64,000 nucleotides of DNA. Origin: Fodinicola acaciae (GTDB taxonomy: Bacteria; Actinomycetota; Actinomycetes; Mycobacteriales; HKI-0501). Each line of letters starts with the position of its first letter. Position 1 is the stretch's first letter. The notes under the pieces are model-generated. The model was not told the DNA's origin. It did not search any database and saw nothing but the letters and a program-made list of their open reading frames with translations. The stretch lies in assembly GCF_010993745.1 (NCBI RefSeq), contig NZ_WOTN01000002.1:620001-684000 (forward strand), given 5' to 3'. The translations under genes and the position numbers were made by a program. Below are positions 1-64,000 of this stretch, piece by piece.

Positions 1-1449
1 CGTGCGTACTCGATCGCGCTGATCGTTGTTGGCGTGCTGACCGGCCTTGCACTGCTCAATAATCGGCAGGCGCTTGGGACCGCCCTGCTGATTGCGTTCG
101 CGCTCGGGGCGGCGTATGTCGGATGGACAGTGCATCGCAGTGCTGTGGGTACGGCGCTGGCGATCCTCTGGTGGGTGCTGACCGCGCCCGCGATGTCCGC
201 ACTGGCTTCGCTGCGTGGTGACGGCGGGAGCGCACTGGCTCGCTTCACCGCTGGCACGTCAACGATCGTGGTGCTCGGAATCGCGGTTTGGCTCGTCGCC
301 GTACTGACACGCGCGAACCATCCCTGGTTGACCATCCTCACCTGTTGGCTGATCACGTTGCTGGCGATCGGGGTCGGCACTCTCGTCGTCCCCAACTACG
401 CGCTCGGGTTGGCTGTCGTGGTCACCGCGGCCTATCTCTACTGGCGGTCGGGCGCTCTTTTGCAGGTGGTCGATCGGCTGCGCGGTCAGGCGTACCAGAA
501 CCGCATCCTCGAAGGTGCATCGGACGCGCAGCGAGAGACGTTCGAGCGCCTTCGCGGCGTCAGCAAGGACATGCAGGTCATCTACCATCTCGAGGCGCCA
601 GCGGACTTCGGCGCGGCGATGCCGGTGGACGCGCTCGTCGTGGCGCCGACCGGGGTCTACACGGTCTTCGCCGTCGACGCACTCGGTCGCCTGCGGGTGA
701 ACGTTCAGACGCGGAATCGGGTGTCGGTCGAAGGCCGGAGCATCGACAAGCTGTTGTACGAACTCGCAGGCACCGCTTACGCGATCTCCGAGGCGCTGCG
801 GGTGGAGGTGACGCCGCTCGCCTCGATGGTCGGAGCGACCTTCCCGCCTGACTACCCGGGGATCATTCCGATTTCCACCGCGCTGAAATCCGAGGACGGC
901 GTCATGCAGTTGACGCTCCTGGATCCTCACCTGCTGGTCGACCGGCTTTATTACGGCGATGCGGTCTACACCACCGGACAGGTCGCGACGATCGTGCATC
1001 GCGCGCGTGGTTTGTTGCACCGGTCCGGTGGGAAGGGACACGTGCCGAGTCACGTCGACGTGCGGAAGTCCAACGCCAGGCGAGTGAAGCCGGCCGAGTC
1101 GCTGGACGACAGCGTCCTCGAGGAGGTCGCCGACGTGCTGTCATCGTCGTCGACCGGTGCGGACGTACGTCCCCAGGCGGCCGGCCGGCAACAGGGTGAC
1201 TATGCGCCGGGTGTCGAGGTGTCGTGGACCGACGACTCCGGCTCCTGGGACGGCTGGGTCTGCATGACCGGCGTCGTCGTTCTGATGGACATCCCGGATG
1301 GAGCGCTGGACACGACGTTGTCCGTCGGTGACGAGGTGGTCTGGATCGTGTCCAAGACCGAGTGGGAACGCGCGAATGACGCACAGCGCGACCCCGACCC
1401 GGCGCTCATCCAGCCCGTACGCGTGAACAGCCTGCGCGCCAACCACTAG
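1..1449 (+). CDS. Membrane protein with NERD-like domain, 5' end outside window
   Basis: The frame is open to base 1. The first start codon inside the window is GTG at 34, but it falls inside a hydrophobic stretch (SIALIVVGVLTGLALL), so the true start is probably upstream. Counting from that GTG, about the first 145 residues hold some five hydrophobic segments. A soluble part at about residues 165-330 contains MPVDALVVAPTGVY, which resembles the core of NERD (nuclease-related) domains. A charged linker follows, then a beta-rich tail of about 60 residues. I see no certain catalytic set, so nuclease activity is not claimed. The stop codon TAG lies inside a long perfect palindrome. Membrane location is clear; function is unknown. 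Confidence 0.6.
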   Translation, partial: RAYSIALIVVGVLTGLALLNNRQALGTALLIAFALGAAYVGWTVHRSAVGTALAILWWVLTAPAMSALASLRGDGGSALARFTAGTSTIVVLGIAVWLVAVLTRANHPWLTILTCWLITLLAIGVGTLVVPNYALGLAVVVTAAYLYWRSGALLQVVDRLRGQAYQNRILEGASDAQRETFERLRGVSKDMQVIYHLEAPADFGAAMPVDALVVAPTGVYTVFAVDALGRLRVNVQTRNRVSVEGRSIDKLLYELAGTAYAISEALRVEVTPLASMVGATFPPDYPGIIPISTALKSEDGVMQLTLLDPHLLVDRLYYGDAVYTTGQVATIVHRARGLLHRSGGKGHVPSHVDVRKSNARRVKPAESLDDSVLEEVADVLSSSSTGADVRPQAAGRQQGDYAPGVEVSWTDDSGSWDGWVCMTGVVVLMDIPDGALDTTLSVGDEVVWIVSKTEWERANDAQRDPDPALIQPVRVNSLRANH

Positions 1450-1480
1450 TGTCCCGAGTCAGACTCGGGACACTAGTGGT
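1442..1480. terminator. Perfect 19-bp-arm palindrome over the stop codon
   Basis: The arms ACCACTAGTGTCCCGAGTC and GACTCGGGACACTAGTGGT are exact inverted repeats around a single A at 1461. The upstream gene's TAG stop (1447-1449) is within the left arm. This should fold into a very stable hairpin and end transcription. The right arm also begins the adjacent foldback element, and the rare tetramer CTAG occurs at 1446, 1473 and 1637. No T-run follows. Confidence 0.6.
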
Positions 1481-1640
1481 GTGTTTCCGAAATGGCTCGC
1501 TGGTTCCGGCGCCCAGAAGCCGCCTGGACGCACCGGGAAGGCGCCCGGATACGCCCGCGGTATGAGGGCGCTTTCCCGGCACGCCCAGCCGCCTTCTGGA
1601 TCACCGGACCCGGCATCCGATTTCAGAAACACACCACTAG
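1473..1640. mobile_element. Non-coding foldback (MITE-like) element
   Basis: This 168-bp stretch is almost one imperfect palindrome. It starts CTAGTGGTGTGTTTC and ends with the complement GAAACACACCACTAG. The inner arms also pair, for example CCAGAAGCCGCCTGG against CCAGAAGGCGGCTGG, and CACCGGGAAGGCGCCC against TGCCGGGAAAGCGCCC. It codes for nothing convincing. CTAG at both ends could be part of the terminal repeat or a duplicated target. The structure fits a miniature inverted-repeat element moved in trans, but no transposase is in the window. It could also be a large static transcription-termination structure. Confidence 0.5.
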
Positions 1641-1695
1641 CGCGGCACGGCCATCGCGATGGATGGATAGCCTTCACGCTTTTCACGATGGCCGG

Positions 1696-2067
1696 TTAGT
1701 TGCTGCTTCCGCTGGATCCCGCCACACCAGCAGCGCCAATTCCCAGGAACGCGACACCGAAGAAGAGATACAGGACGACCCAGAAAGCCCACCAAGCGGC
1801 CGCGATGCCGGTGATGATCCAGCCGATGATGATGCCGGCCTTGGCCATCCCGTCGCCACCGACGGTGTTGTTGCTCTCGCGGATCTGCTTCACGGCGACG
1901 TGGCCGAGCACGGCTCCGACGATGGATACCGGACAACCACAGACAATGAGGGAGCCCAGCGAGACGATCAGCGAGGCGATGGCGAGGCCGCTGGTCGGTG
2001 GCGCCACCGGGTATGGCGGTGGATATGGCTGTCCGCCGTACGGGTTCGGGTTGTACGGGTTGGTCAT
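1696..2067 (-). CDS. DUF4190-type small membrane protein
   Basis: This is a 123-residue protein. The Pro/Tyr/Asn-rich N-terminus (about 25 residues, NPYNPNPYGGQPYPPPYP) is cytosolic-looking. It is followed by SGLAIASLIVSLGSLIVCGCPVSIVGAVLGH and a second pair of hydrophobic segments. The AIASLIvsL...P..IvGavlG pattern is typical of the DUF4190 family, which is common and functionally undefined in actinobacteria. The ATG at 2067 follows a clear GGAGAGGGAG site. Two similar proteins occur at 49334-51364 and 51450-51722. Confidence 0.75.
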   Translation of the reverse strand: MTNPYNPNPYGGQPYPPPYPVAPPTSGLAIASLIVSLGSLIVCGCPVSIVGAVLGHVAVKQIRESNNTVGGDGMAKAGIIIGWIITGIAAAWWAFWVVLYLFFGVAFLGIGAAGVAGSSGSSN

Positions 2068-2211
2068 CGAGTTGCTCCCTCTCCTGCCACCTGCCGGCCA
2101 CAGGTTAGCAGCAGGGGTCCATCGTCGTGATCCGGCTTGGCGGACCGTGGCGCGGTACGCGCGGCCTGCCTGATGCTTCTCGTTGGCGAGGCGTCAGGCA
2201 GACGGATGCAA

Positions 2212-2779
2212 CTAATTCGCGGGCAGGGAGAACTGGACGGTCACCGGTGCGGATGCGCGCGTAGGCAGGTTTGAGAGGCCCAAAGTCGCCGTCCAACGAC
2301 AGGTGAGCGTGGCGGTCGTGGTTGCGGGGCTGACCGGCACCAGCACGCGATCGGGGAGCATGCCGAGTGCGTTGTAGATCGGTGTGGCGTTGATCGGTTG
2401 GACGCCTGCCGGCGTAATCGTGAACGCGTCGGCGGCGAAATGTGGTCCCAGCACGTCACTCCACACCCGGGTTGACGAGGTTCACGCTCAGCCAGAGCAT
2501 ACCAGGCGGCGCGTATTTCTTTTCCGGGTCGAATGGCGTCAGTGCGGTCTGCGCCACGTCGACCTTGAACGGCGTCGTACCCGATGAGCTGACAGTTTTG
2601 TTTATCACCACGTAGTTCTTGGACCGGTGGAGCGGGGCGAACTCCGGAGCCGCGACACGCGCGGCGGCGCGAATGTCGTACCGTTGCGTTTTCCCTGGGC
2701 TGTCAGTTCCAGATAGACCGGCGTTTTTCGGCGTGGAGGCGACGACGACATGTCGAACGACAGGAATTGGGTATTTCAC
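2212..2779 (-). pseudogene. Frameshifted extracellular-type protein, remnant of one gene
   Basis: Two overlapping minus-strand frames read as one protein. The first (2779 to 2456) ends ...LSVNLVNPGVE-stop. The second (2466 to 2212) begins VWSDVLGPHFAADAF and continues with no similarity break to ...VTVQFSLPAN. Skipping one G in the CCCGGG run near 2470 would join them. The 5' end is also odd: upstream of GTG 2779 the same frame still looks coding (LPKALCDISAKPYDPCVKYP) but runs into a stop within the hairpin at 2822-2860. The most likely reading is a decayed or missequenced C-terminal part of a secreted protein. No family was recognised. If the shift is a sequencing error the gene may be intact but short. 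Confidence 0.5.
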
Positions 2780-2821
2780 GCACGGGTCGTAGGGCTTGGC
2801 GCTGATGTCGCACAGCGCCTT

Positions 2822-2860
2822 CGGTAGGTCTTCCTCGGGGGTCTCGAGGAAGACCTACCG
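2822..2860 (-). terminator. 16-bp-arm hairpin downstream of the HNH gene
   Basis: CGGTAGGTCTTCCTCG and CGAGGAAGACCTACCG are exact complements separated by a 7-nt loop. The hairpin starts 4 bp after the HNH stop codon on the minus strand. There is no strong T-run, so this is a stem-only terminator candidate. Confidence 0.6.
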
Positions 2861-2863
2861 CCG

Positions 2864-3352
2864 TTAGTTGGCCAGGTATGGTTCCCAGGTCGGGTCGGCG
2901 GCGATGAGGCCGATGACCAGCCAGCCGGTGACGCGGGGTGCGACCGGCGTGTGCGGCAGGGTCCAGCCGAGCTCCTTCAGCAGCCGGTTTCCCTTGCGAG
3001 CGTTGCAGGACTCGCAGGCGGCCACGCAGTTGGTGAAGGTGTCGCGGCCGCCGCGGGAGCGGGGGAGGACGTGGTCGATGGTGGTGGCCTTGCCGCCGCA
3101 GTACGCGCAACGGTGCCGGTCGCGCTGGAGCACGGCCCGACGGGAGAATGGCGCGGTGCCGCGAAAAGGTACCCGGACGAAGCGCGTCAGCCGGACCACC
3201 CTCGGCAGCCGTACGGAACACCGCGCGCTGCGCAGTTCGCCGCCGGACTCGACTATTTCCGCTTTTTCGGCCAACACCAGGACGATCGCGCGCCGGGTCG
3301 ATACGACGGTCAGCGGCTCGTACGTGGTGTTGAGCACGAGAGTGGTGTGCAC
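2864..3352 (-). CDS. HNH endonuclease family protein
   Basis: This 162-residue protein starts MHTTLVLNTTYEPLTVVSTRRAIVLVL. Its HNH/treble-clef core at about residues 75-125 has paired CAYC and CESC zinc knuckles, an IDHVLPRSRGG box and TNCVAAC, then NARKGN. Size and layout match the short HNH proteins found singly in most actinobacterial genomes, whose biological role is unclear. The GTG at 3352 was chosen because AAAGGAGGG lies 6 nt upstream; longer frames upstream cross into whiB and lack coding character. The gene lies downstream of whiB on the same strand and is followed by a hairpin. Metal-dependent DNA cleavage is inferred from the family. Confidence 0.85.
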   Translation of the reverse strand: MHTTLVLNTTYEPLTVVSTRRAIVLVLAEKAEIVESGGELRSARCSVRLPRVVRLTRFVRVPFRGTAPFSRRAVLQRDRHRCAYCGGKATTIDHVLPRSRGGRDTFTNCVAACESCNARKGNRLLKELGWTLPHTPVAPRVTGWLVIGLIAADPTWEPYLAN

Positions 3353-3422
3353 GGTGTCCCTCCTTTCTGGCCGTCCGCGCCGGCGCCGGAAGCTGTCTTT
3401 GTCCGGCGCCGGCCGTTCTTTT

Positions 3423-3671
3423 TCAGGCAGCGCTTCGTTTTGGCTCGGTGAGCTGGCCGTCCTCGAACAGCAGGCCGCCCCACACTCCCCACTCGCGGTG
3501 GCACAGAGCCCACTCCCCGCAGGAATCCACGATCGGACAGCTCGCGCAGACCGTGATGGCCTCGGCGAACTGCGACGGAGAAATCGGGTCGAAAATCTCC
3601 GGGTCCGGGTGATCGCGGCACGCGCGGTGGCGGTCGTGGCGCGGGTCACGCAGCTCCTGGATCGGTGTCAT
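3423..3671 (-). CDS. WhiB-family iron-sulfur transcriptional regulator
   Basis: This 82-residue protein has the four cluster cysteines at C18, C42, C45 and C51 (C-x2-C-x5-C at the end), followed by GVWGG at 62-66, the turn that contacts sigma factor in WhiB-like proteins. An extra Cys is at 57. The ATG at 3671 is preceded by an ideal AAGGAGGTGA. WhiB proteins are actinobacterium-specific redox-sensing regulators that bind the primary sigma factor. Which paralogue this is cannot be told from sequence alone. The C-terminus is short and ends EPKRSAA. Confidence 0.9.
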   Translation of the reverse strand: MTPIQELRDPRHDRHRACRDHPDPEIFDPISPSQFAEAITVCASCPIVDSCGEWALCHREWGVWGGLLFEDGQLTEPKRSAA

Positions 3672-3737
3672 GCCGGTCACCTCCTTCAAGGCAGCACTGA
3701 ATCGCCGGACGTCCGGCGGGTTTTGGTGCGGAGCAAC

Positions 3738-3769
3738 AAAAAAGCCGCTCCGGTCGGTCCGGAGCGGCT
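3738..3769 (-). terminator. Rho-independent terminator
   Basis: On the minus strand the stem AGCCGCTCCGG/CCGGAGCGGCT with a 5-nt loop is followed directly by TTTTTT. It ends the 45-residue gene upstream and isolates whiB as its own transcription unit. Confidence 0.85.
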
Positions 3770-3786
3770 GGCGCGAGCCAGAAAAC

Positions 3787-3924
3787 CTAGCTCGTGGACA
3801 GGCGCGTCCGGGTGATCGTCGGGTTGTCCTTGTGGCTGGACGACAACGGTCCCTGGCAGGCCAGGTGACCGAGCACGACGACATGGCGCCGATAGCGCTC
3901 CGTCGGTTTCGCGTACGCGGTCAC
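3787..3924 (-). CDS. Small basic protein of 45 residues, unrecognised
   Basis: This minus-strand frame starts at GTG 3924 (MTAYAKPTERYRRHVVVLGH) and ends at a TAG 18 bp before a strong Rho-independent terminator. An AAGGA sequence lies 10 nt upstream of the start. The protein is basic with one Cys (LACQGPL) and a Ser/Thr-rich tail. It has no membrane segment. A dedicated terminator and correct spacing make expression likely. It shares the strand with whiB but is separated from it by the terminator. Function is unknown. Confidence 0.55.
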   Translation of the reverse strand: MTAYAKPTERYRRHVVVLGHLACQGPLSSSHKDNPTITRTRLSTS

Positions 3925-4022
3925 GAGTGATCAGTCCTTAGTCGAAGGTCGGCCCCAACCGAGGCCGAAACCAACTGTACCGCGACCGCGCCAACCGACA
4001 ACAGACTTTTCCACAGCCAAGA

Positions 4023-4889
4023 TCAGAACGACCGCTGTACGGGATGACGGGCGACGACCCGACGCTGAGCGTCGGAGCCGTTTCGCTGCAGTGGCGCACC
4101 GAATTTCCGTGCGCGTACGGCCGCCAATGTGCGTTGAGCGCGCGCGTTGACCGCGGCCGTACGTTGTGACTCCTCTTCCGACAGCGGAAGGTTTGGCAGT
4201 TCTTCCTCGACATCGGCGTCCGGCCGTGCGTGCCGGCCGACCCGGGAGGTCGGGCGTGGGGCGGTTTTTTCCGGGTTTTTCAGGCCGACCGCGCGCGCGA
4301 GCAGGTCGTCCTGCGCGCTCAGCCGCTGGTCCATCCGCAGGATCAGCTCCTCGTTGCGCTTGAGCTGCTCGGCCTGCCGGTCGATGACCAGGGCCTGGTC
4401 GTTGATGATCCGCTGGTAGTTTTGCAGCGTCGCGTCCTGGCGCGCGATGATTTCGTTTTGCTGCTGGATTGTCTGTTGCAGCACGGCAATGTGTCCGGAG
4501 AACGCGTCGGGTTCCGGCTCGGCCGCGGCGGGCCTCGTCGCCGACACAGGACGCTGTTGGAAGCCGGCCGGCCATGCCGACGAGACGCCTGGCGCGGTGG
4601 CGGAGCCGGCGATCTCGTCGAAGGTCTCCCGCAAGTCGACTCCCTGGGTCGCGGCCCATCCGGTGACCGTGGTGGCCTGTTCGGCGTACGCGATGCCGTG
4701 CGGTTCGCCGACGATGTGGACGAAAACGCCGTGCACGCTTTCGGTGCGCAGGCCGGCCGGCAATGCCCTGACGTATTCGCGCAGCCCGCGCGGCGAGGCC
4801 ATCACCTTCTCGCCGATTCGTTTCCACAGCGGTGCGGCGGCCGCGGCATGCCGCCGGTGCCGGCTCTGCTCCTCGAACGGCACCGTCAC
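4023..4889 (-). CDS. Coiled-coil protein next to the VirD4-like ATPase, unknown
   Basis: This is a 288-residue protein starting MTVPFEEQSRHRRHAAAAAP. Its GTG overlaps the upstream stop as GTGA, so the two genes are translationally coupled. Residues 30-110 are globular (LPAGLRTESVHGVFVHIVG). A long heptad-like coiled coil rich in Gln, Glu and Arg spans about residues 145-205 (HIAVLQQTIQQQNEIIARQD onward). The C-terminus is charged and disordered. No family was recognised. The pair 5497-4023 diverges from the large ATPase gene, so a role with it is inferred only from position. Confidence 0.65.
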   Translation of the reverse strand: MTVPFEEQSRHRRHAAAAAPLWKRIGEKVMASPRGLREYVRALPAGLRTESVHGVFVHIVGEPHGIAYAEQATTVTGWAATQGVDLRETFDEIAGSATAPGVSSAWPAGFQQRPVSATRPAAAEPEPDAFSGHIAVLQQTIQQQNEIIARQDATLQNYQRIINDQALVIDRQAEQLKRNEELILRMDQRLSAQDDLLARAVGLKNPEKTAPRPTSRVGRHARPDADVEEELPNLPLSEEESQRTAAVNARAQRTLAAVRARKFGAPLQRNGSDAQRRVVARHPVQRSF

Positions 4890-5497
4890 AGTGGCTCCAG
4901 GAAACCGCACCGGGCCGCGACGATCATCGGCACCGCGGCGGAGAACATCTGCGCCAGTTCTTCCAGCGTCAGCGGCGCCTCCTCGGAGCCGGACATCAGG
5001 CCGAGGTCGTACTTGACGATGTCGTCCCAGATCGACGAGGAGTTGTACGAACCGCACCAGAACGTGTAAACGTCCGGCACGACCTCCAGCAGCACCTCGC
5101 CGTTTTTGCCGATACGGAAGGTCTCCGGCTCCTCGGCGGTGTTGCCGAGGCCTTCGGCGGTCGGGAAAAGCCGGTGCGTACGCAGAAAATGCAGCGCCGA
5201 CTCGGCGCCCGGCTCGTACTCGGCCAGTACGCGGCTGCTCAGCAGCCGCTCGACCAGCTCGGTGGTGCCGTCGCCGACCGACGGCTCGGCCAGCTCGACC
5301 AGCCGCTCACGGGTGAACGTGAGGTTGGCGTGCGACTCGATGTCGGCGTGCGCGGTCAACCACACCTGGTAAGCGTCGTGTGGCAGCGCGATCGACTGGT
5401 CGGCGCGCAGCACCTCGTAGAACTCCGGCTCGGGTCCGCTGCCGATCGCGAACCGGGGCCCGTTACCGAAGCCGACCGGCACGACGATCGCGGTCAC
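4886..5497 (-). CDS. Conserved-looking protein of unknown function
   Basis: This 203-residue soluble protein starts MTAIVVPVGFGNGPRFAIGS. The GTG at 5497 is chosen because GGGAGG lies 5-8 nt upstream; longer in-frame extensions cross the divergent promoter. It has a middle segment with FTRERLVELAEPSVGDGTTELVERLL that could form a winged-helix-like fold, and a C-terminal helical part (LTLEELAQMFSAAVPMIVAA). There is no signal peptide. It is the first gene of a two-gene operon facing away from the VirD4-like ATPase across 140 bp. No function was recognised. Confidence 0.6.
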   Translation of the reverse strand: MTAIVVPVGFGNGPRFAIGSGPEPEFYEVLRADQSIALPHDAYQVWLTAHADIESHANLTFTRERLVELAEPSVGDGTTELVERLLSSRVLAEYEPGAESALHFLRTHRLFPTAEGLGNTAEEPETFRIGKNGEVLLEVVPDVYTFWCGSYNSSSIWDDIVKYDLGLMSGSEEAPLTLEELAQMFSAAVPMIVAARCGFLEPL

Positions 5498-5637
5498 CCG
5501 ACCTCCCAGTCCGGACAAGCACCTGACCATATCCACGGTATCAGCGGGTATGCACGGGTCGGGCCCGAACAAAGCAGTCTGTGGAGGATGGCCGGTACCC
5601 TGAGCAGCGCGGGGCGAACCATGCGGGAAGGCGAAAC

Positions 5638-8600
5638 GTGGCACTGGACGACAAGAGCGAGGAGCGGCTGGTCTGGGCCTTCGCCGGGCTGACCGTGTTG
5701 GCCATGCTGGCCTGGCTGTTCGGATTCCTGATCTGGGACTCCGGACAGCTCGCCGGCCTGGTGGCGCACGGCCGGTTTCCGGCGTCGACGCCGGGCGACG
5801 TGCCCGGCGTGCTGATCCGGATCTGGAGCACACTGGCGGACCCGGCGCAGGCGTGGCCGGTCAAGGCCAGAGCCGGCGTGGGACCCGCGGGCTTGCTCTA
5901 CGTGTTGTTCGCCGTACAGCTGGTCGTCGTCATCGCGGTCATCCTGCTGATCGTCCGGATGGTGTTCCGGTTTCGCCGGCGCCGCAAGAGCCGCCGGCTG
6001 CGGCTCGGCTTCGCCTCGCCGGGTGAGATCGACCGGTTGCTCTCCGCGTCCGCCGTACAGAAGAAGGCTCCGTCCGTACGCCCGTCGATGCCGAAGGCCC
6101 GTCCGGGTGACGTCGGTTTCGCGATCGGGAAGGACATCCGGTCCAACAAGCAGTTGTACGGGTCCGTCGAGGACGTCTTCCTGATCGTCGCGCCGCCGCG
6201 GCAGGGCAAGGACGTGCATTTCTGCATTCCCTACACGATCGACGCTCCGGGGCCGGTGCTGATGACCTCGACGCGCGCCGACGCGTTCGGGGCCACCGTT
6301 TCCATGCGTGAGCGGGTCGGCCAGGTCTGGGTTTTCGACCCCAACAACATGACGTCCTGGCCAAACCGGTTGCGTTGGTCGCCGGTGCGCGGTTGTGAGG
6401 AGCCGCTGCGCGCGCTGTCCCGCGCGTCGGCTTTCGTCGCTGGCGCCGGTGTCAGCGAAGGCGTGACCAACGCGAGCTACTGGACCGGCGTGGCGACCTC
6501 GATCCTGCGCTGCTATCTGCACGCCGCCGCGCTGGCAAACCGCACGATGGCCGATGTCGTACGGTGGTCGACCCAGCCGACCAATCCGGAACCGGCGAAC
6601 ATTCTGCGCTGGGGCGAACAGCAGGGCATCGCGGCGCCGGGATGGGCCGGTGAGCTCGAGCAGGCCGCCGCGGCGGACTCGGAGTCGCGCGGAAACATGT
6701 GGAACGGCGTACGCCGTGCGCTGGACTGCTTCGCCGACCCGTCGGTGCTCGCGTCGTGTTCGCCGGGACCGGACGAATCCTTCGACGTGCAGGCGTTTCT
6801 CAACGGCCGCAACACGTTGTACGTGCTGGGCAAGGAAAAGAAGGCCGGCAGCGTGGCGCCGTTGGTGACCGCGCTGATGGAGGACATCTTCGACCAGGCG
6901 CGTGCGATCGCCACCCGGATGCCGAACAGCCGGCTCGACCCGCCGCTGACCGTCGAGCTCAACGAGGCCGCGCACATCGCGCCGATGCCCAACCTGCCCG
7001 GCTACATGGGTGACTCCGGCGGTTTTTCCATCGCCCTGCACGTGTATCTGCAGTCGCTGGCGCAGGCCAGGTCGCGCTGGAGCGACGACGAGGCGGCGGT
7101 CATGTGGGACACCGCCGCGGTCCGCGTCGTGATGGGTGGGTCGGGTCACGTCAACGATCTCGACGACATCTCGCGGCTGATCGGTGAGGTCGACGAGAAG
7201 CAGAAGACCAGGACGCGCGGCAACGACGGCCGGTCGGTGTCGGTGTCGCAGCAGGCGCGGCGCGTACTCACCGTCGACGAGCTCCGCACCCTGGAGTTTG
7301 GTCGCGCGGTCGTCGTCGCGCGGTCGGCGCGGCCGGTGGAGATCCGGTTGACGCCGTGGTGGAAGCGCGCGGACGCCGAGGCGATCAAGGCCGGTCAGCA
7401 GCGGGTGAGCGCGATGCTCGCCGAGCCGGAACGGCCGACGATGTTGCTGCCCGCGGCCAAGCCGAAGCCGGGTCTGCCGCCGGCCGGTCCGCGGCCCGAG
7501 TCGAAGCGGCCGGCCGGTGTGGAGCATCGCGGCTATCGGCCTGCGCTCGGCGGCATTCCGGCGTACGGCGGACCGCAGGGCGCGGCACCGTCGGACGAGC
7601 CGGCGCAGTTGCCGTCGTGGACCGACGTGCCGCAGATCCCGGGGCCTGAGCCCTCGGAGCCGTCCGCGGCTGCCGAAGCCGAGGTGCCGATCCACGAGCG
7701 CGAGACGACGCGGCTGCCGTACGGCCAGTCGAGTGCGGCGCCGGAGACGGCGGCTCCGGCATATCGCGGCATCGACTCGACCACCGAGTGGCGGATGCCG
7801 CGATCGGCGCAGCGTCCCGCGGACTCGGCGCCGGTGTCGGCCCAGCCGGCGGAGCCTGAGCCGGCGTCGAGCCCGCCGTACGCGAGGTCGGCGTCCGGCG
7901 CGCCGTATGACCCAGCTCAGCAGGCGTCCGCGCCGCCGCGGCCGGTGTCGGCTTCGCCATCGGCGCAGCCGGTGTCGGGGATGCCTTATGAATCGGGTCG
8001 GCCGGCGTCGAGCCCGCCGTCCGCGCGGTCGGCGTCCGGAACGCCGTATGAGCCGGCGCAGCAGGCGTCCGCTCCGCCTGAGTCGGCAGTGCCTCAGCCG
8101 GCATCGCCTCAGCCGGCATCGGCTCCGCCGTATGCGCAGCCGTCGTCGGTCACGCCATCTGAGCCTGCGTCGAGTCCGCCGTATGCGCGGCCGGTGTCGG
8201 CGCAGCCTGCCGCGCCGCCAGCCACGCCGCCGGTCGCAGAGCCGCCTGCGCCGGTCGCACCACCGTTCGGCCAGCTGCCTGCCGACCGACCGGCCCGGCG
8301 GGTTCCACCTCCGGTCGCTCAACCTCCGATTGCTCAGCCGCCGGTCGCTCAGCCAGCGCCGCCGGTCGTCCAGCCGGAGCCGCCGGTCGCCACGCCGGCT
8401 CCGCCGCTGGCCGGTCCGCTGAACCAGCCGTCGCCACCGGAGACGCACGAGCCGCCGGCGCCGCCGCCAGGCCAGCCGGCTCCGTTGTTCACGCCGGTCA
8501 TCCCGGTCGAGTCCGGAGCGCAGCAGTCTCCGGAGGCGGCTACCACCGAGCTTCCGCCGCGTTCGGCGGAGCAGCCGGCGCCGCAGTGGGGACCGGTCGG

Positions 8601-10002
8601 GTCGGCCCGTGACGAGGCGCCGGTGCCGCCGGCGGCCGAGACCCAGCAGATTCCTCGGCCGGCGCCAGCTGCCGCGCAGCCAGCACCCCCTCAGTCCGCG
8701 GGGCCGGCATCCGTGCCTCCCGCGTCGGCAGCTCCTCCGGCGTCCGTAGCTCCGCCGGTCGCCTCTCCTGCGTCCGCGCCGCCGTTTCCGGCGCGACCGG
8801 CGTCGACACCGCCAGCCTCGCCGTATGTCGGCCAGCCGGTGATGGGACGGCAGGCCGCCGTCCCGCCGCCGGTACGGCCGGCGTCGGCTCCGCCGGTCGC
8901 GTCTGCGGCTCCACCGTTCGGCGTACGTCCGACGACTCCGGAACCGGCAGCCGCTCAGCCGGCGGCCGGTCATCCGCCGGCCGCCGAACCGCCGCCCGCG
9001 CAGCGGCCGACAGCCGAACCGCCGGCCACACCTCCGCCGCCTGTGCAGCCAACCGCGGAGGCGGCGGACGCGCCCCCTCCTGCCGCACCGCAGCAGCCGA
9101 TCGCCCAGCCTCCGGCCAGCCAGCCTGGCGCCTCTACGGCTCCGGTGTCGCAGCCGCCGGCGGGTCAGCCTCCGATCGGTCAGCCTGCGATCGGTCAGCC
9201 CGCGGTCGCCTCGACTCCGGTGTCGCAGCCGCCGGTCGATCAGCCTGCGGCCGGCGAGCCTGGCGGCGCTACGGCTCCGACGCAGCAGCCGGCCGGTCAG
9301 TCTCCGGTCGCTCAGTCTCCGGTCGCTCAGCCCGGCGCGGTGCCCGCTCCGGCACCGTCTGAACAGCCTCCGGTCGCTGAGCCGGCCGCGCAGCCGGCGT
9401 CCGCGCCGCCGTTCGGTCCGCCGGCGTCGCTGCCGCCGTACGGCCGGCCGGCGACGCGTACGACCGGTCAGCCAGCTGACCGCACGCCTGGTGTCGCGCC
9501 TGGCTGGGGTCCACCGCCGGCGAGCCGCACGTCGTGGCCCGCCGACCAGGCCGACGAGTCGCCGGAGCCGGCGGCGGACGCGTACGAGTGGCCGGCCGAG
9601 GCCACGCCACCGGCGCACTGGGGTGAGCCGCCGACGATCCCCGGCTGGGGAGCCGAGCCGGCGCAGACCCCGGAGCCACCACCACCGTCCGGCCTGCCGT
9701 CGCGAGTCGTCGCGACACCGTCGCGTCCGGCGGGCGCGCCGAGCGCCGAGTGGGGACCGGCCAGCCAGCTGCCGTCGCGCGTACAGCGCGGACCGGCGCC
9801 GCAGAACCCGGCGGGCGGATATCCGGGTGAGCCGGCGGTGCCGGCACCGCCGGCGCGGGTCGACCAGCAGCCGGTCGCGCCATACCGGGTCGAGCCGGCG
9901 GCGCAGCCGGCGCCGTACCGCGTCGAGCCGGCCGAACCGGCGCCGTATCAGGTGCTGCCGGTGGAGGAGTCCAAGCCCTACCGGGTCGACCCGGAGGGCT
10001 GA
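5638..10002 (+). CDS. VirD4/TraG-like ATPase with giant Pro/Ala/Gln tail
   Basis: This is a 1454-residue protein. Two membrane helices near residues 8-32 and 82-105 are followed by a basic patch (RFRRRRKSRR). The ATPase domain has a Walker A-like APPRQGKD at about 183-190, a Walker B-like LTVELNEAAHIAPMP at about 434-448, and a later VMGGSGHVNDLDDISRLIG. This layout is that of type IV coupling proteins (TraG/TraD/VirD4), which pump DNA or protein substrates at the inner membrane. From about residue 600 to the end (some 850 residues) it is low-complexity, with repeats such as QPPVAQP, SAPPYA and QPAGQ. The GTG at 5638 follows GGGAAGG. No relaxase, channel protein or integrase is nearby, so conjugation is not implied. 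It may be an orphan translocase. Confidence 0.8.
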   Translation: MALDDKSEERLVWAFAGLTVLAMLAWLFGFLIWDSGQLAGLVAHGRFPASTPGDVPGVLIRIWSTLADPAQAWPVKARAGVGPAGLLYVLFAVQLVVVIAVILLIVRMVFRFRRRRKSRRLRLGFASPGEIDRLLSASAVQKKAPSVRPSMPKARPGDVGFAIGKDIRSNKQLYGSVEDVFLIVAPPRQGKDVHFCIPYTIDAPGPVLMTSTRADAFGATVSMRERVGQVWVFDPNNMTSWPNRLRWSPVRGCEEPLRALSRASAFVAGAGVSEGVTNASYWTGVATSILRCYLHAAALANRTMADVVRWSTQPTNPEPANILRWGEQQGIAAPGWAGELEQAAAADSESRGNMWNGVRRALDCFADPSVLASCSPGPDESFDVQAFLNGRNTLYVLGKEKKAGSVAPLVTALMEDIFDQARAIATRMPNSRLDPPLTVELNEAAHIAPMPNLPGYMGDSGGFSIALHVYLQSLAQARSRWSDDEAAVMWDTAAVRVVMGGSGHVNDLDDISRLIGEVDEKQKTRTRGNDGRSVSVSQQARRVLTVDELRTLEFGRAVVVARSARPVEIRLTPWWKRADAEAIKAGQQRVSAMLAEPERPTMLLPAAKPKPGLPPAGPRPESKRPAGVEHRGYRPALGGIPAYGGPQGAAPSDEPAQLPSWTDVPQIPGPEPSEPSAAAEAEVPIHERETTRLPYGQSSAAPETAAPAYRGIDSTTEWRMPRSAQRPADSAPVSAQPAEPEPASSPPYARSASGAPYDPAQQASAPPRPVSASPSAQPVSGMPYESGRPASSPPSARSASGTPYEPAQQASAPPESAVPQPASPQPASAPPYAQPSSVTPSEPASSPPYARPVSAQPAAPPATPPVAEPPAPVAPPFGQLPADRPARRVPPPVAQPPIAQPPVAQPAPPVVQPEPPVATPAPPLAGPLNQPSPPETHEPPAPPPGQPAPLFTPVIPVESGAQQSPEAATTELPPRSAEQPAPQWGPVGSARDEAPVPPAAETQQIPRPAPAAAQPAPPQSAGPASVPPASAAPPASVAPPVASPASAPPFPARPASTPPASPYVGQPVMGRQAAVPPPVRPASAPPVASAAPPFGVRPTTPEPAAAQPAAGHPPAAEPPPAQRPTAEPPATPPPPVQPTAEAADAPPPAAPQQPIAQPPASQPGASTAPVSQPPAGQPPIGQPAIGQPAVASTPVSQPPVDQPAAGEPGGATAPTQQPAGQSPVAQSPVAQPGAVPAPAPSEQPPVAEPAAQPASAPPFGPPASLPPYGRPATRTTGQPADRTPGVAPGWGPPPASRTSWPADQADESPEPAADAYEWPAEATPPAHWGEPPTIPGWGAEPAQTPEPPPPSGLPSRVVATPSRPAGAPSAEWGPASQLPSRVQRGPAPQNPAGGYPGEPAVPAPPARVDQQPVAPYRVEPAAQPAPYRVEPAEPAPYQVLPVEESKPYRVDPEG

Positions 10003-10029
10003 CCGGCGGACAGGGGTGGCGTCAGCGCG

Positions 10030-10650
10030 TCACCCCTGCTGCTCGGCCTGGACGGCACCTTCGCGGTTGATGGCGGCGTTGAGCTGCTGGCGTACGTCGT
10101 CAGGCATCCAGTGCGTCATCGCATGCGGCACGTGACCGTCGCGGCACGACGACAGCGCACCGGCGACCCGGCTGCGCGTACGTTCCAGCATGTCGTGCCA
10201 GAGCACCGGCTGGCCGGCATCGGCCGACGCGTCGTAGGCGATCTCGCGTGCCGAGAAGAGCGCGGTCAGCTCCTCGACCGCGTCGCCGTGCTGCCACCAG
10301 CACGGCAGGATCTCGCGCTGGAGGCTGTAGCGATAGACCAGGCCTTCGACGAACCGGACGAGCTTGCGCCAGGCCGTGCCGCGTTCCGGACCGGTCAGGG
10401 TGGCCCAGTCGACCGACTTGGGCGCGTCGGGTCGGTTGGCGCGCTTTTCCTCCAGCTCGTCGACGCGTTGCAGCAGCTGGTCGATGACCTCCTGCTGCAC
10501 CTCGATGGTGTTGATCAGCGCCTGATAGCCGGAACGCAGGTCCATCGGCGGCAGCGCGTCGGGGTCGAGCACCAGGCCGTTGACGCTGACCTCGGGGGGT
10601 GCGGCAACCTGCTCCACGCCGTCGGACGCGTCGCCGTCGGGGCCGGTCAT
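10030..10650 (-). CDS. DUF4913-like protein with N-terminal coiled coil
   Basis: This is a 206-residue soluble protein. A coiled coil lies at about residues 47-72 (TIEVQQEVIDQLLQRVDELE). The C-terminal half has W-rich helices and LPCWWQHGDAVEELTALFSA, which resembles the LP-CW-x-H signature of DUF4913, a family seen in actinobacterial mobile or transfer-related gene sets. The start at ATG 10650 has AGGAGGGAG upstream. It converges on the VirD4-like gene with only 27 bp between stops. Assignment to DUF4913 is from memory of the pattern and needs a profile search. Confidence 0.6.
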   Translation of the reverse strand: MTGPDGDASDGVEQVAAPPEVSVNGLVLDPDALPPMDLRSGYQALINTIEVQQEVIDQLLQRVDELEEKRANRPDAPKSVDWATLTGPERGTAWRKLVRFVEGLVYRYSLQREILPCWWQHGDAVEELTALFSAREIAYDASADAGQPVLWHDMLERTRSRVAGALSSCRDGHVPHAMTHWMPDDVRQQLNAAINREGAVQAEQQG

Positions 10651-10758
10651 CGCACTCCCTCCTGCAGCCGGCGATCTTCACGGATGGTAGCCGACGCGGC
10701 CGACGGTCGTACGAACAAAGTCCGCCTTATGCCAACGAGATCGTGGCGCGCTGATCGC

Positions 10759-11205
10759 TCACTGTGACGTCCCCAGGTAGTCACCCCAGCCACCCTGGAT
10801 CATCGTCTGGAACAGCCAGCGGCCGTCGCGCCGGACGAGTACGTCGGCATAGCGCACGCGCTGGACCTGGTCGCCGGTGGTGAAGGTGGCGTTGGTGATG
10901 ACGACGACCAGGTTGCCGGTGAGGAAGATCGGCTCGCGGGTCGAGTCCATCGTCGTGCCGCCGGCGATGACCTGCGACATCGTGGCCAGGTATGTCTCGC
11001 GGTCCCACTGGGCGGCCGATCCGTTGCCGGACGGCCCGTCGCTGACCACGTTCAGGGGAAACATCGCCACGTCGGCGCTGGCCGCCGCGTCGCCACGCGC
11101 GGCCATCTTGTCGTAGTCGGCAAACCACGCCTCGACGCTCGCGATGTCCTCCGCCGACGGTGTGAAAGCCGCGCTGTCGGTGACCTGTTCTGGAAGCTCT
11201 GCCAC
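10759..11205 (-). CDS. SnoaL/NTF2-like protein
   Basis: This 148-residue protein starts MAELPEQVTDSAAFTPSAED. The pattern SVEAWFADYDKMAARGDAAA...MFPLNVVSD, then YLATMSQV, LVVVITNATFTTGDQ and ADVLVRRDGRWLFQTMIQ fits the cone-shaped alpha+beta barrel of the SnoaL-like/nuclear transport factor 2 family, often ketosteroid isomerase-like or ligand-binding. The GTG at 11205 is preceded by GGGGA. It is transcribed away from the SRPBCC-marR operon across a 112-bp region with two palindromes, so regulation by that MarR protein is plausible. The substrate is unknown. Confidence 0.7.
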   Translation of the reverse strand: MAELPEQVTDSAAFTPSAEDIASVEAWFADYDKMAARGDAAASADVAMFPLNVVSDGPSGNGSAAQWDRETYLATMSQVIAGGTTMDSTREPIFLTGNLVVVITNATFTTGDQVQRVRYADVLVRRDGRWLFQTMIQGGWGDYLGTSQ

Positions 11206-11213
11206 GTGTCCCC

Positions 11214-11238
11214 AATCTCTGTACGTTGTACGGAGATT
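11214..11238. promoter_or_regulatory. Palindrome upstream of the SnoaL-like gene, operator candidate
   Basis: AATCTCTGTAC-gtt-GTACGGAGATT is a 25-bp palindrome with one mismatched pair. It begins 9 bp upstream of the GTG at 11205, where a repressor would block initiation. The nearby MarR protein is the obvious candidate binder, but this is inferred. Confidence 0.45.
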
Positions 11239-11270
11239 ATAGACAGACTTTCCCTGGACCGTAAAGGCAG

Positions 11271-11305
11271 ATAACCTATGCACAGATAATCTATGTAGAG
11301 GTTAT
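11271..11305. promoter_or_regulatory. Operator candidate upstream of SRPBCC-marR
   Basis: ATAACCT at 11271 and AGGTTAT at 11299 form an inverted repeat. The interval also holds 12-bp direct repeats AGATAACCTATG (11269) and AGATAATCTATG (11284) spaced 15 bp apart. The region is AT-rich in a GC-rich genome and lies just before the ribosome site of the SRPBCC gene. This fits autoregulation by the MarR protein encoded two genes down. Confidence 0.5.
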
Positions 11306-11317
11306 ATGGAGGACGCG

Positions 11318-11701
11318 ATGTGGACGTACGAGCACAGTGTCGAGACGACCGCGCAGCCGGCGGCGATCTGGCGGCTGTGGGCCGACGTGGCGCACTGGGG
11401 TGACTGGAACGCGGAGATCGAGGCGGTCGAGATCCACGGACCGTTCGCCGAAGGCACCGAGATCGTCATGACGCCGCCCGGCATCCGGCTCACCCTCGCC
11501 GAGGTGGTCGAGAACGACCGCTTCGTCGACGAGGCGCGCGTCGACGGGATGGTGATCCGCACGATGCACCGGATCGGCGACGGCAGGGTCACGTATCGGA
11601 TGGAGATCAGCGGACCGGCCGGTGCGCAGGTGGGGCCGCAGATCACCGCCGACTGGCCACAGACGATGGCGGCACTGGTGAAGCTCGCGGAGAACGGATG
11701 A
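11318..11701 (+). CDS. SRPBCC (START-like) domain protein
   Basis: This is a 127-residue protein. The N-terminus WTYEHSVETTAQPAAIWRLW followed by ADVAHWGDWNAEIEAVEI is the classic start of polyketide cyclase/SRPBCC proteins, which hold a hydrophobic ligand in a helix-grip fold. ATG 11318 is preferred over ATG 11306 because GGAGG lies 5 nt before it. The stop overlaps the start of the MarR gene as ATGA, so both are coupled. A likely role is handling of the small molecule sensed by the MarR regulator; the ligand is unknown. Confidence 0.8.
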   Translation: MWTYEHSVETTAQPAAIWRLWADVAHWGDWNAEIEAVEIHGPFAEGTEIVMTPPGIRLTLAEVVENDRFVDEARVDGMVIRTMHRIGDGRVTYRMEISGPAGAQVGPQITADWPQTMAALVKLAENG

Positions 11702-12117
11702 CGCTCAAGCCGGGTGAGAGCCCTGGTTTCCTGCTCTGGCACGTCACGCTGCGCTGGCAGCGCCAGGTGGTCGCCGCGCTGGCCCCGCTCGGTCTGACGC
11801 ATGTCCAGTTCGTGCTGCTGGCCTGCACGTGGTGGCTCAACGAGAGCGGTGAGCATCCCAACCAGCTGGCGGTGGCGACGCAGGCGGGCACGGATCCGAA
11901 GATGACCTCGCAGGTCGTCCGTACGCTGGTCGACAAGGGCCTGGTGGAGCGCGAGATCGACCCCGCCGACACGCGCGCCAAGCGGCTGCGGGTCACCCCG
12001 CGCGGAGCCGAGCTCGCACCGCGGGCGATCGCGGTCGTCGAGCAGGTCGACGCCGAGTTCTTCCGAGGCGTACGCGCCAAGGACGCACTCGACCTGCTGA
12101 CGACGCTTGCTCGCTGA
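11698..12117 (+). CDS. MarR-family transcriptional regulator
   Basis: This is a 139-residue winged-helix protein. The recognition region is HPNQLAVATQAGTDPKMTSQVVRTLVDKGLVERE, followed by the wing DPADTRAKRLRVTPRG typical of MarR, at about residues 55-105. It is the second gene of a coupled pair with the SRPBCC protein. MarR proteins bind palindromes as dimers and are released by small ligands. Two palindromic candidates lie in the divergent promoter at 11214-11305. It is probably an autorepressor that also controls the SnoaL-like gene. Confidence 0.88.
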   Translation: MTLKPGESPGFLLWHVTLRWQRQVVAALAPLGLTHVQFVLLACTWWLNESGEHPNQLAVATQAGTDPKMTSQVVRTLVDKGLVEREIDPADTRAKRLRVTPRGAELAPRAIAVVEQVDAEFFRGVRAKDALDLLTTLAR

Positions 12118-12135
12118 AACTGTCGGTGGCTGCTG

Positions 12136-12200
12136 GAAGAATAAATTCAGGGGACCTCGTTCCCCCGGGGCCCCTGGAGGCCCCCCGAAATCAATTCTTC
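12136..12200 (+). terminator. Large GC-rich hairpin after marR
   Basis: GAAGAAT at 12136 pairs with ATTCTTC at 12194, and GGGG/CCCC runs between them pair inside, with a self-complementary GGGGCCCC core. It lies 19 bp after the marR stop and probably ends that operon. No T-run is present. Confidence 0.4.
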
Positions 12201-12236
12201 GCTTCGGGGCCGACAGTATCGCCGCGGACCACCGCC

Positions 12237-12267
12237 GGACGCACGCATGGTGGCCATGCGTGCGTCC
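12237..12267. terminator. Hairpin of the GCATGG-CCATGC family, copy H1
   Basis: GGACGCACGCATGG-tgg-CCATGCGTGCGTCC is a perfect 14-bp-arm hairpin between convergent genes. The same core recurs at 18854, 32566 and 60005. It probably acts as a bidirectional terminator. Confidence 0.6.
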
Positions 12268-12271
12268 CGGA

Positions 12272-13018
12272 TCAGGACGGGATGTCGGCCTCGGTTGGCA
12301 TCAGTGAGATCAGCGTGCGCCAGACCGCGCTCGGTGTGGTCGGCCAGACGACCGAGACGCCGACGGTCGGTTCGGTGATCCACAGGCCGGCGGCGGTGTC
12401 GAGTACGCGGATGCCGCGACCGCCTGGCGAGCCGTCCGGCGCGGTCCACTCGATCCGTACGCGCCAGCGGTGGCTCAGCCCGGAGCCCAGCGCCCGCGCG
12501 GCCTCGGCGGTGAGCTCGCGTTCGCCCTCTGGGGTCTCGGCGATCAGCGCGTCGACGGCCGTCGCGCGGACCGACTCGTCCGCCGACAGCAGCTCGTCCA
12601 GCAGCGTGTTGCGGACCTGCAGCGGCATGGTCGCGGTCCGCGGCCGCGGACCGAGCCGCACGACGCGAGCCAGCGCGGCCGGCAGGAACGTCGGATGTAC
12701 GGTCACGAACTCGTGCAGCTCGTCCGGCAGGTCGAGCAGCAGCGCGGCGGCGTCGTCGCAGACCCAGCCGCGACCCGACTCCACGTTCCGGCCGGCGTCC
12801 TCGATGGTGATCTCGACGGTGCACAGCGGCTCGCCGACCGCGACCAGGCCAGGCATCAGCAGCTCGTGTGGCCGGCCGCGTACGATCACGCCGGCCGCGC
12901 GCAGCGGCTCCAGCGCCGCCGGCGTGGTGTCGTGACCGGTCACCCAGCCGGACAGCACGTCGAAAGAGCCCGCGTCCAGCCGCAGCCGCCCAGAGGTGGC
13001 GTCGAACAGCACCGGCAT
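12272..13018 (-). CDS. Unknown protein, third gene of operon (weak EspG resemblance)
   Basis: This 248-residue soluble protein starts MPVLFDATSGRLRLDAGSFD. The ATG overlaps the upstream stop as ATGA. The central part (ELHEFVTVHPTFLPAALARV) and the late segment RGIRVLDTAAGLWI recall, weakly, the ESX secretion-associated EspG fold, in which a DTxxGRY-like strand lies near the C-terminus. No WXG100, EccC or PE/PPE gene is near, so this is only a hint. It ends 5 bp from the H1 hairpin. Confidence 0.6.
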   Translation of the reverse strand: MPVLFDATSGRLRLDAGSFDVLSGWVTGHDTTPAALEPLRAAGVIVRGRPHELLMPGLVAVGEPLCTVEITIEDAGRNVESGRGWVCDDAAALLLDLPDELHEFVTVHPTFLPAALARVVRLGPRPRTATMPLQVRNTLLDELLSADESVRATAVDALIAETPEGERELTAEAARALGSGLSHRWRVRIEWTAPDGSPGGRGIRVLDTAAGLWITEPTVGVSVVWPTTPSAVWRTLISLMPTEADIPS

Positions 13019-13491
13019 CAGTCGTCCTCCCCGTCGAAGCGAACGCTGGTCGCGACATCGGTGAAGAAGTCGGCGCGGTACGCGTACTCCATCGTGCCGA
13101 CCGACCCGGTCAGCGTGAACCCGCGCCCGGAGCGCAGAAACATCCACTGAGCCATCGTCACCGCGCCCTGGTCGGGCACCAGGTGGTGCGCCAGCCGATA
13201 CATCGCCGGCCGGCCGCCGATCTCCACCTCGTCCAGGTCGATCAGCAGGAAGTCCGGCATCGCCTCGCGCATCATCGTCTCGGCGCCGGCCTGCCAACCA
13301 CCGAGGTCGAGGCCCTCCGGCACCACGTCGACGCTGACCACCAGGTTGCAGCGGAAGACGCCGTCGCGGTCCGGCTCCAGCGCCACCAGCGCCACACCTG
13401 GCTGCGGATCCTCCACCAGGTCCCAGTTTTCCGGAAGTTTCAAGGAAAACTCGTTGGTCGGATGGTGATAGGTCACCAGCGTCTCGGTCAC
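13018..13491 (-). CDS. Small protein resembling DUF1795/DcrB-like fold
   Basis: This 157-residue protein starts MTETLVTYHHPTNEFSLKLP. The opening ...EFSLKLPENWDLVEDPQPGVALVALEPDRDGVFRCNLVVSVD and the later TMAQWMFLRSGRGFTLTGSV resemble the PsbP/DUF1795 fold seen in small lipoproteins and type VII-associated proteins, but there is no signal peptide here. The GTG overlaps the stop of the upstream membrane protein gene as GTGA, and its own stop overlaps the next start. The three genes are therefore one tightly coupled operon. Function is unknown. Confidence 0.55.
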   Translation of the reverse strand: MTETLVTYHHPTNEFSLKLPENWDLVEDPQPGVALVALEPDRDGVFRCNLVVSVDVVPEGLDLGGWQAGAETMMREAMPDFLLIDLDEVEIGGRPAMYRLAHHLVPDQGAVTMAQWMFLRSGRGFTLTGSVGTMEYAYRADFFTDVATSVRFDGEDD

Positions 13492-14309
13492 CGCGCAAGC
13501 CTCATCGTCGACTGGATGGTGGTGGCGGCCTGGTTCGCCTTTCCGAACGCCACCTCGAAAACATAGCTGTCCGCGGCCGTGTCGATCACCAGCCGGCGAA
13601 ACGGCGAGCGATGGAGCACACCGCGCCGTGGCCGGCCGTCAGCTCCAGCGCGTGCCGGCACGACGCGTACGCCGGTGACGGCCGCCGACGGCAACACCAG
13701 CACGGTCGGATCCTCGCGCAGGCTGTCCTCCGTACGATCGGCGGCGAACACGACACCTTCAGCGAAGACCTCGACCCGGCCGGACACCGTGCCGCGCCTG
13801 GCCAGCGCGTGGTCACGCTCGGCGCGGTCCGGGTCGCGCACGTATCCACCGTCGTACGCGGCGACCGCCTGCGCCTTGGCGCCGAACCGTTCGGTCACCG
13901 CGCGCCGGGCCGCCTGCTGGCTGTCGACGCCGCGTCCGCCGACCAGGCTCGCACGTACGGCGGTGACCGGGTCGTCCAGATCCGAGTGCCGCCGCGACGC
14001 CGGCATCCGCCGATACCAGCGCGGCCCCCACCACCGCGGCTTGAAGACCAGATAGATCATCCCCATCCCGAACACCGCGAAGGCGACCAGGATGAGTGGC
14101 GCGGCGAAGCCGACGGCCGGCTCCGGCAGCATCGCGGCCACGCCGCTGGCGAACAGCACCAGGCCGAGACCGGGGAACAGGCCGAGGATCATCGAGTCCC
14201 AGCTGGTCCGCCGGCTCCACCGACGCGCGCGCGTTGAGCGGCCGGCCCAGCACCAGCCGGTGTACGCGAGCAGCGCCACACCGGCCAGTGCGATCCAGAA
14301 ACCGGCCAT
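13488..14309 (-). CDS. Membrane protein, first gene of three-gene operon
   Basis: This is a 273-residue protein. Three hydrophobic segments at about residues 5-20, 40-62 and 68-90 are followed by a Trp-rich juxtamembrane stretch (PRWWGPRWYRRMPASRRH). A cytosolic domain of about 170 residues has a PH-like beta-rich tail (RVEVFAEGVVFAADRTEDS...FRRLVIDTAADSYVFEVAFG). It is coupled to the next two genes by GTGA and ATGA overlaps. No family was recognised with confidence. It may anchor the other two products to the membrane. Confidence 0.6.
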   Translation of the reverse strand: MAGFWIALAGVALLAYTGWCWAGRSTRARRWSRRTSWDSMILGLFPGLGLVLFASGVAAMLPEPAVGFAAPLILVAFAVFGMGMIYLVFKPRWWGPRWYRRMPASRRHSDLDDPVTAVRASLVGGRGVDSQQAARRAVTERFGAKAQAVAAYDGGYVRDPDRAERDHALARRGTVSGRVEVFAEGVVFAADRTEDSLREDPTVLVLPSAAVTGVRVVPARAGADGRPRRGVLHRSPFRRLVIDTAADSYVFEVAFGKANQAATTIQSTMRLAR

Positions 14310-14346
14310 GCCGCCATTGAACCAGCGGCGTACAAACCGGACCGCT

Positions 14347-16089
14347 CTACTCAGCGTCCTGCCAGGAACGCCAGAGGGCCGCGTACGAGCCGCCGGCGGC
14401 GATCAACTCCCGGTGGCTGCCGATCTCGCTGATCCGGCCGTCCTCCACGACCGCGACCCGGTCGGCGTCGTGCGCGGTCTGCAGCCGGTGCGCGATGGCG
14501 ACGACCGTGCGGCCGCGCATGACCGCAGCCAGCGACTGTTCCAGGTGCCGCGCCGCGGTCGGGTCCATCAGCGACGTCGCCTCGTCCAGCACCAGCGTGT
14601 GCGGGTCGGCGAGCACCAGCCGCGCCAGCGCGAGCTGCTGCGCCTGTCCGGGCTCCAGCGTCTGCTCACCGGAGCCGACCGTCGTCCGGATGCCGTCTGG
14701 CAGTGCGTCGACCCAGGTGTCGGCGTCGACGGCGCGCAGGGCACTCCGCAGCTCGTCGTCGGTCGCCTCCGGCGCGGCCAGCCGTAGGTTGTCCGCGACC
14801 GTACCGACGAACACGTGATGTTCCTGCGTCACCAACGCGACGTGTGCGCGCAGCCGGTCCGGTGGCAGGTCGGCGATCGGTACGCCGCCGACGGTCACCT
14901 CGCCGGAGCGCGGTCGTGCGATGCCGGCCAGCAGCCGGCCGATGGTGGACTTGCCGGCGCCGCTCGGACCGACCACGGCGAGCCGTTCGCCGGGCCGCAG
15001 GTCGAGATCGACGCCGTGCAACACGTCACGGCCGGAGTCGTACGCGAAATGTACGGCGGAGAGCCGGATCCGCTCGTTGGTTGGCTCGGGACCGCCGACG
15101 GCTCGCGGCGCGCGCGACTGTGCGACGCCGACCAGCCGCGCCAGCGAAGCCGCACCGACCTGCACCTCGTCGAGCCAGGAGATCAGCCGGTCGAGCGGGT
15201 CGGCCAGCGCGATCACGTACAACGTCACCGCGGTCACCGCGCCGAGGCTGGCCAGGCCCCGCGCGTACAGCCAACCGCCCCAGGCCAGTGCGATGACGAC
15301 CGGCGCGAGGAAGGTGAGCTCGACCGCCGGATAGAAGCGGGTGCGCAGGCCGAGCGTGTATTTCTCGATGTCGAAAGCGTTTCGGATGTCCTTCTCGGAG
15401 CGGCGGATCCGCCGGCGGTCGAGCCGCAGCTCCTCGACCGTACGCGCGCCGTCGACGGTTTCGTGGACTCCGGCCAGAAGCCTGGCGTAGAGCTCGCGTT
15501 CTTTGAGATATGCCGACGGAGCGCGCTTCAGATACCACCGCGTGGAGACCGACAGCAGCGGCAGCACCAACAGGCACGGCAACAGAATGTGCCAGCCGGC
15601 CAACGCGGCGGCCGCCACGGTGAGGACCGTCGTCACGGCCGCGACCATCACCTCGGGCACACCCCACCGGATCACTCGGTTGAGCGACCCGACATCGGTG
15701 GTCGCGCGGGTCAGCAGGTCACCGGAGCCGGCTTTCTCCACAGTGGACAGTGGCAGCTCGGTGACCCGCTCGACGAACTCCTCTCGCAGCTCCGCCAACA
15801 CCTTTTCCCCCAGTGACGAGGAAAAATAGGTCGCGAAGCGGACGAGTGCGGTCTGCGTCAGCAGAAACGCGGCACCCAGCAGCGCGATGAGGTCGATGCC
15901 GATCTGCGTGATGCCGGTGCTGACACCGTCGACCAGCGCGCCGAGCAGCCGTGGCCCGGCCAGCCCGGCGATCGCGGCCAGGGCGTGCAGGGCCAGCATG
16001 CCGGCGATCGCCCGCGGATGGCGGCGAAACAGTCCGGCCGCGTACCGCCGAGTGTCCACAGTGGACGCGACCGGCAGGATGTGGCTCAT
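14347..16089 (-). CDS. ABC exporter half with catalytic ATPase domain
   Basis: This 580-residue protein has six membrane helices (about residues 25-300) and a nucleotide-binding domain. Walker A is GPSGAGKST (about 370) and Walker B is TLVLDEATS with the catalytic Glu (about 500). The H-loop AIAHRL is at about 536. The signature is degenerate: LEPGQ instead of LSGGQ (about 480). Its start overlaps the stop of the partner half as ATGA. Because the partner has an intact FSGGQ but no Walker A, the two must form a heterodimer with one working site. The substrate is unknown; lipids, peptides and drugs are family options. Confidence 0.88.
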   Translation of the reverse strand: MSHILPVASTVDTRRYAAGLFRRHPRAIAGMLALHALAAIAGLAGPRLLGALVDGVSTGITQIGIDLIALLGAAFLLTQTALVRFATYFSSSLGEKVLAELREEFVERVTELPLSTVEKAGSGDLLTRATTDVGSLNRVIRWGVPEVMVAAVTTVLTVAAAALAGWHILLPCLLVLPLLSVSTRWYLKRAPSAYLKERELYARLLAGVHETVDGARTVEELRLDRRRIRRSEKDIRNAFDIEKYTLGLRTRFYPAVELTFLAPVVIALAWGGWLYARGLASLGAVTAVTLYVIALADPLDRLISWLDEVQVGAASLARLVGVAQSRAPRAVGGPEPTNERIRLSAVHFAYDSGRDVLHGVDLDLRPGERLAVVGPSGAGKSTIGRLLAGIARPRSGEVTVGGVPIADLPPDRLRAHVALVTQEHHVFVGTVADNLRLAAPEATDDELRSALRAVDADTWVDALPDGIRTTVGSGEQTLEPGQAQQLALARLVLADPHTLVLDEATSLMDPTAARHLEQSLAAVMRGRTVVAIAHRLQTAHDADRVAVVEDGRISEIGSHRELIAAGGSYAALWRSWQDAE

Positions 16090-17795
16090 GAGGTCCCTCG
16101 GGTGACGACCGCGCGATAGGCGGAGTTTTGCCGCAACAGCGCGTGATGGTTGCCGGTCGCGGAGGTTTTTCCGCCATCCGGCAGGAAAACCACCTCGTCG
16201 GCGGCGCCGGCCAGCAGCGGACTCGTGCTGAAGACGATGGTCGTACGGCCGGCGCGCGCCGCCGTCAGCCGGCCGGCGATCCGGCTTTCGGTGTGCGCGT
16301 CGACCGCGCTGGTCGGCTCCAGGAGGATCAGCACGTCAGGGTCGGCGACCAGCGACCGCGCCAGCACCAGCCGCTGCCGCTGCCCGCCGGAGAAAAACCG
16401 GCCCTGCTCGATGACCTCGGTGTCCAGGCCGTCCGGCAGTGCCTCGACCACGTCCTCGGCGTCGGCGACGCCGACAGCCGCCTCGATGGCGGCGCGGCTC
16501 GCCTGGCCGGTCGGGTCGAGTTCTTCGGCCAGTGGACCGGAAAACATGTGCGGATGCGGATCGGCGAGCAGGATCGCGGCGCGTACGGCGGCAAGCTCCA
16601 GCTCGGCCAGCGGCACGCCGCCGAAACGTACGTCGGCGTCGACGTAACGCGCCAGCCGCTCGGCCAACGCGTCCGCGTCGGCGCGCCGCTCGCACACCAC
16701 CGCGGTGCGCAGCCCCGGCTTGAATTCCGCTCCGGACAAGGCATCCGCGAGCGTCGCGGTCGCCGGATCCGGCATCGGCAACGGATCCGCCGGCGAGACG
16801 ATGTCGCGATCCAGCCGCAGCACCGCGATGATCCGCTTGGCCGCGACCACCGCCTTGGTGAGAACCTCTGCCATTTCCGCGAAAGTGCGCAGCGGCAGGA
16901 CCAGGAAGGCGGCATACGCGTACGCGCTGACCAGTTGGCCGGCGCTGATCTGGCGGTCGAGCGCGAGCCGCGCGCCGAGCCAGGCGATCATGATGGCGAA
17001 AAGTCCCGGCAGCAGGATCTGCGCCGCTTCCATCATCGACGCGACCCTGGCCACCCGTACGCCGGCCTGTCGCACCTTCTGCGAGGCCGTTTTGTAGTTG
17101 CGTACGACCAAATCCTCGCCGCCGATGCCGCGCAGGATCCGCAGGCCCGTCACCGTGTCGGAGGCGATTGTCGTTGTTTCGCCGAAAAGTTTGCGCTGTT
17201 CGGCCTGCCGGCGCTCCAGTGGCCGCATCATCGGGCCGACGATGAGCATCAGGATGGGCGTGCCGACGACCACCACGATGCCCAGCACCGGCGTGGTGAC
17301 GATCATCAGCGCGGCGACCCCGGCGAAGACCAGCACCGCGCCGGCCGTCCGGTTGGACACCTCGTACGCGTCGCCGATGTGTTCCATGTCGGAGGCGGTG
17401 ACGGCCACCACCTCACCGGTGGAGATCCGCCTCGGCAGCACCGCACCGAGCCGTGCCGCGTGCTCGACGACCAGCTGCTCGACCCGGTAGGCGGCGGACA
17501 GCCAGCTGGACACCGCGAACCGGTGCCGCATCGTGCCGGTCGCCGTCTGGATCACCCCGCTCACCGCCAGCAGGCCGACCCAGAACGCCAGCGCGGCCGG
17601 ATCGTGCGCGGCAAGGCCGGTGTCGATCGCCTTGCCGAGCGCCAGCGGCATCGCCGCCGCCGACGCCATCCAGAGCACACCCCAGGTCATCCCGCCGGCC
17701 GAGATCGCCGCCTGTTTGCGCCACATCCACAACAGAAAAACCGCCGGCGAGCTCAGCGGCGGCCGGCCGGCGTCGGCGTGGGGGAAGGTGCGCAC
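16086..17795 (-). CDS. ABC exporter half with degenerate ATPase domain
   Basis: This 569-residue protein has six membrane helices, then a reduced nucleotide-binding domain. Where Walker A should be it reads AVVCERRADADAL, with no GxxGxGKS/T (about residue 368). Walker B is VLILLEPTSAVD, lacking the usual Asp before Glu. The H-loop is replaced by IVFSTSP. The signature FSGGQRQRL is intact (about 467). This complements the next gene exactly, as in asymmetric exporters of the TM287/288 type. The GTG at 17795 has no ribosome site but follows TAGCGT, so a leaderless transcript is possible. Confidence 0.85.
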   Translation of the reverse strand: MRTFPHADAGRPPLSSPAVFLLWMWRKQAAISAGGMTWGVLWMASAAAMPLALGKAIDTGLAAHDPAALAFWVGLLAVSGVIQTATGTMRHRFAVSSWLSAAYRVEQLVVEHAARLGAVLPRRISTGEVVAVTASDMEHIGDAYEVSNRTAGAVLVFAGVAALMIVTTPVLGIVVVVGTPILMLIVGPMMRPLERRQAEQRKLFGETTTIASDTVTGLRILRGIGGEDLVVRNYKTASQKVRQAGVRVARVASMMEAAQILLPGLFAIMIAWLGARLALDRQISAGQLVSAYAYAAFLVLPLRTFAEMAEVLTKAVVAAKRIIAVLRLDRDIVSPADPLPMPDPATATLADALSGAEFKPGLRTAVVCERRADADALAERLARYVDADVRFGGVPLAELELAAVRAAILLADPHPHMFSGPLAEELDPTGQASRAAIEAAVGVADAEDVVEALPDGLDTEVIEQGRFFSGGQRQRLVLARSLVADPDVLILLEPTSAVDAHTESRIAGRLTAARAGRTTIVFSTSPLLAGAADEVVFLPDGGKTSATGNHHALLRQNSAYRAVVTRGTS

Positions 17796-18211
17796 GCGTT
17801 CATACGCTACGTCCGATCGCGCCGGCCTCCGAACGATTTTCCGCCCGGTTACCCGCTACGGCGCGAAACTGTCGTACCCCCGTGCCAATCTGGGCCCCCA
17901 CCCAAAACGGGCGGGGGGTGGGTTCGCGTGGCTACTTGTACACGTTCGAAGTTGATCTTGGTGGGCGTACAGCCAGACTTGCGCCAGCCATGATCCTTCG
18001 CCGGGCGAGCGCAGACGGGGGCAGAATGCTGGAGGCCGCTGACGTTTGAACGCGCGCTCGTCGGGGTAACAAGAAAAAACGTCTGTCAGTGATGTTAATC
18101 GAGGCCGGAATTACCAACACAATTTCAAGATCATCAATTCCTGGGTGGACCTGTGTTTATGCGTGGTGAGAATCATTGCGTCTGGTGCGCCATTCCTGAA
18201 AGGCTGGGCGA
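17796..18211. other. Divergent intergenic region with repeat element R1
   Basis: These 416 bp separate the ABC exporter operon from the gene at 18212. They hold repeat R1 (17848-17962), then unremarkable sequence, then an AT-rich stretch at about 18060-18180 that probably carries the promoter for 18212. I see no small gene or RNA in it. Confidence 0.5.
17848..17962 (+). repeat. Dispersed intergenic element, copy R1
   Basis: Conserved blocks in order are GCGCGAAACTGTCGTACCCC; GGGCCCCCACCC paired with GGGCGGGGGGTGGG; TTCGCGTGG; a CTACTTGTA segment; and GTTGATCTTGGT. The C-run and G-run form a hairpin. The same order occurs at 26118-26234, 36598-36712 and 36875-36991. This copy lies 5' of a gene rather than after a stop codon, unlike R2 and R4. 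Confidence 0.8.
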
Positions 18212-18850
18212 GTGACCGACGACGTGTCGATGGGGCCGCTCAGCGAGGAGATCGATCTCGACCTGTGCCTGCTGGGTGACGCGCTGGCCGGCTGGTATCG
18301 CGAGGTCGACGCCGGCGAGCTCACCACCGTCGGCCGGCTGGCCGTGCTCAGCTCGCTCGGCGAGCCACTCGTCGACCGCGTTCTGACCGAATGGCACGTC
18401 GACCGGCTGGCCGGCTATCTCGTCGGCGAGTGGGCCGGCCTGCGGCTGGCGACGCCGATCGTGCTCGTCGAGCTGCTGCACCGCATGGTCGAGCCGGACG
18501 CCGACGGCGAGCCGACGATCGGCTATCTGGCCATCGACGACGCCAACACCAACAGCCGCCACCTGCTCGCGGTCGGTCCGCACGGAGCCGAGCACCTGGC
18601 CGAGATGCTCGGCGTCAGCGCCGAGATCGCGCGGGTCGAGCGCGCCGAGGCCACCACCGGCACGCTGCGGCCGGGCATGCGCGTACGAGTGCTCACCGAC
18701 ATCGAAGGCAACGGCCTCGGCACGGTGTCGCGCGTACGGACGACCCTGCGCGTCGGCACTCCGGAGCTGTTCGTCTACGACGTACGCCTCGACGACGGCC
18801 ACGGCGAGCTGCTCCGCTTCACCGCCGACCGCCTGGAGCTCCAGCAGTAA
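18212..18850 (+). CDS. Unknown soluble protein of 212 residues
   Basis: It starts at GTG (MTDDVSMGPLSEEIDLDLCL) with AAAGG about 8 nt upstream. The first 110 residues are helical and acidic (GRLAVLSSLGEPLVDRVLTE). The end is a beta-rich segment, MRVRVLTDIEGNGLGTVSRV...LFVYDVRLDDG, resembling a small SH3- or CAP-Gly-like barrel. No family was recognised. It stands alone between a repeat-bearing promoter region and the H2 hairpin. Confidence 0.6.
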   Translation: MTDDVSMGPLSEEIDLDLCLLGDALAGWYREVDAGELTTVGRLAVLSSLGEPLVDRVLTEWHVDRLAGYLVGEWAGLRLATPIVLVELLHRMVEPDADGEPTIGYLAIDDANTNSRHLLAVGPHGAEHLAEMLGVSAEIARVERAEATTGTLRPGMRVRVLTDIEGNGLGTVSRVRTTLRVGTPELFVYDVRLDDGHGELLRFTADRLELQQ

Positions 18851-18853
18851 GTC

Positions 18854-18900
18854 CGCATGGTCACCATGCGTGCGTCAGGCGCACGCATGGCGGCCATGCG
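18854..18900. terminator. Hairpin of the GCATGG-CCATGC family, copy H2
   Basis: Arms CGCATGGTCACCATGCGTGC and GCACGCATGGCGGCCATGCG pair except at two or three central positions, with a loop of about 5 nt. It lies between convergent genes ending at 18850 and 18916, so it probably ends both transcripts. Confidence 0.6.
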
Positions 18901-18915
18901 ACCATCACGTTCCGG

Positions 18916-19467
18916 TCAGGCGTTGGCGACAGCGGTCCAGAGGTCGCCGAAGCGCTTGACGAAGCCGTTGGTGTCGACGTCGATGTCGGCGCTGAAGCCG
19001 TCGGCGGAGTAGCGCCAGCGGTCCATGCCGATCCGGACGTACGACTGTTGTTGCATCGTCAGCTTCATCTCCGGAAACCGCAGCACGACGACGTTGAGGT
19101 CGGCGCGCAGGCCCATGTCGTCGGGGTGGCCGCGGATCAGCCGGCGGATCGGGAACGACTTGCCGATCGGTGAGAAGCCGAGGTCGGCGTCCACGCAGCC
19201 GTCGAAGGCCGGGGTGTCCTCGCCGTCGACCCACCAGTGGCCGTCTTCGGTCGCGAACATCGACAGCGGCGGGTGGTGCTCGGAGACGATCGCGACCGAG
19301 CGCGTACGCCAGCCGTAGTCGGTCTCGATCCGATAGCGCAGGTGCGCCGGCCTGCCGTCGATGGGGATCAGGACGACGCCGTTGAGCCGGTGGCCGCTGC
19401 CGTTGATCGCCATCTCGCAGTATTCACTGCTCGAGAAGCGATCGCCGCGCCACAGGATCGTCGCCAT
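18916..19467 (-). CDS. Putative glycolipid-binding family protein
   Basis: This 183-residue protein starts MATILWRGDRFSSSEYCEMA. The run LNGVVLIPIDGRPAHLRYRI, GWRTRSVAIVSE, HWWVDGEDTPAFDGCVDADL, FPIRRLIRG and a late QQQSYVRI...FSADIDVDTNGFVKRF match the order of conserved blocks in the putative glycolipid-binding family (PF06475). That name comes from one Pseudomonas crystal structure; the biological role is open. ATG 19467 is close to a GGGGGCTAGGG site. It is convergent with the gene at 18212. Confidence 0.72.
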   Translation of the reverse strand: MATILWRGDRFSSSEYCEMAINGSGHRLNGVVLIPIDGRPAHLRYRIETDYGWRTRSVAIVSEHHPPLSMFATEDGHWWVDGEDTPAFDGCVDADLGFSPIGKSFPIRRLIRGHPDDMGLRADLNVVVLRFPEMKLTMQQQSYVRIGMDRWRYSADGFSADIDVDTNGFVKRFGDLWTAVANA

Positions 19468-19535
19468 CCCTAGCCCCCAAACGGCCGTGCGAACCGCACG
19501 GCGCAATGAGCCGATAATAGGCGGTGACCGCTGGC

Positions 19536-20807
19536 TCAGGTGGCCGACTTTGGCGTGACCTGCGAAGGATCGGCCGCACCGGACCCGAAACTGACGCCGC
19601 GGGCCTCCTTGCCGACGGCCGCCAGCAACACCACCGCCAGCAGTACCGGAACGATCGTAACGATCAGAGCAAACGGGTACCCATGAGACGTGGCTAATGC
19701 CTGCTGGATCGGCAGGTTGAGCGCCGCGATCAAATTCCCCAGTTGATAGGTCACACCAGGATAAAAGCCGCGAATCTCGTCGGGGCTCAGTTCGGTCAGG
19801 TGAGCCGGGATGACGCCCCAGGCACCCTGCACGACGAACTGCATCAGGAAGGCACCGAGCGCGAGCGCGCCGAGAGTGGTGGAGAGCGCGAACAGCGGCA
19901 CGATCGGCAGGCCGAACAACGCGGCGACGATGATCGTACGGCGCCGGCCGAAGCGCTCGGACAGGCCGCCGAGCAGCGTACCGCCGCAGATCGCGCCGAC
20001 GTTGTAGATGATCGCGACCAGGATCGACTGGTTTGCGGTGAAATGCAGGCCTTCCTTGAGAAAGGTCGGATAAATGTCCTGCGTGCCGTGGCTCATCCAG
20101 TTGAACGCCGTCATCAGCAGGACCAGATAGACGAAGCGCCGCAACACTGCCGGGTTGAGGAAGACCCGGCCGGGGGTGACGTTGGTCTGGCGTACGCGCT
20201 CCCGCGTACGTTCCCACGCCTCGCTCTCCCTGACCTTCACCCGCAGGTAGAGCGCGATCAGCGCGGGGACGATGCTGAAGGCGAAAAGTCCACGCCAGCC
20301 GAGGAACGGGTTGATGACGAAGAACGCCACCGCCGCCAGCAGATAGCCGACCGCGTAGCCCTGCTGCAGCACGCCGGAGTAGAAACCCCTTTTCTCGGTG
20401 GGAATCTTCTCCATCGCCAGCGCCGCGCCAAGACCCCACTCGCCACCCATACCGATGCCGTAGAGCAGCCGCAGGATCAACAGGATGGTGAAGTTTGGCG
20501 CGAAAGCACAGAGAAAACCGACGACCGAATAGAACACGACGTCGACCATCAGCGGTACGCGCCGGCCGACTTTGTCAGCCCAACGACCAAAAACGAACGC
20601 GCCGACCGGTCGCATGGCCAGTGTCGCCGTAGTCAGGAAGGCGACGGTCGTCAGCTCGACGTGCAGCGACTTGTGGATCTCGTCGTAGACGAGCACCACG
20701 ATGAAATAGTCGAACGCGTCCATCGTCCAGCCGAGCAAGGCGGCCAGGAAGGCGTTGCGCTGTTCGGGGGTCAGCCCGCGGGCCTGCTTGACGAGAGAAA
20801 AGGCCAC
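19536..20807 (-). CDS. MFS transporter, SHS (lactate/carboxylate) type
   Basis: This 423-residue protein has about twelve membrane segments. The first block, [19 protein letters not shown], and the loop [14 protein letters not shown] between helices 2 and 3 are typical of the SHS/aromatic-acid group of the major facilitator superfamily. [20 protein letters not shown] and FSGVLQQGY-like segments point to the lactate permease-like branch. It probably imports a monocarboxylate with protons. The GTG at 20807 has no clear ribosome site. It stands alone, with no catabolic genes next to it, so the substrate is uncertain. Confidence 0.82.
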
Positions 20808-20850
20808 GGCATGACGCTATGGCCCAGATCCCCACATCGCACCCAAAGCT

Positions 20851-21624
20851 TTATTTAAGTGTATTGAGGAAGGTCTCGATCGCGCCGGTGACCTGCGCGG
20901 CGTGGTTGTCGGTCAGCAGCGCGACGCCGTGGTCGGAGCCGGACAGGATCAGCACCTGCTCGGCGCCGGGATGCGCGTCGGCGAGCTTGCGAGTGTCCGC
21001 GGCCGGCGCGTAGCCGTCGTTTTCCGTGGTGATCAACAGCAACGGGCCTTTGAACCGCGCGATCAGCGTGGTCGTCTGGACGGCCTCGGTGTTCAGGTTG
21101 AGCTCGCCGCCGAGCGAGATGACACCGGCCGCCGGCGGCTTCATGTCCGCCGCGTACGCGAGCGAGGTCGCGGCACCTTGCGATGCGCCCATCAGCACGA
21201 TCGAGGTCGCGCCGGCCTTGCGCAGCGTGTCGTACGCGCTGGCGACGATCTCCTTGTACGGCGAGGCCCACTCGTAGATCGCCACGTGATAGCCGAGCTT
21301 GACCAGCTTGCGCGCGTACGGCATCCACTGGCAGATGTCGCCGTCGCTCTGCGGACCGAGCACGACCCCTTTCGGGCCGCTGCCCAGCACCAGCACCAGC
21401 GCGCTCCCGCCGGACGGCAGGTTGGCCACCTCCGGCTTGCCTTCGCCGGCCAGCAGGCACTGCGGCGCCGGCAGCGGGTGGCCGCTCCGGTCCGTCAGGT
21501 CTGGCAGTTTCACGTACGACGGGCTGGGGGAGGCGACCGGCTTCGGAGCCGAGCCGCAGGCGGCGGTCATGAGCAGCGCGGATGCTGCGACGATGGTCGC
21601 TAAGGTCGTTCCGATCCTGTGCAC
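20851..21624 (-). CDS. Secreted lipoprotein, alpha/beta hydrolase fold
   Basis: This 257-residue protein starts MHRIGTTLATIVAASALLMTAACG, a signal peptide with a Cys at about residue 23 suitable for lipidation. The mature part is an alpha/beta hydrolase: LVLVLGSGPKGVVLG strand, nucleophile elbow GASQGA (Ser), LLLITTENDGYAPAADT for the acid, and SGSDHGV for the His. It resembles dienelactone hydrolase-like esterases. It acts outside the membrane. It faces guaA divergently across 60 bp. The substrate is unknown. Confidence 0.78.
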   Translation of the reverse strand: MHRIGTTLATIVAASALLMTAACGSAPKPVASPSPSYVKLPDLTDRSGHPLPAPQCLLAGEGKPEVANLPSGGSALVLVLGSGPKGVVLGPQSDGDICQWMPYARKLVKLGYHVAIYEWASPYKEIVASAYDTLRKAGATSIVLMGASQGAATSLAYAADMKPPAAGVISLGGELNLNTEAVQTTTLIARFKGPLLLITTENDGYAPAADTRKLADAHPGAEQVLILSGSDHGVALLTDNHAAQVTGAIETFLNTLK

Positions 21625-21684
21625 CGCCGCAGAATAGACTCGGCTCCACCGGCCTGACCGGCCATTTGAAAGGATTTGAAAGTC

Positions 21685-23262
<1,578 letters not shown>

Positions 23263-23290
23263 CCGCACCCCGGCCGTTACCGGCGGGTAA

Positions 23291-23310
23291 CGACGCAATC
23301 GGATTCCGAT
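23291..23310 (+). promoter_or_regulatory. 20-bp motif shared with the mdh promoter region
   Basis: CGACGCAATCGGATTCCGAT occurs here 73 bp before the xylulokinase start, and again at 55735-55754 before mdh. ATCGGATTCCGAT is a perfect palindrome. A regulator binding site is likely; the factor is unknown. Confidence 0.5.
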
Positions 23311-23382
23311 CGAGTCGTCGCTGGCCCGTTGACCTGCAGTTCTGTCATAAGAAGTGACAATCGGACACAGGGAGGCCGACAA

Positions 23383-24774
23383 GTGACGCTGGTAGCCGGT
23401 GTCGACAGCTCCACCCAGTCGACCAAGGTCGTCGTGGTCGACGCCGCCGACGGCCGGATCGTCCGCACCGGCGGCGCGCCGCATCCGGACGGCACCGAGG
23501 TGAGCCCGCAGGCCTGGTGGCAGGCGTTCACGACCGCGGTCGGCGACGGCCTGCTCGACGGCGTCGAGGCGATCGCGGTGGCGGCGCAGCAGCACGGCAT
23601 GGTCACGCTCGACGCGGCCGGCGAGGTGGTACGCCCGGCGCTGCTCTGGAACGACCTGCGCTCCGCGCCCGCGGCGGCCGACCTGATCGCCGAGCTCGGC
23701 GGTCCCGACAGGTGGGCCGCCGCGACCGGGTCCGTACCGGTGGCCAGCTTCACCGTCACCAAGCTGCGCTGGCTGCGCCGCCACCAGCCGGAGCTGGCCG
23801 ACCGGGTCGCCGCGGTGCTGCTGCCGCACGACTGGCTCACCATGCGGCTGAGCGGCGGCGAGCGGGTCACCGACCGCGGGGACGCCTCCGGCACCGGCTA
23901 TTTCGATCCCGCGACCTCGACCTACCGGCCGGAGATCCTGGAGCTCGCCTTCGGCAGCCGGCCGGAGGTGCCGCGGCTGGCCGCGCCAGGCGAGGCGGTC
24001 GGCCGTACGCCCCAAGGCGCGGTGATCGGCGCCGGCACCGGCGACAACATGGGCGCTGCGCTGGGGCTTGGCCTGCGCACTGGCGACGTCGTCGTCTCCA
24101 TCGGCACTTCCGGCACGGTGTTCGCGGTCGCCGAGCATCCCACCGCTGACGCGTCCGGCGCGGTGGCCGGCTTCGCCGACGCGACGGGCCGCTATCTGCC
24201 ACTGGTCTGCACGCTCAACGCGGCGCGCGTGCTCGGCGCCGGCCGCGAGCTGCTCGGCGTCGAGCCGGCCGAGTTCGACGCGCTGGCGCTGGCCGGCCCG
24301 TCCGGCGCCGGAGGCCTGACCCTGGTGCCGTATCTGGAAGGCGAACGCACGCCCAACCTGCCGTCCGCCTCCGGCCGGCTGGTCGGGCTGCGGCTGGCGA
24401 ACACGACACGCGAACATCTGGCGCGTGCGTTCGTGGAGGGGATGCTGTGCGGCCTCGCCGATGGTCTGGACGCGTTGCGTGCGCAGGGCGTACGGCCTGG
24501 TCGCGTGCTGCTGACCGGAGGTGCCGCGCGGTCGGCGGCCGTACAGCGGATCGCCGGCGAGCTGTTCGACGTACCGGTCGAGGTGCCCGAGCCGGCCGAG
24601 TACGTGGCGGTGGGCGCGGCGCGGCAGGCCGCGTGGGCCTTGTCCGGCGCCGAGGCGCCGCCGGACTGGACCATCCAGTCGCGTGCCGTCGAGGCGACGG
24701 CCGGTGCCGCCGGCGAGGTGCGGGCCGCGTACGCGGCGGCGCGCGACCACCTGGCCGCTGAGTTGCCGGACTGA
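23383..24774 (+). CDS. xylB: Xylulokinase (FGGY kinase)
   Basis: This 463-residue kinase phosphorylates D-xylulose to xylulose 5-phosphate for the pentose phosphate pathway. The N-terminal FGGY domain starts [18 protein letters not shown] and has QQHGMVTLD and [13 protein letters not shown], where the Asp is catalytic in the family. The C-terminal domain has [24 protein letters not shown] and [18 protein letters not shown], which bind ATP. GTG 23383 follows GGAGG at 7 nt. No xylose isomerase or transporter is adjacent. Other pentulose kinases of the same family cannot be fully excluded. Confidence 0.88.
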
Positions 24775-24852
24775 TCCGCAAGGTCATCCGCGCGGCGATC
24801 CGGTGTCGATTAGGTGATCGGTCCGTTACGTCCCGCCTACTTGATCGTGCGA

Positions 24853-24870
24853 GAGTCCGATTTCGGACTC
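24853..24870. promoter_or_regulatory. Palindrome GAGTCCGA-tt-TCGGACTC
   Basis: An 8-bp-arm perfect inverted repeat lies 79 bp after xylB and 128 bp before pssA. It could end xylB transcription or be an operator for pssA. The remaining intergenic sequence shows nothing else clear. Confidence 0.3.
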
Positions 24871-24997
24871 TTCCCGCGGAGTGAATCGCGGGTCCACCGG
24901 GTACGGAAGATCAACCCGGTATGGCATGGTGGTCATTCGCACCCGGGAGTCCCGCCGACCGGCGGATAACGTGACGAACCCGGGCAGGAGGACGTAA

Positions 24998-25972
24998 GTG
25001 CAAGCACGACCCTGGCGTCGGGGCACCGTCGACCGTCCCCGACCACTGGGCCGGCGGTGGCGGCGGGGGCTGCGTCAAGGCGGCGTACTGGCGCGGCGGG
25101 TGCTGATCCGCCGGCCGGGCTCCGGACGTGCGTTCAGCTGGAACTTCATGTCACCGCGCGGCCGCTCGACGGTCCTCGAACGTGCCGCGGACGCGGCCGT
25201 GGAGGCGCCGCCGAGCAAGCCGAAGAAGGTGCTGCCGGAGGCCGATGCGCCGGTGGTCGTACCACTGCTTCCCGGGCCACAGACGCTGACCCGCAAGATC
25301 AGCTTCCTGGCCGTCACGGCCTGCTCGATCGCCAGCCTGGTCTTCGGTACGAGCGCCGTGCTGGTCGCCTTCAACGGCCTGCCGCGGCTCGCCGCGATGC
25401 TGCTGATCGGCTCGGTCATCTGCGACGGTCTGGACGGGCCGATGGCGCGCAAGTTCGGCGTCGCGACGCCGTTCGGTGCACAGCTGGACTCGCTGGTCGA
25501 CATGTGCTCCTTCGGCGTGGCCGCGCCGGTGATCTGCTACGTGTGGCTGACCCAGGCCGGCGCGCCGGTCCTCCTGGTCGGCCCGGCCTGCCTGGCCGTC
25601 GCCGCCGGTGCGGCGCTGCGGCTGGCCAGGTTCAACGTGTCGCCGAAGAACTCGGCGTACTTCTGCGGCGTACCGACCACCCTGGCCGCCGGCATCCTCG
25701 CCGTCTTCGCGCTGCTGGTGCAGCACCCGGCGTCGATGTGGTGGCTGTCGCTGCTGGTCATGATGCTGGCGATCCTGATGGTCAGCACGTTCCCGTACGC
25801 GAAGCTGGCGCGCGTACTGCGGCTGCCGCCGTGGCTGTGGCTGGCGGTCGTGGCCGGCGCGGTGCTGGTGGATGTCACGGTGACGTTCATCGCGCTGGTG
25901 ACGGTGTATCTGGTGTCAGGTCCGGTGCTCTGGATGCGGCAGCACCACCAACGCGCTGCCGCCGCTCGCTAG
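24998..25972 (+). CDS. pssA: CDP-diacylglycerol-serine O-phosphatidyltransferase
   Basis: This 324-residue membrane enzyme makes phosphatidylserine from CDP-diacylglycerol and serine. The CDP-alcohol phosphatidyltransferase motif D-x2-DG-x2-AR-x8-G-x3-D-x3-D is complete as DGLDGPMARKFGVATPFGAQ followed by LDSLVD (about residues 145-172). Six or more hydrophobic helices follow. The first 90 residues are basic and poorly conserved-looking; GTG 24998 has AGGAGGA upstream, though an ATG at about 25149 (MSPRGRSTVLER) would give a more usual length. The psd gene is next but on the opposite strand, with tandem repeats and element R2 between, whereas these two are normally co-directional. Confidence 0.88.
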   Translation: MQARPWRRGTVDRPRPLGRRWRRGLRQGGVLARRVLIRRPGSGRAFSWNFMSPRGRSTVLERAADAAVEAPPSKPKKVLPEADAPVVVPLLPGPQTLTRKISFLAVTACSIASLVFGTSAVLVAFNGLPRLAAMLLIGSVICDGLDGPMARKFGVATPFGAQLDSLVDMCSFGVAAPVICYVWLTQAGAPVLLVGPACLAVAAGAALRLARFNVSPKNSAYFCGVPTTLAAGILAVFALLVQHPASMWWLSLLVMMLAILMVSTFPYAKLARVLRLPPWLWLAVVAGAVLVDVTVTFIALVTVYLVSGPVLWMRQHHQRAAAAR

Positions 25973-25987
25973 TCGCTGTTTGCGCCT

Positions 25988-26111
25988 GGCTTGGCCGCGC
26001 GGCCACCCTACGTGCGGCGGCTTGGCCGCGGGGTGACCCTACGTGCGCTGGCCGCGCGTAGGGCCACCTTGCGTGCGGCGGTTTGGTCGTAGGGCGACCC
26101 TGCGTGCGTCT
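25988..26111. repeat. Four tandem degenerate 31-bp repeats
   Basis: Successive units follow the pattern GGCTTGGCCGC, then GG/GGT..CC, then CCCTACGTGCG. The first two units have GGCTTGGCCGC and CCCTACGTGCG in register 31 bp apart, and the third and fourth are more diverged (CACCTTGCGTGCGGCGG, GACCCTGCGTGCG). The array abuts repeat R2. It lies between the convergent pssA and psd genes. Confidence 0.6.
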
Positions 26112-26117
26112 CAACCG

Positions 26118-26234
26118 GAACCAAGATCAACTTTCGTACTTATGTAAGTAACCACGCGAACCCACCCCCCACCCGATCTGGGTGGGGGCCAAATTTCGCA
26201 GGGGGGTGCGACAGTTTCGCGCTGTAGCAGGTAA
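26118..26234 (-). repeat. Dispersed intergenic element, copy R2
   Basis: Read on the minus strand it has the R blocks in order: GCTACAGCGCGAAACTGTCG, CCCCCCTG, GGCCCCCACCC paired with GGGTGGGGGGTGGG, TTCGCGTGGTTACTTA, and AAGTTGATCTTGGTTC. It ends exactly at the base before the psd stop codon. R4 abuts the ROK gene stop in the same way. Confidence 0.8.
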
Positions 26235-27476
26235 TCAGAGCCAGCGGGCGATGAGGGTCTCGCCGCCGGTTACCCGGTCGCCTTCGGTGACCAGGGGACG
26301 CGCGGCGCCGGCCGGCAGGTACACATCCGTACGGGAGCCGAAGCGGATCAGGCCAAACTTCTCGCCGCGCGCCAGCAACGCGCCGGGCCGCGACCGCTGT
26401 ACGATCCGGCGCGCGATCAGGCCGCTGCGCTGCGCGACGACGACCGGACCGTGAGTCGTCTCGAGCACGGTGTACTTGCTGTTGTTGTGCTCCGCGTTCG
26501 GATGCCGTGCGTCCGCGTAGCCACCCGGCTCGTCGATCACGTCGACGATCCGGCCGGCGACCGGGCTGCGGTTGACGTGTACGTCGAGCACCGACAGGAA
26601 GACCGAGATCCGCAGCCACTCGGCCGAGGCGGTGCCGAAGCCGTCGTCGGTCACCTCCTCGACGGAGAGTACGACGCCGTCCGCGGACGACACGATCGCG
26701 TCGGCCTCGGCGGTCTCGTCCGGCAGCAGGCGGCGAGGGTCGCGGAAGAACGCCGCGACCGGCAGCGCGGCGGCGGCGGGCAGCAGCCACACCGGCCGGC
26801 GGAACAGCCGCTTGGTGAGCAGCGTCAGACCAGCGACCGCCGCGACCGCGACGACACCGTTGACGTCGATACGCATGTCGCGGGTCACCGGGATCCGGGT
26901 CGGCGAGTACGCCGGCGCCATCCGTTCGGCCAGCGCCGCCGGCGCCTCGCCAAACCGCAGGTGGTGGACGCGCAGCGGCGGAAGGTTTCTGACGACCGTC
27001 TCGGTGCGGAACGCCGACGCCTGCGCGAGCCGGCCGATCTCGGTCGCCGCACCGCCAGGCGCCGGCGGTCCGAGCGGGGTGGCCAGGCTCAGCACGCCAC
27101 CTGGCACGAGCTTCTCGCGAGCCTGCTCGACCAGCTTGTCGGCACCGGCGCCGTCCCCGGAGAGCGGCTCGGCGATCACCACGTGGTCGTATGTCTCGAT
27201 CTCCGGCGCGATGTCCGCGTCGAGCACCTGGACGCGGCCGCTCAGCCGGGTCAGCGACCGCTCGCCGGTCAGCCGCCGGCGCAGCCGGTCGGTCCAGTCG
27301 GTGCGCGGGCTGGTGACCACCAGCCGGTCGGCCGGCATCAGGTGGTCGAGCACGTGGTCGACGACCCGCGGGTCGATGCCGATCACCAGCACGCGCTTGG
27401 GCTCCGGGTGCCGGGTGACCTCGCTGGTCAGCGTCGCGGCGGCGATCCTGCCGAGCGGACGAGGGAAACTGCGCAT
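26235..27476 (-). CDS. psd: Phosphatidylserine decarboxylase fused to Rossmann-like domain
   Basis: This is a 413-residue protein. The C-terminal half (about 205-413) is a short-type decarboxylase making phosphatidylethanolamine. It has two hydrophobic segments, FFRDPRR, LSVLDVHVNRSPVAG, and the self-cleavage site FGSRTDVYLP, where chain breakage before Ser makes the pyruvoyl cofactor. The N-terminal 195 residues are an unrelated Rossmann-like domain (RVLVIGIDPRVVDHVLDHL, VVIAEPLSGDGAG, KLVPGGVLSLATP) resembling class I methyltransferases, with no clear SAM-binding GxGxG. The usual actinobacterial enzyme has only the C-terminal part. ATG 27476 has AAGG upstream. The fusion is one uninterrupted frame. 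Confidence 0.85.
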   Translation of the reverse strand: MRSFPRPLGRIAAATLTSEVTRHPEPKRVLVIGIDPRVVDHVLDHLMPADRLVVTSPRTDWTDRLRRRLTGERSLTRLSGRVQVLDADIAPEIETYDHVVIAEPLSGDGAGADKLVEQAREKLVPGGVLSLATPLGPPAPGGAATEIGRLAQASAFRTETVVRNLPPLRVHHLRFGEAPAALAERMAPAYSPTRIPVTRDMRIDVNGVVAVAAVAGLTLLTKRLFRRPVWLLPAAAALPVAAFFRDPRRLLPDETAEADAIVSSADGVVLSVEEVTDDGFGTASAEWLRISVFLSVLDVHVNRSPVAGRIVDVIDEPGGYADARHPNAEHNNSKYTVLETTHGPVVVAQRSGLIARRIVQRSRPGALLARGEKFGLIRFGSRTDVYLPAGAARPLVTEGDRVTGGETLIARWL

Positions 27477-27525
27477 CAAGCTGCTGCCTTATACGTCGAA
27501 AACAGGAGTCCGCAGCCAGAGTAGG

Positions 27526-28986
27526 TCAGCCGGCGTCCGGTCCGATGTCGGGGCAGCGCGTGCCGTCGGCCGGCGCCGCGAGGCTGAGCAGGTAGTGGTC
27601 GACGGCCGCGGTGACGCACGGATTGTCCGGGCCGTAGTTGCCGTGTGCCGAGCCGTCGTACGTGAGCAGCACCGACCGCGAGATCCGCCGATGGACGGCG
27701 ACGGTCCAGTCGTACGGCGTGTGCGGATCGTGCCGGGCGGCGACCAGCAGGATCGGCGGCGCGTCGGCGACCCGTAACGCGTGCTGCGGATTGCGGACCG
27801 CGATGCCGGCACCGAGGCAGTTGACCAGCGAACCCCAGGCCACCGTCGAGCGCCGGATGTGCGACGCGACCCTGGCCAGCTCCGCGCGCCAACCGGTGAG
27901 CTGGTCGAAGCCGGACACGGTCAACTGCCAGTCGGCGCAGAAAATCGCCTCGTCCGGATGAAATGTCGGGGCACCCCAACCGCCTGGACCGGTCGGCTCG
28001 CTCGGCGCGGTCCGCGGCGGACGGCCGGTGTCCAGGGCCTTGAGCCACTCGGCCAGATAGAGGAAGTTTGGCTCGTAGTCGGCATAGTACGCGGCATTGC
28101 TCAGGTCGTCGGGAGCGACCTTCTCGCCTTCGTGCATCGGATCGGTGAGCGTGCCAGCCACCGCTTTGTCATACAGTGACTGGAAAATCCGGCCGACATC
28201 CTGTCCGTGCAACGCGCAGGTGGACGACTTGTCGCACCACTGCAGGAAAAACTGGAAGGCATCCTCGCCGGCGACGGTCTGCGAGCGGAGAAATCCCCAG
28301 CCGTCCAGGCTGTGGTCCATGTTGCTGTCGAGGACGAAAGTCCTTATCCGGTGCGGAAACAGCTCCGCGTACTGCTGGCCGAGCAGCGTGCCGTAGGAGG
28401 TGCCGAGAAACGACACGGTCGGCACGCCGAGCGCGGCGCGTACGGCATCCATGTCCCGCGCCGCCGTCATCGTGTCGGCCTGGTCGAAGACCGGACCGGA
28501 CAGCCGCCGGCAGTTGTCGGTCAGCTTTTCGTTGTACGCGAGCAGCTTCGCATACTGGCCGGCATCGGCCGGCACGGTCGGCGGTTGCTGACCGAGCAGG
28601 TCGCCGTCGCATGTCACCGCGTACGCCTCGCCCGTGCCGCGTTGGTCGAAGCCGACGATGTCGAAGCGTTTCCTGATGTCCGGGGAAAAGTTCTCGTAGT
28701 AGTCCTGGTCCCGCAGGTCCTGTGCCGGCGAACTGCCGGGACCGCCCGGGTTGAACAGCAGCACGCCGATCCGCGCGTCCGGATCGGTGGCCGCGCGCCG
28801 TGCCACCGCCAACGACATCTTCGGTCCGTCGGGCCGGTGCCAGTCGACCGGTACGGCGACCGTCGCGCACTCGGCCGGCGACTGTCTCGCGCACGGCCGC
28901 CAGTCCAGCGCCGGCGCTGGTGGCAGCGGGATTGACAGCGGAATCAGCGTGGTCGCGGCCAACGCGATGGCGAACAGTGATCGCAC
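27526..28986 (-). CDS. Secreted tripeptidyl aminopeptidase-like alpha/beta hydrolase
   Basis: This 486-residue protein starts with a signal peptide (MRSLFAIALAATTLIPLSIP). It then shows the S33 peptidase/SlpD-Tap pattern: LLFNPGGPGSS oxyanion region, FDIVGFDQRGTGEA, nucleophile elbow GTSYGTLLGQQYAELFPHR (Ser at about 197), the acid in LLVAARHDPHTPYDWA-like text, and the His in DGSAHGNYG. Several Cys residues suggest disulfides. The family removes tripeptides from proteins outside the cell. It lies 50 bp upstream of psd on the same strand. Confidence 0.85.
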   Translation of the reverse strand: MRSLFAIALAATTLIPLSIPLPPAPALDWRPCARQSPAECATVAVPVDWHRPDGPKMSLAVARRAATDPDARIGVLLFNPGGPGSSPAQDLRDQDYYENFSPDIRKRFDIVGFDQRGTGEAYAVTCDGDLLGQQPPTVPADAGQYAKLLAYNEKLTDNCRRLSGPVFDQADTMTAARDMDAVRAALGVPTVSFLGTSYGTLLGQQYAELFPHRIRTFVLDSNMDHSLDGWGFLRSQTVAGEDAFQFFLQWCDKSSTCALHGQDVGRIFQSLYDKAVAGTLTDPMHEGEKVAPDDLSNAAYYADYEPNFLYLAEWLKALDTGRPPRTAPSEPTGPGGWGAPTFHPDEAIFCADWQLTVSGFDQLTGWRAELARVASHIRRSTVAWGSLVNCLGAGIAVRNPQHALRVADAPPILLVAARHDPHTPYDWTVAVHRRISRSVLLTYDGSAHGNYGPDNPCVTAAVDHYLLSLAAPADGTRCPDIGPDAG

Positions 28987-29037
28987 CCGTCGCAGCCTAG
29001 GCTGATCGGCGCCGCCGCGCCTCGCGAGAGCAGGCCG

Positions 29038-29283
29038 CTATGCGTCGTCGTGCTTGACCAGGTCGACCGGGGTCGCCTCGGATGGCGGCGCGACCGGCGT
29101 ACGGCGGCGGGGGATCGCGGTCAGCAGGCCGGCGATGCCGATCACCACCAGGGTGATCGCGGCCGCCAGGCTGATCGGGATGCCGGAGCCGCCGACCACC
29201 TGGTAGATGGCCCACCAGCAGGCGACCGCCACGAACAGCAGGCCGAAGACCAGCGACAGCCCGTCGAGCTCATGCCGCTTCAC
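29038..29283 (-). CDS. Small two-helix membrane protein
   Basis: This 81-residue protein starts MKRHELDGLSLVFGLLFVAV. Two hydrophobic helices span about residues 8-30 and 36-58, followed by a basic and then acidic tail (PRRRTPVAPPSEATPVDLVK). GTG 29283 follows GGAGGTGA and overlaps the end of the PspC protein gene by 14 bp, so the two are co-translated. Similar small proteins accompany PspC/LiaF-like genes in actinobacteria. Its function is unknown. Confidence 0.72.
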   Translation of the reverse strand: MKRHELDGLSLVFGLLFVAVACWWAIYQVVGGSGIPISLAAAITLVVIGIAGLLTAIPRRRTPVAPPSEATPVDLVKHDDA

Positions 29284-30547
29284 GGGTCACCTCCATCTCT
29301 CCGGCGCCGACGCTCAGCCGCAGGTTGAGCCTGCCGCCGCCAGGCCCGTCCGAGCCGTGGTCCTGGAACTCGCTGTTGATGTCCAGACCGTCGTACTGAC
29401 GGCCGAACAGCTGCGCGGACCCGGCGCTGACCTGCGCGTCCAGGTCGACGTCGACCTTCTCCGGCAGCAGGATGCGCAGCTCGCCGGCCGACACGTTGAT
29501 GCTGGTCGTCACGGCCTTGCCGGTGAAGTCGACCTGCCGCAGGTCAAGCGTCGCGTCGCCATAGCGGCCGCGGTAGGTGGGGCTGATCTGAGCGGTCGTC
29601 GTCGGCGTCCAGTGGACCGGTGTGAGCTGCGAGGTCGGCGGCAGGTCCGGCACGACCTGGTTGATGCCGGCGCCGATCAGCAGCGCGACGCTCAGCAGCA
29701 GGCCGATCGGGATGAGCCAGCGGGCCCGGCCGTAGCGGCTGCCGATCAGCAGACCGACGCCGATGATCCCCAGCGGGATGGCCAGGTACGCGGTCCAGTC
29801 CAGCCGGGTGGTGGCGACGAGTACGGCCACCGAGCCGACCGCGATCAGCGCGAGGAAGAACACCACCCGGCCGAGCCGCGACGGCTCTTTCGGTGGTTTC
29901 GGTGGGCGGGACGGCATCGGCGGCGGTGGCGGAGGAGGTGGCTCGAAAGGTCCGTGTGGCGCGTACGACGGCGGCGGTGTGTACGTGGGGGTCGTCATCT
30001 GCGGTTCTTCCTGGTCGGTTGCGACGACCGCGATCCGCTCGGTCACCGCGGTGGAGCTCGGCTCGGCGGCCGGTGGAGGCGCGGCGACCGGCTGCGGGGT
30101 GCCAGGCGGCCGGCGCAGCAGCAGCGCGAGGCCGATGACGGCGGCCGCGGCCAGCAGCATCGTGCTGGCGCCGCCGTACAGCATCGCGATCGCGAGCAGT
30201 CCGGCGACGATCGTCAGCAGGATCGTCCAGGCGGCGTGCAGTGACGCGCGGCCACGGCCGACCAGCGACTCCAGCGGCGACACCTCGTCGCCTTCCTCGG
30301 CCAGCAGCAGGATGCCGAGCAGATAGAAGAGCACGCCGACGCCGTTGAAGAAGACGAGTACGCCGAGAATCACCCGCCACAGCAACGGATCGGTGTTGGT
30401 GGCCTTGGCCAATCCGGCACATACGCCGAAGAAGATGCGGCCCTGCTTGGGCCTGGTGATGCCGACATGGTCGGAGAACGTGGCGGGCCGCGGCGGCGCG
30501 GCTGGCGGCGGTGTGTCCGCGCCGGTGGTGCTGTCCATGCCGACCAT
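29270..30547 (-). CDS. PspC-domain protein with LiaF-like C-terminus
   Basis: This is a 425-residue protein. The PspC domain at about residues 32-90 reads RIFFGVCAGLAKATNTDPLL then WRVILGVLVFFNGVGVLFYL. Further helices follow at about 105-145. A Pro-rich cytosolic linker (PFEPPPPPPPPMPSRPPKP) precedes another helix block, and the C-terminal 120 residues are a beta-rich domain (NVSAGELRILLPEKVDVDLD, LNLRLSVGAGEMEV) like the LiaF/toastrack sensors of cell-envelope stress. It is transcribed divergently from the PspC-domain kinase, and probably sets that kinase's activity. Confidence 0.82.
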   Translation of the reverse strand: MVGMDSTTGADTPPPAAPPRPATFSDHVGITRPKQGRIFFGVCAGLAKATNTDPLLWRVILGVLVFFNGVGVLFYLLGILLLAEEGDEVSPLESLVGRGRASLHAAWTILLTIVAGLLAIAMLYGGASTMLLAAAAVIGLALLLRRPPGTPQPVAAPPPAAEPSSTAVTERIAVVATDQEEPQMTTPTYTPPPSYAPHGPFEPPPPPPPPMPSRPPKPPKEPSRLGRVVFFLALIAVGSVAVLVATTRLDWTAYLAIPLGIIGVGLLIGSRYGRARWLIPIGLLLSVALLIGAGINQVVPDLPPTSQLTPVHWTPTTTAQISPTYRGRYGDATLDLRQVDFTGKAVTTSINVSAGELRILLPEKVDVDLDAQVSAGSAQLFGRQYDGLDINSEFQDHGSDGPGGGRLNLRLSVGAGEMEVTREAA

Positions 30548-30700
30548 CGTCGCGCTCGGCCGGCGGTCCCACTATCCGGTACGACCCTGAGCCGACCCTG
30601 ATTCGTAACGGTGCGAAAGATCCGTGGCGTGCCCGGTGTCCGGCCGTACGCTCGCGTGTGACCATCGTGGTACGTCCAGGAAACGAGAGGTCCACCGCCA

Positions 30701-31915
30701 GTGTCCAGCCCCTCCGTCGAGCCGCGCCGGCTCCATCGGCAGCCGCGCGGCTGGCTGATCGCCGGCGTCGCGAGCGGCATCGCCGAGCACCTGAACGTGC
30801 CGGTGATCGCCGTACGCATCGCGTTCGTCCTGCTCACGGTGCTGGTCAGCGGCGCTGGAGCGCTGCTCTACGTGGCGTGGTGGATCTTCGCGCCGCTGGC
30901 GCCGACCGAGCCGGACGAGCGCCGGCCTCGCGACTTCGGCCAGCTGGCCGCGTTCATGCTGCTCAGCCTCGGTCTGGCCGTCGTCGCGGCGGGAGCCGGC
31001 CTGCTCGCCTGGCTGGTCTTCGTACTGCCGGCGCTCGTCCTGATCGTCGGCGCGACGCTGCTCTGGCGGCGGTCGGACCCGGAGCGGTGGCGGCGGATCG
31101 TCGCACGGCTGCCGGGGCCGGCCTGGCTCGAGGAGCTGGCCACCAGCCGCGGCTGGCTGCCGCTGGTGGCGCGGATCGGCATCGGCCTGGTGCTGGTCGT
31201 GCTGGGAATGGCCGGCTTCCTCACCATCAGCGGACAGCTGCAGAACGTCCAGAGCAGCCTGGTCTTCGGGCTCGTCCTGATCGGCGGCTGCGCGGTGGTC
31301 GTCGCGCCGCTGCTGTGGCGGATGTTCGCCGAGCTGCGCGCCGAGCGGGCCGAGCGGATCCGGTCGCAGACCCGCGCGGACGTGGCGGCGATCGTGCACG
31401 ACCAGGTGCTGCACACGCTCGCGCTCATCCAGCGCAACGCCGAGGACGCGCGCGAGGTGAGCCGGCTGGCGCGCGGCCAGGAACGGCAGTTGCGCAACTG
31501 GCTCTACAAGCCGATGGGGTCGCCCGACGAGCGGCTGGCGGCGGCGCTGGAGGAGGCCGCCGCCGAGGTCGAGGACACGTACGCGGTGAGCGTCGACACG
31601 GTCATCGTCGGCGACTGCCCAGTCGATGAGCACGTACAGGCGCTGGTGCAGGCGGCTCGTGAAGCCCTTGTGAACGCTGGAAAACACGCGAAGGTCTCGA
31701 CGGTGTCGCTCTACGCGGAGGTCGAGGACGGCACCGCGAGCGTGTTCGTCCGCGATCGCGGCACCGGCTTCGACCTGGATACGGTGGCAGACGATCGGCA
31801 CGGCGTCTCCGGGTCGATCGTGGACCGGATGCGGCGGCACGGCGGCTCGGCGGAGATCCGTACGGCGCCGGAGTCCGGCACGGAAGTGAGACTGAAGATG
31901 GGATTGGCGCGCTGA
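30701..31915 (+). CDS. PspC-domain sensor histidine kinase
   Basis: This is a 404-residue protein. An N-terminal PspC domain (PRGWLIAGVASGIAEHLNVP) and further helices to about residue 215 are followed by a kinase core. The dimerisation/phosphoacceptor segment is RADVAAIVHDQVLHTLALIQ (His at about 234), and the HATPase has AAREALVNAGKHAKVSTVSL and VRDRGTGFDLDTVADDRHGV. This layout matches the NarL-partner HisKA_3 group. Its stop overlaps the regulator start as TGATG. The signal is probably membrane state, by analogy with LiaS and PspC systems. Confidence 0.88.
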   Translation: MSSPSVEPRRLHRQPRGWLIAGVASGIAEHLNVPVIAVRIAFVLLTVLVSGAGALLYVAWWIFAPLAPTEPDERRPRDFGQLAAFMLLSLGLAVVAAGAGLLAWLVFVLPALVLIVGATLLWRRSDPERWRRIVARLPGPAWLEELATSRGWLPLVARIGIGLVLVVLGMAGFLTISGQLQNVQSSLVFGLVLIGGCAVVVAPLLWRMFAELRAERAERIRSQTRADVAAIVHDQVLHTLALIQRNAEDAREVSRLARGQERQLRNWLYKPMGSPDERLAAALEEAAAEVEDTYAVSVDTVIVGDCPVDEHVQALVQAAREALVNAGKHAKVSTVSLYAEVEDGTASVFVRDRGTGFDLDTVADDRHGVSGSIVDRMRRHGGSAEIRTAPESGTEVRLKMGLAR

Positions 31916-32556
31916 TGTCCGAGCCTCGGGTTTTTCTTGTCGACGACCACGCGATGTTCCGCGCCGGCGTACGCGCCGAGCTCGGGCGGTACGTCGACCT
32001 GGTCGGCGAGGCCGGCACCGTCGCTGAGGCGATTTCGGCGATCCAGGCGGCCAAACCCGATGTGGTGCTGCTGGACGTACACATGCCCGACGGCGGTGGC
32101 CGTGCGGTGCTGGAGGCCGTACGCAAAAGCGACTCGTCGATCCGCTTTCTGGCGCTCAGCGTGTCCGACGCGGCTGAGGACGTGATCGGCCTGGTACGCG
32201 CCGGCGCGCGTGGTTATGTCACCAAGACGATCTCCGCGGCCGAGCTGGCCGACGCGATCCGTCGCGTTGCCGATGGCGACGCGGTGTTTTCGCCGCGGCT
32301 GGCCGGTTTCGTGCTCGACGCGTTCACGCAGCATCCGACCGCGCCGATCCGCGACCCCGACCTGGACCAGCTGACCAACCGGGAGAAGGAAGTGCTGCGG
32401 CTGCTGGCGCGCGGCTACGCGTACAAGGAGATCGGGTCGGAGCTCTTCATCTCCGTCAAGACGGTCGAGACGCACGTGTCGTCCGTGCTGCGCAAGCTGC
32501 AGATGTCCAACCGCTACGAGCTGTCCCGCTGGGCCGTCGACCGACGCCTCATCTGA
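31915..32556 (+). CDS. NarL/LuxR-family response regulator
   Basis: This is a 213-residue protein. The receiver has DDHAMFRAGV near the N-terminus, phospho-Asp in PDVVLLDVHMPDGGG (about 53), and Lys in GYVTKTISAAEL (about 103). The LuxR helix-turn-helix is LTNREKEVLRLLARGYAYKE then ISVKTVETHVSSVLRKLQMS (about 150-200). It is translationally coupled to the kinase. Targets may include the divergent PspC operon; no direct repeat was identified as its site. Confidence 0.92.
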   Translation: MSEPRVFLVDDHAMFRAGVRAELGRYVDLVGEAGTVAEAISAIQAAKPDVVLLDVHMPDGGGRAVLEAVRKSDSSIRFLALSVSDAAEDVIGLVRAGARGYVTKTISAAELADAIRRVADGDAVFSPRLAGFVLDAFTQHPTAPIRDPDLDQLTNREKEVLRLLARGYAYKEIGSELFISVKTVETHVSSVLRKLQMSNRYELSRWAVDRRLI

Positions 32557-32565
32557 GCAGATGGC

Positions 32566-32612
32566 CGCATGGCCACCATGCTTGCATCCGACGCAAGCAT
32601 GGTGGCCATGCG
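32566..32612. terminator. Hairpin of the GCATGG-CCATGC family, copy H3
   Basis: CGCATGGCCACCATGCTTGC and GCAAGCATGGTGGCCATGCG are perfect complements with a 7-nt loop. It lies between convergent ends at 32556 and 32625. The arm change CTTGC/GCAAG relative to H4 (CGTGC/GCACG) is compensated on both sides, so the stem is under selection or a recent copy. Confidence 0.65.
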
Positions 32613-32624
32613 AACTTCCGAGCG

Positions 32625-34061
32625 TTACTTGAGGATCTTGCGCTTGACGAAGAAGGGCCGGATCTTGTCGGCGGTCTGCTTGCCATAGAGCGCACGCGCG
32701 GTCGCCACGACGTTGTTCGCGGCGGCGGCGAAGGACGTGTCGGGCGCGTAGTAGAACTGCGACTGGATGATCAGCTTGTCGGCCTTCGTACGACCCAGCG
32801 CGCGGTTGATGTCCCAGAGCGCTGCCGACCAGATCTCGCCGTCGTCATGCACCTCACCGGTCTTGTCGTCGACTGTCTTTTTGGTGTCGACGCGACGCAG
32901 GCAGTGTGGAGCGTCGGTGTAGGAGGTGGAGTCCCAGTCCATCACGCACGCCGGGTCGTAGCCCTTGCCCTGCGGCAGCGACAGCGTGACGGCCAGGTAG
33001 TCGCCGAAGCCCTCGCCGATCGCGCCGGCCTCCTCGCTCTCGCCGAAGCCGGGGACCTGGTCGTCCTGCACGGCGTGGCCGTACTCGTGCTGCACGACCT
33101 CCACGTCCTCGGCGTCGTCGACGCCGCCGGTGCCGGTGGTGATCTGGTCGACGCTCGGGTCGTAGAAGGAGTTGTCGTCCGGGATCGTGTCGGTCTCGAT
33201 CTTCTGCGGCTCGGCGTTGACGTCGGTCAGGCCGAGGCTGCGGATGTAGCGCTGCGCCGTGGTGATGGCGTAGTACGCGGACACCTGCTCGAAACCGGCC
33301 TTGTCGCGCGTGTAGACGAAAAGATGCGACCTGGAGCTGACCGCGTCCTTGTTGACGATCTTGGCCCATTTGCCGACCAGGTGCGTCTTGTCGGTCAGGT
33401 CAGGCAGGAGCTTGAACTTGTACGCCTTGTGGATCGCCGGGTAGTCGGCGTTGTCCTGGTCGGTGAGCGACTGGTTTTCCAGCGCCACCACGGGATTGGG
33501 GTCGAAGACCTGGCCGATGCCGTCGTAGTTGTCCGACAGCGGCGCCACTTTCAGCGTCTGCTTGGTGGTCGCGTCCACCAGCGTCTGGATGCTGCCGCCG
33601 GTGCCGCGGCTGGTGACCTGCCAGACCAGCCGCGACCCGGGTCCGCCGACCACGCCGAGCCTGGTCGACACGGCGGTCTGCTTGGCCGTCTTGCGGCCGC
33701 CGGTCTTGTCCGCCGCACGCGCGTACTGGGTCGCCGCGTCCTGCGCGGTCTGCGCCGCCTGGCCGGCCGGCACGGTCGCGCTGACCGCGACGTTGGCCGG
33801 CACCTGCTTGCGCGCGTCGGTCACCGACGACAGGTGGCCGTCCTGGTCCAGGTGTTTGGCATACCAGCCGTTGACCACCGGCAGCCCGCGATAGGTCTGC
33901 TGGAACCACTGGTGCGTGCCGAGCAGCGACGTACGGCTGCGGATCAGGGTCAGGCCGTCGGTCGCCGGCGGCGCGGCCGCGGCCGGCAGGCCGCTCGCGA
34001 CCAGCGCGGACACGGCCGCCGCCGCGACGACGGCGACGCGGCGGGCAGTGGGTGGACGCAT
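32625..34061 (-). CDS. Secreted zinc metallopeptidase (M4/M36 type)
   Basis: This 478-residue protein starts with a signal peptide (MRPPTARRVAVVAAAAVSAL). A propeptide of about 180 residues contains FTP-like sequence (GTHQWFQQTYRGLPVVNGWY). The catalytic domain has HEYGH (about 325), which supplies two zinc ligands and the Glu, and GEGFGDY (about 350) with the third ligand Glu. Spacing and the DWDSTSYTDAPHCLRRVDTK segment favour the fungalysin-like M36 group over thermolysin. ATG 34061 follows AGAGGA. It degrades extracellular protein. It is monocistronic with the H3 hairpin 12 bp after its stop. Confidence 0.85.
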   Translation of the reverse strand: MRPPTARRVAVVAAAAVSALVASGLPAAAAPPATDGLTLIRSRTSLLGTHQWFQQTYRGLPVVNGWYAKHLDQDGHLSSVTDARKQVPANVAVSATVPAGQAAQTAQDAATQYARAADKTGGRKTAKQTAVSTRLGVVGGPGSRLVWQVTSRGTGGSIQTLVDATTKQTLKVAPLSDNYDGIGQVFDPNPVVALENQSLTDQDNADYPAIHKAYKFKLLPDLTDKTHLVGKWAKIVNKDAVSSRSHLFVYTRDKAGFEQVSAYYAITTAQRYIRSLGLTDVNAEPQKIETDTIPDDNSFYDPSVDQITTGTGGVDDAEDVEVVQHEYGHAVQDDQVPGFGESEEAGAIGEGFGDYLAVTLSLPQGKGYDPACVMDWDSTSYTDAPHCLRRVDTKKTVDDKTGEVHDDGEIWSAALWDINRALGRTKADKLIIQSQFYYAPDTSFAAAANNVVATARALYGKQTADKIRPFFVKRKILK

Positions 34062-34205
34062 ACGGTTTTCCTCTCGGCAGCGGACGGTCAACGCACTTTA
34101 TCCGCCGGAGGACAGGACAAAGGTTAAGAATTCCAAAAATAACGTCATGAGACGGGGACCGACGCCGGCCATCCGGGCTGAACGGATGGCCGGCGCCGGG
34201 GCTGG

Positions 34206-36455
34206 TCAGCGGACGGTGAAGTCCGCGGTCAGTGCGTCGACGACGACCTGGTAGCCGCCGGGCAGGACGCGTGGCACGCCGGCTCCGTCGACATCGCCGG
34301 TCGTCACCGCCAGCTGTTTCGCGGCGAACGGCACGGTCACGGTCTGCGCGGCACCGGGGTCAAGGGTGACGCGCGCGAAGCCGATCAGCTGCCTGGCCGG
34401 CATCAGCACCGGACTGACCGGACGGTGCAGGTAGACCGGCACCACGGCCGTACCGGCCCTGGACCCGGTGTTGCGTACGGTCACCGACGCCGTCGCCGTG
34501 CCGGTGCGCGAGATCGCCGGGGTGACCGTGAGTCCGGACGTGGCGAAGGTCGTGTATGACAGGCCGAAGCCGAACGGATAGGCCGGGTCGTAGGTGTTGG
34601 TGCCGTTGGCCGGCAGGGTCTGGTAGGACATCGGCTCGTCGGCGGCGACCTTCGGCCAGGACACCGGCAGCTTGCCGCTCGGGTTGGCCTTTCCGTACAG
34701 CACGTCGGAAATCGCGTGTCCGCCTTCGGTGCCGGGCAGCCACGACTGCACGATCGCGTTGGCGTCGGCGACCGCGCCGAGTGCGCGCGGCCGGCCGGTC
34801 ATGATCACCACGATCACCGGTTTTCCGGTCTGCTGCAGCGAATCCACCAGCTGCTGCTGTGCCGTCGACAGCGACGGATCGCGTACGTCGCCGGGGCCTT
34901 CGGCACCGGGTTTCTCACCGAGCACGACCACCGCCGCGTCGGCGCTCGCCGTCTTGCTGACCGCGTCGGCCGCGTCGGGCGCGTACGTGACGTTGTCGCC
35001 GGCGGCCTCTTTGAGCGCCTGCAACGGCGTCACGACCGGCGGCTTCGGCGTGTTGTCGTCGGGGATTCCCTGCCAGCCGATCGTCCAGCCACCCATCTGC
35101 TGGCTGAGGTTGTCGGCGCTGTCGCCGGTCAGCACGATCTTGCTGGACACGCTCAGCGGCAGCACGTTGTTTTGGTTGCGCAGCAACACAATTGACTCGG
35201 TCGCGGCCTTGCGGGCGAGCGGCCGGTCGGCGTTGAGGACGGTCTGGTTGGCGGTGTTGGGGTCGACGTACGGATGGTCGAAGAGGCCGAGCGTGAACTT
35301 CAGGGTGAGGATGTGGCCGACCGCCTCGTCGATCCGCGCCTGGCTGATCCTGCCGGCGTTCACGTTGGCGATCACGCCTTGCGTGAAGGCGGCCGCGTCG
35401 GCCGGCTCCATCGCCATGTCGACACCGGCGTTGACCGCCACCGCGATGGCTTCCTGGTAGGTCGAGACGATGTGATAGCTGCTCGCCAGCTGCGCGATGT
35501 CGTTCCAGTCGCTGATCACCACGCCGCGGAAACCGAGCCGCTGGCGCAGTTGGTCGGTGAGCATGTATTTCGAGGAATGCACCGGAATGCTGTTGACCGA
35601 GCCGGAGTCCGGCATCACGGTGTCCACGCCGGCGTCGATCTGCGCCTGGAAGGACGGCAGGAAAACGTCCTGGAGATAGCGGATCGGCAGCTGCGCCGGC
35701 GTACGGTCGTGGCCGCTGCGCGGTTCGGAATAACCGGCGAAGTGCTTGCCGGTCGCGGTCAGCTCGCCGCTGGACTGCATGCCGGTGACCGCGCCCGCGG
35801 CGAGCTGGCCGGCGAGGAACGGATCTTCCGAGTACGTCTCGTAATAGCGGCCCCAGCGTGTGTCGCGTGCGATGTCGGAGACGGGCGCGAAGTTCCATTT
35901 CACGCCGGTGGCGACCATCGCGTTGGCGGTCGAGACGCCGAGGTCGCGGGTCAGCGCCGGATCCCAGGTCGCGCCGAGCCCGATCTGGTGCGGGAAGATC
36001 GTCGCGCCGGAGACGTCGTTGTGGCCGTGTACGCCGTCGGCGCCGTAGATGATGGGGATCCGCAGCCGGTTGTGCGTCAGCGCGTACCGCTGGATCGCGT
36101 TGATCGTCTCGGCCCACGCTTTCGGGCTGTTGTCGGGAAATGCCGTGTCGCCGCCGCCGGACAGGATGGAGCCGGCGTGGTTGGTGGCGAGTACGTCGGC
36201 CATGCACGAGTCGACCAGCGGCCCGTTGCCGTAGTCGCAGTTGCCGCGCAGCTTGCCGACCCGGATCTGCACCATCTGCCCGGCCTTCTCGGCCAGCGTC
36301 ATCCGCTTCAGCAGATCAGCCACCCGCGCCGCGACCGGCGCTTTGGCATCGGTGTAGGCGACCGGCGCCGCCGTGGCACCGCTCATCCCGGCGGTGGCCA
36401 GCAGGGCCGCGGTGACCGCGGCGGGCAGCAACAGGCGTCTGTTCACGCTCGACAT
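34206..36455 (-). CDS. Secreted GH3 beta-glucosidase-like enzyme
   Basis: This 749-residue protein starts MSSVNRRLLLPAAVTAALLA, a signal peptide. The GH3 N-terminal barrel has MTLAEKAGQMVQI, IPIIYGADGVHGHNDVSGAT, ARDTRWGRYYETYSEDPFLA, and KHFAGYSEPRSGHDRTP. The nucleophile Asp is in GFRGVVISDW (about 315). The alpha/beta sandwich follows (ESIVLLRNQNNVLPL), then a C-terminal fibronectin III-like domain (VRNTGSRAGTAVVPVYLHRP). The family releases glucose from beta-glucans. ATG 36455 has GGGAGAGG upstream. The ROK regulator gene upstream on the same strand is a possible controller. Confidence 0.92.
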   Translation of the reverse strand: MSSVNRRLLLPAAVTAALLATAGMSGATAAPVAYTDAKAPVAARVADLLKRMTLAEKAGQMVQIRVGKLRGNCDYGNGPLVDSCMADVLATNHAGSILSGGGDTAFPDNSPKAWAETINAIQRYALTHNRLRIPIIYGADGVHGHNDVSGATIFPHQIGLGATWDPALTRDLGVSTANAMVATGVKWNFAPVSDIARDTRWGRYYETYSEDPFLAGQLAAGAVTGMQSSGELTATGKHFAGYSEPRSGHDRTPAQLPIRYLQDVFLPSFQAQIDAGVDTVMPDSGSVNSIPVHSSKYMLTDQLRQRLGFRGVVISDWNDIAQLASSYHIVSTYQEAIAVAVNAGVDMAMEPADAAAFTQGVIANVNAGRISQARIDEAVGHILTLKFTLGLFDHPYVDPNTANQTVLNADRPLARKAATESIVLLRNQNNVLPLSVSSKIVLTGDSADNLSQQMGGWTIGWQGIPDDNTPKPPVVTPLQALKEAAGDNVTYAPDAADAVSKTASADAAVVVLGEKPGAEGPGDVRDPSLSTAQQQLVDSLQQTGKPVIVVIMTGRPRALGAVADANAIVQSWLPGTEGGHAISDVLYGKANPSGKLPVSWPKVAADEPMSYQTLPANGTNTYDPAYPFGFGLSYTTFATSGLTVTPAISRTGTATASVTVRNTGSRAGTAVVPVYLHRPVSPVLMPARQLIGFARVTLDPGAAQTVTVPFAAKQLAVTTGDVDGAGVPRVLPGGYQVVVDALTADFTVR

Positions 36456-36597
36456 CGGGCCTCTCCCGGCGATGGTGGAAGCAATAGCCGACCGCAATGT
36501 GCAACAGTGATCTAGGTTACGTCAATACCTGACGGAAAATCGGCCCGAATGTCGCTTTCTGCGTTCGACTCTCAACTGAAGCGGTTCAGGCTGCCGC

Positions 36598-36712
36598 AAC
36601 TACCCGCTGCAGCCCAAAACTGTCGTACCCAGGTGCCAATCTGGGCCCCCACCCAGATCGGGCGGGGGGTGGGTTCGCGTGGTTACTTAGATAAGTTCAA
36701 AGTTGATCTTGA
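36598..36712 (+). repeat. Dispersed intergenic element, copy R3
   Basis: Blocks: AACTACCCGCTGCAGCCCAA, AACTGTCGTACCC, GGGCCCCCACCC paired with GGGCGGGGGGTGGG, TTCGCGTGGTTACTTAGATA, and AAAGTTGATCTTGA. It is in the same orientation as R1 and opposite to R4, which lies 162 bp away. Confidence 0.8.
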
Positions 36713-36778
36713 AGTTGCGCCTCACAGAGCTCTTTGACCACTTTGGTCTCTTTGGTCACGCTGGCCACACGATCTCAT

Positions 36779-36831
36779 GCACGCAAGGGGGCCTTGCGTG
36801 CGCTGGGCGCACGTAAGGGGGCCTTACGTGC
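36779..36831. repeat. Twin hairpins between R3 and R4
   Basis: GCACGCAAGG-ggg-CCTTGCGTGC (36779-36801) and GCACGTAAGG-ggg-CCTTACGTGC (36809-36831) are two perfect 10-bp-arm hairpins differing by one compensated base pair. They occupy the centre of the inverted R3/R4 pair. They resemble the ACGTGCG units of the 25988-26111 array next to R2. Confidence 0.65.
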
Positions 36832-36874
36832 ATCGACCAAGCCGACAAAAGCTGCATTTAGCGCTCAAACCATG

Positions 36875-36991
36875 GAACCAAGATCAACTTTTGATGTACG
36901 TAAGTAACCACGCGAACCCACCCCCCACCCGTTGTGGGTGGGGGCCAAAATTGCCAGGGGGGTACGACAGTTTCGGGTTGTAGCGGGTAGT
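36875..36991 (-). repeat. Dispersed intergenic element, copy R4
   Basis: Read on the minus strand: AACTACCCGCTACAACCCGA, AACTGTCGTACCCCCCTGG, GGCCCCCACCC paired with GGGTGGGGGGTGGG, TTCGCGTGGTTACTTACGTA, and AAAGTTGATCTTGGTTC. It abuts the stop codon of the ROK gene exactly, as R2 abuts psd. Confidence 0.8.
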
Positions 36992-38143
36992 TCAGTGCTC
37001 GAAGGGCAGTCGTTCGGCGTGTTGTAGGGCCAGGGCGAGGGCGCCCAGAGCTTCGGCGCGGTTGCCTAGTTGGGTGGTGACGACCTCGGCGAGGGAGGCG
37101 GCGCTGGGGATGGCATAGCGGCGGACGACGGTGCGCAGGGGGTCGAGGAGGAGGTCGCCGGCCTGGGCGAGTTCGCCGCCGACGACGATGACCTCGGGGT
37201 TGAGGAGGTTGGCGAGGTTGGCGGCGGCGACGCCGATGTGGCGGCCCGCGTCGGCGAGTACGCGGACGCAGCCGGGGTCGCCGGCCTGGGCGCGCGCGAT
37301 CGCCTCCGGCAGGGTCAGCGCGCGACCGTAGGCCTGCTCCAGCAACCGCAACAGGATCGGTACGCCGGCCAGCATCTCCAGGCAGCCGCGGTTGCCGCAG
37401 CGGCAGACCGGGCCGTTCTCGTCGATCGTCGTGTGGCCGATCTCGCCGGCGGTGCCGGCCAGGCCGCGAAACAGCTCGCCGGCGATCACCAATCCAGCGC
37501 CGATGCCCGTGGAAGCCTTGATATAAGCCGAATCCCGCTTGCCGGCGCTGGCACCCCAGGTCATCTCGCCCAGCGCACCGAGGTTGGAGTCGTTGTCGAC
37601 CACGACCGGCAGGCCGAGCCGGTCGCGCAGCACGTCCTCGGCGCGTACGCCGACCCAGTTCGGCAGGATCGACGACGAGCCGACCTCGCCGGTACGCACG
37701 TCGACCGGCGCCGGCAGGCCGAGCGCGACGGCGGCCAGCCGGTCGCGTCCCGACTCTCGCAGCGCCTCCTCAAGCAGCCGTACGGCCGTGTCGATGCCTT
37801 CGACAGCGCTGAGATCCGCGTCCACCTCGACGAACCGCTCGGCCAGCACCGACCCGGACCCGACGACGACGCGGATGTGCCGGTGGTCGAGGTCGATGCC
37901 GGCGGCCACCGGACCGCTGCCGAGCCGCACTTCGTGCGCTCGCCGGCCGTTGCTGGTGCCGATGCTGACCTCGACGGACCCGGTCGCGGTGAGCGTGCGT
38001 ACGATCGCCGACACCGTCGCCGGCGCGAGACCGGTCCGGCGGGCCAGCTCGGCCTGGCTGGCCGGACCGCGGCGCAGCGCGTCGAGCACGCGGCGAGCGT
38101 TGGCGGCCCGCAGGGCGGCGGTCGACGCCGGCATCTCGTTCAC
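36992..38143 (-). CDS. ROK-family transcriptional regulator
   Basis: This is a 383-residue protein. The N-terminal MarR-like helix-turn-helix (SQAELARRTGLAPATVSAIV) is fused to a ROK kinase-like domain. The ROK zinc motif is CRCGNRGCLE (about 246-255), and sugar-site residues lie in DNDSNLGALGE and TGIGAGLVIAGELFRG. Such proteins repress sugar-use genes. The GTG overlaps the stop of the PIG-L gene (GTGA), so both are one operon. The GH3 gene downstream on the same strand is a plausible target. Confidence 0.88.
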   Translation of the reverse strand: MNEMPASTAALRAANARRVLDALRRGPASQAELARRTGLAPATVSAIVRTLTATGSVEVSIGTSNGRRAHEVRLGSGPVAAGIDLDHRHIRVVVGSGSVLAERFVEVDADLSAVEGIDTAVRLLEEALRESGRDRLAAVALGLPAPVDVRTGEVGSSSILPNWVGVRAEDVLRDRLGLPVVVDNDSNLGALGEMTWGASAGKRDSAYIKASTGIGAGLVIAGELFRGLAGTAGEIGHTTIDENGPVCRCGNRGCLEMLAGVPILLRLLEQAYGRALTLPEAIARAQAGDPGCVRVLADAGRHIGVAAANLANLLNPEVIVVGGELAQAGDLLLDPLRTVVRRYAIPSAASLAEVVTTQLGNRAEALGALALALQHAERLPFEH

Positions 38144-38847
38144 CTCGTACGCAGCACGACGAAGGTCTCGGCCGCGCGATCGGACCCCAGGATCGCGGCT
38201 CGCTCGCGTACGCGCGCCTCCATCGCATCCGGGTCAGGCAGCTGCGACACATGCGACCGCAGCGCGGCGATCTTGGCGTCGAGCGTGTCGGTGATGTCGA
38301 CGACGAAGTCCGGGTTGGGCGCGTCCATCAGCCACAGCTCGGACACCGTCCACGGCGGCAGGCCGAGCTCCGGATGCGCGAAGGGGTTGCGCGCGTCCGG
38401 ATAGATCGCCGCGAAGGCCGCCTCGCCGACCGCCTTGTGGTCCGGATGCGTGGTGCCGAGCCGTGAGTAGTCGCGCTCGATCGCCGGCGCCACTACGCGC
38501 TGCGGTCGCACCTGCCGGATCACCCTGGTCAGGTCGCGGCGCAGCTCGTGCGTGACGTAGACGGCGCCATCGACATAGCCGTCCAGGAAACGCACGTCCG
38601 TCACGCCGACCGCCGCGGCCGCCGCGCGTTGCTCGGCCTCGCGGATGGCCGGCATCCGGTCGCGCGGCGTGTCGTCAAATCCGCCGGAGTCGCCGCGGGT
38701 GACCAGGCAGTACGTGACCTCGACGCCGGCCTTGGTCCATCGCGCGATGGTGCCGGCGGCGCCGAAGTCGATGTCGTCCGGATGCGCGGCGATGGCCAGC
38801 ACCCGCCGTACGTCCGCGCTCGGCTCGGCGGACTTCGGATAGCTCAT
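38140..38847 (-). CDS. PIG-L family N-acetylglucosamine deacetylase
   Basis: This is a 235-residue protein. The zinc site is AHPDDIDFG (about 21-29) with the later HPDHK (about 127). VTRGDSGGFDD and IREAEQRAAAAAVGV are standard for the LmbE/PIG-L family that includes MshB and Mca. Substrates in the family are N-acetylated amino sugars or their conjugates. Its coupling to a ROK regulator suggests amino-sugar metabolism. It could instead be a bacillithiol- or mycothiol-type enzyme; the exact substrate is open. Confidence 0.85.
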   Translation of the reverse strand: MSYPKSAEPSADVRRVLAIAAHPDDIDFGAAGTIARWTKAGVEVTYCLVTRGDSGGFDDTPRDRMPAIREAEQRAAAAAVGVTDVRFLDGYVDGAVYVTHELRRDLTRVIRQVRPQRVVAPAIERDYSRLGTTHPDHKAVGEAAFAAIYPDARNPFAHPELGLPPWTVSELWLMDAPNPDFVVDITDTLDAKIAALRSHVSQLPDPDAMEARVRERAAILGSDRAAETFVVLRTR

Positions 38848-38868
38848 GCGGACGAGCGTATGCGGTGG

Positions 38869-39132
38869 TTACAGCGGGCCGCGGCCGGCTTCCAGGACGA
38901 GCATCGCGAGCCGTACGCCGATCGCGCCGACGCCTTTGCGGTAGCGCTCCAGGATCTTCTGCTCGCGGGACAGCACCAGCCGCGGTCCGCCGGCGGCGCG
39001 TCTGGCCAGTCCGACCTCGGCGGAGATGGCCGCGCGCTCGTTCCACAGCTCGATGATCGCCGCGTCGATCTGGTCGATCCGCTCGCGCCACTGGCCGAGC
39101 TGGTCCTGGTAGGTGGTCTCCTGCGTGTTCAC
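38869..39132 (-). CDS. Chorismate mutase, AroQ type
   Basis: This 87-residue helical protein starts MNTQETTYQDQLGQWRERID. The AroQ pattern RERIDQIDAAIIELWNERAA and ISAEVGLARRAAGG, then SREQKILERYR, gives the Arg, Arg and Glu residues that bind chorismate. It converts chorismate to prephenate on the route to Phe and Tyr. GTG 39132 follows AGGAGAA. Upstream are a Phe-Phe-Tyr leader peptide and a terminator-like hairpin, which indicate attenuation by the end-product amino acids. Confidence 0.85.
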   Translation of the reverse strand: MNTQETTYQDQLGQWRERIDQIDAAIIELWNERAAISAEVGLARRAAGGPRLVLSREQKILERYRKGVGAIGVRLAMLVLEAGRGPL

Positions 39133-39171
39133 CGGTTCTCCTGTCGGGTTGGTTTCCCCTGGCCCGGCAAG

Positions 39172-39201
39172 AAAAAGCCCCGGGCCGATGCAGCCTGGGG
39201 C
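39172..39201 (-). terminator. Attenuator hairpin before chorismate mutase
   Basis: On the minus strand GCCCC-AGG...GGCC-C-GGGGC is followed by TTTTTC. It lies between the leader peptide stop and the chorismate mutase start. This is the expected place for an intrinsic attenuator. Confidence 0.7.
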
Positions 39202-39219
39202 GGGTGGTCTGTTCGCGCG

Positions 39220-39279
39220 TCAGTCCACGGCGGCCGAGGCTCGGTCGCCGTAAAAAAATCGTGCACAGTGCGCGCGCAT
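39220..39279 (-). CDS. Phe/Tyr attenuation leader peptide
   Basis: The 19-residue reading frame MRAHCARFFYGDRASAAVD has consecutive Phe-Phe-Tyr codons and ends 18 bp before the attenuator hairpin of the chorismate mutase gene. When charged Phe or Tyr tRNA is scarce, a ribosome stalled here would favour an antiterminator. This is known for aromatic amino acid operons; here it is inferred from layout. The start is ATG 39279 on the minus strand. Confidence 0.7.
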   Translation of the reverse strand: MRAHCARFFYGDRASAAVD

Positions 39280-39401
39280 GCCGTCAGTCTGCCACGAAAC
39301 CGGCGACTCGCGGAACAGGCGTCCCACAGTGCAGGAAACCGCTGGCCAGCGGCCCGCGCGAAACACGTGCTCCTCCTCGAACGTGTGTCCGGCTCCGGCG
39401 C

Positions 39402-39407
39402 CTACAC
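39402..39407 (+). promoter_or_regulatory. pcrA: -10 element for pcrA
   Basis: TACACT lies 10 bp before ATG 39417, so transcription would begin at about 39414. Together with the lack of a ribosome site, this suggests a leaderless pcrA mRNA. Confidence 0.45.
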
Positions 39408-39416
39408 TGGACGGTG

Positions 39417-41789
39417 ATGAGCACCCTTTTCGAGGTTCCGGTCGCTGCCGAGGAGAAGCCCAAGCGCCGCGGGCTCGATCCGGAGCGGCTGCTGGACGGC
39501 CTCAACGACGCGCAGCGCGCCGCCGTGACACATGCCGGTGGTCCGCTGCTGATCGTGGCCGGCGCAGGCTCCGGCAAGACCAGGGTGCTGACCCACCGCA
39601 TCGCCTATCTGCTGGCCGCGCGCAAGGTGCATCCCGGCCAGATCCTGGCGATCACCTTCACCAACAAGGCCGCCGGCGAGATGAAGGAGCGGGTCGGCGG
39701 CCTGGTCGGCAACCGCGCCAGGGTGATGTGGGTGTCGACGTTCCACTCCGCGTGCGTACGGATCCTGCGCGCCGAGGCCAAGACGATCGGCATGAAGAGC
39801 AGCTTCTCGATCTACGACGCCGACGACTCGCGGCGGCTGATGACGCTGGTGGCGCGCGAGCTCGACCTGGATCCGAAGCAGTATCCGGCTCGTTCGCTGA
39901 TCGCCAAGGTCTCCAACCTCAAGAACGAGCTGGTCGACCCGGAGACGTTCACCTCGCAGGCGGCCGGTCCGGCCGATCGTGCGCTGGCCGAGGCGTACGC
40001 GGCCTACCAGCGCCGGCTCACCGAGGCGCACGCGCTGGACTTCGACGACCTGATCATGACCACGGTCAACATGATGCGCGCGTTTCCGGCGGTCGCCGAG
40101 CACTACCGGCGGCGGTTCCGGCACGTGCTGGTGGACGAATATCAGGACACCAACCACGCGCAGTACGCGCTGATCCGGGAGATCGTCGGCGGCCCTGGCG
40201 ACGGCATCAAGACCGAGGACGGCGAGGAGCTGTCGCCGGCCGAGCTGTGCGTGGTCGGCGACGCCGACCAGTCGATCTACGCGTTCCGCGGCGCCAGCAT
40301 CCGCAACATCATGGAGTTCGAGCGCGACTATCCGGACGCGAAAACCATTCTGCTGGAGCAAAACTATCGTTCCACCCAGACGATCCTGTCTGCGGCCAAC
40401 GAGGTCATCACCAGAAACACCGAGCGCAAGCCGAAAAACCTCTGGTCGGACTCCGGCGACGGCGAGAAGATCCGGCTGTACGTCGCCGACAACGAGCACG
40501 ACGAGGCGGCCTGGGTGGCCGGCGAGGTCGACCGGCTGTGCGACCAGGACGGCGTGCGTCCCGGCGACGTGGCGATTTTCTACCGTACGAACGCACAGTC
40601 GCGAGTTTTCGAGGAAGTCTTCATCCGGGTCGGCCTGCCCTACCGGGTGGTCGGCGGCGTACGTTTCTACGAGCGCAAGGAAGTCCGCGACGCGCTGGCC
40701 TATCTGCGCGCACTGTCCAACCCGGACGACACGGTGAGCGTGCGGCGGATCCTCAACGTGCCCAAGCGCGGCATCGGCGACCGCGCGGAGGCGTGCGTGG
40801 CCGCGCTGGCCGACCGCGAGCGCATTTCTTTTGGTGCGGCGCTGGAAAAAGCGATCGAGGCGCCGGGCATCTCGACGCGCGCGGTCAACGCGATCGGCGA
40901 GTTCGTCGACATCATGGCGCGGGTACGGTCCAAAGTGGACAGTGAGCCGCCGGCCGAGCTGCTGGAGGAGCTGCTGGCCGGCACCGGCTACGTCGCCGAG
41001 CTGGAGGCGAGCACCGACCCGCAGGACGAGTCGCGGGTGGAAAACCTGCAGGAGTTGGTGAGCGTCGCGCGTGAGTACGCCGACCGCGCGGCCGCCGCCG
41101 GCGACGAGGTGTCGCTGGCCGGCTTCCTGGAACAGGTCGCGCTGGTCGCCGACGCCGACTCGGTGCCGGACGCGCCGGAGGACGGCGAGTCCGGCCGCAG
41201 GGCCGGCATGGTCACCCTGATGACCCTGCACACCGCCAAGGGCCTGGAGTTTCCGGTGGTGTTCCTGACCGGCCTGGAGGACGGCGTCTTCCCGCACCTG
41301 CGCTCGCTGAGCAACATGAAGGAGCTGGAGGAGGAGCGCCGCCTCGCGTACGTCGGCATCACGCGCGCGCAGAGCCGGCTCTATCTGTCCCGTGCCTTCA
41401 CGCGTACGGCCTGGGGGCAGCCGCAGTACAACCCACCGTCCCGGTTCCTGGAGGAGATCCCGACCTCGCTGATGAAGGTCGATCGCGAGGAGCCGACCCG
41501 CGAGGACCGGTCCAGGTGGAACGGCAACAGCGCGCAGCAGCGGCTCGCCAACCGGGGCATGACCTCGTCGTACGCGCGTCCGGCGCGGTCCCGGTCGGCG
41601 TCGGCCGGCCCGGGTGGCCGGGAGATCCCGGTGCTGGAGGTCGGCGACCGGGTCACCCACGACAGCTTCGGGATGGGGACGGTCGTCGGCCTGCGCGGCG
41701 CCGCCGAAAAGCAGCAGGCCGAGGTCGACTTCGGCAGCAGCGGCAAGAAATGGCTCCTGCTCCGCTTCGCTCCACTGGAGAAGATCTGA
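39417..41789 (+). CDS. pcrA: ATP-dependent DNA helicase PcrA/UvrD
   Basis: This is a 790-residue superfamily 1A helicase used in repair and in clearing proteins from DNA. Motifs in order: Q-motif/Walker A VAGAGSGKTRVL (about 50), Ia AITFTNKAAGEM, II VDEYQDTNHAQ, III VVGDADQSIYAFRGA, IV LEQNYRSTQ, V VTLMTLHTAKGLEFPVVFL, VI RRLAYVGITRAQ. The C-terminus (PVLEVGDRVTHDSFGMGTVV onward) is the Tudor-like RNA polymerase-binding domain typical of PcrA. ATG 39417 is chosen; the frame upstream overlaps the chorismate mutase leader region. The stop overlaps the next gene as CTGA. Confidence 0.96.
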   Translation: MSTLFEVPVAAEEKPKRRGLDPERLLDGLNDAQRAAVTHAGGPLLIVAGAGSGKTRVLTHRIAYLLAARKVHPGQILAITFTNKAAGEMKERVGGLVGNRARVMWVSTFHSACVRILRAEAKTIGMKSSFSIYDADDSRRLMTLVARELDLDPKQYPARSLIAKVSNLKNELVDPETFTSQAAGPADRALAEAYAAYQRRLTEAHALDFDDLIMTTVNMMRAFPAVAEHYRRRFRHVLVDEYQDTNHAQYALIREIVGGPGDGIKTEDGEELSPAELCVVGDADQSIYAFRGASIRNIMEFERDYPDAKTILLEQNYRSTQTILSAANEVITRNTERKPKNLWSDSGDGEKIRLYVADNEHDEAAWVAGEVDRLCDQDGVRPGDVAIFYRTNAQSRVFEEVFIRVGLPYRVVGGVRFYERKEVRDALAYLRALSNPDDTVSVRRILNVPKRGIGDRAEACVAALADRERISFGAALEKAIEAPGISTRAVNAIGEFVDIMARVRSKVDSEPPAELLEELLAGTGYVAELEASTDPQDESRVENLQELVSVAREYADRAAAAGDEVSLAGFLEQVALVADADSVPDAPEDGESGRRAGMVTLMTLHTAKGLEFPVVFLTGLEDGVFPHLRSLSNMKELEEERRLAYVGITRAQSRLYLSRAFTRTAWGQPQYNPPSRFLEEIPTSLMKVDREEPTREDRSRWNGNSAQQRLANRGMTSSYARPARSRSASAGPGGREIPVLEVGDRVTHDSFGMGTVVGLRGAAEKQQAEVDFGSSGKKWLLLRFAPLEKI

Positions 41790-42226
41790 GCTGCTACACC
41801 TGCGACCAGGAGGTGGCGCTGGCGACCGCGCCGCCGCGTGAGCGGATCGCGTACGACGGACACTGGCGGGTCGCGCACGTGATCACGTCGTCGTTGCCCG
41901 GCTGGCTGGTGCTGATCCCGCGGCGCCACGTCGTCACGGTCGCCGAGCTGACCGACGGGGAGGCCGCGTCGCTGGGCACGTGGCAGGTGCGCGTGTCACG
42001 GGCGCTGCACGAGGTGGTCGGCTGCGAGAAGACGTACGTGGCGCAGTTCGCCGAGGCCGCCGGCTTCGGCCATGTGCACTTCCACCTGATCCCGCGGATG
42101 CCGGGGTGGGCCGCCGGCGAGCGTGGACCGCAGGTCTTCCGCCGTCTGGGCGTGGCGGCCGCAGATCACGTGCCGGAGGCGGAGATGGACCGGCTGTCCT
42201 CGCGACTTGCCGCCGCGCTGGTTTGA
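41786..42226 (+). CDS. HIT-family protein, probable CTG start
   Basis: This is a 146-residue protein. The histidine triad GHVHFHLIPR (about 100-109) marks a nucleotide hydrolase or transferase of the HIT superfamily. The N-terminus SCYTCDQEVA holds a C-x2-C pair that must be included, yet no ATG, GTG or TTG precedes it after pcrA's last codons. The best start is CTG 41786, which overlaps the pcrA stop as CTGA, with GGAG 5 nt upstream. Translational coupling to pcrA follows. The substrate is unknown. Confidence 0.8.
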   Translation: MSCYTCDQEVALATAPPRERIAYDGHWRVAHVITSSLPGWLVLIPRRHVVTVAELTDGEAASLGTWQVRVSRALHEVVGCEKTYVAQFAEAAGFGHVHFHLIPRMPGWAAGERGPQVFRRLGVAAADHVPEAEMDRLSSRLAAALV

Positions 42227-42278
42227 GCCGTCGCGTACGCGGGTATCCACCGAACGCGATGGTGACCGAGAGGAGTTC

Positions 42279-42980
42279 TCAGAGGTTGGTGTTCTCGCCG
42301 TCCTTGGCGAGGTTGAGGCCGCGAGCGCGCAGCCACGGGATCGGGTCGGTGGGCGTGCCGTCGACGCGGACCTCGAAGTGGCAGTGCGGGCCGGTCGAGT
42401 CACCGGTGCTGCCGACCAGCGCGATCGGGTCGCCGGCCTTGACGCGCTGGCCTTCGTGCACGAGCAGCTTGGAGTTGTGGCCGTAACGCGTGCTGATGCC
42501 GTTGCCGTGGTTGATCTCGACCAGGTTGCCGTAACCGCCGTACCACCGGGCGATGCTGATCACGCCGTCATGCGAGGCGACCACCGTGGAGCCGAACGGA
42601 GCGGCGATATCGGTGCCGGCGTGCAGGACACCCCAGCGGATGCCGAAGCCGGAGCTGAGTGGGCCCTGTGCCGGCTTGAGCCAGAGATCGGCGGCCTTTG
42701 GCTTGGGGGCCGCGGTGCGGCGCTGCGAGCGCGAGGCGCGGTCGACGCGCGTGCTGCTTGGCGCCTGGACCGTCGTGTTGGCGTTGCCCGCGTGTAGGTC
42801 GACGTTGGTCGGACCGGCGGCGTTGGTGCTGCCGATGGCCGGCAGAGCAGAGCCCGCGCTGAAGGCCACCACACCGGCGCCGACGACGGCGCTGGTGACC
42901 ACGATCGCGTACCTGCTCCGGGTGTCGATCGGCGCACGATGGCTGCCGCGATGACGTCCGTGTGGTTTGCGATGGTGCAC
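42279..42980 (-). CDS. Secreted M23 peptidase (LytM domain)
   Basis: This is a 233-residue protein. One membrane or signal segment at about 22-48 (YAIVVTSAVVGAGVVAFSAG) is followed by a linker and a C-terminal LytM domain. The zinc ligands are in RWGVLHAGTDIAAPFG (H-x3-D) and GPHCHFEVRVDG (HxH), so it is probably an active peptidoglycan endopeptidase. GTG 42980 (MHHRKPHGRH) is preferred over GTG 43001 because GAAGGG lies 6 nt before it. A structured leader of about 125 nt follows its promoter and may be a riboswitch. It cleaves cross-bridges during wall growth, by family knowledge. Confidence 0.85.
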   Translation of the reverse strand: MHHRKPHGRHRGSHRAPIDTRSRYAIVVTSAVVGAGVVAFSAGSALPAIGSTNAAGPTNVDLHAGNANTTVQAPSSTRVDRASRSQRRTAAPKPKAADLWLKPAQGPLSSGFGIRWGVLHAGTDIAAPFGSTVVASHDGVISIARWYGGYGNLVEINHGNGISTRYGHNSKLLVHEGQRVKAGDPIALVGSTGDSTGPHCHFEVRVDGTPTDPIPWLRARGLNLAKDGENTNL

Positions 42981-43371
42981 GTGACACCCTTCGTTCCTCA
43001 CCCGCTCGGCGTTACAGGTGCGTGCGGGCCCATTTCACGCGCGGCCGTGCGGCGTTAACCGTCTGAGCCGGGGGAAGTCGCGGCGCCGGCCCCTTTCACC
43101 GGCACCGCGAAACAGTAGCACTCGTCACCATCCGGACCGTCGCGGGCCGTCGGCGTGTCCGGAAAATCCCTGCCTGACCTGCGATATCGGCATGTCAGCG
43201 CAGGCATGTCGAGCAAGATCAACGATCATGCGCGTATCGCATCATCGGCAATGTGAAGAAGTCCTGCGGGGATTCCGCATGTGGCCAATGCCATCCGGCT
43301 CGCTGAACGCTCGTTAAGCACGTCGCCGTACCGTTAGGCTGGCGTTGCAGGGACTGGCTGGGAGGTGCGCG
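42981..43371. promoter_or_regulatory. Structured leader of the M23 gene and divergent promoters
   Basis: On the minus strand TACTGT (43112-43117) is a good -10, putting the start near 43105 and leaving a leader of about 125 nt. The leader has stable GC stems (GGTGCCGG.../GGCCGGCGCC) and AGACGGTTAACGCCGCACGG, which loosely recalls the CGACAGCTAACxCCG end of c-di-AMP (ydaO) riboswitches. These often precede wall-peptidase genes in actinobacteria. The match is weak. The rest, 43140-43371, leads to the cobalamin-binding gene and shows nothing else clear. Confidence 0.3.
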
Positions 43372-43791
43372 ATGGCCACGGAGTTGCGGAGCCGGATCCG
43401 GGTGGTGGTCGCCAAGCCGGGCCTGGATGGCCACGACCGAGGCGCCAAGGTGGTGGCGCGGGCGCTGCGCGACGCCGGCATGGAGGTCATCTACACCGGC
43501 CTGCACCAGACGCCGGAGCAGATCGTCGAGACGGTGATCCAGGAGGACGCCGACGCGGTCGGCCTCTCGGTGCTCTCCGGTGCGCACATGACACTGTTCA
43601 CCAGGGTCACCGAGCTGCTCAAGGAACGCGGCGCCGACGACGTGGTCGTCTTCGGCGGCGGCATCATCCCGGACGCCGACATCGCCGAGCTGCAGCGGCT
43701 CGGTGTCGCGAAGGTCTTCACGCCTGGCGCGGCCACCATGACCGAGATCGTCGACTGGGTCCGCGCGAACGTCGCCTCGCCGGTCGGCTGA
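43372..43791 (+). CDS. Cobalamin-binding subunit of methylmalonyl-CoA mutase type
   Basis: This 139-residue stand-alone B12-binding domain has the base-off motif in [20 protein letters not shown] (D-x-H-x2-G, with His ligating cobalt), [10 protein letters not shown], and [13 protein letters not shown]. It matches the small subunit or C-terminal domain of acyl-CoA mutases. No large mutase subunit is nearby, so the partner must be encoded elsewhere. ATG 43372 follows GGGAGGT. Role in propionate or methylmalonyl-CoA isomerisation is inferred from family. Confidence 0.88.
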
Positions 43792-43858
43792 CCCGGCTCG
43801 GGCAAATCGCAGCCGTACGGTCGTGGCTGGGGCGATACTCGGCTCGGAGGAGCCGACG

Positions 43859-44386
43859 ATGCCGGGGATCGAGAAGCCACCACCGCCACAGCCATCGCGC
43901 GACGCACTCGTGCTTTTCGCGGGACGCCAGACGCCGCAGTCCATCGCGCTGGCCACCGTGGGTGGCGTGCTCGTCCTGGCGCTCGTCGCGTTCACGCTCG
44001 GCGATTCGAGTCGCCCGTGGATCTTCCTGGTGTGCGCGGCGGTCGCCGTCGTCTTCGTCGGCGTGATGGTGTTCCGGGCCAGCAGGACCAAGGCCGACCC
44101 GGTGCCGGTCTTCGCCGCGGACCGGCGCGGCGTCTGGTATCGGACCAGCGGACCCGAGCTGGAACACGCGCCGTGGCACGCCATCGGGTCGATCACCGCG
44201 TACGGCCGCTATCTGATCCTCAACCCGGCGGCCGGACGGCTGCCCGGCAGCGGCATGTCCGGCCAGGTCACCGTCGCGGTGTGGAACGTGACCTGGGGAG
44301 GCGTGCCCAACCCGAGCATGCGGTCGGTCCGGTATGCGCTGCGATATCTCGCCGGCGACCGGGTGGAGATGCTTGGCTGGTGGTGA
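43859..44386 (+). CDS. Two-helix membrane protein with PH-like domain
   Basis: This 175-residue protein starts MPGIEKPPPPQPSRDALVLF with GGAGGAG 6 nt upstream. Two hydrophobic helices lie at about 30-50 and 55-76. The C-terminal beta-rich part (FAADRRGVWYRTSGPELEHA, PWHAIGSITAYGRYLIL) resembles bacterial PH or YcxB-like domains. No specific family was recognised. It lies 67 bp after the cobalamin-binding gene and upstream of sucC. Confidence 0.6.
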   Translation: MPGIEKPPPPQPSRDALVLFAGRQTPQSIALATVGGVLVLALVAFTLGDSSRPWIFLVCAAVAVVFVGVMVFRASRTKADPVPVFAADRRGVWYRTSGPELEHAPWHAIGSITAYGRYLILNPAAGRLPGSGMSGQVTVAVWNVTWGGVPNPSMRSVRYALRYLAGDRVEMLGWW

Positions 44387-44489
44387 CGAGTGCAATCGGC
44401 CACAGGACGCCGGTCGCGTGTCGTACGCCCGATGGCGTGTCGATAGTCTCCGGAACAGTCACCGGCGATGAGGACGAGGCGGTACGGCA

Positions 44490-45656
44490 GTGGATCTGTA
44501 CGAGTATCAGGCGCGGGACCTGTTCGCCAAGCACGGCGTACCTGTGCTGGACGGCGCGGTGGCCGACACCGCCGCGGAGGCGAAGGCGATCGCCGAGCGG
44601 TTCGGTGGTCAGGTGGTCGTGAAGGCGCAGGTGAAGACCGGCGGCCGCGGCAAGGCCGGCGGCGTGAAGCTGGCCGACGACCCGGCCGACGCCGAGGCCA
44701 AGGCGGGCCAGATCCTCGGCATGGACATCAAGGGTCACACCGTGCACCGGGTGCTGATCGCGCAGAGCGCCGAGATCGCCGAGGAATACTACGTCTCCTT
44801 CCTCCTCGACCGGTCCAACCGTACGTTCCTGGCGATGGCCAGCGTCGAGGGCGGCGTCGAGATCGAGGTCGTCGCGGCCACCAAACCGGAGGCCCTCGCG
44901 AGGATCCCGGTCGACGCGCTGAAAGGTGTCGACGAGGCCAAGGCGCGGGAGATCGCCGAGGCGGCCAACTTCCCCGCCGAGCTGGTCGAGCCGGTCGCCG
45001 CGGTGCTGGTGAAGCTGTGGGAGGTGTTCACCACCGAGGACGCGACGCTGGTCGAGGTCAACCCGCTGGTGAAGACCAGCGATGGCACCGTGTTGGCGTT
45101 GGACGGCAAGGTCACGCTGGACGACAACGCCGACTTCCGGCAGCCGGAGCACGCGGCGCTGGTCGACAAGGCGGCGACCAACCCGCTGGAGGCCAAGGCC
45201 AAGGAGCTCAACCTCAACTACGTCAAGCTGGACGGCGAGGTCGGCATCATCGGCAACGGCGCCGGCCTGGTCATGTCCACGCTGGACGTGGTCGCCTACG
45301 CCGGTGAGAAGCACGGCGTGAAGCCGGCGAACTTCCTGGACATCGGCGGTGGCGCGTCCGCCGAGGTGATGGCCAACGGCCTGTCGGTGGTGCTCGGCGA
45401 CGAGGCCGTACGCAGCGTCTTCGTCAACGTCTTCGGCGGCATCACCGCCTGCGACGCGGTGGCCGACGGCATCGTCAAGGCGCTGGGCATCCTCGGCGAC
45501 CAGGCGACCAAGCCGCTGGTCGTACGGCTGGACGGCAACAACGTGGTCGAGGGCAGGAAGATCCTCACCGACGCGGCGCACCCGCTGGTGACGCTGGTGG
45601 ACACGATGGACGACGCGGCCGCCAAGGCCGCCGAGCTTGCGGCTGTGGGGGCCTAG
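44490..45656 (+). CDS. sucC: Succinate-CoA ligase beta subunit
   Basis: This is a 388-residue subunit of the TCA enzyme that makes succinate and ATP or GTP from succinyl-CoA. It has an N-terminal ATP-grasp domain ([40 protein letters not shown]), EVNPLV, and a C-terminal domain with [30 protein letters not shown] and [18 protein letters not shown]. The start is GTG 44490. The sucD gene follows after 3 bp, so both are one operon. Confidence 0.97.
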
Positions 45657-45659
45657 GTC

Positions 45660-46571
45660 ATGGCGATTTTCCTGAATGAGAACAGCAAGATCGTCGTCCA
45701 GGGGATGACCGGCTCGGAAGGCATGAAGCACACGCAGCGGATGCTTCGCGCCGGCACGACGGTCGTCGGTGGCGTCAACCCACGCAAGGCCGGCCAGAAG
45801 GTCGACTTCGAAGGCAACTCGCTGCCGGTCTTCGGCACGGTCGCCGACGCGATGGCCGAGACCGGTGCGGACGTGTCGGTGATCTTCGTACCGCCGGCGT
45901 TCGCCAAGAGCGCGGTCATCGAGGCCATTGACTCGGGTATCGGCCTGGCCGTCGTCATCACCGAGGGCATCCCGGTGCACGACTCGGCGGCCTTCTGGGC
46001 GCACGCGGTCGCGACCGAGGCTGAGTCTCCGGGGACACCCCGAACCCCGAGGACGCGGATCATCGGCCCGAACTGTCCCGGCATCGCCAGCCCCGGCAAG
46101 TCCAACGCCGGCATCATCCCGGCCGACATCACCGGCCCGGGCTCGATCGGCCTGGTGTCGAAGTCCGGCACGCTGACCTACCAGATGATGTACGAGCTGC
46201 GTGACATCGGCTTCTCGACGGCCGTGGGCATCGGCGGTGACCCGGTCATCGGCACGACGCACATCGACGCGCTGCAGGCCTTCCAGGACGACCCCGAGAC
46301 CGAGTCGATCGTGATGATCGGCGAGATCGGCGGCGACGCCGAGGAGCGGGCGGCGGCGTACATCAAGGAGCACATCACCAAGCCGGTCGTCGGTTACGTC
46401 GCCGGTTTCACCGCGCCGGAGGGCAAGACGATGGGCCACGCCGGCGCGATCGTATCCGGCTCCTCCGGCACCGCGCAGGCCAAGAAGGACGCGCTGGAGG
46501 CGGCCGGCGTCACCGTCGGCAAGACCCCGAGCGAGACCGCCCGCCTGCTCCGCGACCGCGTCAAGGCTTAG
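45660..46571 (+). CDS. sucD: Succinate-CoA ligase alpha subunit
   Basis: This 303-residue subunit binds CoA and carries the phosphohistidine. It has [76 protein letters not shown] and [20 protein letters not shown] with the active His. Between [13 protein letters not shown] and RIIGPNCPG there is a short Pro/Thr-Arg insert ([10 protein letters not shown]), longer than in E. coli. The downstream side is a repeat-rich gap of 674 bp. Confidence 0.97.
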
Positions 46572-46610
46572 AGGCCGCGCGAATAGGGGAACGACTTCTT
46601 AACCTTCTTG

Positions 46611-46680
46611 TACGGCGCGAAAGTGTCGTACGTGGTTGGTGGAATGGCCCCCACCCAGTGACGGGTGGGGGGTGGGTTAG
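46611..46680 (+). repeat. Divergent R-type element, copy R5
   Basis: Blocks GCGCGAAAGTGTCGTACG, GGAATGGCCCCCACCCAGTG, GGGTGGGGGGTGGGTTAGAG keep the order of R1-R4, but the downstream CGCGTGGTTACTTA and GTTGATCTTGGT blocks are missing. It is paired head to head with R6. Confidence 0.7.
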
Positions 46681-46720
46681 AGGCCTTTCGCCATGACGAA
46701 AATTTTGCGCCATGGGCGTG

Positions 46721-46768
46721 CCTCTCGACCCACCCCCGCCCCGAGCACTGGGTGGGGGCATTTCGTGC
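46721..46768 (-). repeat. Divergent R-type element, copy R6, inverted to R5
   Basis: Read on the minus strand, CACGAAATGCCCCCACCCAG, then GGCGGGGGTGGGTCGAGAGG, aligns with R5 through its whole core. R5 and R6 can therefore fold on each other over about 115 bp. Confidence 0.65.
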
Positions 46769-46778
46769 GGCACGTGGC

Positions 46779-47205
46779 GAGCGCCGGCATTTGTGTGGGG
46801 CTCGCCGAGTGACGTTATTTGCCCGGCGTTCGCCGAGCGACGCCTTTTCTGTGTCGCTGAGCGGTGAACGACGTACATCAACCGGCGGTCAACGAGCGCC
46901 GGCATTTGTGTGGGGCTCGCCGAGTGACGTTATTTGCCCGGCGTTCGCCGAGCGACGCCTTTTCTGTGTCGCTGAGCGGTGAACGACGTACATCAACCGG
47001 CGGTCAACGAGCGCCGCACATTTCTCGGCTCTCGGTGAGTGGCGACGTTTGTCCGGTGGTCGCGGCCGTGGCGACATTTGGGCGGCTCTCGGTGAGTGGC
47101 GCCGTTTCTGTGACGCCGAACGCCCAACGACGGACGTTAGGCGGCAACCGGCAACCGGCAACCGGCAACTGGCGAGGGCCGGACATTTGGTCGGTGCGTA
47201 CGACA
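46779..47205. repeat. Hierarchical tandem array between sucD and the DUF6350 gene
   Basis: Two identical 115-bp units start near 46779 and 46894, and a third degenerates after about 20 bp. Inside each unit are four related pieces of about 29 bp aligned on GAGYGRCGNC-ATTT, for example GAGCGCCGGCATTTGTGTGG, GAGTGACGTTATTTGCCCGG and GAGCGACGCCTTTTCTGTGT. Diverged pieces continue to about 47205 (GAGTGGCGACGTTTGTCCGG, GAGTGGCGCCGTTTCTGTGA), plus a run of CGGCAAC. About thirteen pieces can be counted. The array has no start-to-stop coding logic, and reading frames through it lack conserved features. Confidence 0.85.
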
Positions 47206-47245
47206 GTCTCGCGCCGGAGCGGTCGGTGGGAAGGCTGCCAACGGC

Positions 47246-48682
47246 GTGTCCGGGCCGGGACCGGGGGATGTGGCTGTCAGAGTGGATCGAGTGACGGACG
47301 TGCTGGAGCCCGGGACCGAGACCGGCGAGCTGCCGAAGCCGGATCCCGACCGCCGGCCGGTGCCGCTGTGGCTGGCCGCCGCCAGCACGACCGGTTGGGC
47401 CGTGCTGACCAGCATGGGGCCGCTGCTCGCGGTCGTCCTGCTCACCTGGGTCGTCGACGCCGGCAACGGCACGAAGGCGATCGACGCCGTACGCATCGGC
47501 ATCGGCATCTGGCTGCTGGCACACGGCGCCAGCCTCAAGATCGGCGGCCTGCTGGTCGGCCTGGCGCCGATCACGGTGACCGCGCTGACCTGCTGGCAGC
47601 TGGTACGCGCCGGCACCAACGCCGGCCGGGCGGTCGGCGCCGACAACCTCAAGCTCGGTGCCAAGGTCGTCGCGACGGTCGCCGCCTGCTACACGCTGGC
47701 CGGCGCGATCGCCGCCGCGGTGGTCCTGGGCGGTCCGGCCGAGGTGCCGATCCTGCCGGCGGTCGCCTCGGTCGCCACCCTCGGCCTGCTCGGCAGCGCG
47801 CTCGGCGTGCTGCGGCTGGAGCGCGTACGCAAGGACCTGCTCTCGCGGTTTCCCCGGCCGGCGCTGGTGATCGGCCGCGCCGGCCTGGCCGCCGCCATCG
47901 CGGTGCTCGGCGCGGGCGCGGTGGCCGCGGCCGCCGGCCTGGTCCTGCACTGGCAGCGGACGGCCGCGCTGATGGGCAGCCTCGACGGCGGTCCGGTCGG
48001 CGTGATCGGCCTCAGCCTGGTCTGCCTGCTGTACGTACCGACCGTGTCGATCTGGGGTGCCGCCTATCTCACCGGCCCCGGCTTCATGGTCGGCGCCGGC
48101 ACGCACGTCGGCCTCTTCGGCGTCAGCCTCGGACCGCTGCCGGCGATCCCACTGCTCGGCGGCATTCCGTCGGCGGCCGCACCCTGGCCGGCATACGTCC
48201 TGCTGGCGCTGCCGGTCGCGGCCGGTGTCGGCGCGGCGCTGATCCTAAAGCGGTCGACCGCATGGCCGCGGGAGTGGTCGTGGCGATTCGGTTACGCGGC
48301 GCTCACCGGTCTGGTCTCCGGGGTGCTGCTCGCGGCGGCGGCGCTGGCCGCGGCCGGTCCGCTCGGGGCCGCGCGGCTCGCCGCGATCGGTCCGTCCGGC
48401 TGGCAGGTCGGCCTGTCCGGTGGCCTGGAGATCGCGCTTGGCGCCGCCGGCCTGGTCGCCTACGACTACGGCCGCGAGTGGTGGCTGGAATATCGGCAGG
48501 AGCGTGCCGAGCAGCTCACCGAGCCGCTGCAGACAGAGCCGGCCGCCGAGGACTCAATCACCGAGGACTCAATCACCGAGGACTCAATCACCGAGGAGCC
48601 AGCCACCGGGGACCAGTCGACCGAGGCGCTGCCGGCCGAGTCACCGGCCGGCACCGATAGGCCCGACGAGCCGGAAAACTGA
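47246..48682 (+). CDS. DUF6350 (PerM-like) polytopic membrane protein
   Basis: This is a 478-residue protein. About ten hydrophobic segments span residues 38-410 (VPLWLAAASTTGWAVLTSMG, GIGIWLLAHGASLKIGGLLV, VSIWGAAYLTGPGFMVGAGT). The last motif and its position between sucCD and purNH match the actinobacterial DUF6350 family, whose mycobacterial member PerM supports cell division. The cytosolic tail contains three perfect copies of EDSIT encoded by 15-bp tandem repeats. Starts at GTG 47246, 47270 and 47291 are all possible; 47246 has GGGAAGG upstream. The preceding tandem array separates it from sucD. Confidence 0.82.
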   Translation: MSGPGPGDVAVRVDRVTDVLEPGTETGELPKPDPDRRPVPLWLAAASTTGWAVLTSMGPLLAVVLLTWVVDAGNGTKAIDAVRIGIGIWLLAHGASLKIGGLLVGLAPITVTALTCWQLVRAGTNAGRAVGADNLKLGAKVVATVAACYTLAGAIAAAVVLGGPAEVPILPAVASVATLGLLGSALGVLRLERVRKDLLSRFPRPALVIGRAGLAAAIAVLGAGAVAAAAGLVLHWQRTAALMGSLDGGPVGVIGLSLVCLLYVPTVSIWGAAYLTGPGFMVGAGTHVGLFGVSLGPLPAIPLLGGIPSAAAPWPAYVLLALPVAAGVGAALILKRSTAWPREWSWRFGYAALTGLVSGVLLAAAALAAAGPLGAARLAAIGPSGWQVGLSGGLEIALGAAGLVAYDYGREWWLEYRQERAEQLTEPLQTEPAAEDSITEDSITEDSITEEPATGDQSTEALPAESPAGTDRPDEPEN

Positions 48683-48684
48683 AA

Positions 48685-48716
48685 CCGGCCGCGGCCCGAG
48701 TCGGGGCCGCGGCCGG
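48685..48716. terminator. Bidirectional GC hairpin
   Basis: CCGGCCGCGGCCC and GGGCCGCGGCCGG are perfect complements flanking a 6-nt loop between convergent genes. Confidence 0.75.
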
Positions 48717-48737
48717 CGGGACCAGCGTGCGTGCTGG

Positions 48738-49166
48738 TCAGTAGCTACTCGTTGCGGCCGAGCCGGCCAGGATGACGACGAAGATGATGTAGAGGATCGT
48801 GCACAGGCAGATCAGGCCGTACCAGCACGAACCGATGATGATGTTGATCTTGGCGAGCCGGTTGGCGTTGGCGAACGCCTCCTGCGCGCCGGCCGCGTTG
48901 CCCTGCAGTGCGGCGTTCTTGCCCTCGTTGTTCTTGATCAGCACGAAGATCGCCATCGGCCAGAACAGCAGGAAGCAGGCGACCAGCTTGCCGACGCTGA
49001 CCTCACCACTCGGGCCACCCGGCTGGCCGGAGCCGCCGTAGCCACCGCCACCGGAGTACGGCGGCTGGCCACCGTACCCACCCGCGCCGGACGGCTGGCC
49101 GTAACCGCCTGGCTGTTGGCCGTAGCCGCCCGGCTGCTGGCCGTATGGATCCTGGCCGTATGCCAT
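48738..49166 (-). CDS. CD225/dispanin-like membrane protein
   Basis: This is a 142-residue protein. The first 55 residues are Gly/Tyr/Gln/Pro repeats (QQPGGYGQQPGGYGQPSG). Two hydrophobic segments (KLVACFLLFWPMAIFVLI and INIIIGSCWYGLICLCTILY) flank the loop KNNEGKNAALQGNAAGAQEA, the AxxxS/A-rich intramembrane pattern of dispanins. A role in membrane shaping or protein-protein contact is only a family guess. ATG 49166 follows AAGGAG. Confidence 0.72.
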   Translation of the reverse strand: MAYGQDPYGQQPGGYGQQPGGYGQPSGAGGYGGQPPYSGGGGYGGSGQPGGPSGEVSVGKLVACFLLFWPMAIFVLIKNNEGKNAALQGNAAGAQEAFANANRLAKINIIIGSCWYGLICLCTILYIIFVVILAGSAATSSY

Positions 49167-49333
49167 TTCGCAAACTCCTTGGCGGTCTCGACGACGACCC
49201 CGTCGGTCGCTCGTCAGTTATCCCTTTACCGGCCGCAGCGTACAGGCCGCTGGCCACCCCCCGTCACGACGGGGCTCGGTCCTCCGCACACCAGTGCACC
49301 TGCGGGGACACAGCGTAGCCGCACTGACACCGG

Positions 49334-51364
49334 TCATCTGACACCGACACACTGGCGAACTTTCTGCGGGTTGTCGCCAGCGGCGGTGGCGCACTGGCCG
49401 GCCGGAGTGTTCATGAACAGGAACAGCCCGCCGACAAGTACGGCGCTGACCAGCAGCGCCATCGCGCCGAGAGCGACGCCGGCCAGGGCCCTGCCACGTC
49501 CGCGCGCGCGGCCGGCGGCGACCTGCCGGATGCCGAGCACACCGACGACGATCGCCGGTACGCCGAAGTAGAACCCGCCGAACACCAGCGATGTGAGCAG
49601 GCTGACTATGCCGAGGAGCACAGCCAGTATGCCGAGCGCGGAGGATGGGCGACGGGTGTCCGAGATTGGCTGCGGCGCTGGCTGTGGGGCTGATTGTGAG
49701 GCTGGCTGTGGGGCTGGCTGTGGACGCGGCGGCGTTGAGACCGGCATGCCGTATGCCGACAGCGGCACCCCGGACACCGGCGGTGTCGCGTCCGGTGGGG
49801 TGGGGGTGAACGCCGGCGGTGGTACGGGCCGCGCGCTTCCTCTGGCCGGAAGTCGCTGCGGCAGCGGCGGTACCTCGTCGGCTGCCGGGGTCTGGCTCGC
49901 CGGTGGTGCGGAGGTCGGTGGCGGCTCGGAGGTAGGTGGAGGTGCGGAGGTTGTCGGTGGTGCGGAGGTTGGTGGAGGCGTGGAGGTTGTCGGTGGTGCG
50001 GAGGTCTGTGGCGGCGTGGAGGCTGGTGGTGGCGCGACTGGTACGGCGGCGACGGCGCGGGTGGGCGGTCGCGGCGCTTCTGTGGCTGGTGCCGAGCCTT
50101 TCGCCGGATCCGTCGGCGCGGTCGCGACGGGCTGTGTCGTGGACGGCGACGGCGTACTCGTCGGTTCAGCGTCATCCGCCGGCGCTTCGATCGCTGACGT
50201 GGCCGGCGTCGGTGCGGCGAGCGTCGGTGCGTCTGCCGGAACTGTGGCCGAGGGTGCGGCTGGCGTTGTCGGTGGGGCCGTGGCCGGCGATGCGTGTGGA
50301 GTTGTCGCTGGTGGCGGTGGTACGGCTGACGGCTGCGCTGATGTCGTAGCCGCGGCTGGGGTCGTGTCCGGAGCCGTAGCTGGAGGCGGTGCTGTGGTGG
50401 TTGGTGGTGGCGCCGGCTTTGCCGCCGACTGAGATGCGGTCGGCGGTGTGGCCGGTGGCGGTGTGGCCGGAGGGGGAACCACGGCTGGCGACGGGGCTGG
50501 CGACGCAGCTGTCGTTGGAGGTGCGGTTGTGGCTGGCTCCGCCTCAGGCGTTGTCGGCTGCGGCTGTGCGGTTGGCTGCGCGGCAGTCGGACCTGCGGTT
50601 GGCGACGTGGCCGGAGTCGCGGCAGGCGGAGGCGCGGCTGGAGGGGATGCGGCTGCCGCTGGTTCCGCGGCCGAAGGTGGGGTGGTTGGAGGTGGCGCTG
50701 TCGGCGACTCGGTGGTCGCCGGCGGTGTCGCGGCTGGCTGCGAGGTCGCAGGTGTGGCCTCCGGAGTTTCGCTCGCCGCAGGCTGAGTCGCGCTCGGAGG
50801 CGTAGCTGTCGGTGGTGCGGTTGGTGGCGCGGCACCAGTTGGAGCCGACGACGCGGGAGGAGCCGGCGGCGTATCCGTCTGCGGCGCCTCGGCTGCTGCT
50901 GGCGCGGTCGCCGCTGGCGACGCGGATTTGGCGGCCGTCGTGGGAGGCTGCGGCTCCTCAGCTTGCGGTCGCGCCGTCGTCGGTTGTGTAGGCGTCGGCT
51001 GTGTAGCCGAAGCCGGCGGCTCCGAGGTTGCTTGCGCGTCTGATGCCGCGACGCCTGATGACGCAGCGGTCGGCCATGCTGGTACGGGCTGCGCCGCGGC
51101 CGGTGGCGTGTCCGCCGGTTCCGCCGGCGACCCGCCGACCGGCGTGACCGGCTCGAACCACGAGGCCGTCGTAGCCGTCGGTGGCGGCGCGCCGGCGGGC
51201 AGCACCACGGTCTCCTCCGGTGTACGCGGAGGTGTCGGGCCGGAAGGGATCTCCCACCAGCCAGGTGGACCGGCCGCGGCGGGATCGGGACGTACGACGG
51301 TGGTCTCGTCCGCGGACGGGGACGGCTGGTCGGGTTTTGGCGCCGGCCGATTCGGATCGGTCAT
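49334..51364 (-). CDS. Pro/Ala/Thr-rich protein with C-terminal DUF4190 region
   Basis: This is a 676-residue protein. It starts MTDPNRPAPKPDQPSPSADE, and about residues 60-560 are almost wholly P, A, T, S and Q with drifting repeats such as SAPPTTS and TPPPTSAP. The C-terminal 115 residues have two membrane helices (ALGILAVLLGIVSLLTSLVF, ALAGVALGAMALLVSAVLVG) with the DUF4190 spacing, then a short outer tail with two Cys. The tail probably spans or decorates the wall side or forms a disordered cytosolic arm. ATG 51364 has GGAAGGG rather far upstream. No function is known. Confidence 0.7.
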   Translation of the reverse strand: MTDPNRPAPKPDQPSPSADETTVVRPDPAAAGPPGWWEIPSGPTPPRTPEETVVLPAGAPPPTATTASWFEPVTPVGGSPAEPADTPPAAAQPVPAWPTAASSGVAASDAQATSEPPASATQPTPTQPTTARPQAEEPQPPTTAAKSASPAATAPAAAEAPQTDTPPAPPASSAPTGAAPPTAPPTATPPSATQPAASETPEATPATSQPAATPPATTESPTAPPPTTPPSAAEPAAAASPPAAPPPAATPATSPTAGPTAAQPTAQPQPTTPEAEPATTAPPTTAASPAPSPAVVPPPATPPPATPPTASQSAAKPAPPPTTTAPPPATAPDTTPAAATTSAQPSAVPPPPATTPHASPATAPPTTPAAPSATVPADAPTLAAPTPATSAIEAPADDAEPTSTPSPSTTQPVATAPTDPAKGSAPATEAPRPPTRAVAAVPVAPPPASTPPQTSAPPTTSTPPPTSAPPTTSAPPPTSEPPPTSAPPASQTPAADEVPPLPQRLPARGSARPVPPPAFTPTPPDATPPVSGVPLSAYGMPVSTPPRPQPAPQPASQSAPQPAPQPISDTRRPSSALGILAVLLGIVSLLTSLVFGGFYFGVPAIVVGVLGIRQVAAGRARGRGRALAGVALGAMALLVSAVLVGGLFLFMNTPAGQCATAAGDNPQKVRQCVGVR

Positions 51365-51395
51365 CGTCGTCTCAAGATCCCTTCCACCGCCACAC

Positions 51396-51435
51396 AAAAG
51401 CCGCGACGCGGACGCTACTGCATCCGGGTCGCGGC
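51396..51435 (-). terminator. Rho-independent terminator
   Basis: On the minus strand GCCGCGAC...GTCGCGGC is followed by TTTT. It ends the 51450-51722 gene and separates it from the long Pro-rich gene. Confidence 0.75.
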
Positions 51436-51449
51436 TTCGCGTACGGCCG

Positions 51450-51722
51450 TCAGCTGGTCGGCACGGTGGGCCCGAAGGCGATCACGCCGGCGATGTTCAG
51501 GATGAGGCCGATGATGTGCAGCACCAGGAAGATCGCGCCGACGATGATCGCCGCCTGCGGCAGCTTGGTCTGCAGGCCGGAGCTGGCTGCCTGGCCCTTC
51601 GAGACGAAGCCGAGGATCAGTCCGGCGATCGGCCCGATGATGAAGCAGATGATCGAGACGACGATGCCGATGATCGCCAGGACGTTCGGCGTGTTGCTCT
51701 GCTGCGCCGGTTGTGCGTTCAT
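51450..51722 (-). CDS. Small DUF4190-like membrane protein
   Basis: This 90-residue protein starts MNAQPAQQSNTPNVLAIIGI. Two hydrophobic helices (NVLAIIGIVVSIICFIIGPI and QAAIIVGAIFLVLHIIGLIL) flank a short loop with GFVSKGQAASSG, the same pattern as the proteins at 1696 and 49334. ATG 51722 follows GGAGAGGGAA. It has its own terminator. Function is unknown. Confidence 0.72.
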   Translation of the reverse strand: MNAQPAQQSNTPNVLAIIGIVVSIICFIIGPIAGLILGFVSKGQAASSGLQTKLPQAAIIVGAIFLVLHIIGLILNIAGVIAFGPTVPTS

Positions 51723-51910
51723 TGCTTCCCTCTCCATTGATGGGTTCCCCGCGTCGCGCGAGCGGTGCGAAACCTCCGCTGCCGACCGCGACGACGGCAC
51801 ATCGTGTCGTGAGCTGTTGTGCCGGTCAAGCGTTGGCGACGGGTTCGGCGAAGGGTTGGGATGAACGGCGGTCAAGTCGACCCGTATGGAGGGCCTGCCG
51901 GATCGGACGT

Positions 51911-51916
51911 TAATCT
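51911..51916 (+). promoter_or_regulatory. purN: -10 element for purN
   Basis: TAATCT lies 35 bp before the CTG start of purN. A transcription start near 51923 would exclude the upstream ATG at 51861. No convincing -35 was seen. Confidence 0.4.
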
Positions 51917-51950
51917 GAAAGCTGCGGGTTCGGCATTCGGAGGAGCAGCC

Positions 51951-52556
51951 CTGACCGCGCGACTGGTCGTTCTCGTGTCCGGCTCGGGCACCACTCTGCA
52001 GGCATTGTTGGATGCGTGCAGTGATCCGGCGTACGGTGCGCGGATCGTCGCGGTCGGTGCCGACCGGGACGGCATCCAGGCACTGGACCGGGCCGAGCGC
52101 GCCGGAGTGCCGACTTTCACCCACCGGCTCAAGGAATTCCCGTCCCGGCACGACTGGGACGCGGCGCTGGCCAAGACGGTGGCCGAGTTCAGCCCCGACC
52201 TGGTGGTGTCGGCCGGGTTCATGAAGCTGGTCGGCGAGCCGTTCCTGGCGGCGTACGGTGGCCGGTTCGTCAACTCGCATCCGGCGCTGCTGCCGGCTTT
52301 TCCCGGCATTCACGGCGCCAGGGATGCGCTCGACTACGGCGTGAAGATCACCGGCTGCACCCTGTTCGTGGTGGACGCCGGCGTGGACACCGGCCCGATC
52401 CTCGCGCAGCGTGCGGTGCCGGTTATGGACGATGACGACACCGAATCCCTGCACGAGCGGATCAAGGTGGCCGAGCGCGAGATGCTCGTCGACACGGTCG
52501 GCCGGATGGTGCGGGTGGGGTGGACGGTGACCGGACGAAAGGCAACGATCCCATGA
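51951..52556 (+). CDS. purN: Phosphoribosylglycinamide formyltransferase, CTG start
   Basis: This 201-residue enzyme transfers formyl from 10-formyl-THF to GAR in purine synthesis. [16 protein letters not shown] binds the phosphate, [11 protein letters not shown] and [20 protein letters not shown] carry the catalytic Asn/His, and [19 protein letters not shown] the Asp. Coding similarity begins at [11 protein letters not shown]. The only start close to GGAGGAG (51939) is CTG 51951; the in-frame ATG 51861 would add 30 residues with no family support. The stop overlaps purH as ATGA. Confidence 0.93.
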
Positions 52557-54145
52557 CCACCTCTGTGACTGCCGCGCAGAGCCAGCGAGTGCCGATCCGG
52601 CGCGCCCTGATCAGCGTGTACGACAAGACCGGGCTGGTCGAGCTGGGCCGCGGGCTGGCCGAGGCCGGCGTACAGATCGTCTCCACCGGCTCCACCGCGG
52701 CGACCCTGGTCGAGGCCGGCGTCCAGGTGACCCCGGTCAGCGACGTGACCAACTTCCCGGAGTGCCTGGACGGCCGGGTGAAGACCCTGCATCCGGCGGT
52801 GCACGCCGGCATCCTGGCCGACCGGCGCAAGGAGGAGCACCGCCGACAGCTCGCCGAGCTGGACATCGCGCCGTTCGACCTGGTGGTGAGCAACCTCTAC
52901 CCGTTCCGTGAGACGGTCGCCTCCGGCGCGCGCGGCGACGACGTGGTCGAGCAGATCGACATCGGCGGTCCGGCGATGGTGCGCTCGGCGGCGAAAAACC
53001 ACGCCAGCGTCGCGATCGTGACCGAGCCGGCCGCGTACGACAGTGTGCTCGCCGCCGTGCGGGCCGGCGGTTTCGACCTGCCGGCGCGCAAACAGCTGGC
53101 CCGCAAGGCTTTCTCGCACACCGCGTCCTACGACGTGGCGGTCGCCAGCTGGCTGGCCGGCGAGGAGGTCGACGAGCAGACCGGTCCCGGCGCCAACTGC
53201 TGGCCGGCGTTCGCTGGCGTGACCGGCGAGCGTGCCGCTGTCCTGCGATACGGCGAAAATCCGCACCAGGCGGCCGCACTTTACGTCGACCACAACGCTC
53301 CTGACGGCATCGCGCAGGCCGAGCAGTTGCAAGGCAAGGAAATGTCTTACAACAATTACGTCGACGGCGACGCGGCCTATCGCAGCGCGTACGACTTCGC
53401 CGACCCGTGCGTGGCGATCATCAAGCACGCCAACCCGTGCGGCATCGCGGTCGGCGCCGACATCGCCGAGGCACACCGCAAGGCGCACGCCTGCGACCCG
53501 GTCTCCGCGTACGGCGGCGTGGTCGCGGCCAACCGGCCGGTCACCGCCGACCTGGCGCGTCAGCTCGACGGCATCCTCACCGAGGTGATCCTCGCGCCGT
53601 CCTTCGACGCCGAGGCGCTGGAACTGTTGGCGAAGAAGAAAAACTGTCGCCTGCTGATCGTGCCGGAGCGCAACGTCAAGCCGGTGGAGCTGCGGCAGGT
53701 CTCCGGCGGCATCCTGGCGCAGACCGCCGACCGGATCGACGCTCCCGGCGACGACCCGGCCAACTGGCAGCTGGCCACCGGCGAGCCGGTCGACGAGAAA
53801 ACGTTGGCAGACCTGGCATTCGCGTGGCGCGCGATCCGCTCGGTGAAGTCCAACGCGATCCTGCTGGCCGCCGACCGGGCCGCTGTCGGCATCGGCATGG
53901 GACAGGTCAACCGGGTCGACTCGGCCCGGCTCGCGGTGTCGCGTGGCGGCGACCGCGTTGCCGGATCGGTGGCCGCCTCCGACGCGTTTTTCCCGTTCTC
54001 CGACGGTCTTCAGGTGCTGCTGGAGGCGGGCGTACGAGCGGTGGTGCAGCCCGGTGGATCGATCCGCGACGACGAGTCGATCCAGGCCGCCAAGGAGGCC
54101 GGCGTGCCGATGTATCTCACCGGGACCCGGCATTTCTTCCACTGA
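52553..54145 (+). CDS. purH: Bifunctional AICAR formyltransferase/IMP cyclohydrolase
   Basis: This 530-residue enzyme does the last two steps to IMP. The N-terminal MGS-like domain ([40 protein letters not shown]) is the cyclohydrolase. The C-terminal formyltransferase has [29 protein letters not shown] with the active Lys-His, [15 protein letters not shown] and [10 protein letters not shown]. Translationally coupled to purN. Confidence 0.97.
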
Positions 54146-54152
54146 CGACGCC

Positions 54153-54722
54153 GTGCTGTCCGGAGTGGACTGGTCACTGTCCACTCTGGACGGTGACAGC
54201 TGGACCGACTGTTCCTTTCTGCAGTCCGATCTTTCCGAGCTGACCGCGCGTCGGTGCGTGTTTTCCAGGTGCGACTTCACCGGCGTACGGTTCAACGGCT
54301 CGAAGTTCACCAGTTGTGCCTTTCTGCACTGCACTTTCCGCCGCTCGTCGCTGTTCGCGGCCGAGCTGGTCGACTGCAAGATGACCGGCTCGATCTTCGT
54401 GGAATGCTCGATGCGGCCGATGAAGGTCGACGGCGGCGACTGGCGTTACGTGGATCTGCGTGCCGCCGACCTGTCGCGCGCGGACCTGCGCGGTCTCAAG
54501 CTCGCCGAGGCCGACCTGTCCAAAGCCGACCTGCGCAAGGCGGACCTGCGTGACGCCGACCTGTCGTACGTGCGGGTCGAGGGCGTCAAGCTGGCCGGCG
54601 CCGACCTGCGCGGGGCCAAGCTCGACGGCGTACGGCTGGCCACCATCGACCTGCGGGACGTACGCATCGACATCATCCAGGCCGCACTGGTCGCGCAGGC
54701 CTACGGAGCGCACGTTAGTTAG
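54153..54722 (+). CDS. Pentapeptide-repeat protein
   Basis: This is a 189-residue protein from GTG 54153 ([20 protein letters not shown]). From about residue 10 on, nearly every fifth residue is Leu, Phe or Val in A(D/N)LxX-type units, clearest in [20 protein letters not shown] and [20 protein letters not shown]. These fold as a right-handed beta-helix. The first half uses Cys/Phe variants ([20 protein letters not shown]). It lies 7 bp after purH with no strong ribosome site, so it is probably co-transcribed. Some family members mimic DNA; here no role is known. Confidence 0.8.
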
Positions 54723-54732
54723 AGTCCCAGGC

Positions 54733-55596
54733 GTGAGTGCGACGATTCTGGACGGCAAGGCGACCGCGGCTGCGATCCGCGGCGAGATCAAGGCGCGGGT
54801 GGCGGAGCTGGCGGCGACCGGCCGTACGCCCGGCCTCGGCACCATCCTGGTCGGCGACGACCCGGGATCGGCGGCGTACGTGGCCGGCAAGCACCGCGAC
54901 TGCGCCGAGGTCGGCATCGCCAGCATCCGCGTCGATCTGCCTGGCACCGCGACCGAGGACGACATCAACGCGGCGGTCGACGCGCTCAACGAGGATCCGG
55001 CCTGCACCGGCTACATCGTCCAGCTGCCGCTGCCGGCCGGCGTCGACTCCAGCCGGGTGCTGGAGCGGGTCGACCCGGCCAAGGACGCCGACGGCCTGCA
55101 TCCGACCAACCTCGGCCGGCTGGTGCTCGGCGCCGACGGACCGCTGCCGTGCACGCCGCGCGGCATCGTCGAGCTGCTCCGCCGCTATGACGTGGAGATC
55201 GCCGGCGCGCACGTCGTGGTCGTCGGTCGTGGAGTCACCGTCGGCCGGCCGCTTGGCCTGCTGCTGACACGCAAGTCGGAGAACGCCACCGTCACGCTCT
55301 GCCACACCGGCACGCGCGATCTCGCGTCGTACGTCCGGCAGGCCGACATCGTCGTCGCGGCGGCCGGAAACCCGGGCCTGGTCACCGCCGAGATGGTCAA
55401 GCCCGGCGCGGCGGTCCTGGATGTCGGCACGACCCGTGCGCCTGGCGAAGGTGGCAAGACGCGGCTGATCGGCGACGTGACCAAGGACGCGTACGAGGTG
55501 GCCGGCTTCGTCGCGCCGATGCCCGGCGGCGTCGGGCCGATGACCCGCGCGATGCTGCTCAGCAACGTCGTCGAGGCCGCCGAACACGGCCGTTAG
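54733..55596 (+). CDS. folD: Methylene-THF dehydrogenase/cyclohydrolase
   Basis: This is a 287-residue bifunctional enzyme interconverting methylene-, methenyl- and formyl-THF with NADP. Motifs: [20 protein letters not shown] (catalytic Lys in family), [47 protein letters not shown] (Gly where many have Ser), [10 protein letters not shown] and [14 protein letters not shown] 54733 lacks a ribosome site, and TAGAGT lies 7 bp upstream at 54720-54725, suggesting a leaderless start. It supplies formyl-THF used by PurN and PurH just upstream. Confidence 0.95.
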
Positions 55597-55734
55597 AGTC
55601 CGGCCTCTTGTCCGATTGTCACCCTGTTGACCTGCTGAACCGATCTAGCCGGTCAAGAAGGTCACAGCCGGGCGCCGGATCACGTGTCCGATTGTTCCCT
55701 CCGCGGGTAAAGCCGCAGCTCAACCCACGTCCGT

Positions 55735-55756
55735 CGACGCAATCGGATTCCGATTG
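55735..55756 (+). promoter_or_regulatory. Palindromic motif shared with the xylB promoter region
   Basis: CGACGCAATCGGATTCCGAT is identical to 23291-23310. Here the palindrome extends to CAATCGGA-T-TCCGATTG (55740-55756). It lies 96-117 bp before mdh. The 255-bp gap before mdh holds no other clear feature apart from CCGATTG pieces at 55614 and 55688. Confidence 0.55.
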
Positions 55757-55851
55757 TCTTTTGGCTGGGCCGGACCCCAGGCGAGGCGGCACGGGTGTAC
55801 GGCATAGCCTGGGCTGACAGAGCAGAGACCTGCTGAAAGGGAGTCCAAGTC

Positions 55852-56790
55852 GTGGGTAAGAAGGTCACCGTCGTCGGTGCCGGGTATTATGGCGCGACCA
55901 CCGCGCAGCGCCTCGCCGAGTACGACATCTTCGACACCGTCGTGCTGACCGACATCCTGGAGGGCCGGCCGGAGGGCCTCGCGCTCGACCTCAACCAGTC
56001 GCGGCCGATCGAGGGCTTCGAGACCAAGGTCGTCGGTGTCGGTGGCGGGTCGTACGACGGCACCGAAGGCTCCGACATCGTGATCGTCACCGCCGGCCTG
56101 CCGCGCAAGCCGGGGATGAGCCGGATGGACCTGCTCGGCACCAACGCCAAGATCGTCCGCGAGGTGTCCGGCAAGATCGCCGAGAAGAGCCCCGACGCGG
56201 TCGTCATCGTCGTCTCCAACCCGCTCGACGAGATGACCACGCTGGCCGCCGAGGCCACCGGCTTCCCGCGCGAGCGCGTGTTCGGCCAGGCCGGCATCCT
56301 GGACACCGCGCGGTTCACGCACTTCGTCGCCGAGGAGCTCGGCGTCAAGATCGCCAGCGTGAAGACCCTCACGCTCGGCTCGCACGGCGACACGATGGTG
56401 CCGGTGCCGTCCCAGTGCACGGTCGACGGCAAGCCGCTGGCCGACGTGCTGCCGCAGGAGAAGATCGACGAGCTCGTCACGCGTACCCGCAACGGCGGCG
56501 CCGAGGTCAACAACCTGCTCAAGACCGGCTCGGCGTTCTATGCCCCATCGGCCGCCGCGGCGCGGATGGCCAAGGCCGTCGCCGAGGACTCCGGCGCGGT
56601 CTTCCCGGTGTGCGCGTGGCTGACCGGCCAGTACGGCATCTCCGACGTCTACCTCGGCGTCGAGGCCGAGCTCGGCGCCGGCGGCGTCAGGAAGGTCGTC
56701 GAGACCAAGCTGACCGACGACGAGCTGGCCGGCCTGCAGGCCGCCGCGGACGCGGTCAAGTCCAAGGCCGCCAGCCTCAACGAGCTCTAG
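55852..56790 (+). CDS. mdh: Malate dehydrogenase, LDH-like type
   Basis: This is a 312-residue NAD-dependent TCA enzyme. The Rossmann start is KKVTVVGAGYYGATTAQRLA, with Asp of LTDILEG preferring NAD. The substrate Arg loop is GLPRKPGMSRMDLL. The catalytic His is in TLGSHGDTMVP, and VSNPLDEMT and FGQAGILDTARF complete the pattern. Length and loop match the lactate dehydrogenase-like malate dehydrogenases (as in Chloroflexus and Bacillus) rather than the usual longer actinobacterial form. GTG 55852 has AAAGGGAG upstream. Confidence 0.93.
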   Translation: MGKKVTVVGAGYYGATTAQRLAEYDIFDTVVLTDILEGRPEGLALDLNQSRPIEGFETKVVGVGGGSYDGTEGSDIVIVTAGLPRKPGMSRMDLLGTNAKIVREVSGKIAEKSPDAVVIVVSNPLDEMTTLAAEATGFPRERVFGQAGILDTARFTHFVAEELGVKIASVKTLTLGSHGDTMVPVPSQCTVDGKPLADVLPQEKIDELVTRTRNGGAEVNNLLKTGSAFYAPSAAAARMAKAVAEDSGAVFPVCAWLTGQYGISDVYLGVEAELGAGGVRKVVETKLTDDELAGLQAAADAVKSKAASLNEL

Positions 56791-56799
56791 CCCTCCATT

Positions 56800-56852
56800 C
56801 GCCGCAACGCCTCGTTACTGGCAGAAAATGCCAGTGACGAGGCGTTGCGGCG
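56800..56852. terminator. 24-bp-arm hairpin after mdh
   Basis: Left arm 56800-56823 and right arm 56829-56852 are complementary except one G-U pair, around a GAAAA loop. It lies between the convergent mdh gene and the membrane protein gene, and can end both transcripts. Confidence 0.85.
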
Positions 56853-56854
56853 TT

Positions 56855-57745
56855 TCACCGCGGCGGATAGGGCTGCGGCGGGTAGGGCGGATACGGCTGA
56901 GGCGGATACGGCTGAGGCACTGGCACCGGTGGTGGAGGTGGCAGCGGCGGGTACGGTCCGGCCGCCGGCATGATGCCGCGCGCATACATCCGCCGGATCT
57001 CCCACAACGACAATCCGGTCAGCACCAGCGCGGCGACGACTCCGGACAGGACGTCGAGCCACACCGGCCGTACGCTGCTCTGCCAGATCAGCCGCTGGAC
57101 CGGGATCCACCAGCCGAAAAGTGTCGTGATGACCGGCGGCAGCAGCAGGTTGGCGTCGATGGCGTTGAGCAGGTGGCGCAGGACCAGATAGATCGTCTGG
57201 ATGAAGTAGATGATGAACCAGAGCAGGAAAAACGCGAAGAGCAGCTGCGAGACCACCAGGCGGTCGCGGTCGACGTGGAAGGTCGGCAGCTGCGCGGCGA
57301 TCCAGGCGACCACACCGAACGAGACCGCCAACGGGATGAGCGTCGTCAGCGTCGGCCGCAGCATCAGCCGGATCGCGTCGCCGCGCCACCGCAGCGGAGT
57401 CAGCAGGACCACTATCGCGGCCGAGATCAGATAGATCGGCACCAGCGCGATGGCGGTGTTCGGAGCGTCGCCGGCGAACGCGTCGAGATAGACCCAGAAA
57501 TCCGGGTGCGTGATGTACGGCAGGGTGGTGGCCAGCGCGCCGACGATCGCCACCCACGTACGGATCCGGTGCATGCGCTCGATGACGTGGTCCGGCTTGC
57601 CGAGCCGGTAGTCCGGGGTGAACAGATAGAGCGGCAGCATGAACGGCAGGAACGACAGCCAGAGATAGACGCGCTTGCGCTGCCTGCGGCCACGCGGTTG
57701 GTACGCGCCGGCCCTGACCAGCCGAGCGCCTTCGGAACCAGGCAT
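56855..57745 (-). CDS. Polytopic membrane protein, paralogue A
   Basis: This is a 296-residue protein. It opens RGRRQRKRVYLWLSFLPFML and LYLFTPDYRLGKPDHVIERM, then has about seven hydrophobic helices. The tail is proline and tyrosine repeats (PQPYPPQPYPPYPPQPYPPR). It shares this whole plan with the next gene upstream, so the two arose by duplication. ATG 57745 follows GAAGGAAAAG and lies 8 bp after the paralogue's stop. No known family was recognised. The conserved basic N-terminal motif may contact lipid head groups or a partner. Confidence 0.72.
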   Translation of the reverse strand: MPGSEGARLVRAGAYQPRGRRQRKRVYLWLSFLPFMLPLYLFTPDYRLGKPDHVIERMHRIRTWVAIVGALATTLPYITHPDFWVYLDAFAGDAPNTAIALVPIYLISAAIVVLLTPLRWRGDAIRLMLRPTLTTLIPLAVSFGVVAWIAAQLPTFHVDRDRLVVSQLLFAFFLLWFIIYFIQTIYLVLRHLLNAIDANLLLPPVITTLFGWWIPVQRLIWQSSVRPVWLDVLSGVVAALVLTGLSLWEIRRMYARGIMPAAGPYPPLPPPPPVPVPQPYPPQPYPPYPPQPYPPR

Positions 57746-57753
57746 CTTTTCCT

Positions 57754-58626
57754 TCAGTTGACCGGATAAGGACCAGGTGGTGGATACGGCGGATATGGCT
57801 GCGGAATCGGTGGTGGCGGCGGCACGGGGACCGGCGGATAGGGTCCGCTGCGGAAGCTGATCCCGCGCTGCGCGAGCCGGCGGATTTCCCACAGTGACAA
57901 CGAAGTCATCACGAGCGCGGCGCCGAAGGCGAGCAGCAGGTCCAGCCACAGCGGCTTGAACTCGTTGCGGAAGATCAGCCGTTGGATGATCTGCCACCAC
58001 GCCACGACGGTGGTGAAGATGGGTGGCAGCAGCATGTTTCCGTCGACGGCGTTGAACAGGTGCCGCGCGGCCAGAAAGGCGCTGCTGATCAGGAAAACGA
58101 TGTACCAGAACAGTGCGAGAATGATCAGCAACGTGACCAGTGGATGAAAGCTGGTCATCTTGTCGATCAGGCCGAAACCCATGGCCGTCCCGAAGATCAC
58201 GTACGTCAACAGGAAGGCGCCCATGGCCCCGAGCGGCCGGCGCAACTCGCGCAGTGTGTCCGCGCGCTGCCGGTAGTTGGTGACGCCGACCAGGATGCCG
58301 CAGGCCACCAGGAACAGTGGGATCAGGAACATCCCAGTGGTGAACAGGTCGCTGAGCATGTCGCTGCCGACCTGCTCGACCTGCGGCGCGCCGATGTAGG
58401 GCAGCAGCGTCGAGAAGCCGATGACGACCGCGAGGACCGTACGCCAGCGGTGCGCACGTTCGATGACGTGATCGGGTTTGCCGAGTTTGTAGCCCGGACT
58501 GAACAGGTAGAGCGCCAGCATCGGAGGCAGGAAGCACAGCTTCAGATAGAGCCGCTTCCGCTGCCGACGACCCGGTGGCTCGTACACCCCCTGCTTGACC
58601 AGCTGTGCACCTGACGGTGCCGACAT
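57754..58626 (-). CDS. Polytopic membrane protein, paralogue B
   Basis: This 290-residue protein starts MSAPSGAQLVKQGVYEPPGR. It has the shared block GRRQRKRLYLKLCFLPPMLA, LYLFSPGYKLGKPDHVIERA and about seven helices, with ARHLFNAVDGNMLLPPIFTT matching LRHLLNAIDANLLLPPVITT of paralogue A. It also ends in a Pro/Tyr tail (PPPIPQPYPPYPPPGPYPVN). It is first in the two-gene operon and faces icd divergently across 152 bp. Confidence 0.72.
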   Translation of the reverse strand: MSAPSGAQLVKQGVYEPPGRRQRKRLYLKLCFLPPMLALYLFSPGYKLGKPDHVIERAHRWRTVLAVVIGFSTLLPYIGAPQVEQVGSDMLSDLFTTGMFLIPLFLVACGILVGVTNYRQRADTLRELRRPLGAMGAFLLTYVIFGTAMGFGLIDKMTSFHPLVTLLIILALFWYIVFLISSAFLAARHLFNAVDGNMLLPPIFTTVVAWWQIIQRLIFRNEFKPLWLDLLLAFGAALVMTSLSLWEIRRLAQRGISFRSGPYPPVPVPPPPPIPQPYPPYPPPGPYPVN

Positions 58627-58778
58627 CCACCACCCATCTTCCCACCTACCCGTGACCAAGATGTCATAACTGGACAACCCAGTTGGTGGCGAGGTCCTGC
58701 TCACCCTGGCAGGACGCGCCGGCGGCATTAGCAGTACGCTCGTACCGTTGGGTAGCCGAGTGGAAATGGACGAGTTTC

Positions 58779-59993
58779 ATGGCCAAGATCAAGGTCGAAG
58801 GAACGGTCGTCGAGCTGGACGGCGACGAGATGACGCGGATCATCTGGCAGTTCATCAAGGACCGGCTGATCCATCCGTATCTGGACATCAACCTCGACTA
58901 CTACGACCTCGGCATCGAGCACCGTGACGCCACCGACGACCAGGTCACCGTCGACGCGGCCAACGCGATCGCCAAGCACGGCGTCGGCGTGAAGTGCGCC
59001 ACCATCACGCCGGACGAGGCGCGGGTCGAGGAGTTCGGCCTGAAGAAGATGTGGCGCAGCCCCAACGGCACCATCCGTAACATCCTCGGCGGTGTGATCT
59101 TCCGCGAGCCGATCGTCATCTCCAACATCCCGCGGCTGGTGCCCGGCTGGACCAAGCCGATCATCATCGGCCGTCACGCGCACGGCGACCAGTACAAGGC
59201 CACCGACTTCAAGGTGCCCGGCCCCGGCACGCTGACCATCTCCTACCAGCCGGCCGACGGCGGCGAGCCGATGGAGTTCGAGGTCGCCCAGTTCCCGGAG
59301 GGCGGCGGCGTCGCGGTCGGCATGTACAACTACCGCAGGTCCATCGAGGACTTCGCGCGCGCGTCGCTGCGTTACGGCCTGGAGCGCAACTACCCCGTCT
59401 ACATGTCGACCAAGAACACGATCCTCAAGGCGTACGACGGCATGTTCAAGGACGTCTTCCAGGAGATCTTCGACGCCGAGTTCAAGGCCGACTTCGACAA
59501 GGCCGGCCTGACCTACGAGCACCGGCTGATCGACGACATGGTGGCCGCCGCGCTGAAGTGGGAAGGCGGCTATGTCTGGGCCTGCAAGAACTACGACGGT
59601 GACGTGCAGTCCGACACGGTCGCGCAGGGCTTCGGCTCGCTCGGCCTGATGACCTCGGTGCTGATGACGCCGGACGGCAAGGTCGAGGCGGAGGCCGCGC
59701 ACGGCACGGTGACCCGGCACTTCCGCCAGCACCAGGCCGGCAAGCCGACCTCGACCAACCCGATCGCGTCGATCTTCGCCTGGACCCGCGGCATCGCGCA
59801 GCGCGGCAAGCTCGACAGCACGCCGGAGGTCACCGCCTTCGCCGAGACGCTGGAGAAGGTCGTCATCGAGACCGTCGAGAGCGGCAAGATGACCAAGGAC
59901 CTCGCGCTGCTGATCGGTCCCGACCAGCCGTGGCTGACCACCGAGGAGTTCCTCGCGGCGCTGGACACCAACCTCGCCGCTCGCCTCGCCTAG
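58779..59993 (+). CDS. icd: NADP-dependent isocitrate dehydrogenase, dimeric type
   Basis: This 404-residue TCA enzyme converts isocitrate to 2-oxoglutarate and CO2. It has [40 protein letters not shown] with [12 protein letters not shown] (substrate-binding Ser and Arg), [30 protein letters not shown] (Lys), LIDDMVA with metal Asp, and [15 protein letters not shown] for NADP. This is the eukaryote-like subfamily II, common in actinobacteria beside or instead of the monomeric form. Start ATG 58779. Confidence 0.96.
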
Positions 59994-60004
59994 CGCTTTT
60001 CGGT

Positions 60005-60051
60005 CGCATGGCCACCATGCGTGCACTGGACGCACGCATGGTGGCCATGCG
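60005..60051. repeat. Hairpin of the GCATGG-CCATGC family, copy H4
   Basis: CGCATGGCCACCATGCGTGC and GCACGCATGGTGGCCATGCG are perfect 20-bp complements with a 7-nt loop. Unlike H1-H3 it lies between two genes on the same strand (icd and the CHAD gene), 12 bp before the latter's start, so it may separate them or occlude the start. Confidence 0.65.
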
Positions 60052-60062
60052 AACTTTTCTCG

Positions 60063-61568
60063 ATGGGGACCTACGAGCTGACGTTCGACGGATCGACGAC
60101 GTTGTTGGCTGCTCTGCAGCCGCTGGCCGGTGCGTACGCGCTCAGCGTCGGTCCGCGCAGGACCGCCACGATCGCCTATCTCGACACCGCCGACCGCCGG
60201 CTGCGAAAACGCGGCCTGACGCTGTCGTACGAGCGCTCCGCTGGCACCGGTGCGTTGGTGCTGGTCGACGCCGACGGCGCGCGTACGGTCACGCCGTTGC
60301 GCCAGGCGCCGACGCTCCCGGCGCTGGTCGACGCGTTGCCGGCTGGCCAGGTCCGGGACCTGGTGGCCGACGCGATGTGGATCCGCGCGGTCGCGCCGGT
60401 CGCGCGGTCGAAGCGGTCGTCACGGCAGGTCGCGGTGCTCAACGCCGACCAAAAGACGGTCGTACGCCTCGAATGGGTTGAGTCGAGCGCGGTCGAGCCG
60501 GTGCAGGCGCCGATGCCGCCGCGCGTCGAGATCCGGCCGCTGCGCGGCTATGACCGAGACGGCGACGCGGCCTCGCGGCTGCTGTTGTCGGCCAACGGCG
60601 CCGGCGGCTTCCGGCCGGCCGAGTCGACCGCCTACGACGACCTGCTCCGCCTCGCGCCGGCCGCCGCCGCGCGGCCGTCGCTGGAGCCGGGGATGCCGGC
60701 TGACCTGGCCGTCGCGACCGCGCTCCTCGGCTTCCTCGACGACCTGGAGGCCAATGTCGAGGGCACGATCGACGACGTCGACACCGAGTTTCTGCACGAT
60801 CTGCGCGTCGCCGTGCGGCGTACGCGGTCGCTGGTGAAGCTGGCCGGCGACGTGTTGCCGGCACGGTTGGTGGCCCGCTGCGGTCCGGGTTTCAAGTGGC
60901 TCGGCGATCTCACCACGCCGACCCGCGATCTGGACGTTTACCAGCTGGAGATGCCGAAACTGTCGGCCAGCCTGGCCGCCGGCGATCCGGCGGATCTGCG
61001 GCCGTTCGCGGCTTTCCTGCACCAGCAACGCACGTTCGAGTGGCGGAAACTGGTGCGCGGCTTGAAAACGCAGCGCTTCGCGACGTTGTGCGCCAGCTGG
61101 CGGTCGGGCCTGGCAGCGATCGGTGGGGCTGGTCGTACGGTCGACGAGCTGGCCGTCGAGCGAGTCGGCCAGACTTTCAAGCGTGTGCTGAGAAAGGCGC
61201 GTGCGATTACGCCTGACTCGCCATCGGAGGACGTGCACGCGTTGCGCAAGCGCGGCAAGGAATTGCGTTACGCGCTTGAGGTTTTCGGTCCGTTGCGGGG
61301 CGCCGACGCGACCAAGGAGGTCATCAAGGACCTGAAGCTGGTCCAGGACACGCTCGGCGAGTTCCAGGACGGCGAGGTGCAGGCCGCCGCGTTACGCGAT
61401 TTCGCCGGCAGGATGCCGAACCCGCCGGCCGTCACGCTGCTCGCGATGGGTGAGCTCGCCGCCGGTTTCGCGGCTCAGCAACGAAAAGCGCGCGCGGAGC
61501 TGACCGACCGGCTGGCGGCGTATCTCGGCGGTCGTACGCAGGCGCGCATCAAGGCGCTGCTGTCGTGA
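60063..61568 (+). CDS. CYTH-like plus CHAD domain protein
   Basis: This is a 501-residue protein. The N-terminal 190 residues resemble a CYTH/triphosphate tunnel domain (YLDTADRRLRKRGLTLSYER), although the usual ExExK start is reduced to TYELTF. The C-terminal CHAD domain (about 215-500) is helical, with paired positive patches: TEFLHDLRVAVRRTRSLVKL, DVHALRKRGKELRYALEVFG and LVQDTLGEFQDGEVQAAALR. CHAD domains bind polyphosphate and localise to its granules in studied bacteria. ATG 60063 lacks a ribosome site. The stop overlaps a ParA gene as GTGA, which is an unusual partner. Confidence 0.85.
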   Translation: MGTYELTFDGSTTLLAALQPLAGAYALSVGPRRTATIAYLDTADRRLRKRGLTLSYERSAGTGALVLVDADGARTVTPLRQAPTLPALVDALPAGQVRDLVADAMWIRAVAPVARSKRSSRQVAVLNADQKTVVRLEWVESSAVEPVQAPMPPRVEIRPLRGYDRDGDAASRLLLSANGAGGFRPAESTAYDDLLRLAPAAAARPSLEPGMPADLAVATALLGFLDDLEANVEGTIDDVDTEFLHDLRVAVRRTRSLVKLAGDVLPARLVARCGPGFKWLGDLTTPTRDLDVYQLEMPKLSASLAAGDPADLRPFAAFLHQQRTFEWRKLVRGLKTQRFATLCASWRSGLAAIGGAGRTVDELAVERVGQTFKRVLRKARAITPDSPSEDVHALRKRGKELRYALEVFGPLRGADATKEVIKDLKLVQDTLGEFQDGEVQAAALRDFAGRMPNPPAVTLLAMGELAAGFAAQQRKARAELTDRLAAYLGGRTQARIKALLS

Positions 61569-62305
61569 GAGTCGTCGCGTCGTACAACGTCAAAGGTGGC
61601 GTCGGCAAGACCTCCGCCGCGGTGAATCTTGCCTATCTGGCGGCCCGCGACGGCCGCCGTACGCTGCTGTGGGATCTCGACCCGCAGGGCGCGGCGACCT
61701 ACCTGTTCCGGGTACGTCCGCGGGTCAAAGGCGGCAGCGGCAAGCTGGTGGCCGGCTCTCGCGCCATCGCGGCCGGCCTGAAAGGCACCGACTTCGACGG
61801 TCTGGACCTGCTGCCGGCCGACTTCACCTACCGCAACATGGACATCGACCTGTCACACGAGAAAAAGTCGACGCGCGTGTTACGCCGGCTGCTCGACGGG
61901 GTCGCCGACGAGTTCGACCTGGTTTTCCTGGACACGCCGCCAAGCCTGTCGCTGGTCTCGGAAAACGTGTTGCACGCGGCCGACGTCGTGCTGGTGCCGA
62001 TCATCCCGACCGTGCTCGCGGTGCGGACGTACGACCAGCTCGTCGACTTCGTGGACTCCTTCGACGGCCGGCGACCGCGCGTGCACGGATTCTTTTCCAT
62101 GGTGGACCGGCGCAAAACCCTGCACCGCGAGATCATCGGCACGCTGCCCGCCGACCGTCCGGACGTGAGCGCGACCGGCATTCCGGCCCTGTCCGCGGTC
62201 GAGCAGATGGCGGTGCACCGCGCGCCGCTGCCGACCTTCGCGCCGCACAGTCCGGCCACTCGTGCGTACGAGCAGCTGTGGCGCGAACTTGTGCCGCTGC
62301 TGTAG
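61565..62305 (+). CDS. ParA-like ATPase coupled to CHAD protein
   Basis: This is a 246-residue protein. The deviant Walker A is YNVKGGVGKTSAAVNLAYLA, Walker A' region LWDLDPQGAATYLF, and Walker B LVFLDTPPSLSLVSENVLHA, as in ParA/MinD positioning ATPases with both signature lysine and aspartates. There is no parB, no centromere-like repeats nearby and no N-terminal helix-turn-helix. Its GTG overlaps the CHAD gene's stop, so the two are translationally coupled. By analogy with McdA and other orphan ParA proteins it may position a CHAD-coated cargo such as polyphosphate granules; this is inference. Confidence 0.85.
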   Translation: MRVVASYNVKGGVGKTSAAVNLAYLAARDGRRTLLWDLDPQGAATYLFRVRPRVKGGSGKLVAGSRAIAAGLKGTDFDGLDLLPADFTYRNMDIDLSHEKKSTRVLRRLLDGVADEFDLVFLDTPPSLSLVSENVLHAADVVLVPIIPTVLAVRTYDQLVDFVDSFDGRRPRVHGFFSMVDRRKTLHREIIGTLPADRPDVSATGIPALSAVEQMAVHRAPLPTFAPHSPATRAYEQLWRELVPLL

Positions 62306-62404
62306 GGAAAACCCTACCGCGTCTTCGTCGGCTGACCCTACTCGTCGCCGATCTTTGCCCGTGCCACGCTCCTTTCCGGGATATCACTGCGAAAGGCCTG
62401 ACAC

Positions 62405-63538
62405 ATGTTAAAGGAAATAGCGGTCGCCGCTGTGCTGAGCTTGGTGCCGGCGTCGGCGCCACCGCAGCTGCCGCCGCTCAACGATGCCGTGCTGCGCAAG
62501 GCGATCGCCATCCAGCCGACCGACAGGGTGACCGGCGTACAGCTGCGGATCACCGGCACCGCCGGCCACTGGTCCGGCACCTCCGGCGTCGGCGACGTAC
62601 GCACCGGTGCGCCGGTGCCGGCCAACGGCCGTTTCCGGATCGGCAGCATCAGCAAGGTTTTCACCGCCGCCGTCGTGCTTCAGCTGGCTGCCGAACACAA
62701 AGTCGACGTCGGCCAGACCGTGCAGCACTATTTGCCCGGCCTGTTGCCTGACAACATTGCGCCGGTCACCGTCGGACAGCTGCTCGACCACACCAGCGGC
62801 CTGCCCAATGACGACAGCCCGTACGAGACGACCGGCGACGCGGCCTGGTTTGTCCAGCACCGCTTCGACAGCTGGACGCCGGCGCAGATCATCGCGATCG
62901 ACACGCGGCACCCAATGCGGTTCACGCCCGGCACGAAACAACAATATGCCGGCATCAACTACTATCTGGCCGGCCTGCTGATCGAGAAAATCACCGGCGA
63001 CACGTACGCACACGCCGTCCAGGCGCGGATCATCACGCCTCTCGGCCTGCGCGACACGTCCGTGCCGGGGATGAACGATCCGCGGATCCCCGGACCGCAC
63101 TCGCACGGATACGTTGAAGTCAAAGGAAAACTCGTCGACATCACCGAGCAGATCCCATGGCCGTGGGCCGAAGGTGGGATGATCTCCAGTGCCGCCGACC
63201 TCGACCGCTTTCTCGGTGCGCTGTTCACCGGCCGCGTCGTGCCGGCCAGTGAGCTCGACCGGATGTTCACCCTGCCGGACGTGCCGTACGCGGACAACAC
63301 CAACTGCCCGGGTGGACGTGCCTGCTTCAGCATGGGACTGATGAAGGCGACGCTGCCGGGCACCGATCTTTTCGCCTGGGGCAAGACAGGATCGAGGCCT
63401 GGCTACACGTCCGGGTTTTTCGCCACGCGCGGCCTGGAGCGTCGAGCCGTCTACGTGCTGAACTCGACCGGCAACAAGGACGGCTCGGACATGCCGTTCG
63501 TACTAAGGATTGCTTCGGCCACTTTCCTCGGCAAGTGA
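62405..63538 (+). CDS. Secreted serine hydrolase (beta-lactamase/DD-peptidase family)
   Basis: This is a 377-residue protein with a short signal peptide (MLKEIAVAAVLSLVPASAPP). The catalytic SxxK is in FRIGSISKVFTAAVV (about 80). The second motif is QQYAGINYYLAGLLIE, with YAG in place of the usual YSN. The third is WGKTGSRPGYTSGFF (KTG). The family includes class C beta-lactamases and R61-type D-Ala-D-Ala carboxypeptidases; sequence style resembles the latter. ATG 62405 follows AAAGG at 8 nt. Its end overlaps the convergent gene by 36 bp. Confidence 0.85.
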   Translation: MLKEIAVAAVLSLVPASAPPQLPPLNDAVLRKAIAIQPTDRVTGVQLRITGTAGHWSGTSGVGDVRTGAPVPANGRFRIGSISKVFTAAVVLQLAAEHKVDVGQTVQHYLPGLLPDNIAPVTVGQLLDHTSGLPNDDSPYETTGDAAWFVQHRFDSWTPAQIIAIDTRHPMRFTPGTKQQYAGINYYLAGLLIEKITGDTYAHAVQARIITPLGLRDTSVPGMNDPRIPGPHSHGYVEVKGKLVDITEQIPWPWAEGGMISSAADLDRFLGALFTGRVVPASELDRMFTLPDVPYADNTNCPGGRACFSMGLMKATLPGTDLFAWGKTGSRPGYTSGFFATRGLERRAVYVLNSTGNKDGSDMPFVLRIASATFLGK

Positions 63539-64000
63539 CTGGACGGCCTTCGTGAAGCCGGCCATCGCCGCGCGATAGAAACGCGGTCCGTAGGACACCC
63601 TCGCCACCCCCAGCTCCCGCAATGTGGCCAGGTCGAGGTCGTCGCTGGTGTTTCCGTTGACGGGACAGGACAACTCGGTGACCAGGGTGGCGATGGTGTG
63701 CTTGTCGCGTACGCCGATCGGATAGACGCAGTCCGCTCCGGCGTCCCGATAGAGCCGTCCGCGTCGTACCGTTTCCTCGATCCGCTTCTCTTCGGAGATG
63801 CCGCCGCTCGGAAGGAATGTGTCGACGCGCGCGTTCACCACGATCGGGACGCCGGCGTCGCGCGAGGCCGAGCGTACGCCGGCCAGCCACTCGGCCTGCT
63901 TTTCCGCGTCGCGCAGGCCACCTGCCAGGTGGTCGGTGTCCTCCAGGTTGCAGCCGACCGCACCGGTGTCGAGCAGCCGGTCGACCAGCTCGCGCGGCCG
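63503..64000 (-). CDS. Isocitrate lyase/PEP mutase family protein, 5' end outside window
   Basis: The frame is open to the window edge; 165 residues of the C-terminal part are present. It reads RPRELVDRLLDTGAVGCNLE DTDHLAGG, then AGVPIVVNARVDTFLPSG, RGRLYRDAGADCVYPIGV and ARVSYGPRFYRAAMAGFTKA. This is the barrel of the PEP mutase/isocitrate lyase superfamily. The NLED and NARVD blocks carry metal-binding residues. The active-site Cys loop, if present, lies upstream of the window. The exact reaction (for example methylisocitrate lyase-like or phosphonopyruvate-related) cannot be told. Confidence 0.8.
   Translation of the reverse strand, partial: RPRELVDRLLDTGAVGCNLEDTDHLAGGLRDAEKQAEWLAGVRSASRDAGVPIVVNARVDTFLPSGGISEEKRIEETVRRGRLYRDAGADCVYPIGVRDKHTIATLVTELSCPVNGNTSDDLDLATLRELGVARVSYGPRFYRAAMAGFTKAVQSLAEESGRSNP

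What the first reader, a model, noticed from the sequence alone, without database searches (positions are those of the whole stretch)
60063..62305. CHAD-ParA operon: possible polyphosphate-granule positioning system
A CYTH-like/CHAD protein and an orphan ParA-type ATPase are translationally coupled by a GTGA overlap. CHAD domains coat polyphosphate granules in studied bacteria. Orphan ParA ATPases position carboxysomes, storage granules and chemotaxis clusters. No ParB is near. The pair would give a simple cargo adaptor plus ATPase system for spreading granules at division.
Basis: inference. Interest (0 to 1): 0.72.

Follow-up and report, generated by a model that had tools for sequence, protein, structure and literature searches.

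The report
ParA motor paired with polyphosphate-binding protein
A gene for a protein that very probably binds phosphate-polymer storage granules overlaps a gene for a cargo-moving ATPase, and this pair recurs in distantly related bacteria, so it may be a machine that spreads these granules inside cells.

Summary
In this actinobacterium (closest named relative: Fodinicola) a 501-aa protein, made of a TTM/CYTH fold without its catalytic motif plus a CHAD domain, overlaps by GTGA (61565-61568) the start of a 246-aa ParA ATPase. The pairing is not local: among the 80 best matches to this ParA in one genome per species, chosen by ParA alone, 74 have CHAD directly upstream, 49 with the same 4-base overlap, in several phyla; ordinary ParA loci 0 of 10. 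Six residues important for polyphosphate binding in the solved CHAD complex are kept in 54-55 of 55 linked proteins; Ppk1 is in 21 of 22 genomes. CHAD and ParA are very probably partners; an ATP-driven polyphosphate-granule positioning system is the likeliest function, untested. Against a plain ParB copy: CHAD has no basic N-terminal tail, DNA binding by this ParA is unproven, and some members lack an adjacent CHAD. Seven literature searches listed no paper seen to describe the pair. New variant of a known kind.

The parts
60063..61568 (+). pseudo-TTM + CHAD protein, 501 aa (predicted polyphosphate-granule adaptor)
   Evidence: ORF; Pfam CHAD; AlphaFold2 model pLDDT 95.5; Foldseek best match 6qva, CHAD-polyP complex
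60063..60662 (+). N-terminal TTM/CYTH-fold domain (about residues 1-200), without the ExExK metal motif
   Evidence: Foldseek matches to TTM proteins such as 5a60, 2gfg, 7ns8; ExExK in 0 of 55 aligned proteins; invariant R108, K131, G162, Y163
60720..61397 (+). CHAD domain (residues 220-445); equivalents of the polyP-binding residues: H245, R248, R252, R288, R402, Y403
   Evidence: Pfam; residues from PMC6537752, mapped by hand through the alignment, counted
61565..61568 (+). GTGA stop/start overlap, probable translational coupling
   Evidence: read in sequence; 4-base overlap in 49 of 74 adjacent pairs
61565..62305 (+). ParA-type ATPase, 246 aa, small form (P-loop starts at residue 10, no N-terminal HTH)
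   Evidence: Pfam; AlphaFold2 model pLDDT 91.9; VIA Z 32.4 to ParA-ATP 8ray
61592..61612 (+). deviant Walker A KGGVGKT with signature lysine K10
   Evidence: K10 and K15 in 56 of 56 aligned proteins
61709..61735 (+). subfamily-conserved loop R49-x-x-P-x-V-K-G-G57, at the place of the ParB-peptide-binding loop L23 of H. pylori ParA
   Evidence: conservation; L23 from PMC11229316 passages; correspondence inferred from the offset to the Walker A' aspartate
60005..60051 (.). hairpin between the icd stop and the CHAD ATG: copy of a dispersed genomic palindrome, possible icd terminator; not part of the system

Best explanation
The two genes encode one functional module in which the CHAD protein coats or caps polyphosphate granules and is the partner of a dedicated ParA ATPase; the ATPase, cycling between an ATP dimer held on the nucleoid and a released form, spaces or segregates the granules (diffusion-ratchet logic as for carboxysomes). 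Shown here: conserved pairing, gene order and overlap; kept polyP-binding residues; kept ATP-switch residues; Ppk1 in the same genomes. Inferred: that the two proteins bind each other, that this ParA binds DNA, and that the output is granule position rather than granule number, size or turnover.
For: CHAD directly upstream of this ParA in 74 of the 80 best loci from genome contigs, 4-base overlap in 49 of 74, within 30 bases in 69 of 74. Class of Methylomicrobium: 44 of 274 genomes have the ParA at E 1e-60; of the 30 loci returned, CHAD within 200 bases upstream in 28 and in one more by Pfam coordinates (G607). Own phylum: 18 of 396 genomes score 265 bits or more, 13 of 18 with adjacent CHAD (cut chosen after seeing the scores). 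Ordinary ParA loci: 0 of 10, one of them at a contig end. No other gene family seen in more than 9 of the 80 loci, many of which are short. PolyP-binding residues kept in 54-55 of 55. Closest solved fold is the CHAD-polyP complex 6qva. ParA K10, K15, D39, D123 in 56 of 56; separate clade from nine generic ParAs, SH-aLRT 100. Ppk1 in 21 of 22 genomes. Two Paracoccus plasmids: CHAD-ParA-CYTH-NUDIX operon. CHAD and ParA distances correlate, r 0.81 over 54 pairs, largest of 1000 permutations 0.18, though shared ancestry alone would raise this.
Against: No conserved basic N-terminal tail in the CHAD proteins (N-terminus ordered in the model; sequences), so the ParB way of stimulating ParA is missing. 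The arginine of the PRNVR motif of 8ray and Thermus Soj falls on a mostly non-basic position here (D, V, I, L, A), so nucleoid binding is unproven. Some members lack an adjacent CHAD: 6 of 80 loci (2 at contig ends); 5 of 18 in the phylum sample, and all 6 loci of the borderline group at 196-244 bits, so a cut at 190 bits would give 13 of 24. Of 13 genomes scanned because no CHAD had been seen beside the ParA, 10 have a CHAD match (one of them adjacent after all), 3 have none. Of 6 plasmid records opened, only 2 have an adjacent CHAD. Two actinobacterial ParAs (L095, L096) overlap an aminotransferase-like gene instead. No experimental data.
Confidence: 0.6

Rival explanations
1. Regulatory switch, not positioning: the ParA-type ATPase controls when CHAD may bind polyP or partner enzymes, and so granule nucleation, size or turnover, as BcsQ or FlhG regulate a machine rather than move it (these roles recalled).
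For: CHAD-ParA is followed by CYTH and NUDIX genes in two Paracoccus plasmids, and in L008 the ParA is followed by a CYTH-type protein with an ExExK start (by eye), both metabolic contexts; no ParB-type tail on CHAD; nucleoid-binding residues not demonstrated.
Against: The ParA has the full signature-lysine Walker A (56 of 56) and is closer to Soj/ParA (Z 31-32) than to BcsQ (Z about 25) in the structure comparison.
Confidence: 0.25
2. PolyP sensing feeds into chromosome segregation or division: CHAD reports polyP to a ParA that acts on the nucleoid or on chromosomal ParB.
For: ParA kinship; in Caulobacter, polyP granule position depends on chromosome replication and segregation (review PMC13052382, passages).
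Against: The genome's ParB sits beside another ParA; the subfamily is patchy (18 of 396 genomes at 265 bits or more), as expected for a storage trait rather than core segregation.
Confidence: 0.1
3. Adjacency without shared function (operon hitch-hiking or chance).
For: The window pair sits in an unrelated neighbourhood (isocitrate dehydrogenase upstream, serine-hydrolase-like gene downstream; named by eye).
Against: 74 of 80 loci across several phyla with no comparably frequent other neighbour.
Confidence: 0.02

Closest known systems
McdA-McdB carboxysome positioning (ParA/MinD ATPase plus cargo adaptor)
   Same: ParA-fold ATPase (6non Z 28.9) with a cargo-binding partner, for a cytoplasmic body
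   Different: McdA lacks the signature lysine (SGGQGKT, PMC9178275 passage), this ParA has KGGVGKT; the partner is a folded TTM-CHAD protein, not McdB; the cargo would be polyphosphate
ParABS / Soj-Spo0J
   Same: closest solved structures and sequences (8ray, 2bej)
   Different: no ParB beside it; the partner gene encodes a polyP-binding fold; separate clade from the nine generic ParAs sampled
CtCHAD (Chlorobium tepidum, PDB 6qva/6qv7/3e0s) and phosins
   Same: profile of the ParA-linked CHADs aligns with nearly the whole CtCHAD chain, E about 6e-84; the six residues tested by mutation are kept
   Different: whether CtCHAD is itself linked to a ParA gene was not tested; no ATPase partner is mentioned in the parts of the paper seen
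AlgP (Pseudomonas aeruginosa), PhaM/PhaF
   Same: organisers of polyP or PHB granules (PMC13052382, PMC9239181 passages)
   Different: DNA-binding proteins listed without a known ATPase (review table); sequences not compared here

Membership tests
CHAD (PF05235) polyP-binding domain | Pfam model match | tested here: met
   window protein E 1.9e-49; 55 of 55 aligned linked proteins
CHAD (PF05235) polyP-binding domain | CtCHAD polyP-binding residues H253, R256, R260, R296, R418, Y419 | tested here: met
   equivalents H245, R248, R252, R288, R402, Y403 in 54-55 of 55
CHAD (PF05235) polyP-binding domain | binds polyP / sits on granules | not testable with these tools
   needs experiment
CYTH/TTM hydrolase | tunnel fold | tested here: met
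   Foldseek matches of the N-terminal part
CYTH/TTM hydrolase | ExExK metal motif (motif recalled) | tested here: not met
   0 of 55 in the first 60 residues
ParA/MinD deviant Walker A ATPase | KGGxxK[ST] with signature lysine, Walker A' and B aspartates | tested here: met
   K10, K15, D39, D123 in 56 of 56
ParA/MinD deviant Walker A ATPase | non-specific DNA binding patch | tested here: inconclusive
   R183 55/56, K184 53/56, R219 55/56 conserved, but the PRNVR-type arginine position is mostly not basic; H. pylori contacts K199, K227, K230, K247 not mapped
ParABS partition system | adjacent ParB | tested here: not met
   only ParB_N match is on another contig beside another ParA
ParB-type partner | N-terminal tail with Lys/Arg that stimulates ParA (PMC11229316 passage) | tested here: not met
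   ordered N-terminus in the model, no conserved basic tail
McdA | loss of signature lysine | tested here: not met
   KGGVGKT here
cargo-positioning ParA system | cargo mispositioned without the ATPase | not testable with these tools
   needs imaging

The most novel reading that the evidence does not exclude
A previously undescribed, cross-phylum, ATP-driven system that positions and partitions polyphosphate granules: polyP joins plasmids, chromosomes, carboxysomes and chemoreceptor arrays as a ParA cargo, through a dead triphosphate-tunnel/CHAD adaptor that binds the cargo polymer itself rather than a protein shell or DNA site.
Probability: 0.55. Interest if true: 0.9.

Novelty: new variant of a known kind. 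Interest (0 to 1): 0.76.

Why it matters
A 2025 review (PMC13052382, passages) says that the proteins placing polyP granules in Caulobacter are unidentified and that it remains to be seen whether polyP or PHB granule localisation costs energy. This gene pair is a concrete two-gene candidate, present in cultured bacteria, that makes the question testable. It would also show a ParA cargo adaptor that recognises an inorganic polymer directly.

Tried and rejected
Considered and rejected: chance adjacency (74 of 80 loci); a misplaced ParABS system (no ParB beside it); a known anti-phage system (PADLOC: CHAD protein no match at E 0.001, ParA two weak partial P-loop matches); active CYTH phosphatase (0 of 55 ExExK). 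A search for a further conserved operon member found none (next family 9 of 80 loci; SixA-NUDIX-like 6 and PstS-like 4, named by eye from sequence); simple gene calling and short contigs limit this. A ParB-like tail on CHAD was looked for and not found. Mapping the H. pylori ParA DNA contacts failed: the needed alignment was never printed, and one search found no match at all. A complex prediction was not possible (single chains only). Not opened: 4 of the 10 plasmid records (H3, H6, H7, H9); 14 of the 44 matches had no locus. The local CHAD profile misses the divergent CHAD at G607, so its negatives, plasmids included, are lower bounds. ParA start codons were set by rule (start codon nearest nine codons before the P-loop), so overlaps depend on it. 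Some genomes appear in more than one sample (L006 and L020, L008 and L052 near-identical on the tree; L041 and L095 share the upstream protein; G460 and G461 hold L056 and L057), so samples are not added together.

Rows dropped: A2 uses 55 of 75 linked CHAD proteins (74 loci plus window) and A3 56 of 81 ParA proteins; both come from a list of 60 filtered at 65% identity and over 350 aa on the CHAD side, with five short CHAD rows and four ParA rows left out by hand. The correlation test uses the 54 present in both; L129 was left out of the tree.

Full report
What is there. On the + strand a 501-aa ORF (ATG 60063, stop 61568) is followed by a 246-aa ORF whose GTG start (61565) overlaps the stop in the tetranucleotide GTGA. 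The first is a CHAD protein (PF05235, E 1.9e-49, residues 220-445), the second a ParA-type ATPase (AAA_31, E 2.5e-34). The genome is 8.86 Mb in 4 contigs; the closest named ParA relative is from Fodinicola feengrottensis (82%), so the genus is inferred. Upstream lies isocitrate dehydrogenase, downstream a serine-hydrolase-like gene (both named by eye). The genome's single ParB_N match lies on another contig beside another ParA. It has Ppk1 and one full-length CHAD match, this one, plus one weak partial match.

Is the pairing more than chance? Six of 60 relatives have a match to this ParA at E 1e-40 or better; five of the six loci have CHAD directly upstream by tblastn. The sixth (L009) has a different gene there, though its genome has a CHAD elsewhere. 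Of the six misses, L037 and L054 start at a contig end; in L041, L048, L064 and L093 no CHAD was found upstream. Record titles among the 74 include Amycolatopsis, Prauserella, Actinoplanes, Solirubrobacter, Methylomonas, Methylotuvimicrobium, Sedimenticola and Candidatus Nitrotoga, besides MAGs labelled Thermoanaerobaculia (Acidobacteriota) and Dormiibacterota (MAG contigs can be misbinned).

Samples of whole genomes. In 396 genomes of the phylum, 18 score 265 bits or more against the ParA profile, 13 of these with adjacent CHAD; six more score 196-244 bits and the rest 158 or less; none of the 12 loci read from these two lower groups has CHAD. The 265-bit cut was chosen after seeing this; at 190 bits the count is 13 of 24. 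Of the five misses among the 18, four have a CHAD match elsewhere in the genome. In 274 genomes of the class of Methylomicrobium sp. wino1, 44 have the ParA at E 1e-60 or better; of 30 loci returned, 28 have CHAD within 200 bases upstream, and a 29th (G607) has a divergent CHAD upstream on the same strand by Pfam coordinates. Control: the four other ParA-type loci of the own genome and six generic ParA loci from the phylum sample show no CHAD (0 of 10; L119 lies at a contig end and could not show one upstream). No other gene family was seen in more than 9 of the 80 loci.

ParA subfamily. On a quick maximum-likelihood tree of 86 rows, 77 subfamily and borderline rows separate from nine generic ParAs with SH-aLRT 100 and a long branch; the tool warns about long branches, the borderline rows included. 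K10 (signature lysine), K15, D39 and D123 occur in 56 of 56. The model (pLDDT 91.9) is nearest to ParA/Soj: 8ray Z 32.4 (rmsd 2.1, 246 aligned), 2bej Z 31.7 (1.9, 236), McdA 6non Z 28.9 (2.3, 241). A loop R49-x-x-P-x-V-K-G-G57 just after the Walker A' helix is nearly invariant (R49 and G57 56/56, P52 51/56, K55 53/56, G56 55/56). In H. pylori ParA the loop L23 at that place holds the ParB peptide and is described as poorly conserved across ParAs (PMC11229316, passages); the correspondence rests on the offset from the Walker A' aspartate and is inference. It is what one would expect if the members bind the same kind of partner.

CHAD protein. The model (pLDDT 95.5) best matches the CHAD domain of Chlorobium tepidum solved with polyphosphate (6qva, TM by target 0.90), and its N-terminal part matches TTM/CYTH structures. 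The alignment profile covers nearly the whole C. tepidum chain at E about 6e-84. The residues whose mutation, in combinations, cut polyP binding there (H253, R256, R260, R296, R418/Y419; PMC6537752, passages and part 1 of its Results) correspond to H245, R248, R252, R288, R402, Y403, conserved in 55, 54, 55, 55, 54 and 55 of 55. The TTM part lacks the ExExK metal motif in 55 of 55 but keeps invariant R108, K131, G162 and Y163: probably a non-catalytic phosphate- or partner-binding domain. No conserved basic N-terminal tail is seen, unlike ParB.

Context. Ppk1 is present in 21 of 22 genomes tested (the own genome and 21 picked from the 80 loci; the miss is a Sedimenticola MAG). On two Paracoccus plasmids the pair is followed by genes annotated CYTH and NUDIX, and one actinobacterial locus (L008) has a CYTH-type protein with an ExExK start right after ParA (by eye; its later part matches CHAD only weakly, E 0.0036). 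The other four plasmid ParAs opened show no adjacent CHAD. CHAD and ParA distances correlate (r 0.81, 54 pairs, largest permuted value 0.18); common descent of the genomes explains part of this.

How it most likely works. CHAD binds polyP chains at the granule surface (inferred from the kept residues and from published CHAD work). ParA forms ATP dimers (inferred from invariant motifs). CHAD on the granule meets ParA, stimulates hydrolysis, and the granule follows the ParA gradient on the nucleoid (inferred by analogy to McdAB/ParABS; the DNA-binding step is the weakest). Functional partnership of the two I hold near 0.95; positioning 0.6; regulation of granule size or turnover 0.25; a feed into chromosome segregation 0.1.

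What is known. CHAD-polyP binding is published (PMC6537752), and that paper cites CHAD proteins on polyP granules in Ralstonia eutropha. ParA/MinD ATPases with several cargos are published; the main text of the Nature Communications 2023 survey (PMC10241942) has no occurrence of polyphosphate or CHAD (passages only, its supplement not seen). The 2025 review (PMC13052382, passages) lists AlgP alone for polyP granules and marks ATP dependence unknown. Seven searches aimed at the pair or at ParA cargo listed no paper that by title and abstract start describes a CHAD-ParA pair; ('CHAD domain-containing protein' with 'ParA family') held none, and searches listed only part of their hits. The library holds open-licence papers and no bioRxiv preprints, so prior mention elsewhere is possible.

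Verdict. Interest 0.76; a new variant of a known kind.

Noticed in passing
window 12244; 18854/18884; 32566/32596; 60005/60035: A dispersed palindromic repeat (CGCATGGTGGCCATGCG, often two inverted copies 30 bases apart, a 47-base hairpin): 190 forward and 187 reverse matches with up to 2 mismatches in the genome against 6 and 4 for the reversed control. The copy before the CHAD gene folds at -49 kcal/mol, z -7.2.
   Followed up: partly
L095, L096 (also L041): Members of the same ParA subfamily overlap by 4 bases with a gene that looks like a class V aminotransferase (by eye) instead of CHAD: a possible second partner.
   Followed up: no
L127, Marinobacter nauticus plasmid pMAQU02: A distant member of the ParA subfamily without adjacent CHAD lies near phbB (acetoacetyl-CoA reductase) and pyruvate kinase; a link to PHB storage is conceivable.
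   Followed up: no
L124 4484-7651; L126 4473-8249: Paracoccus plasmids carry an extended CHAD-ParA-CYTH-NUDIX cluster (with a second CYTH in L126) preceded by a small hypothetical gene.
   Followed up: partly
L112-L117: A borderline ParA group in the own phylum, several beside a gene resembling dihydrodipicolinate reductase (by eye), has no adjacent CHAD.
   Followed up: no
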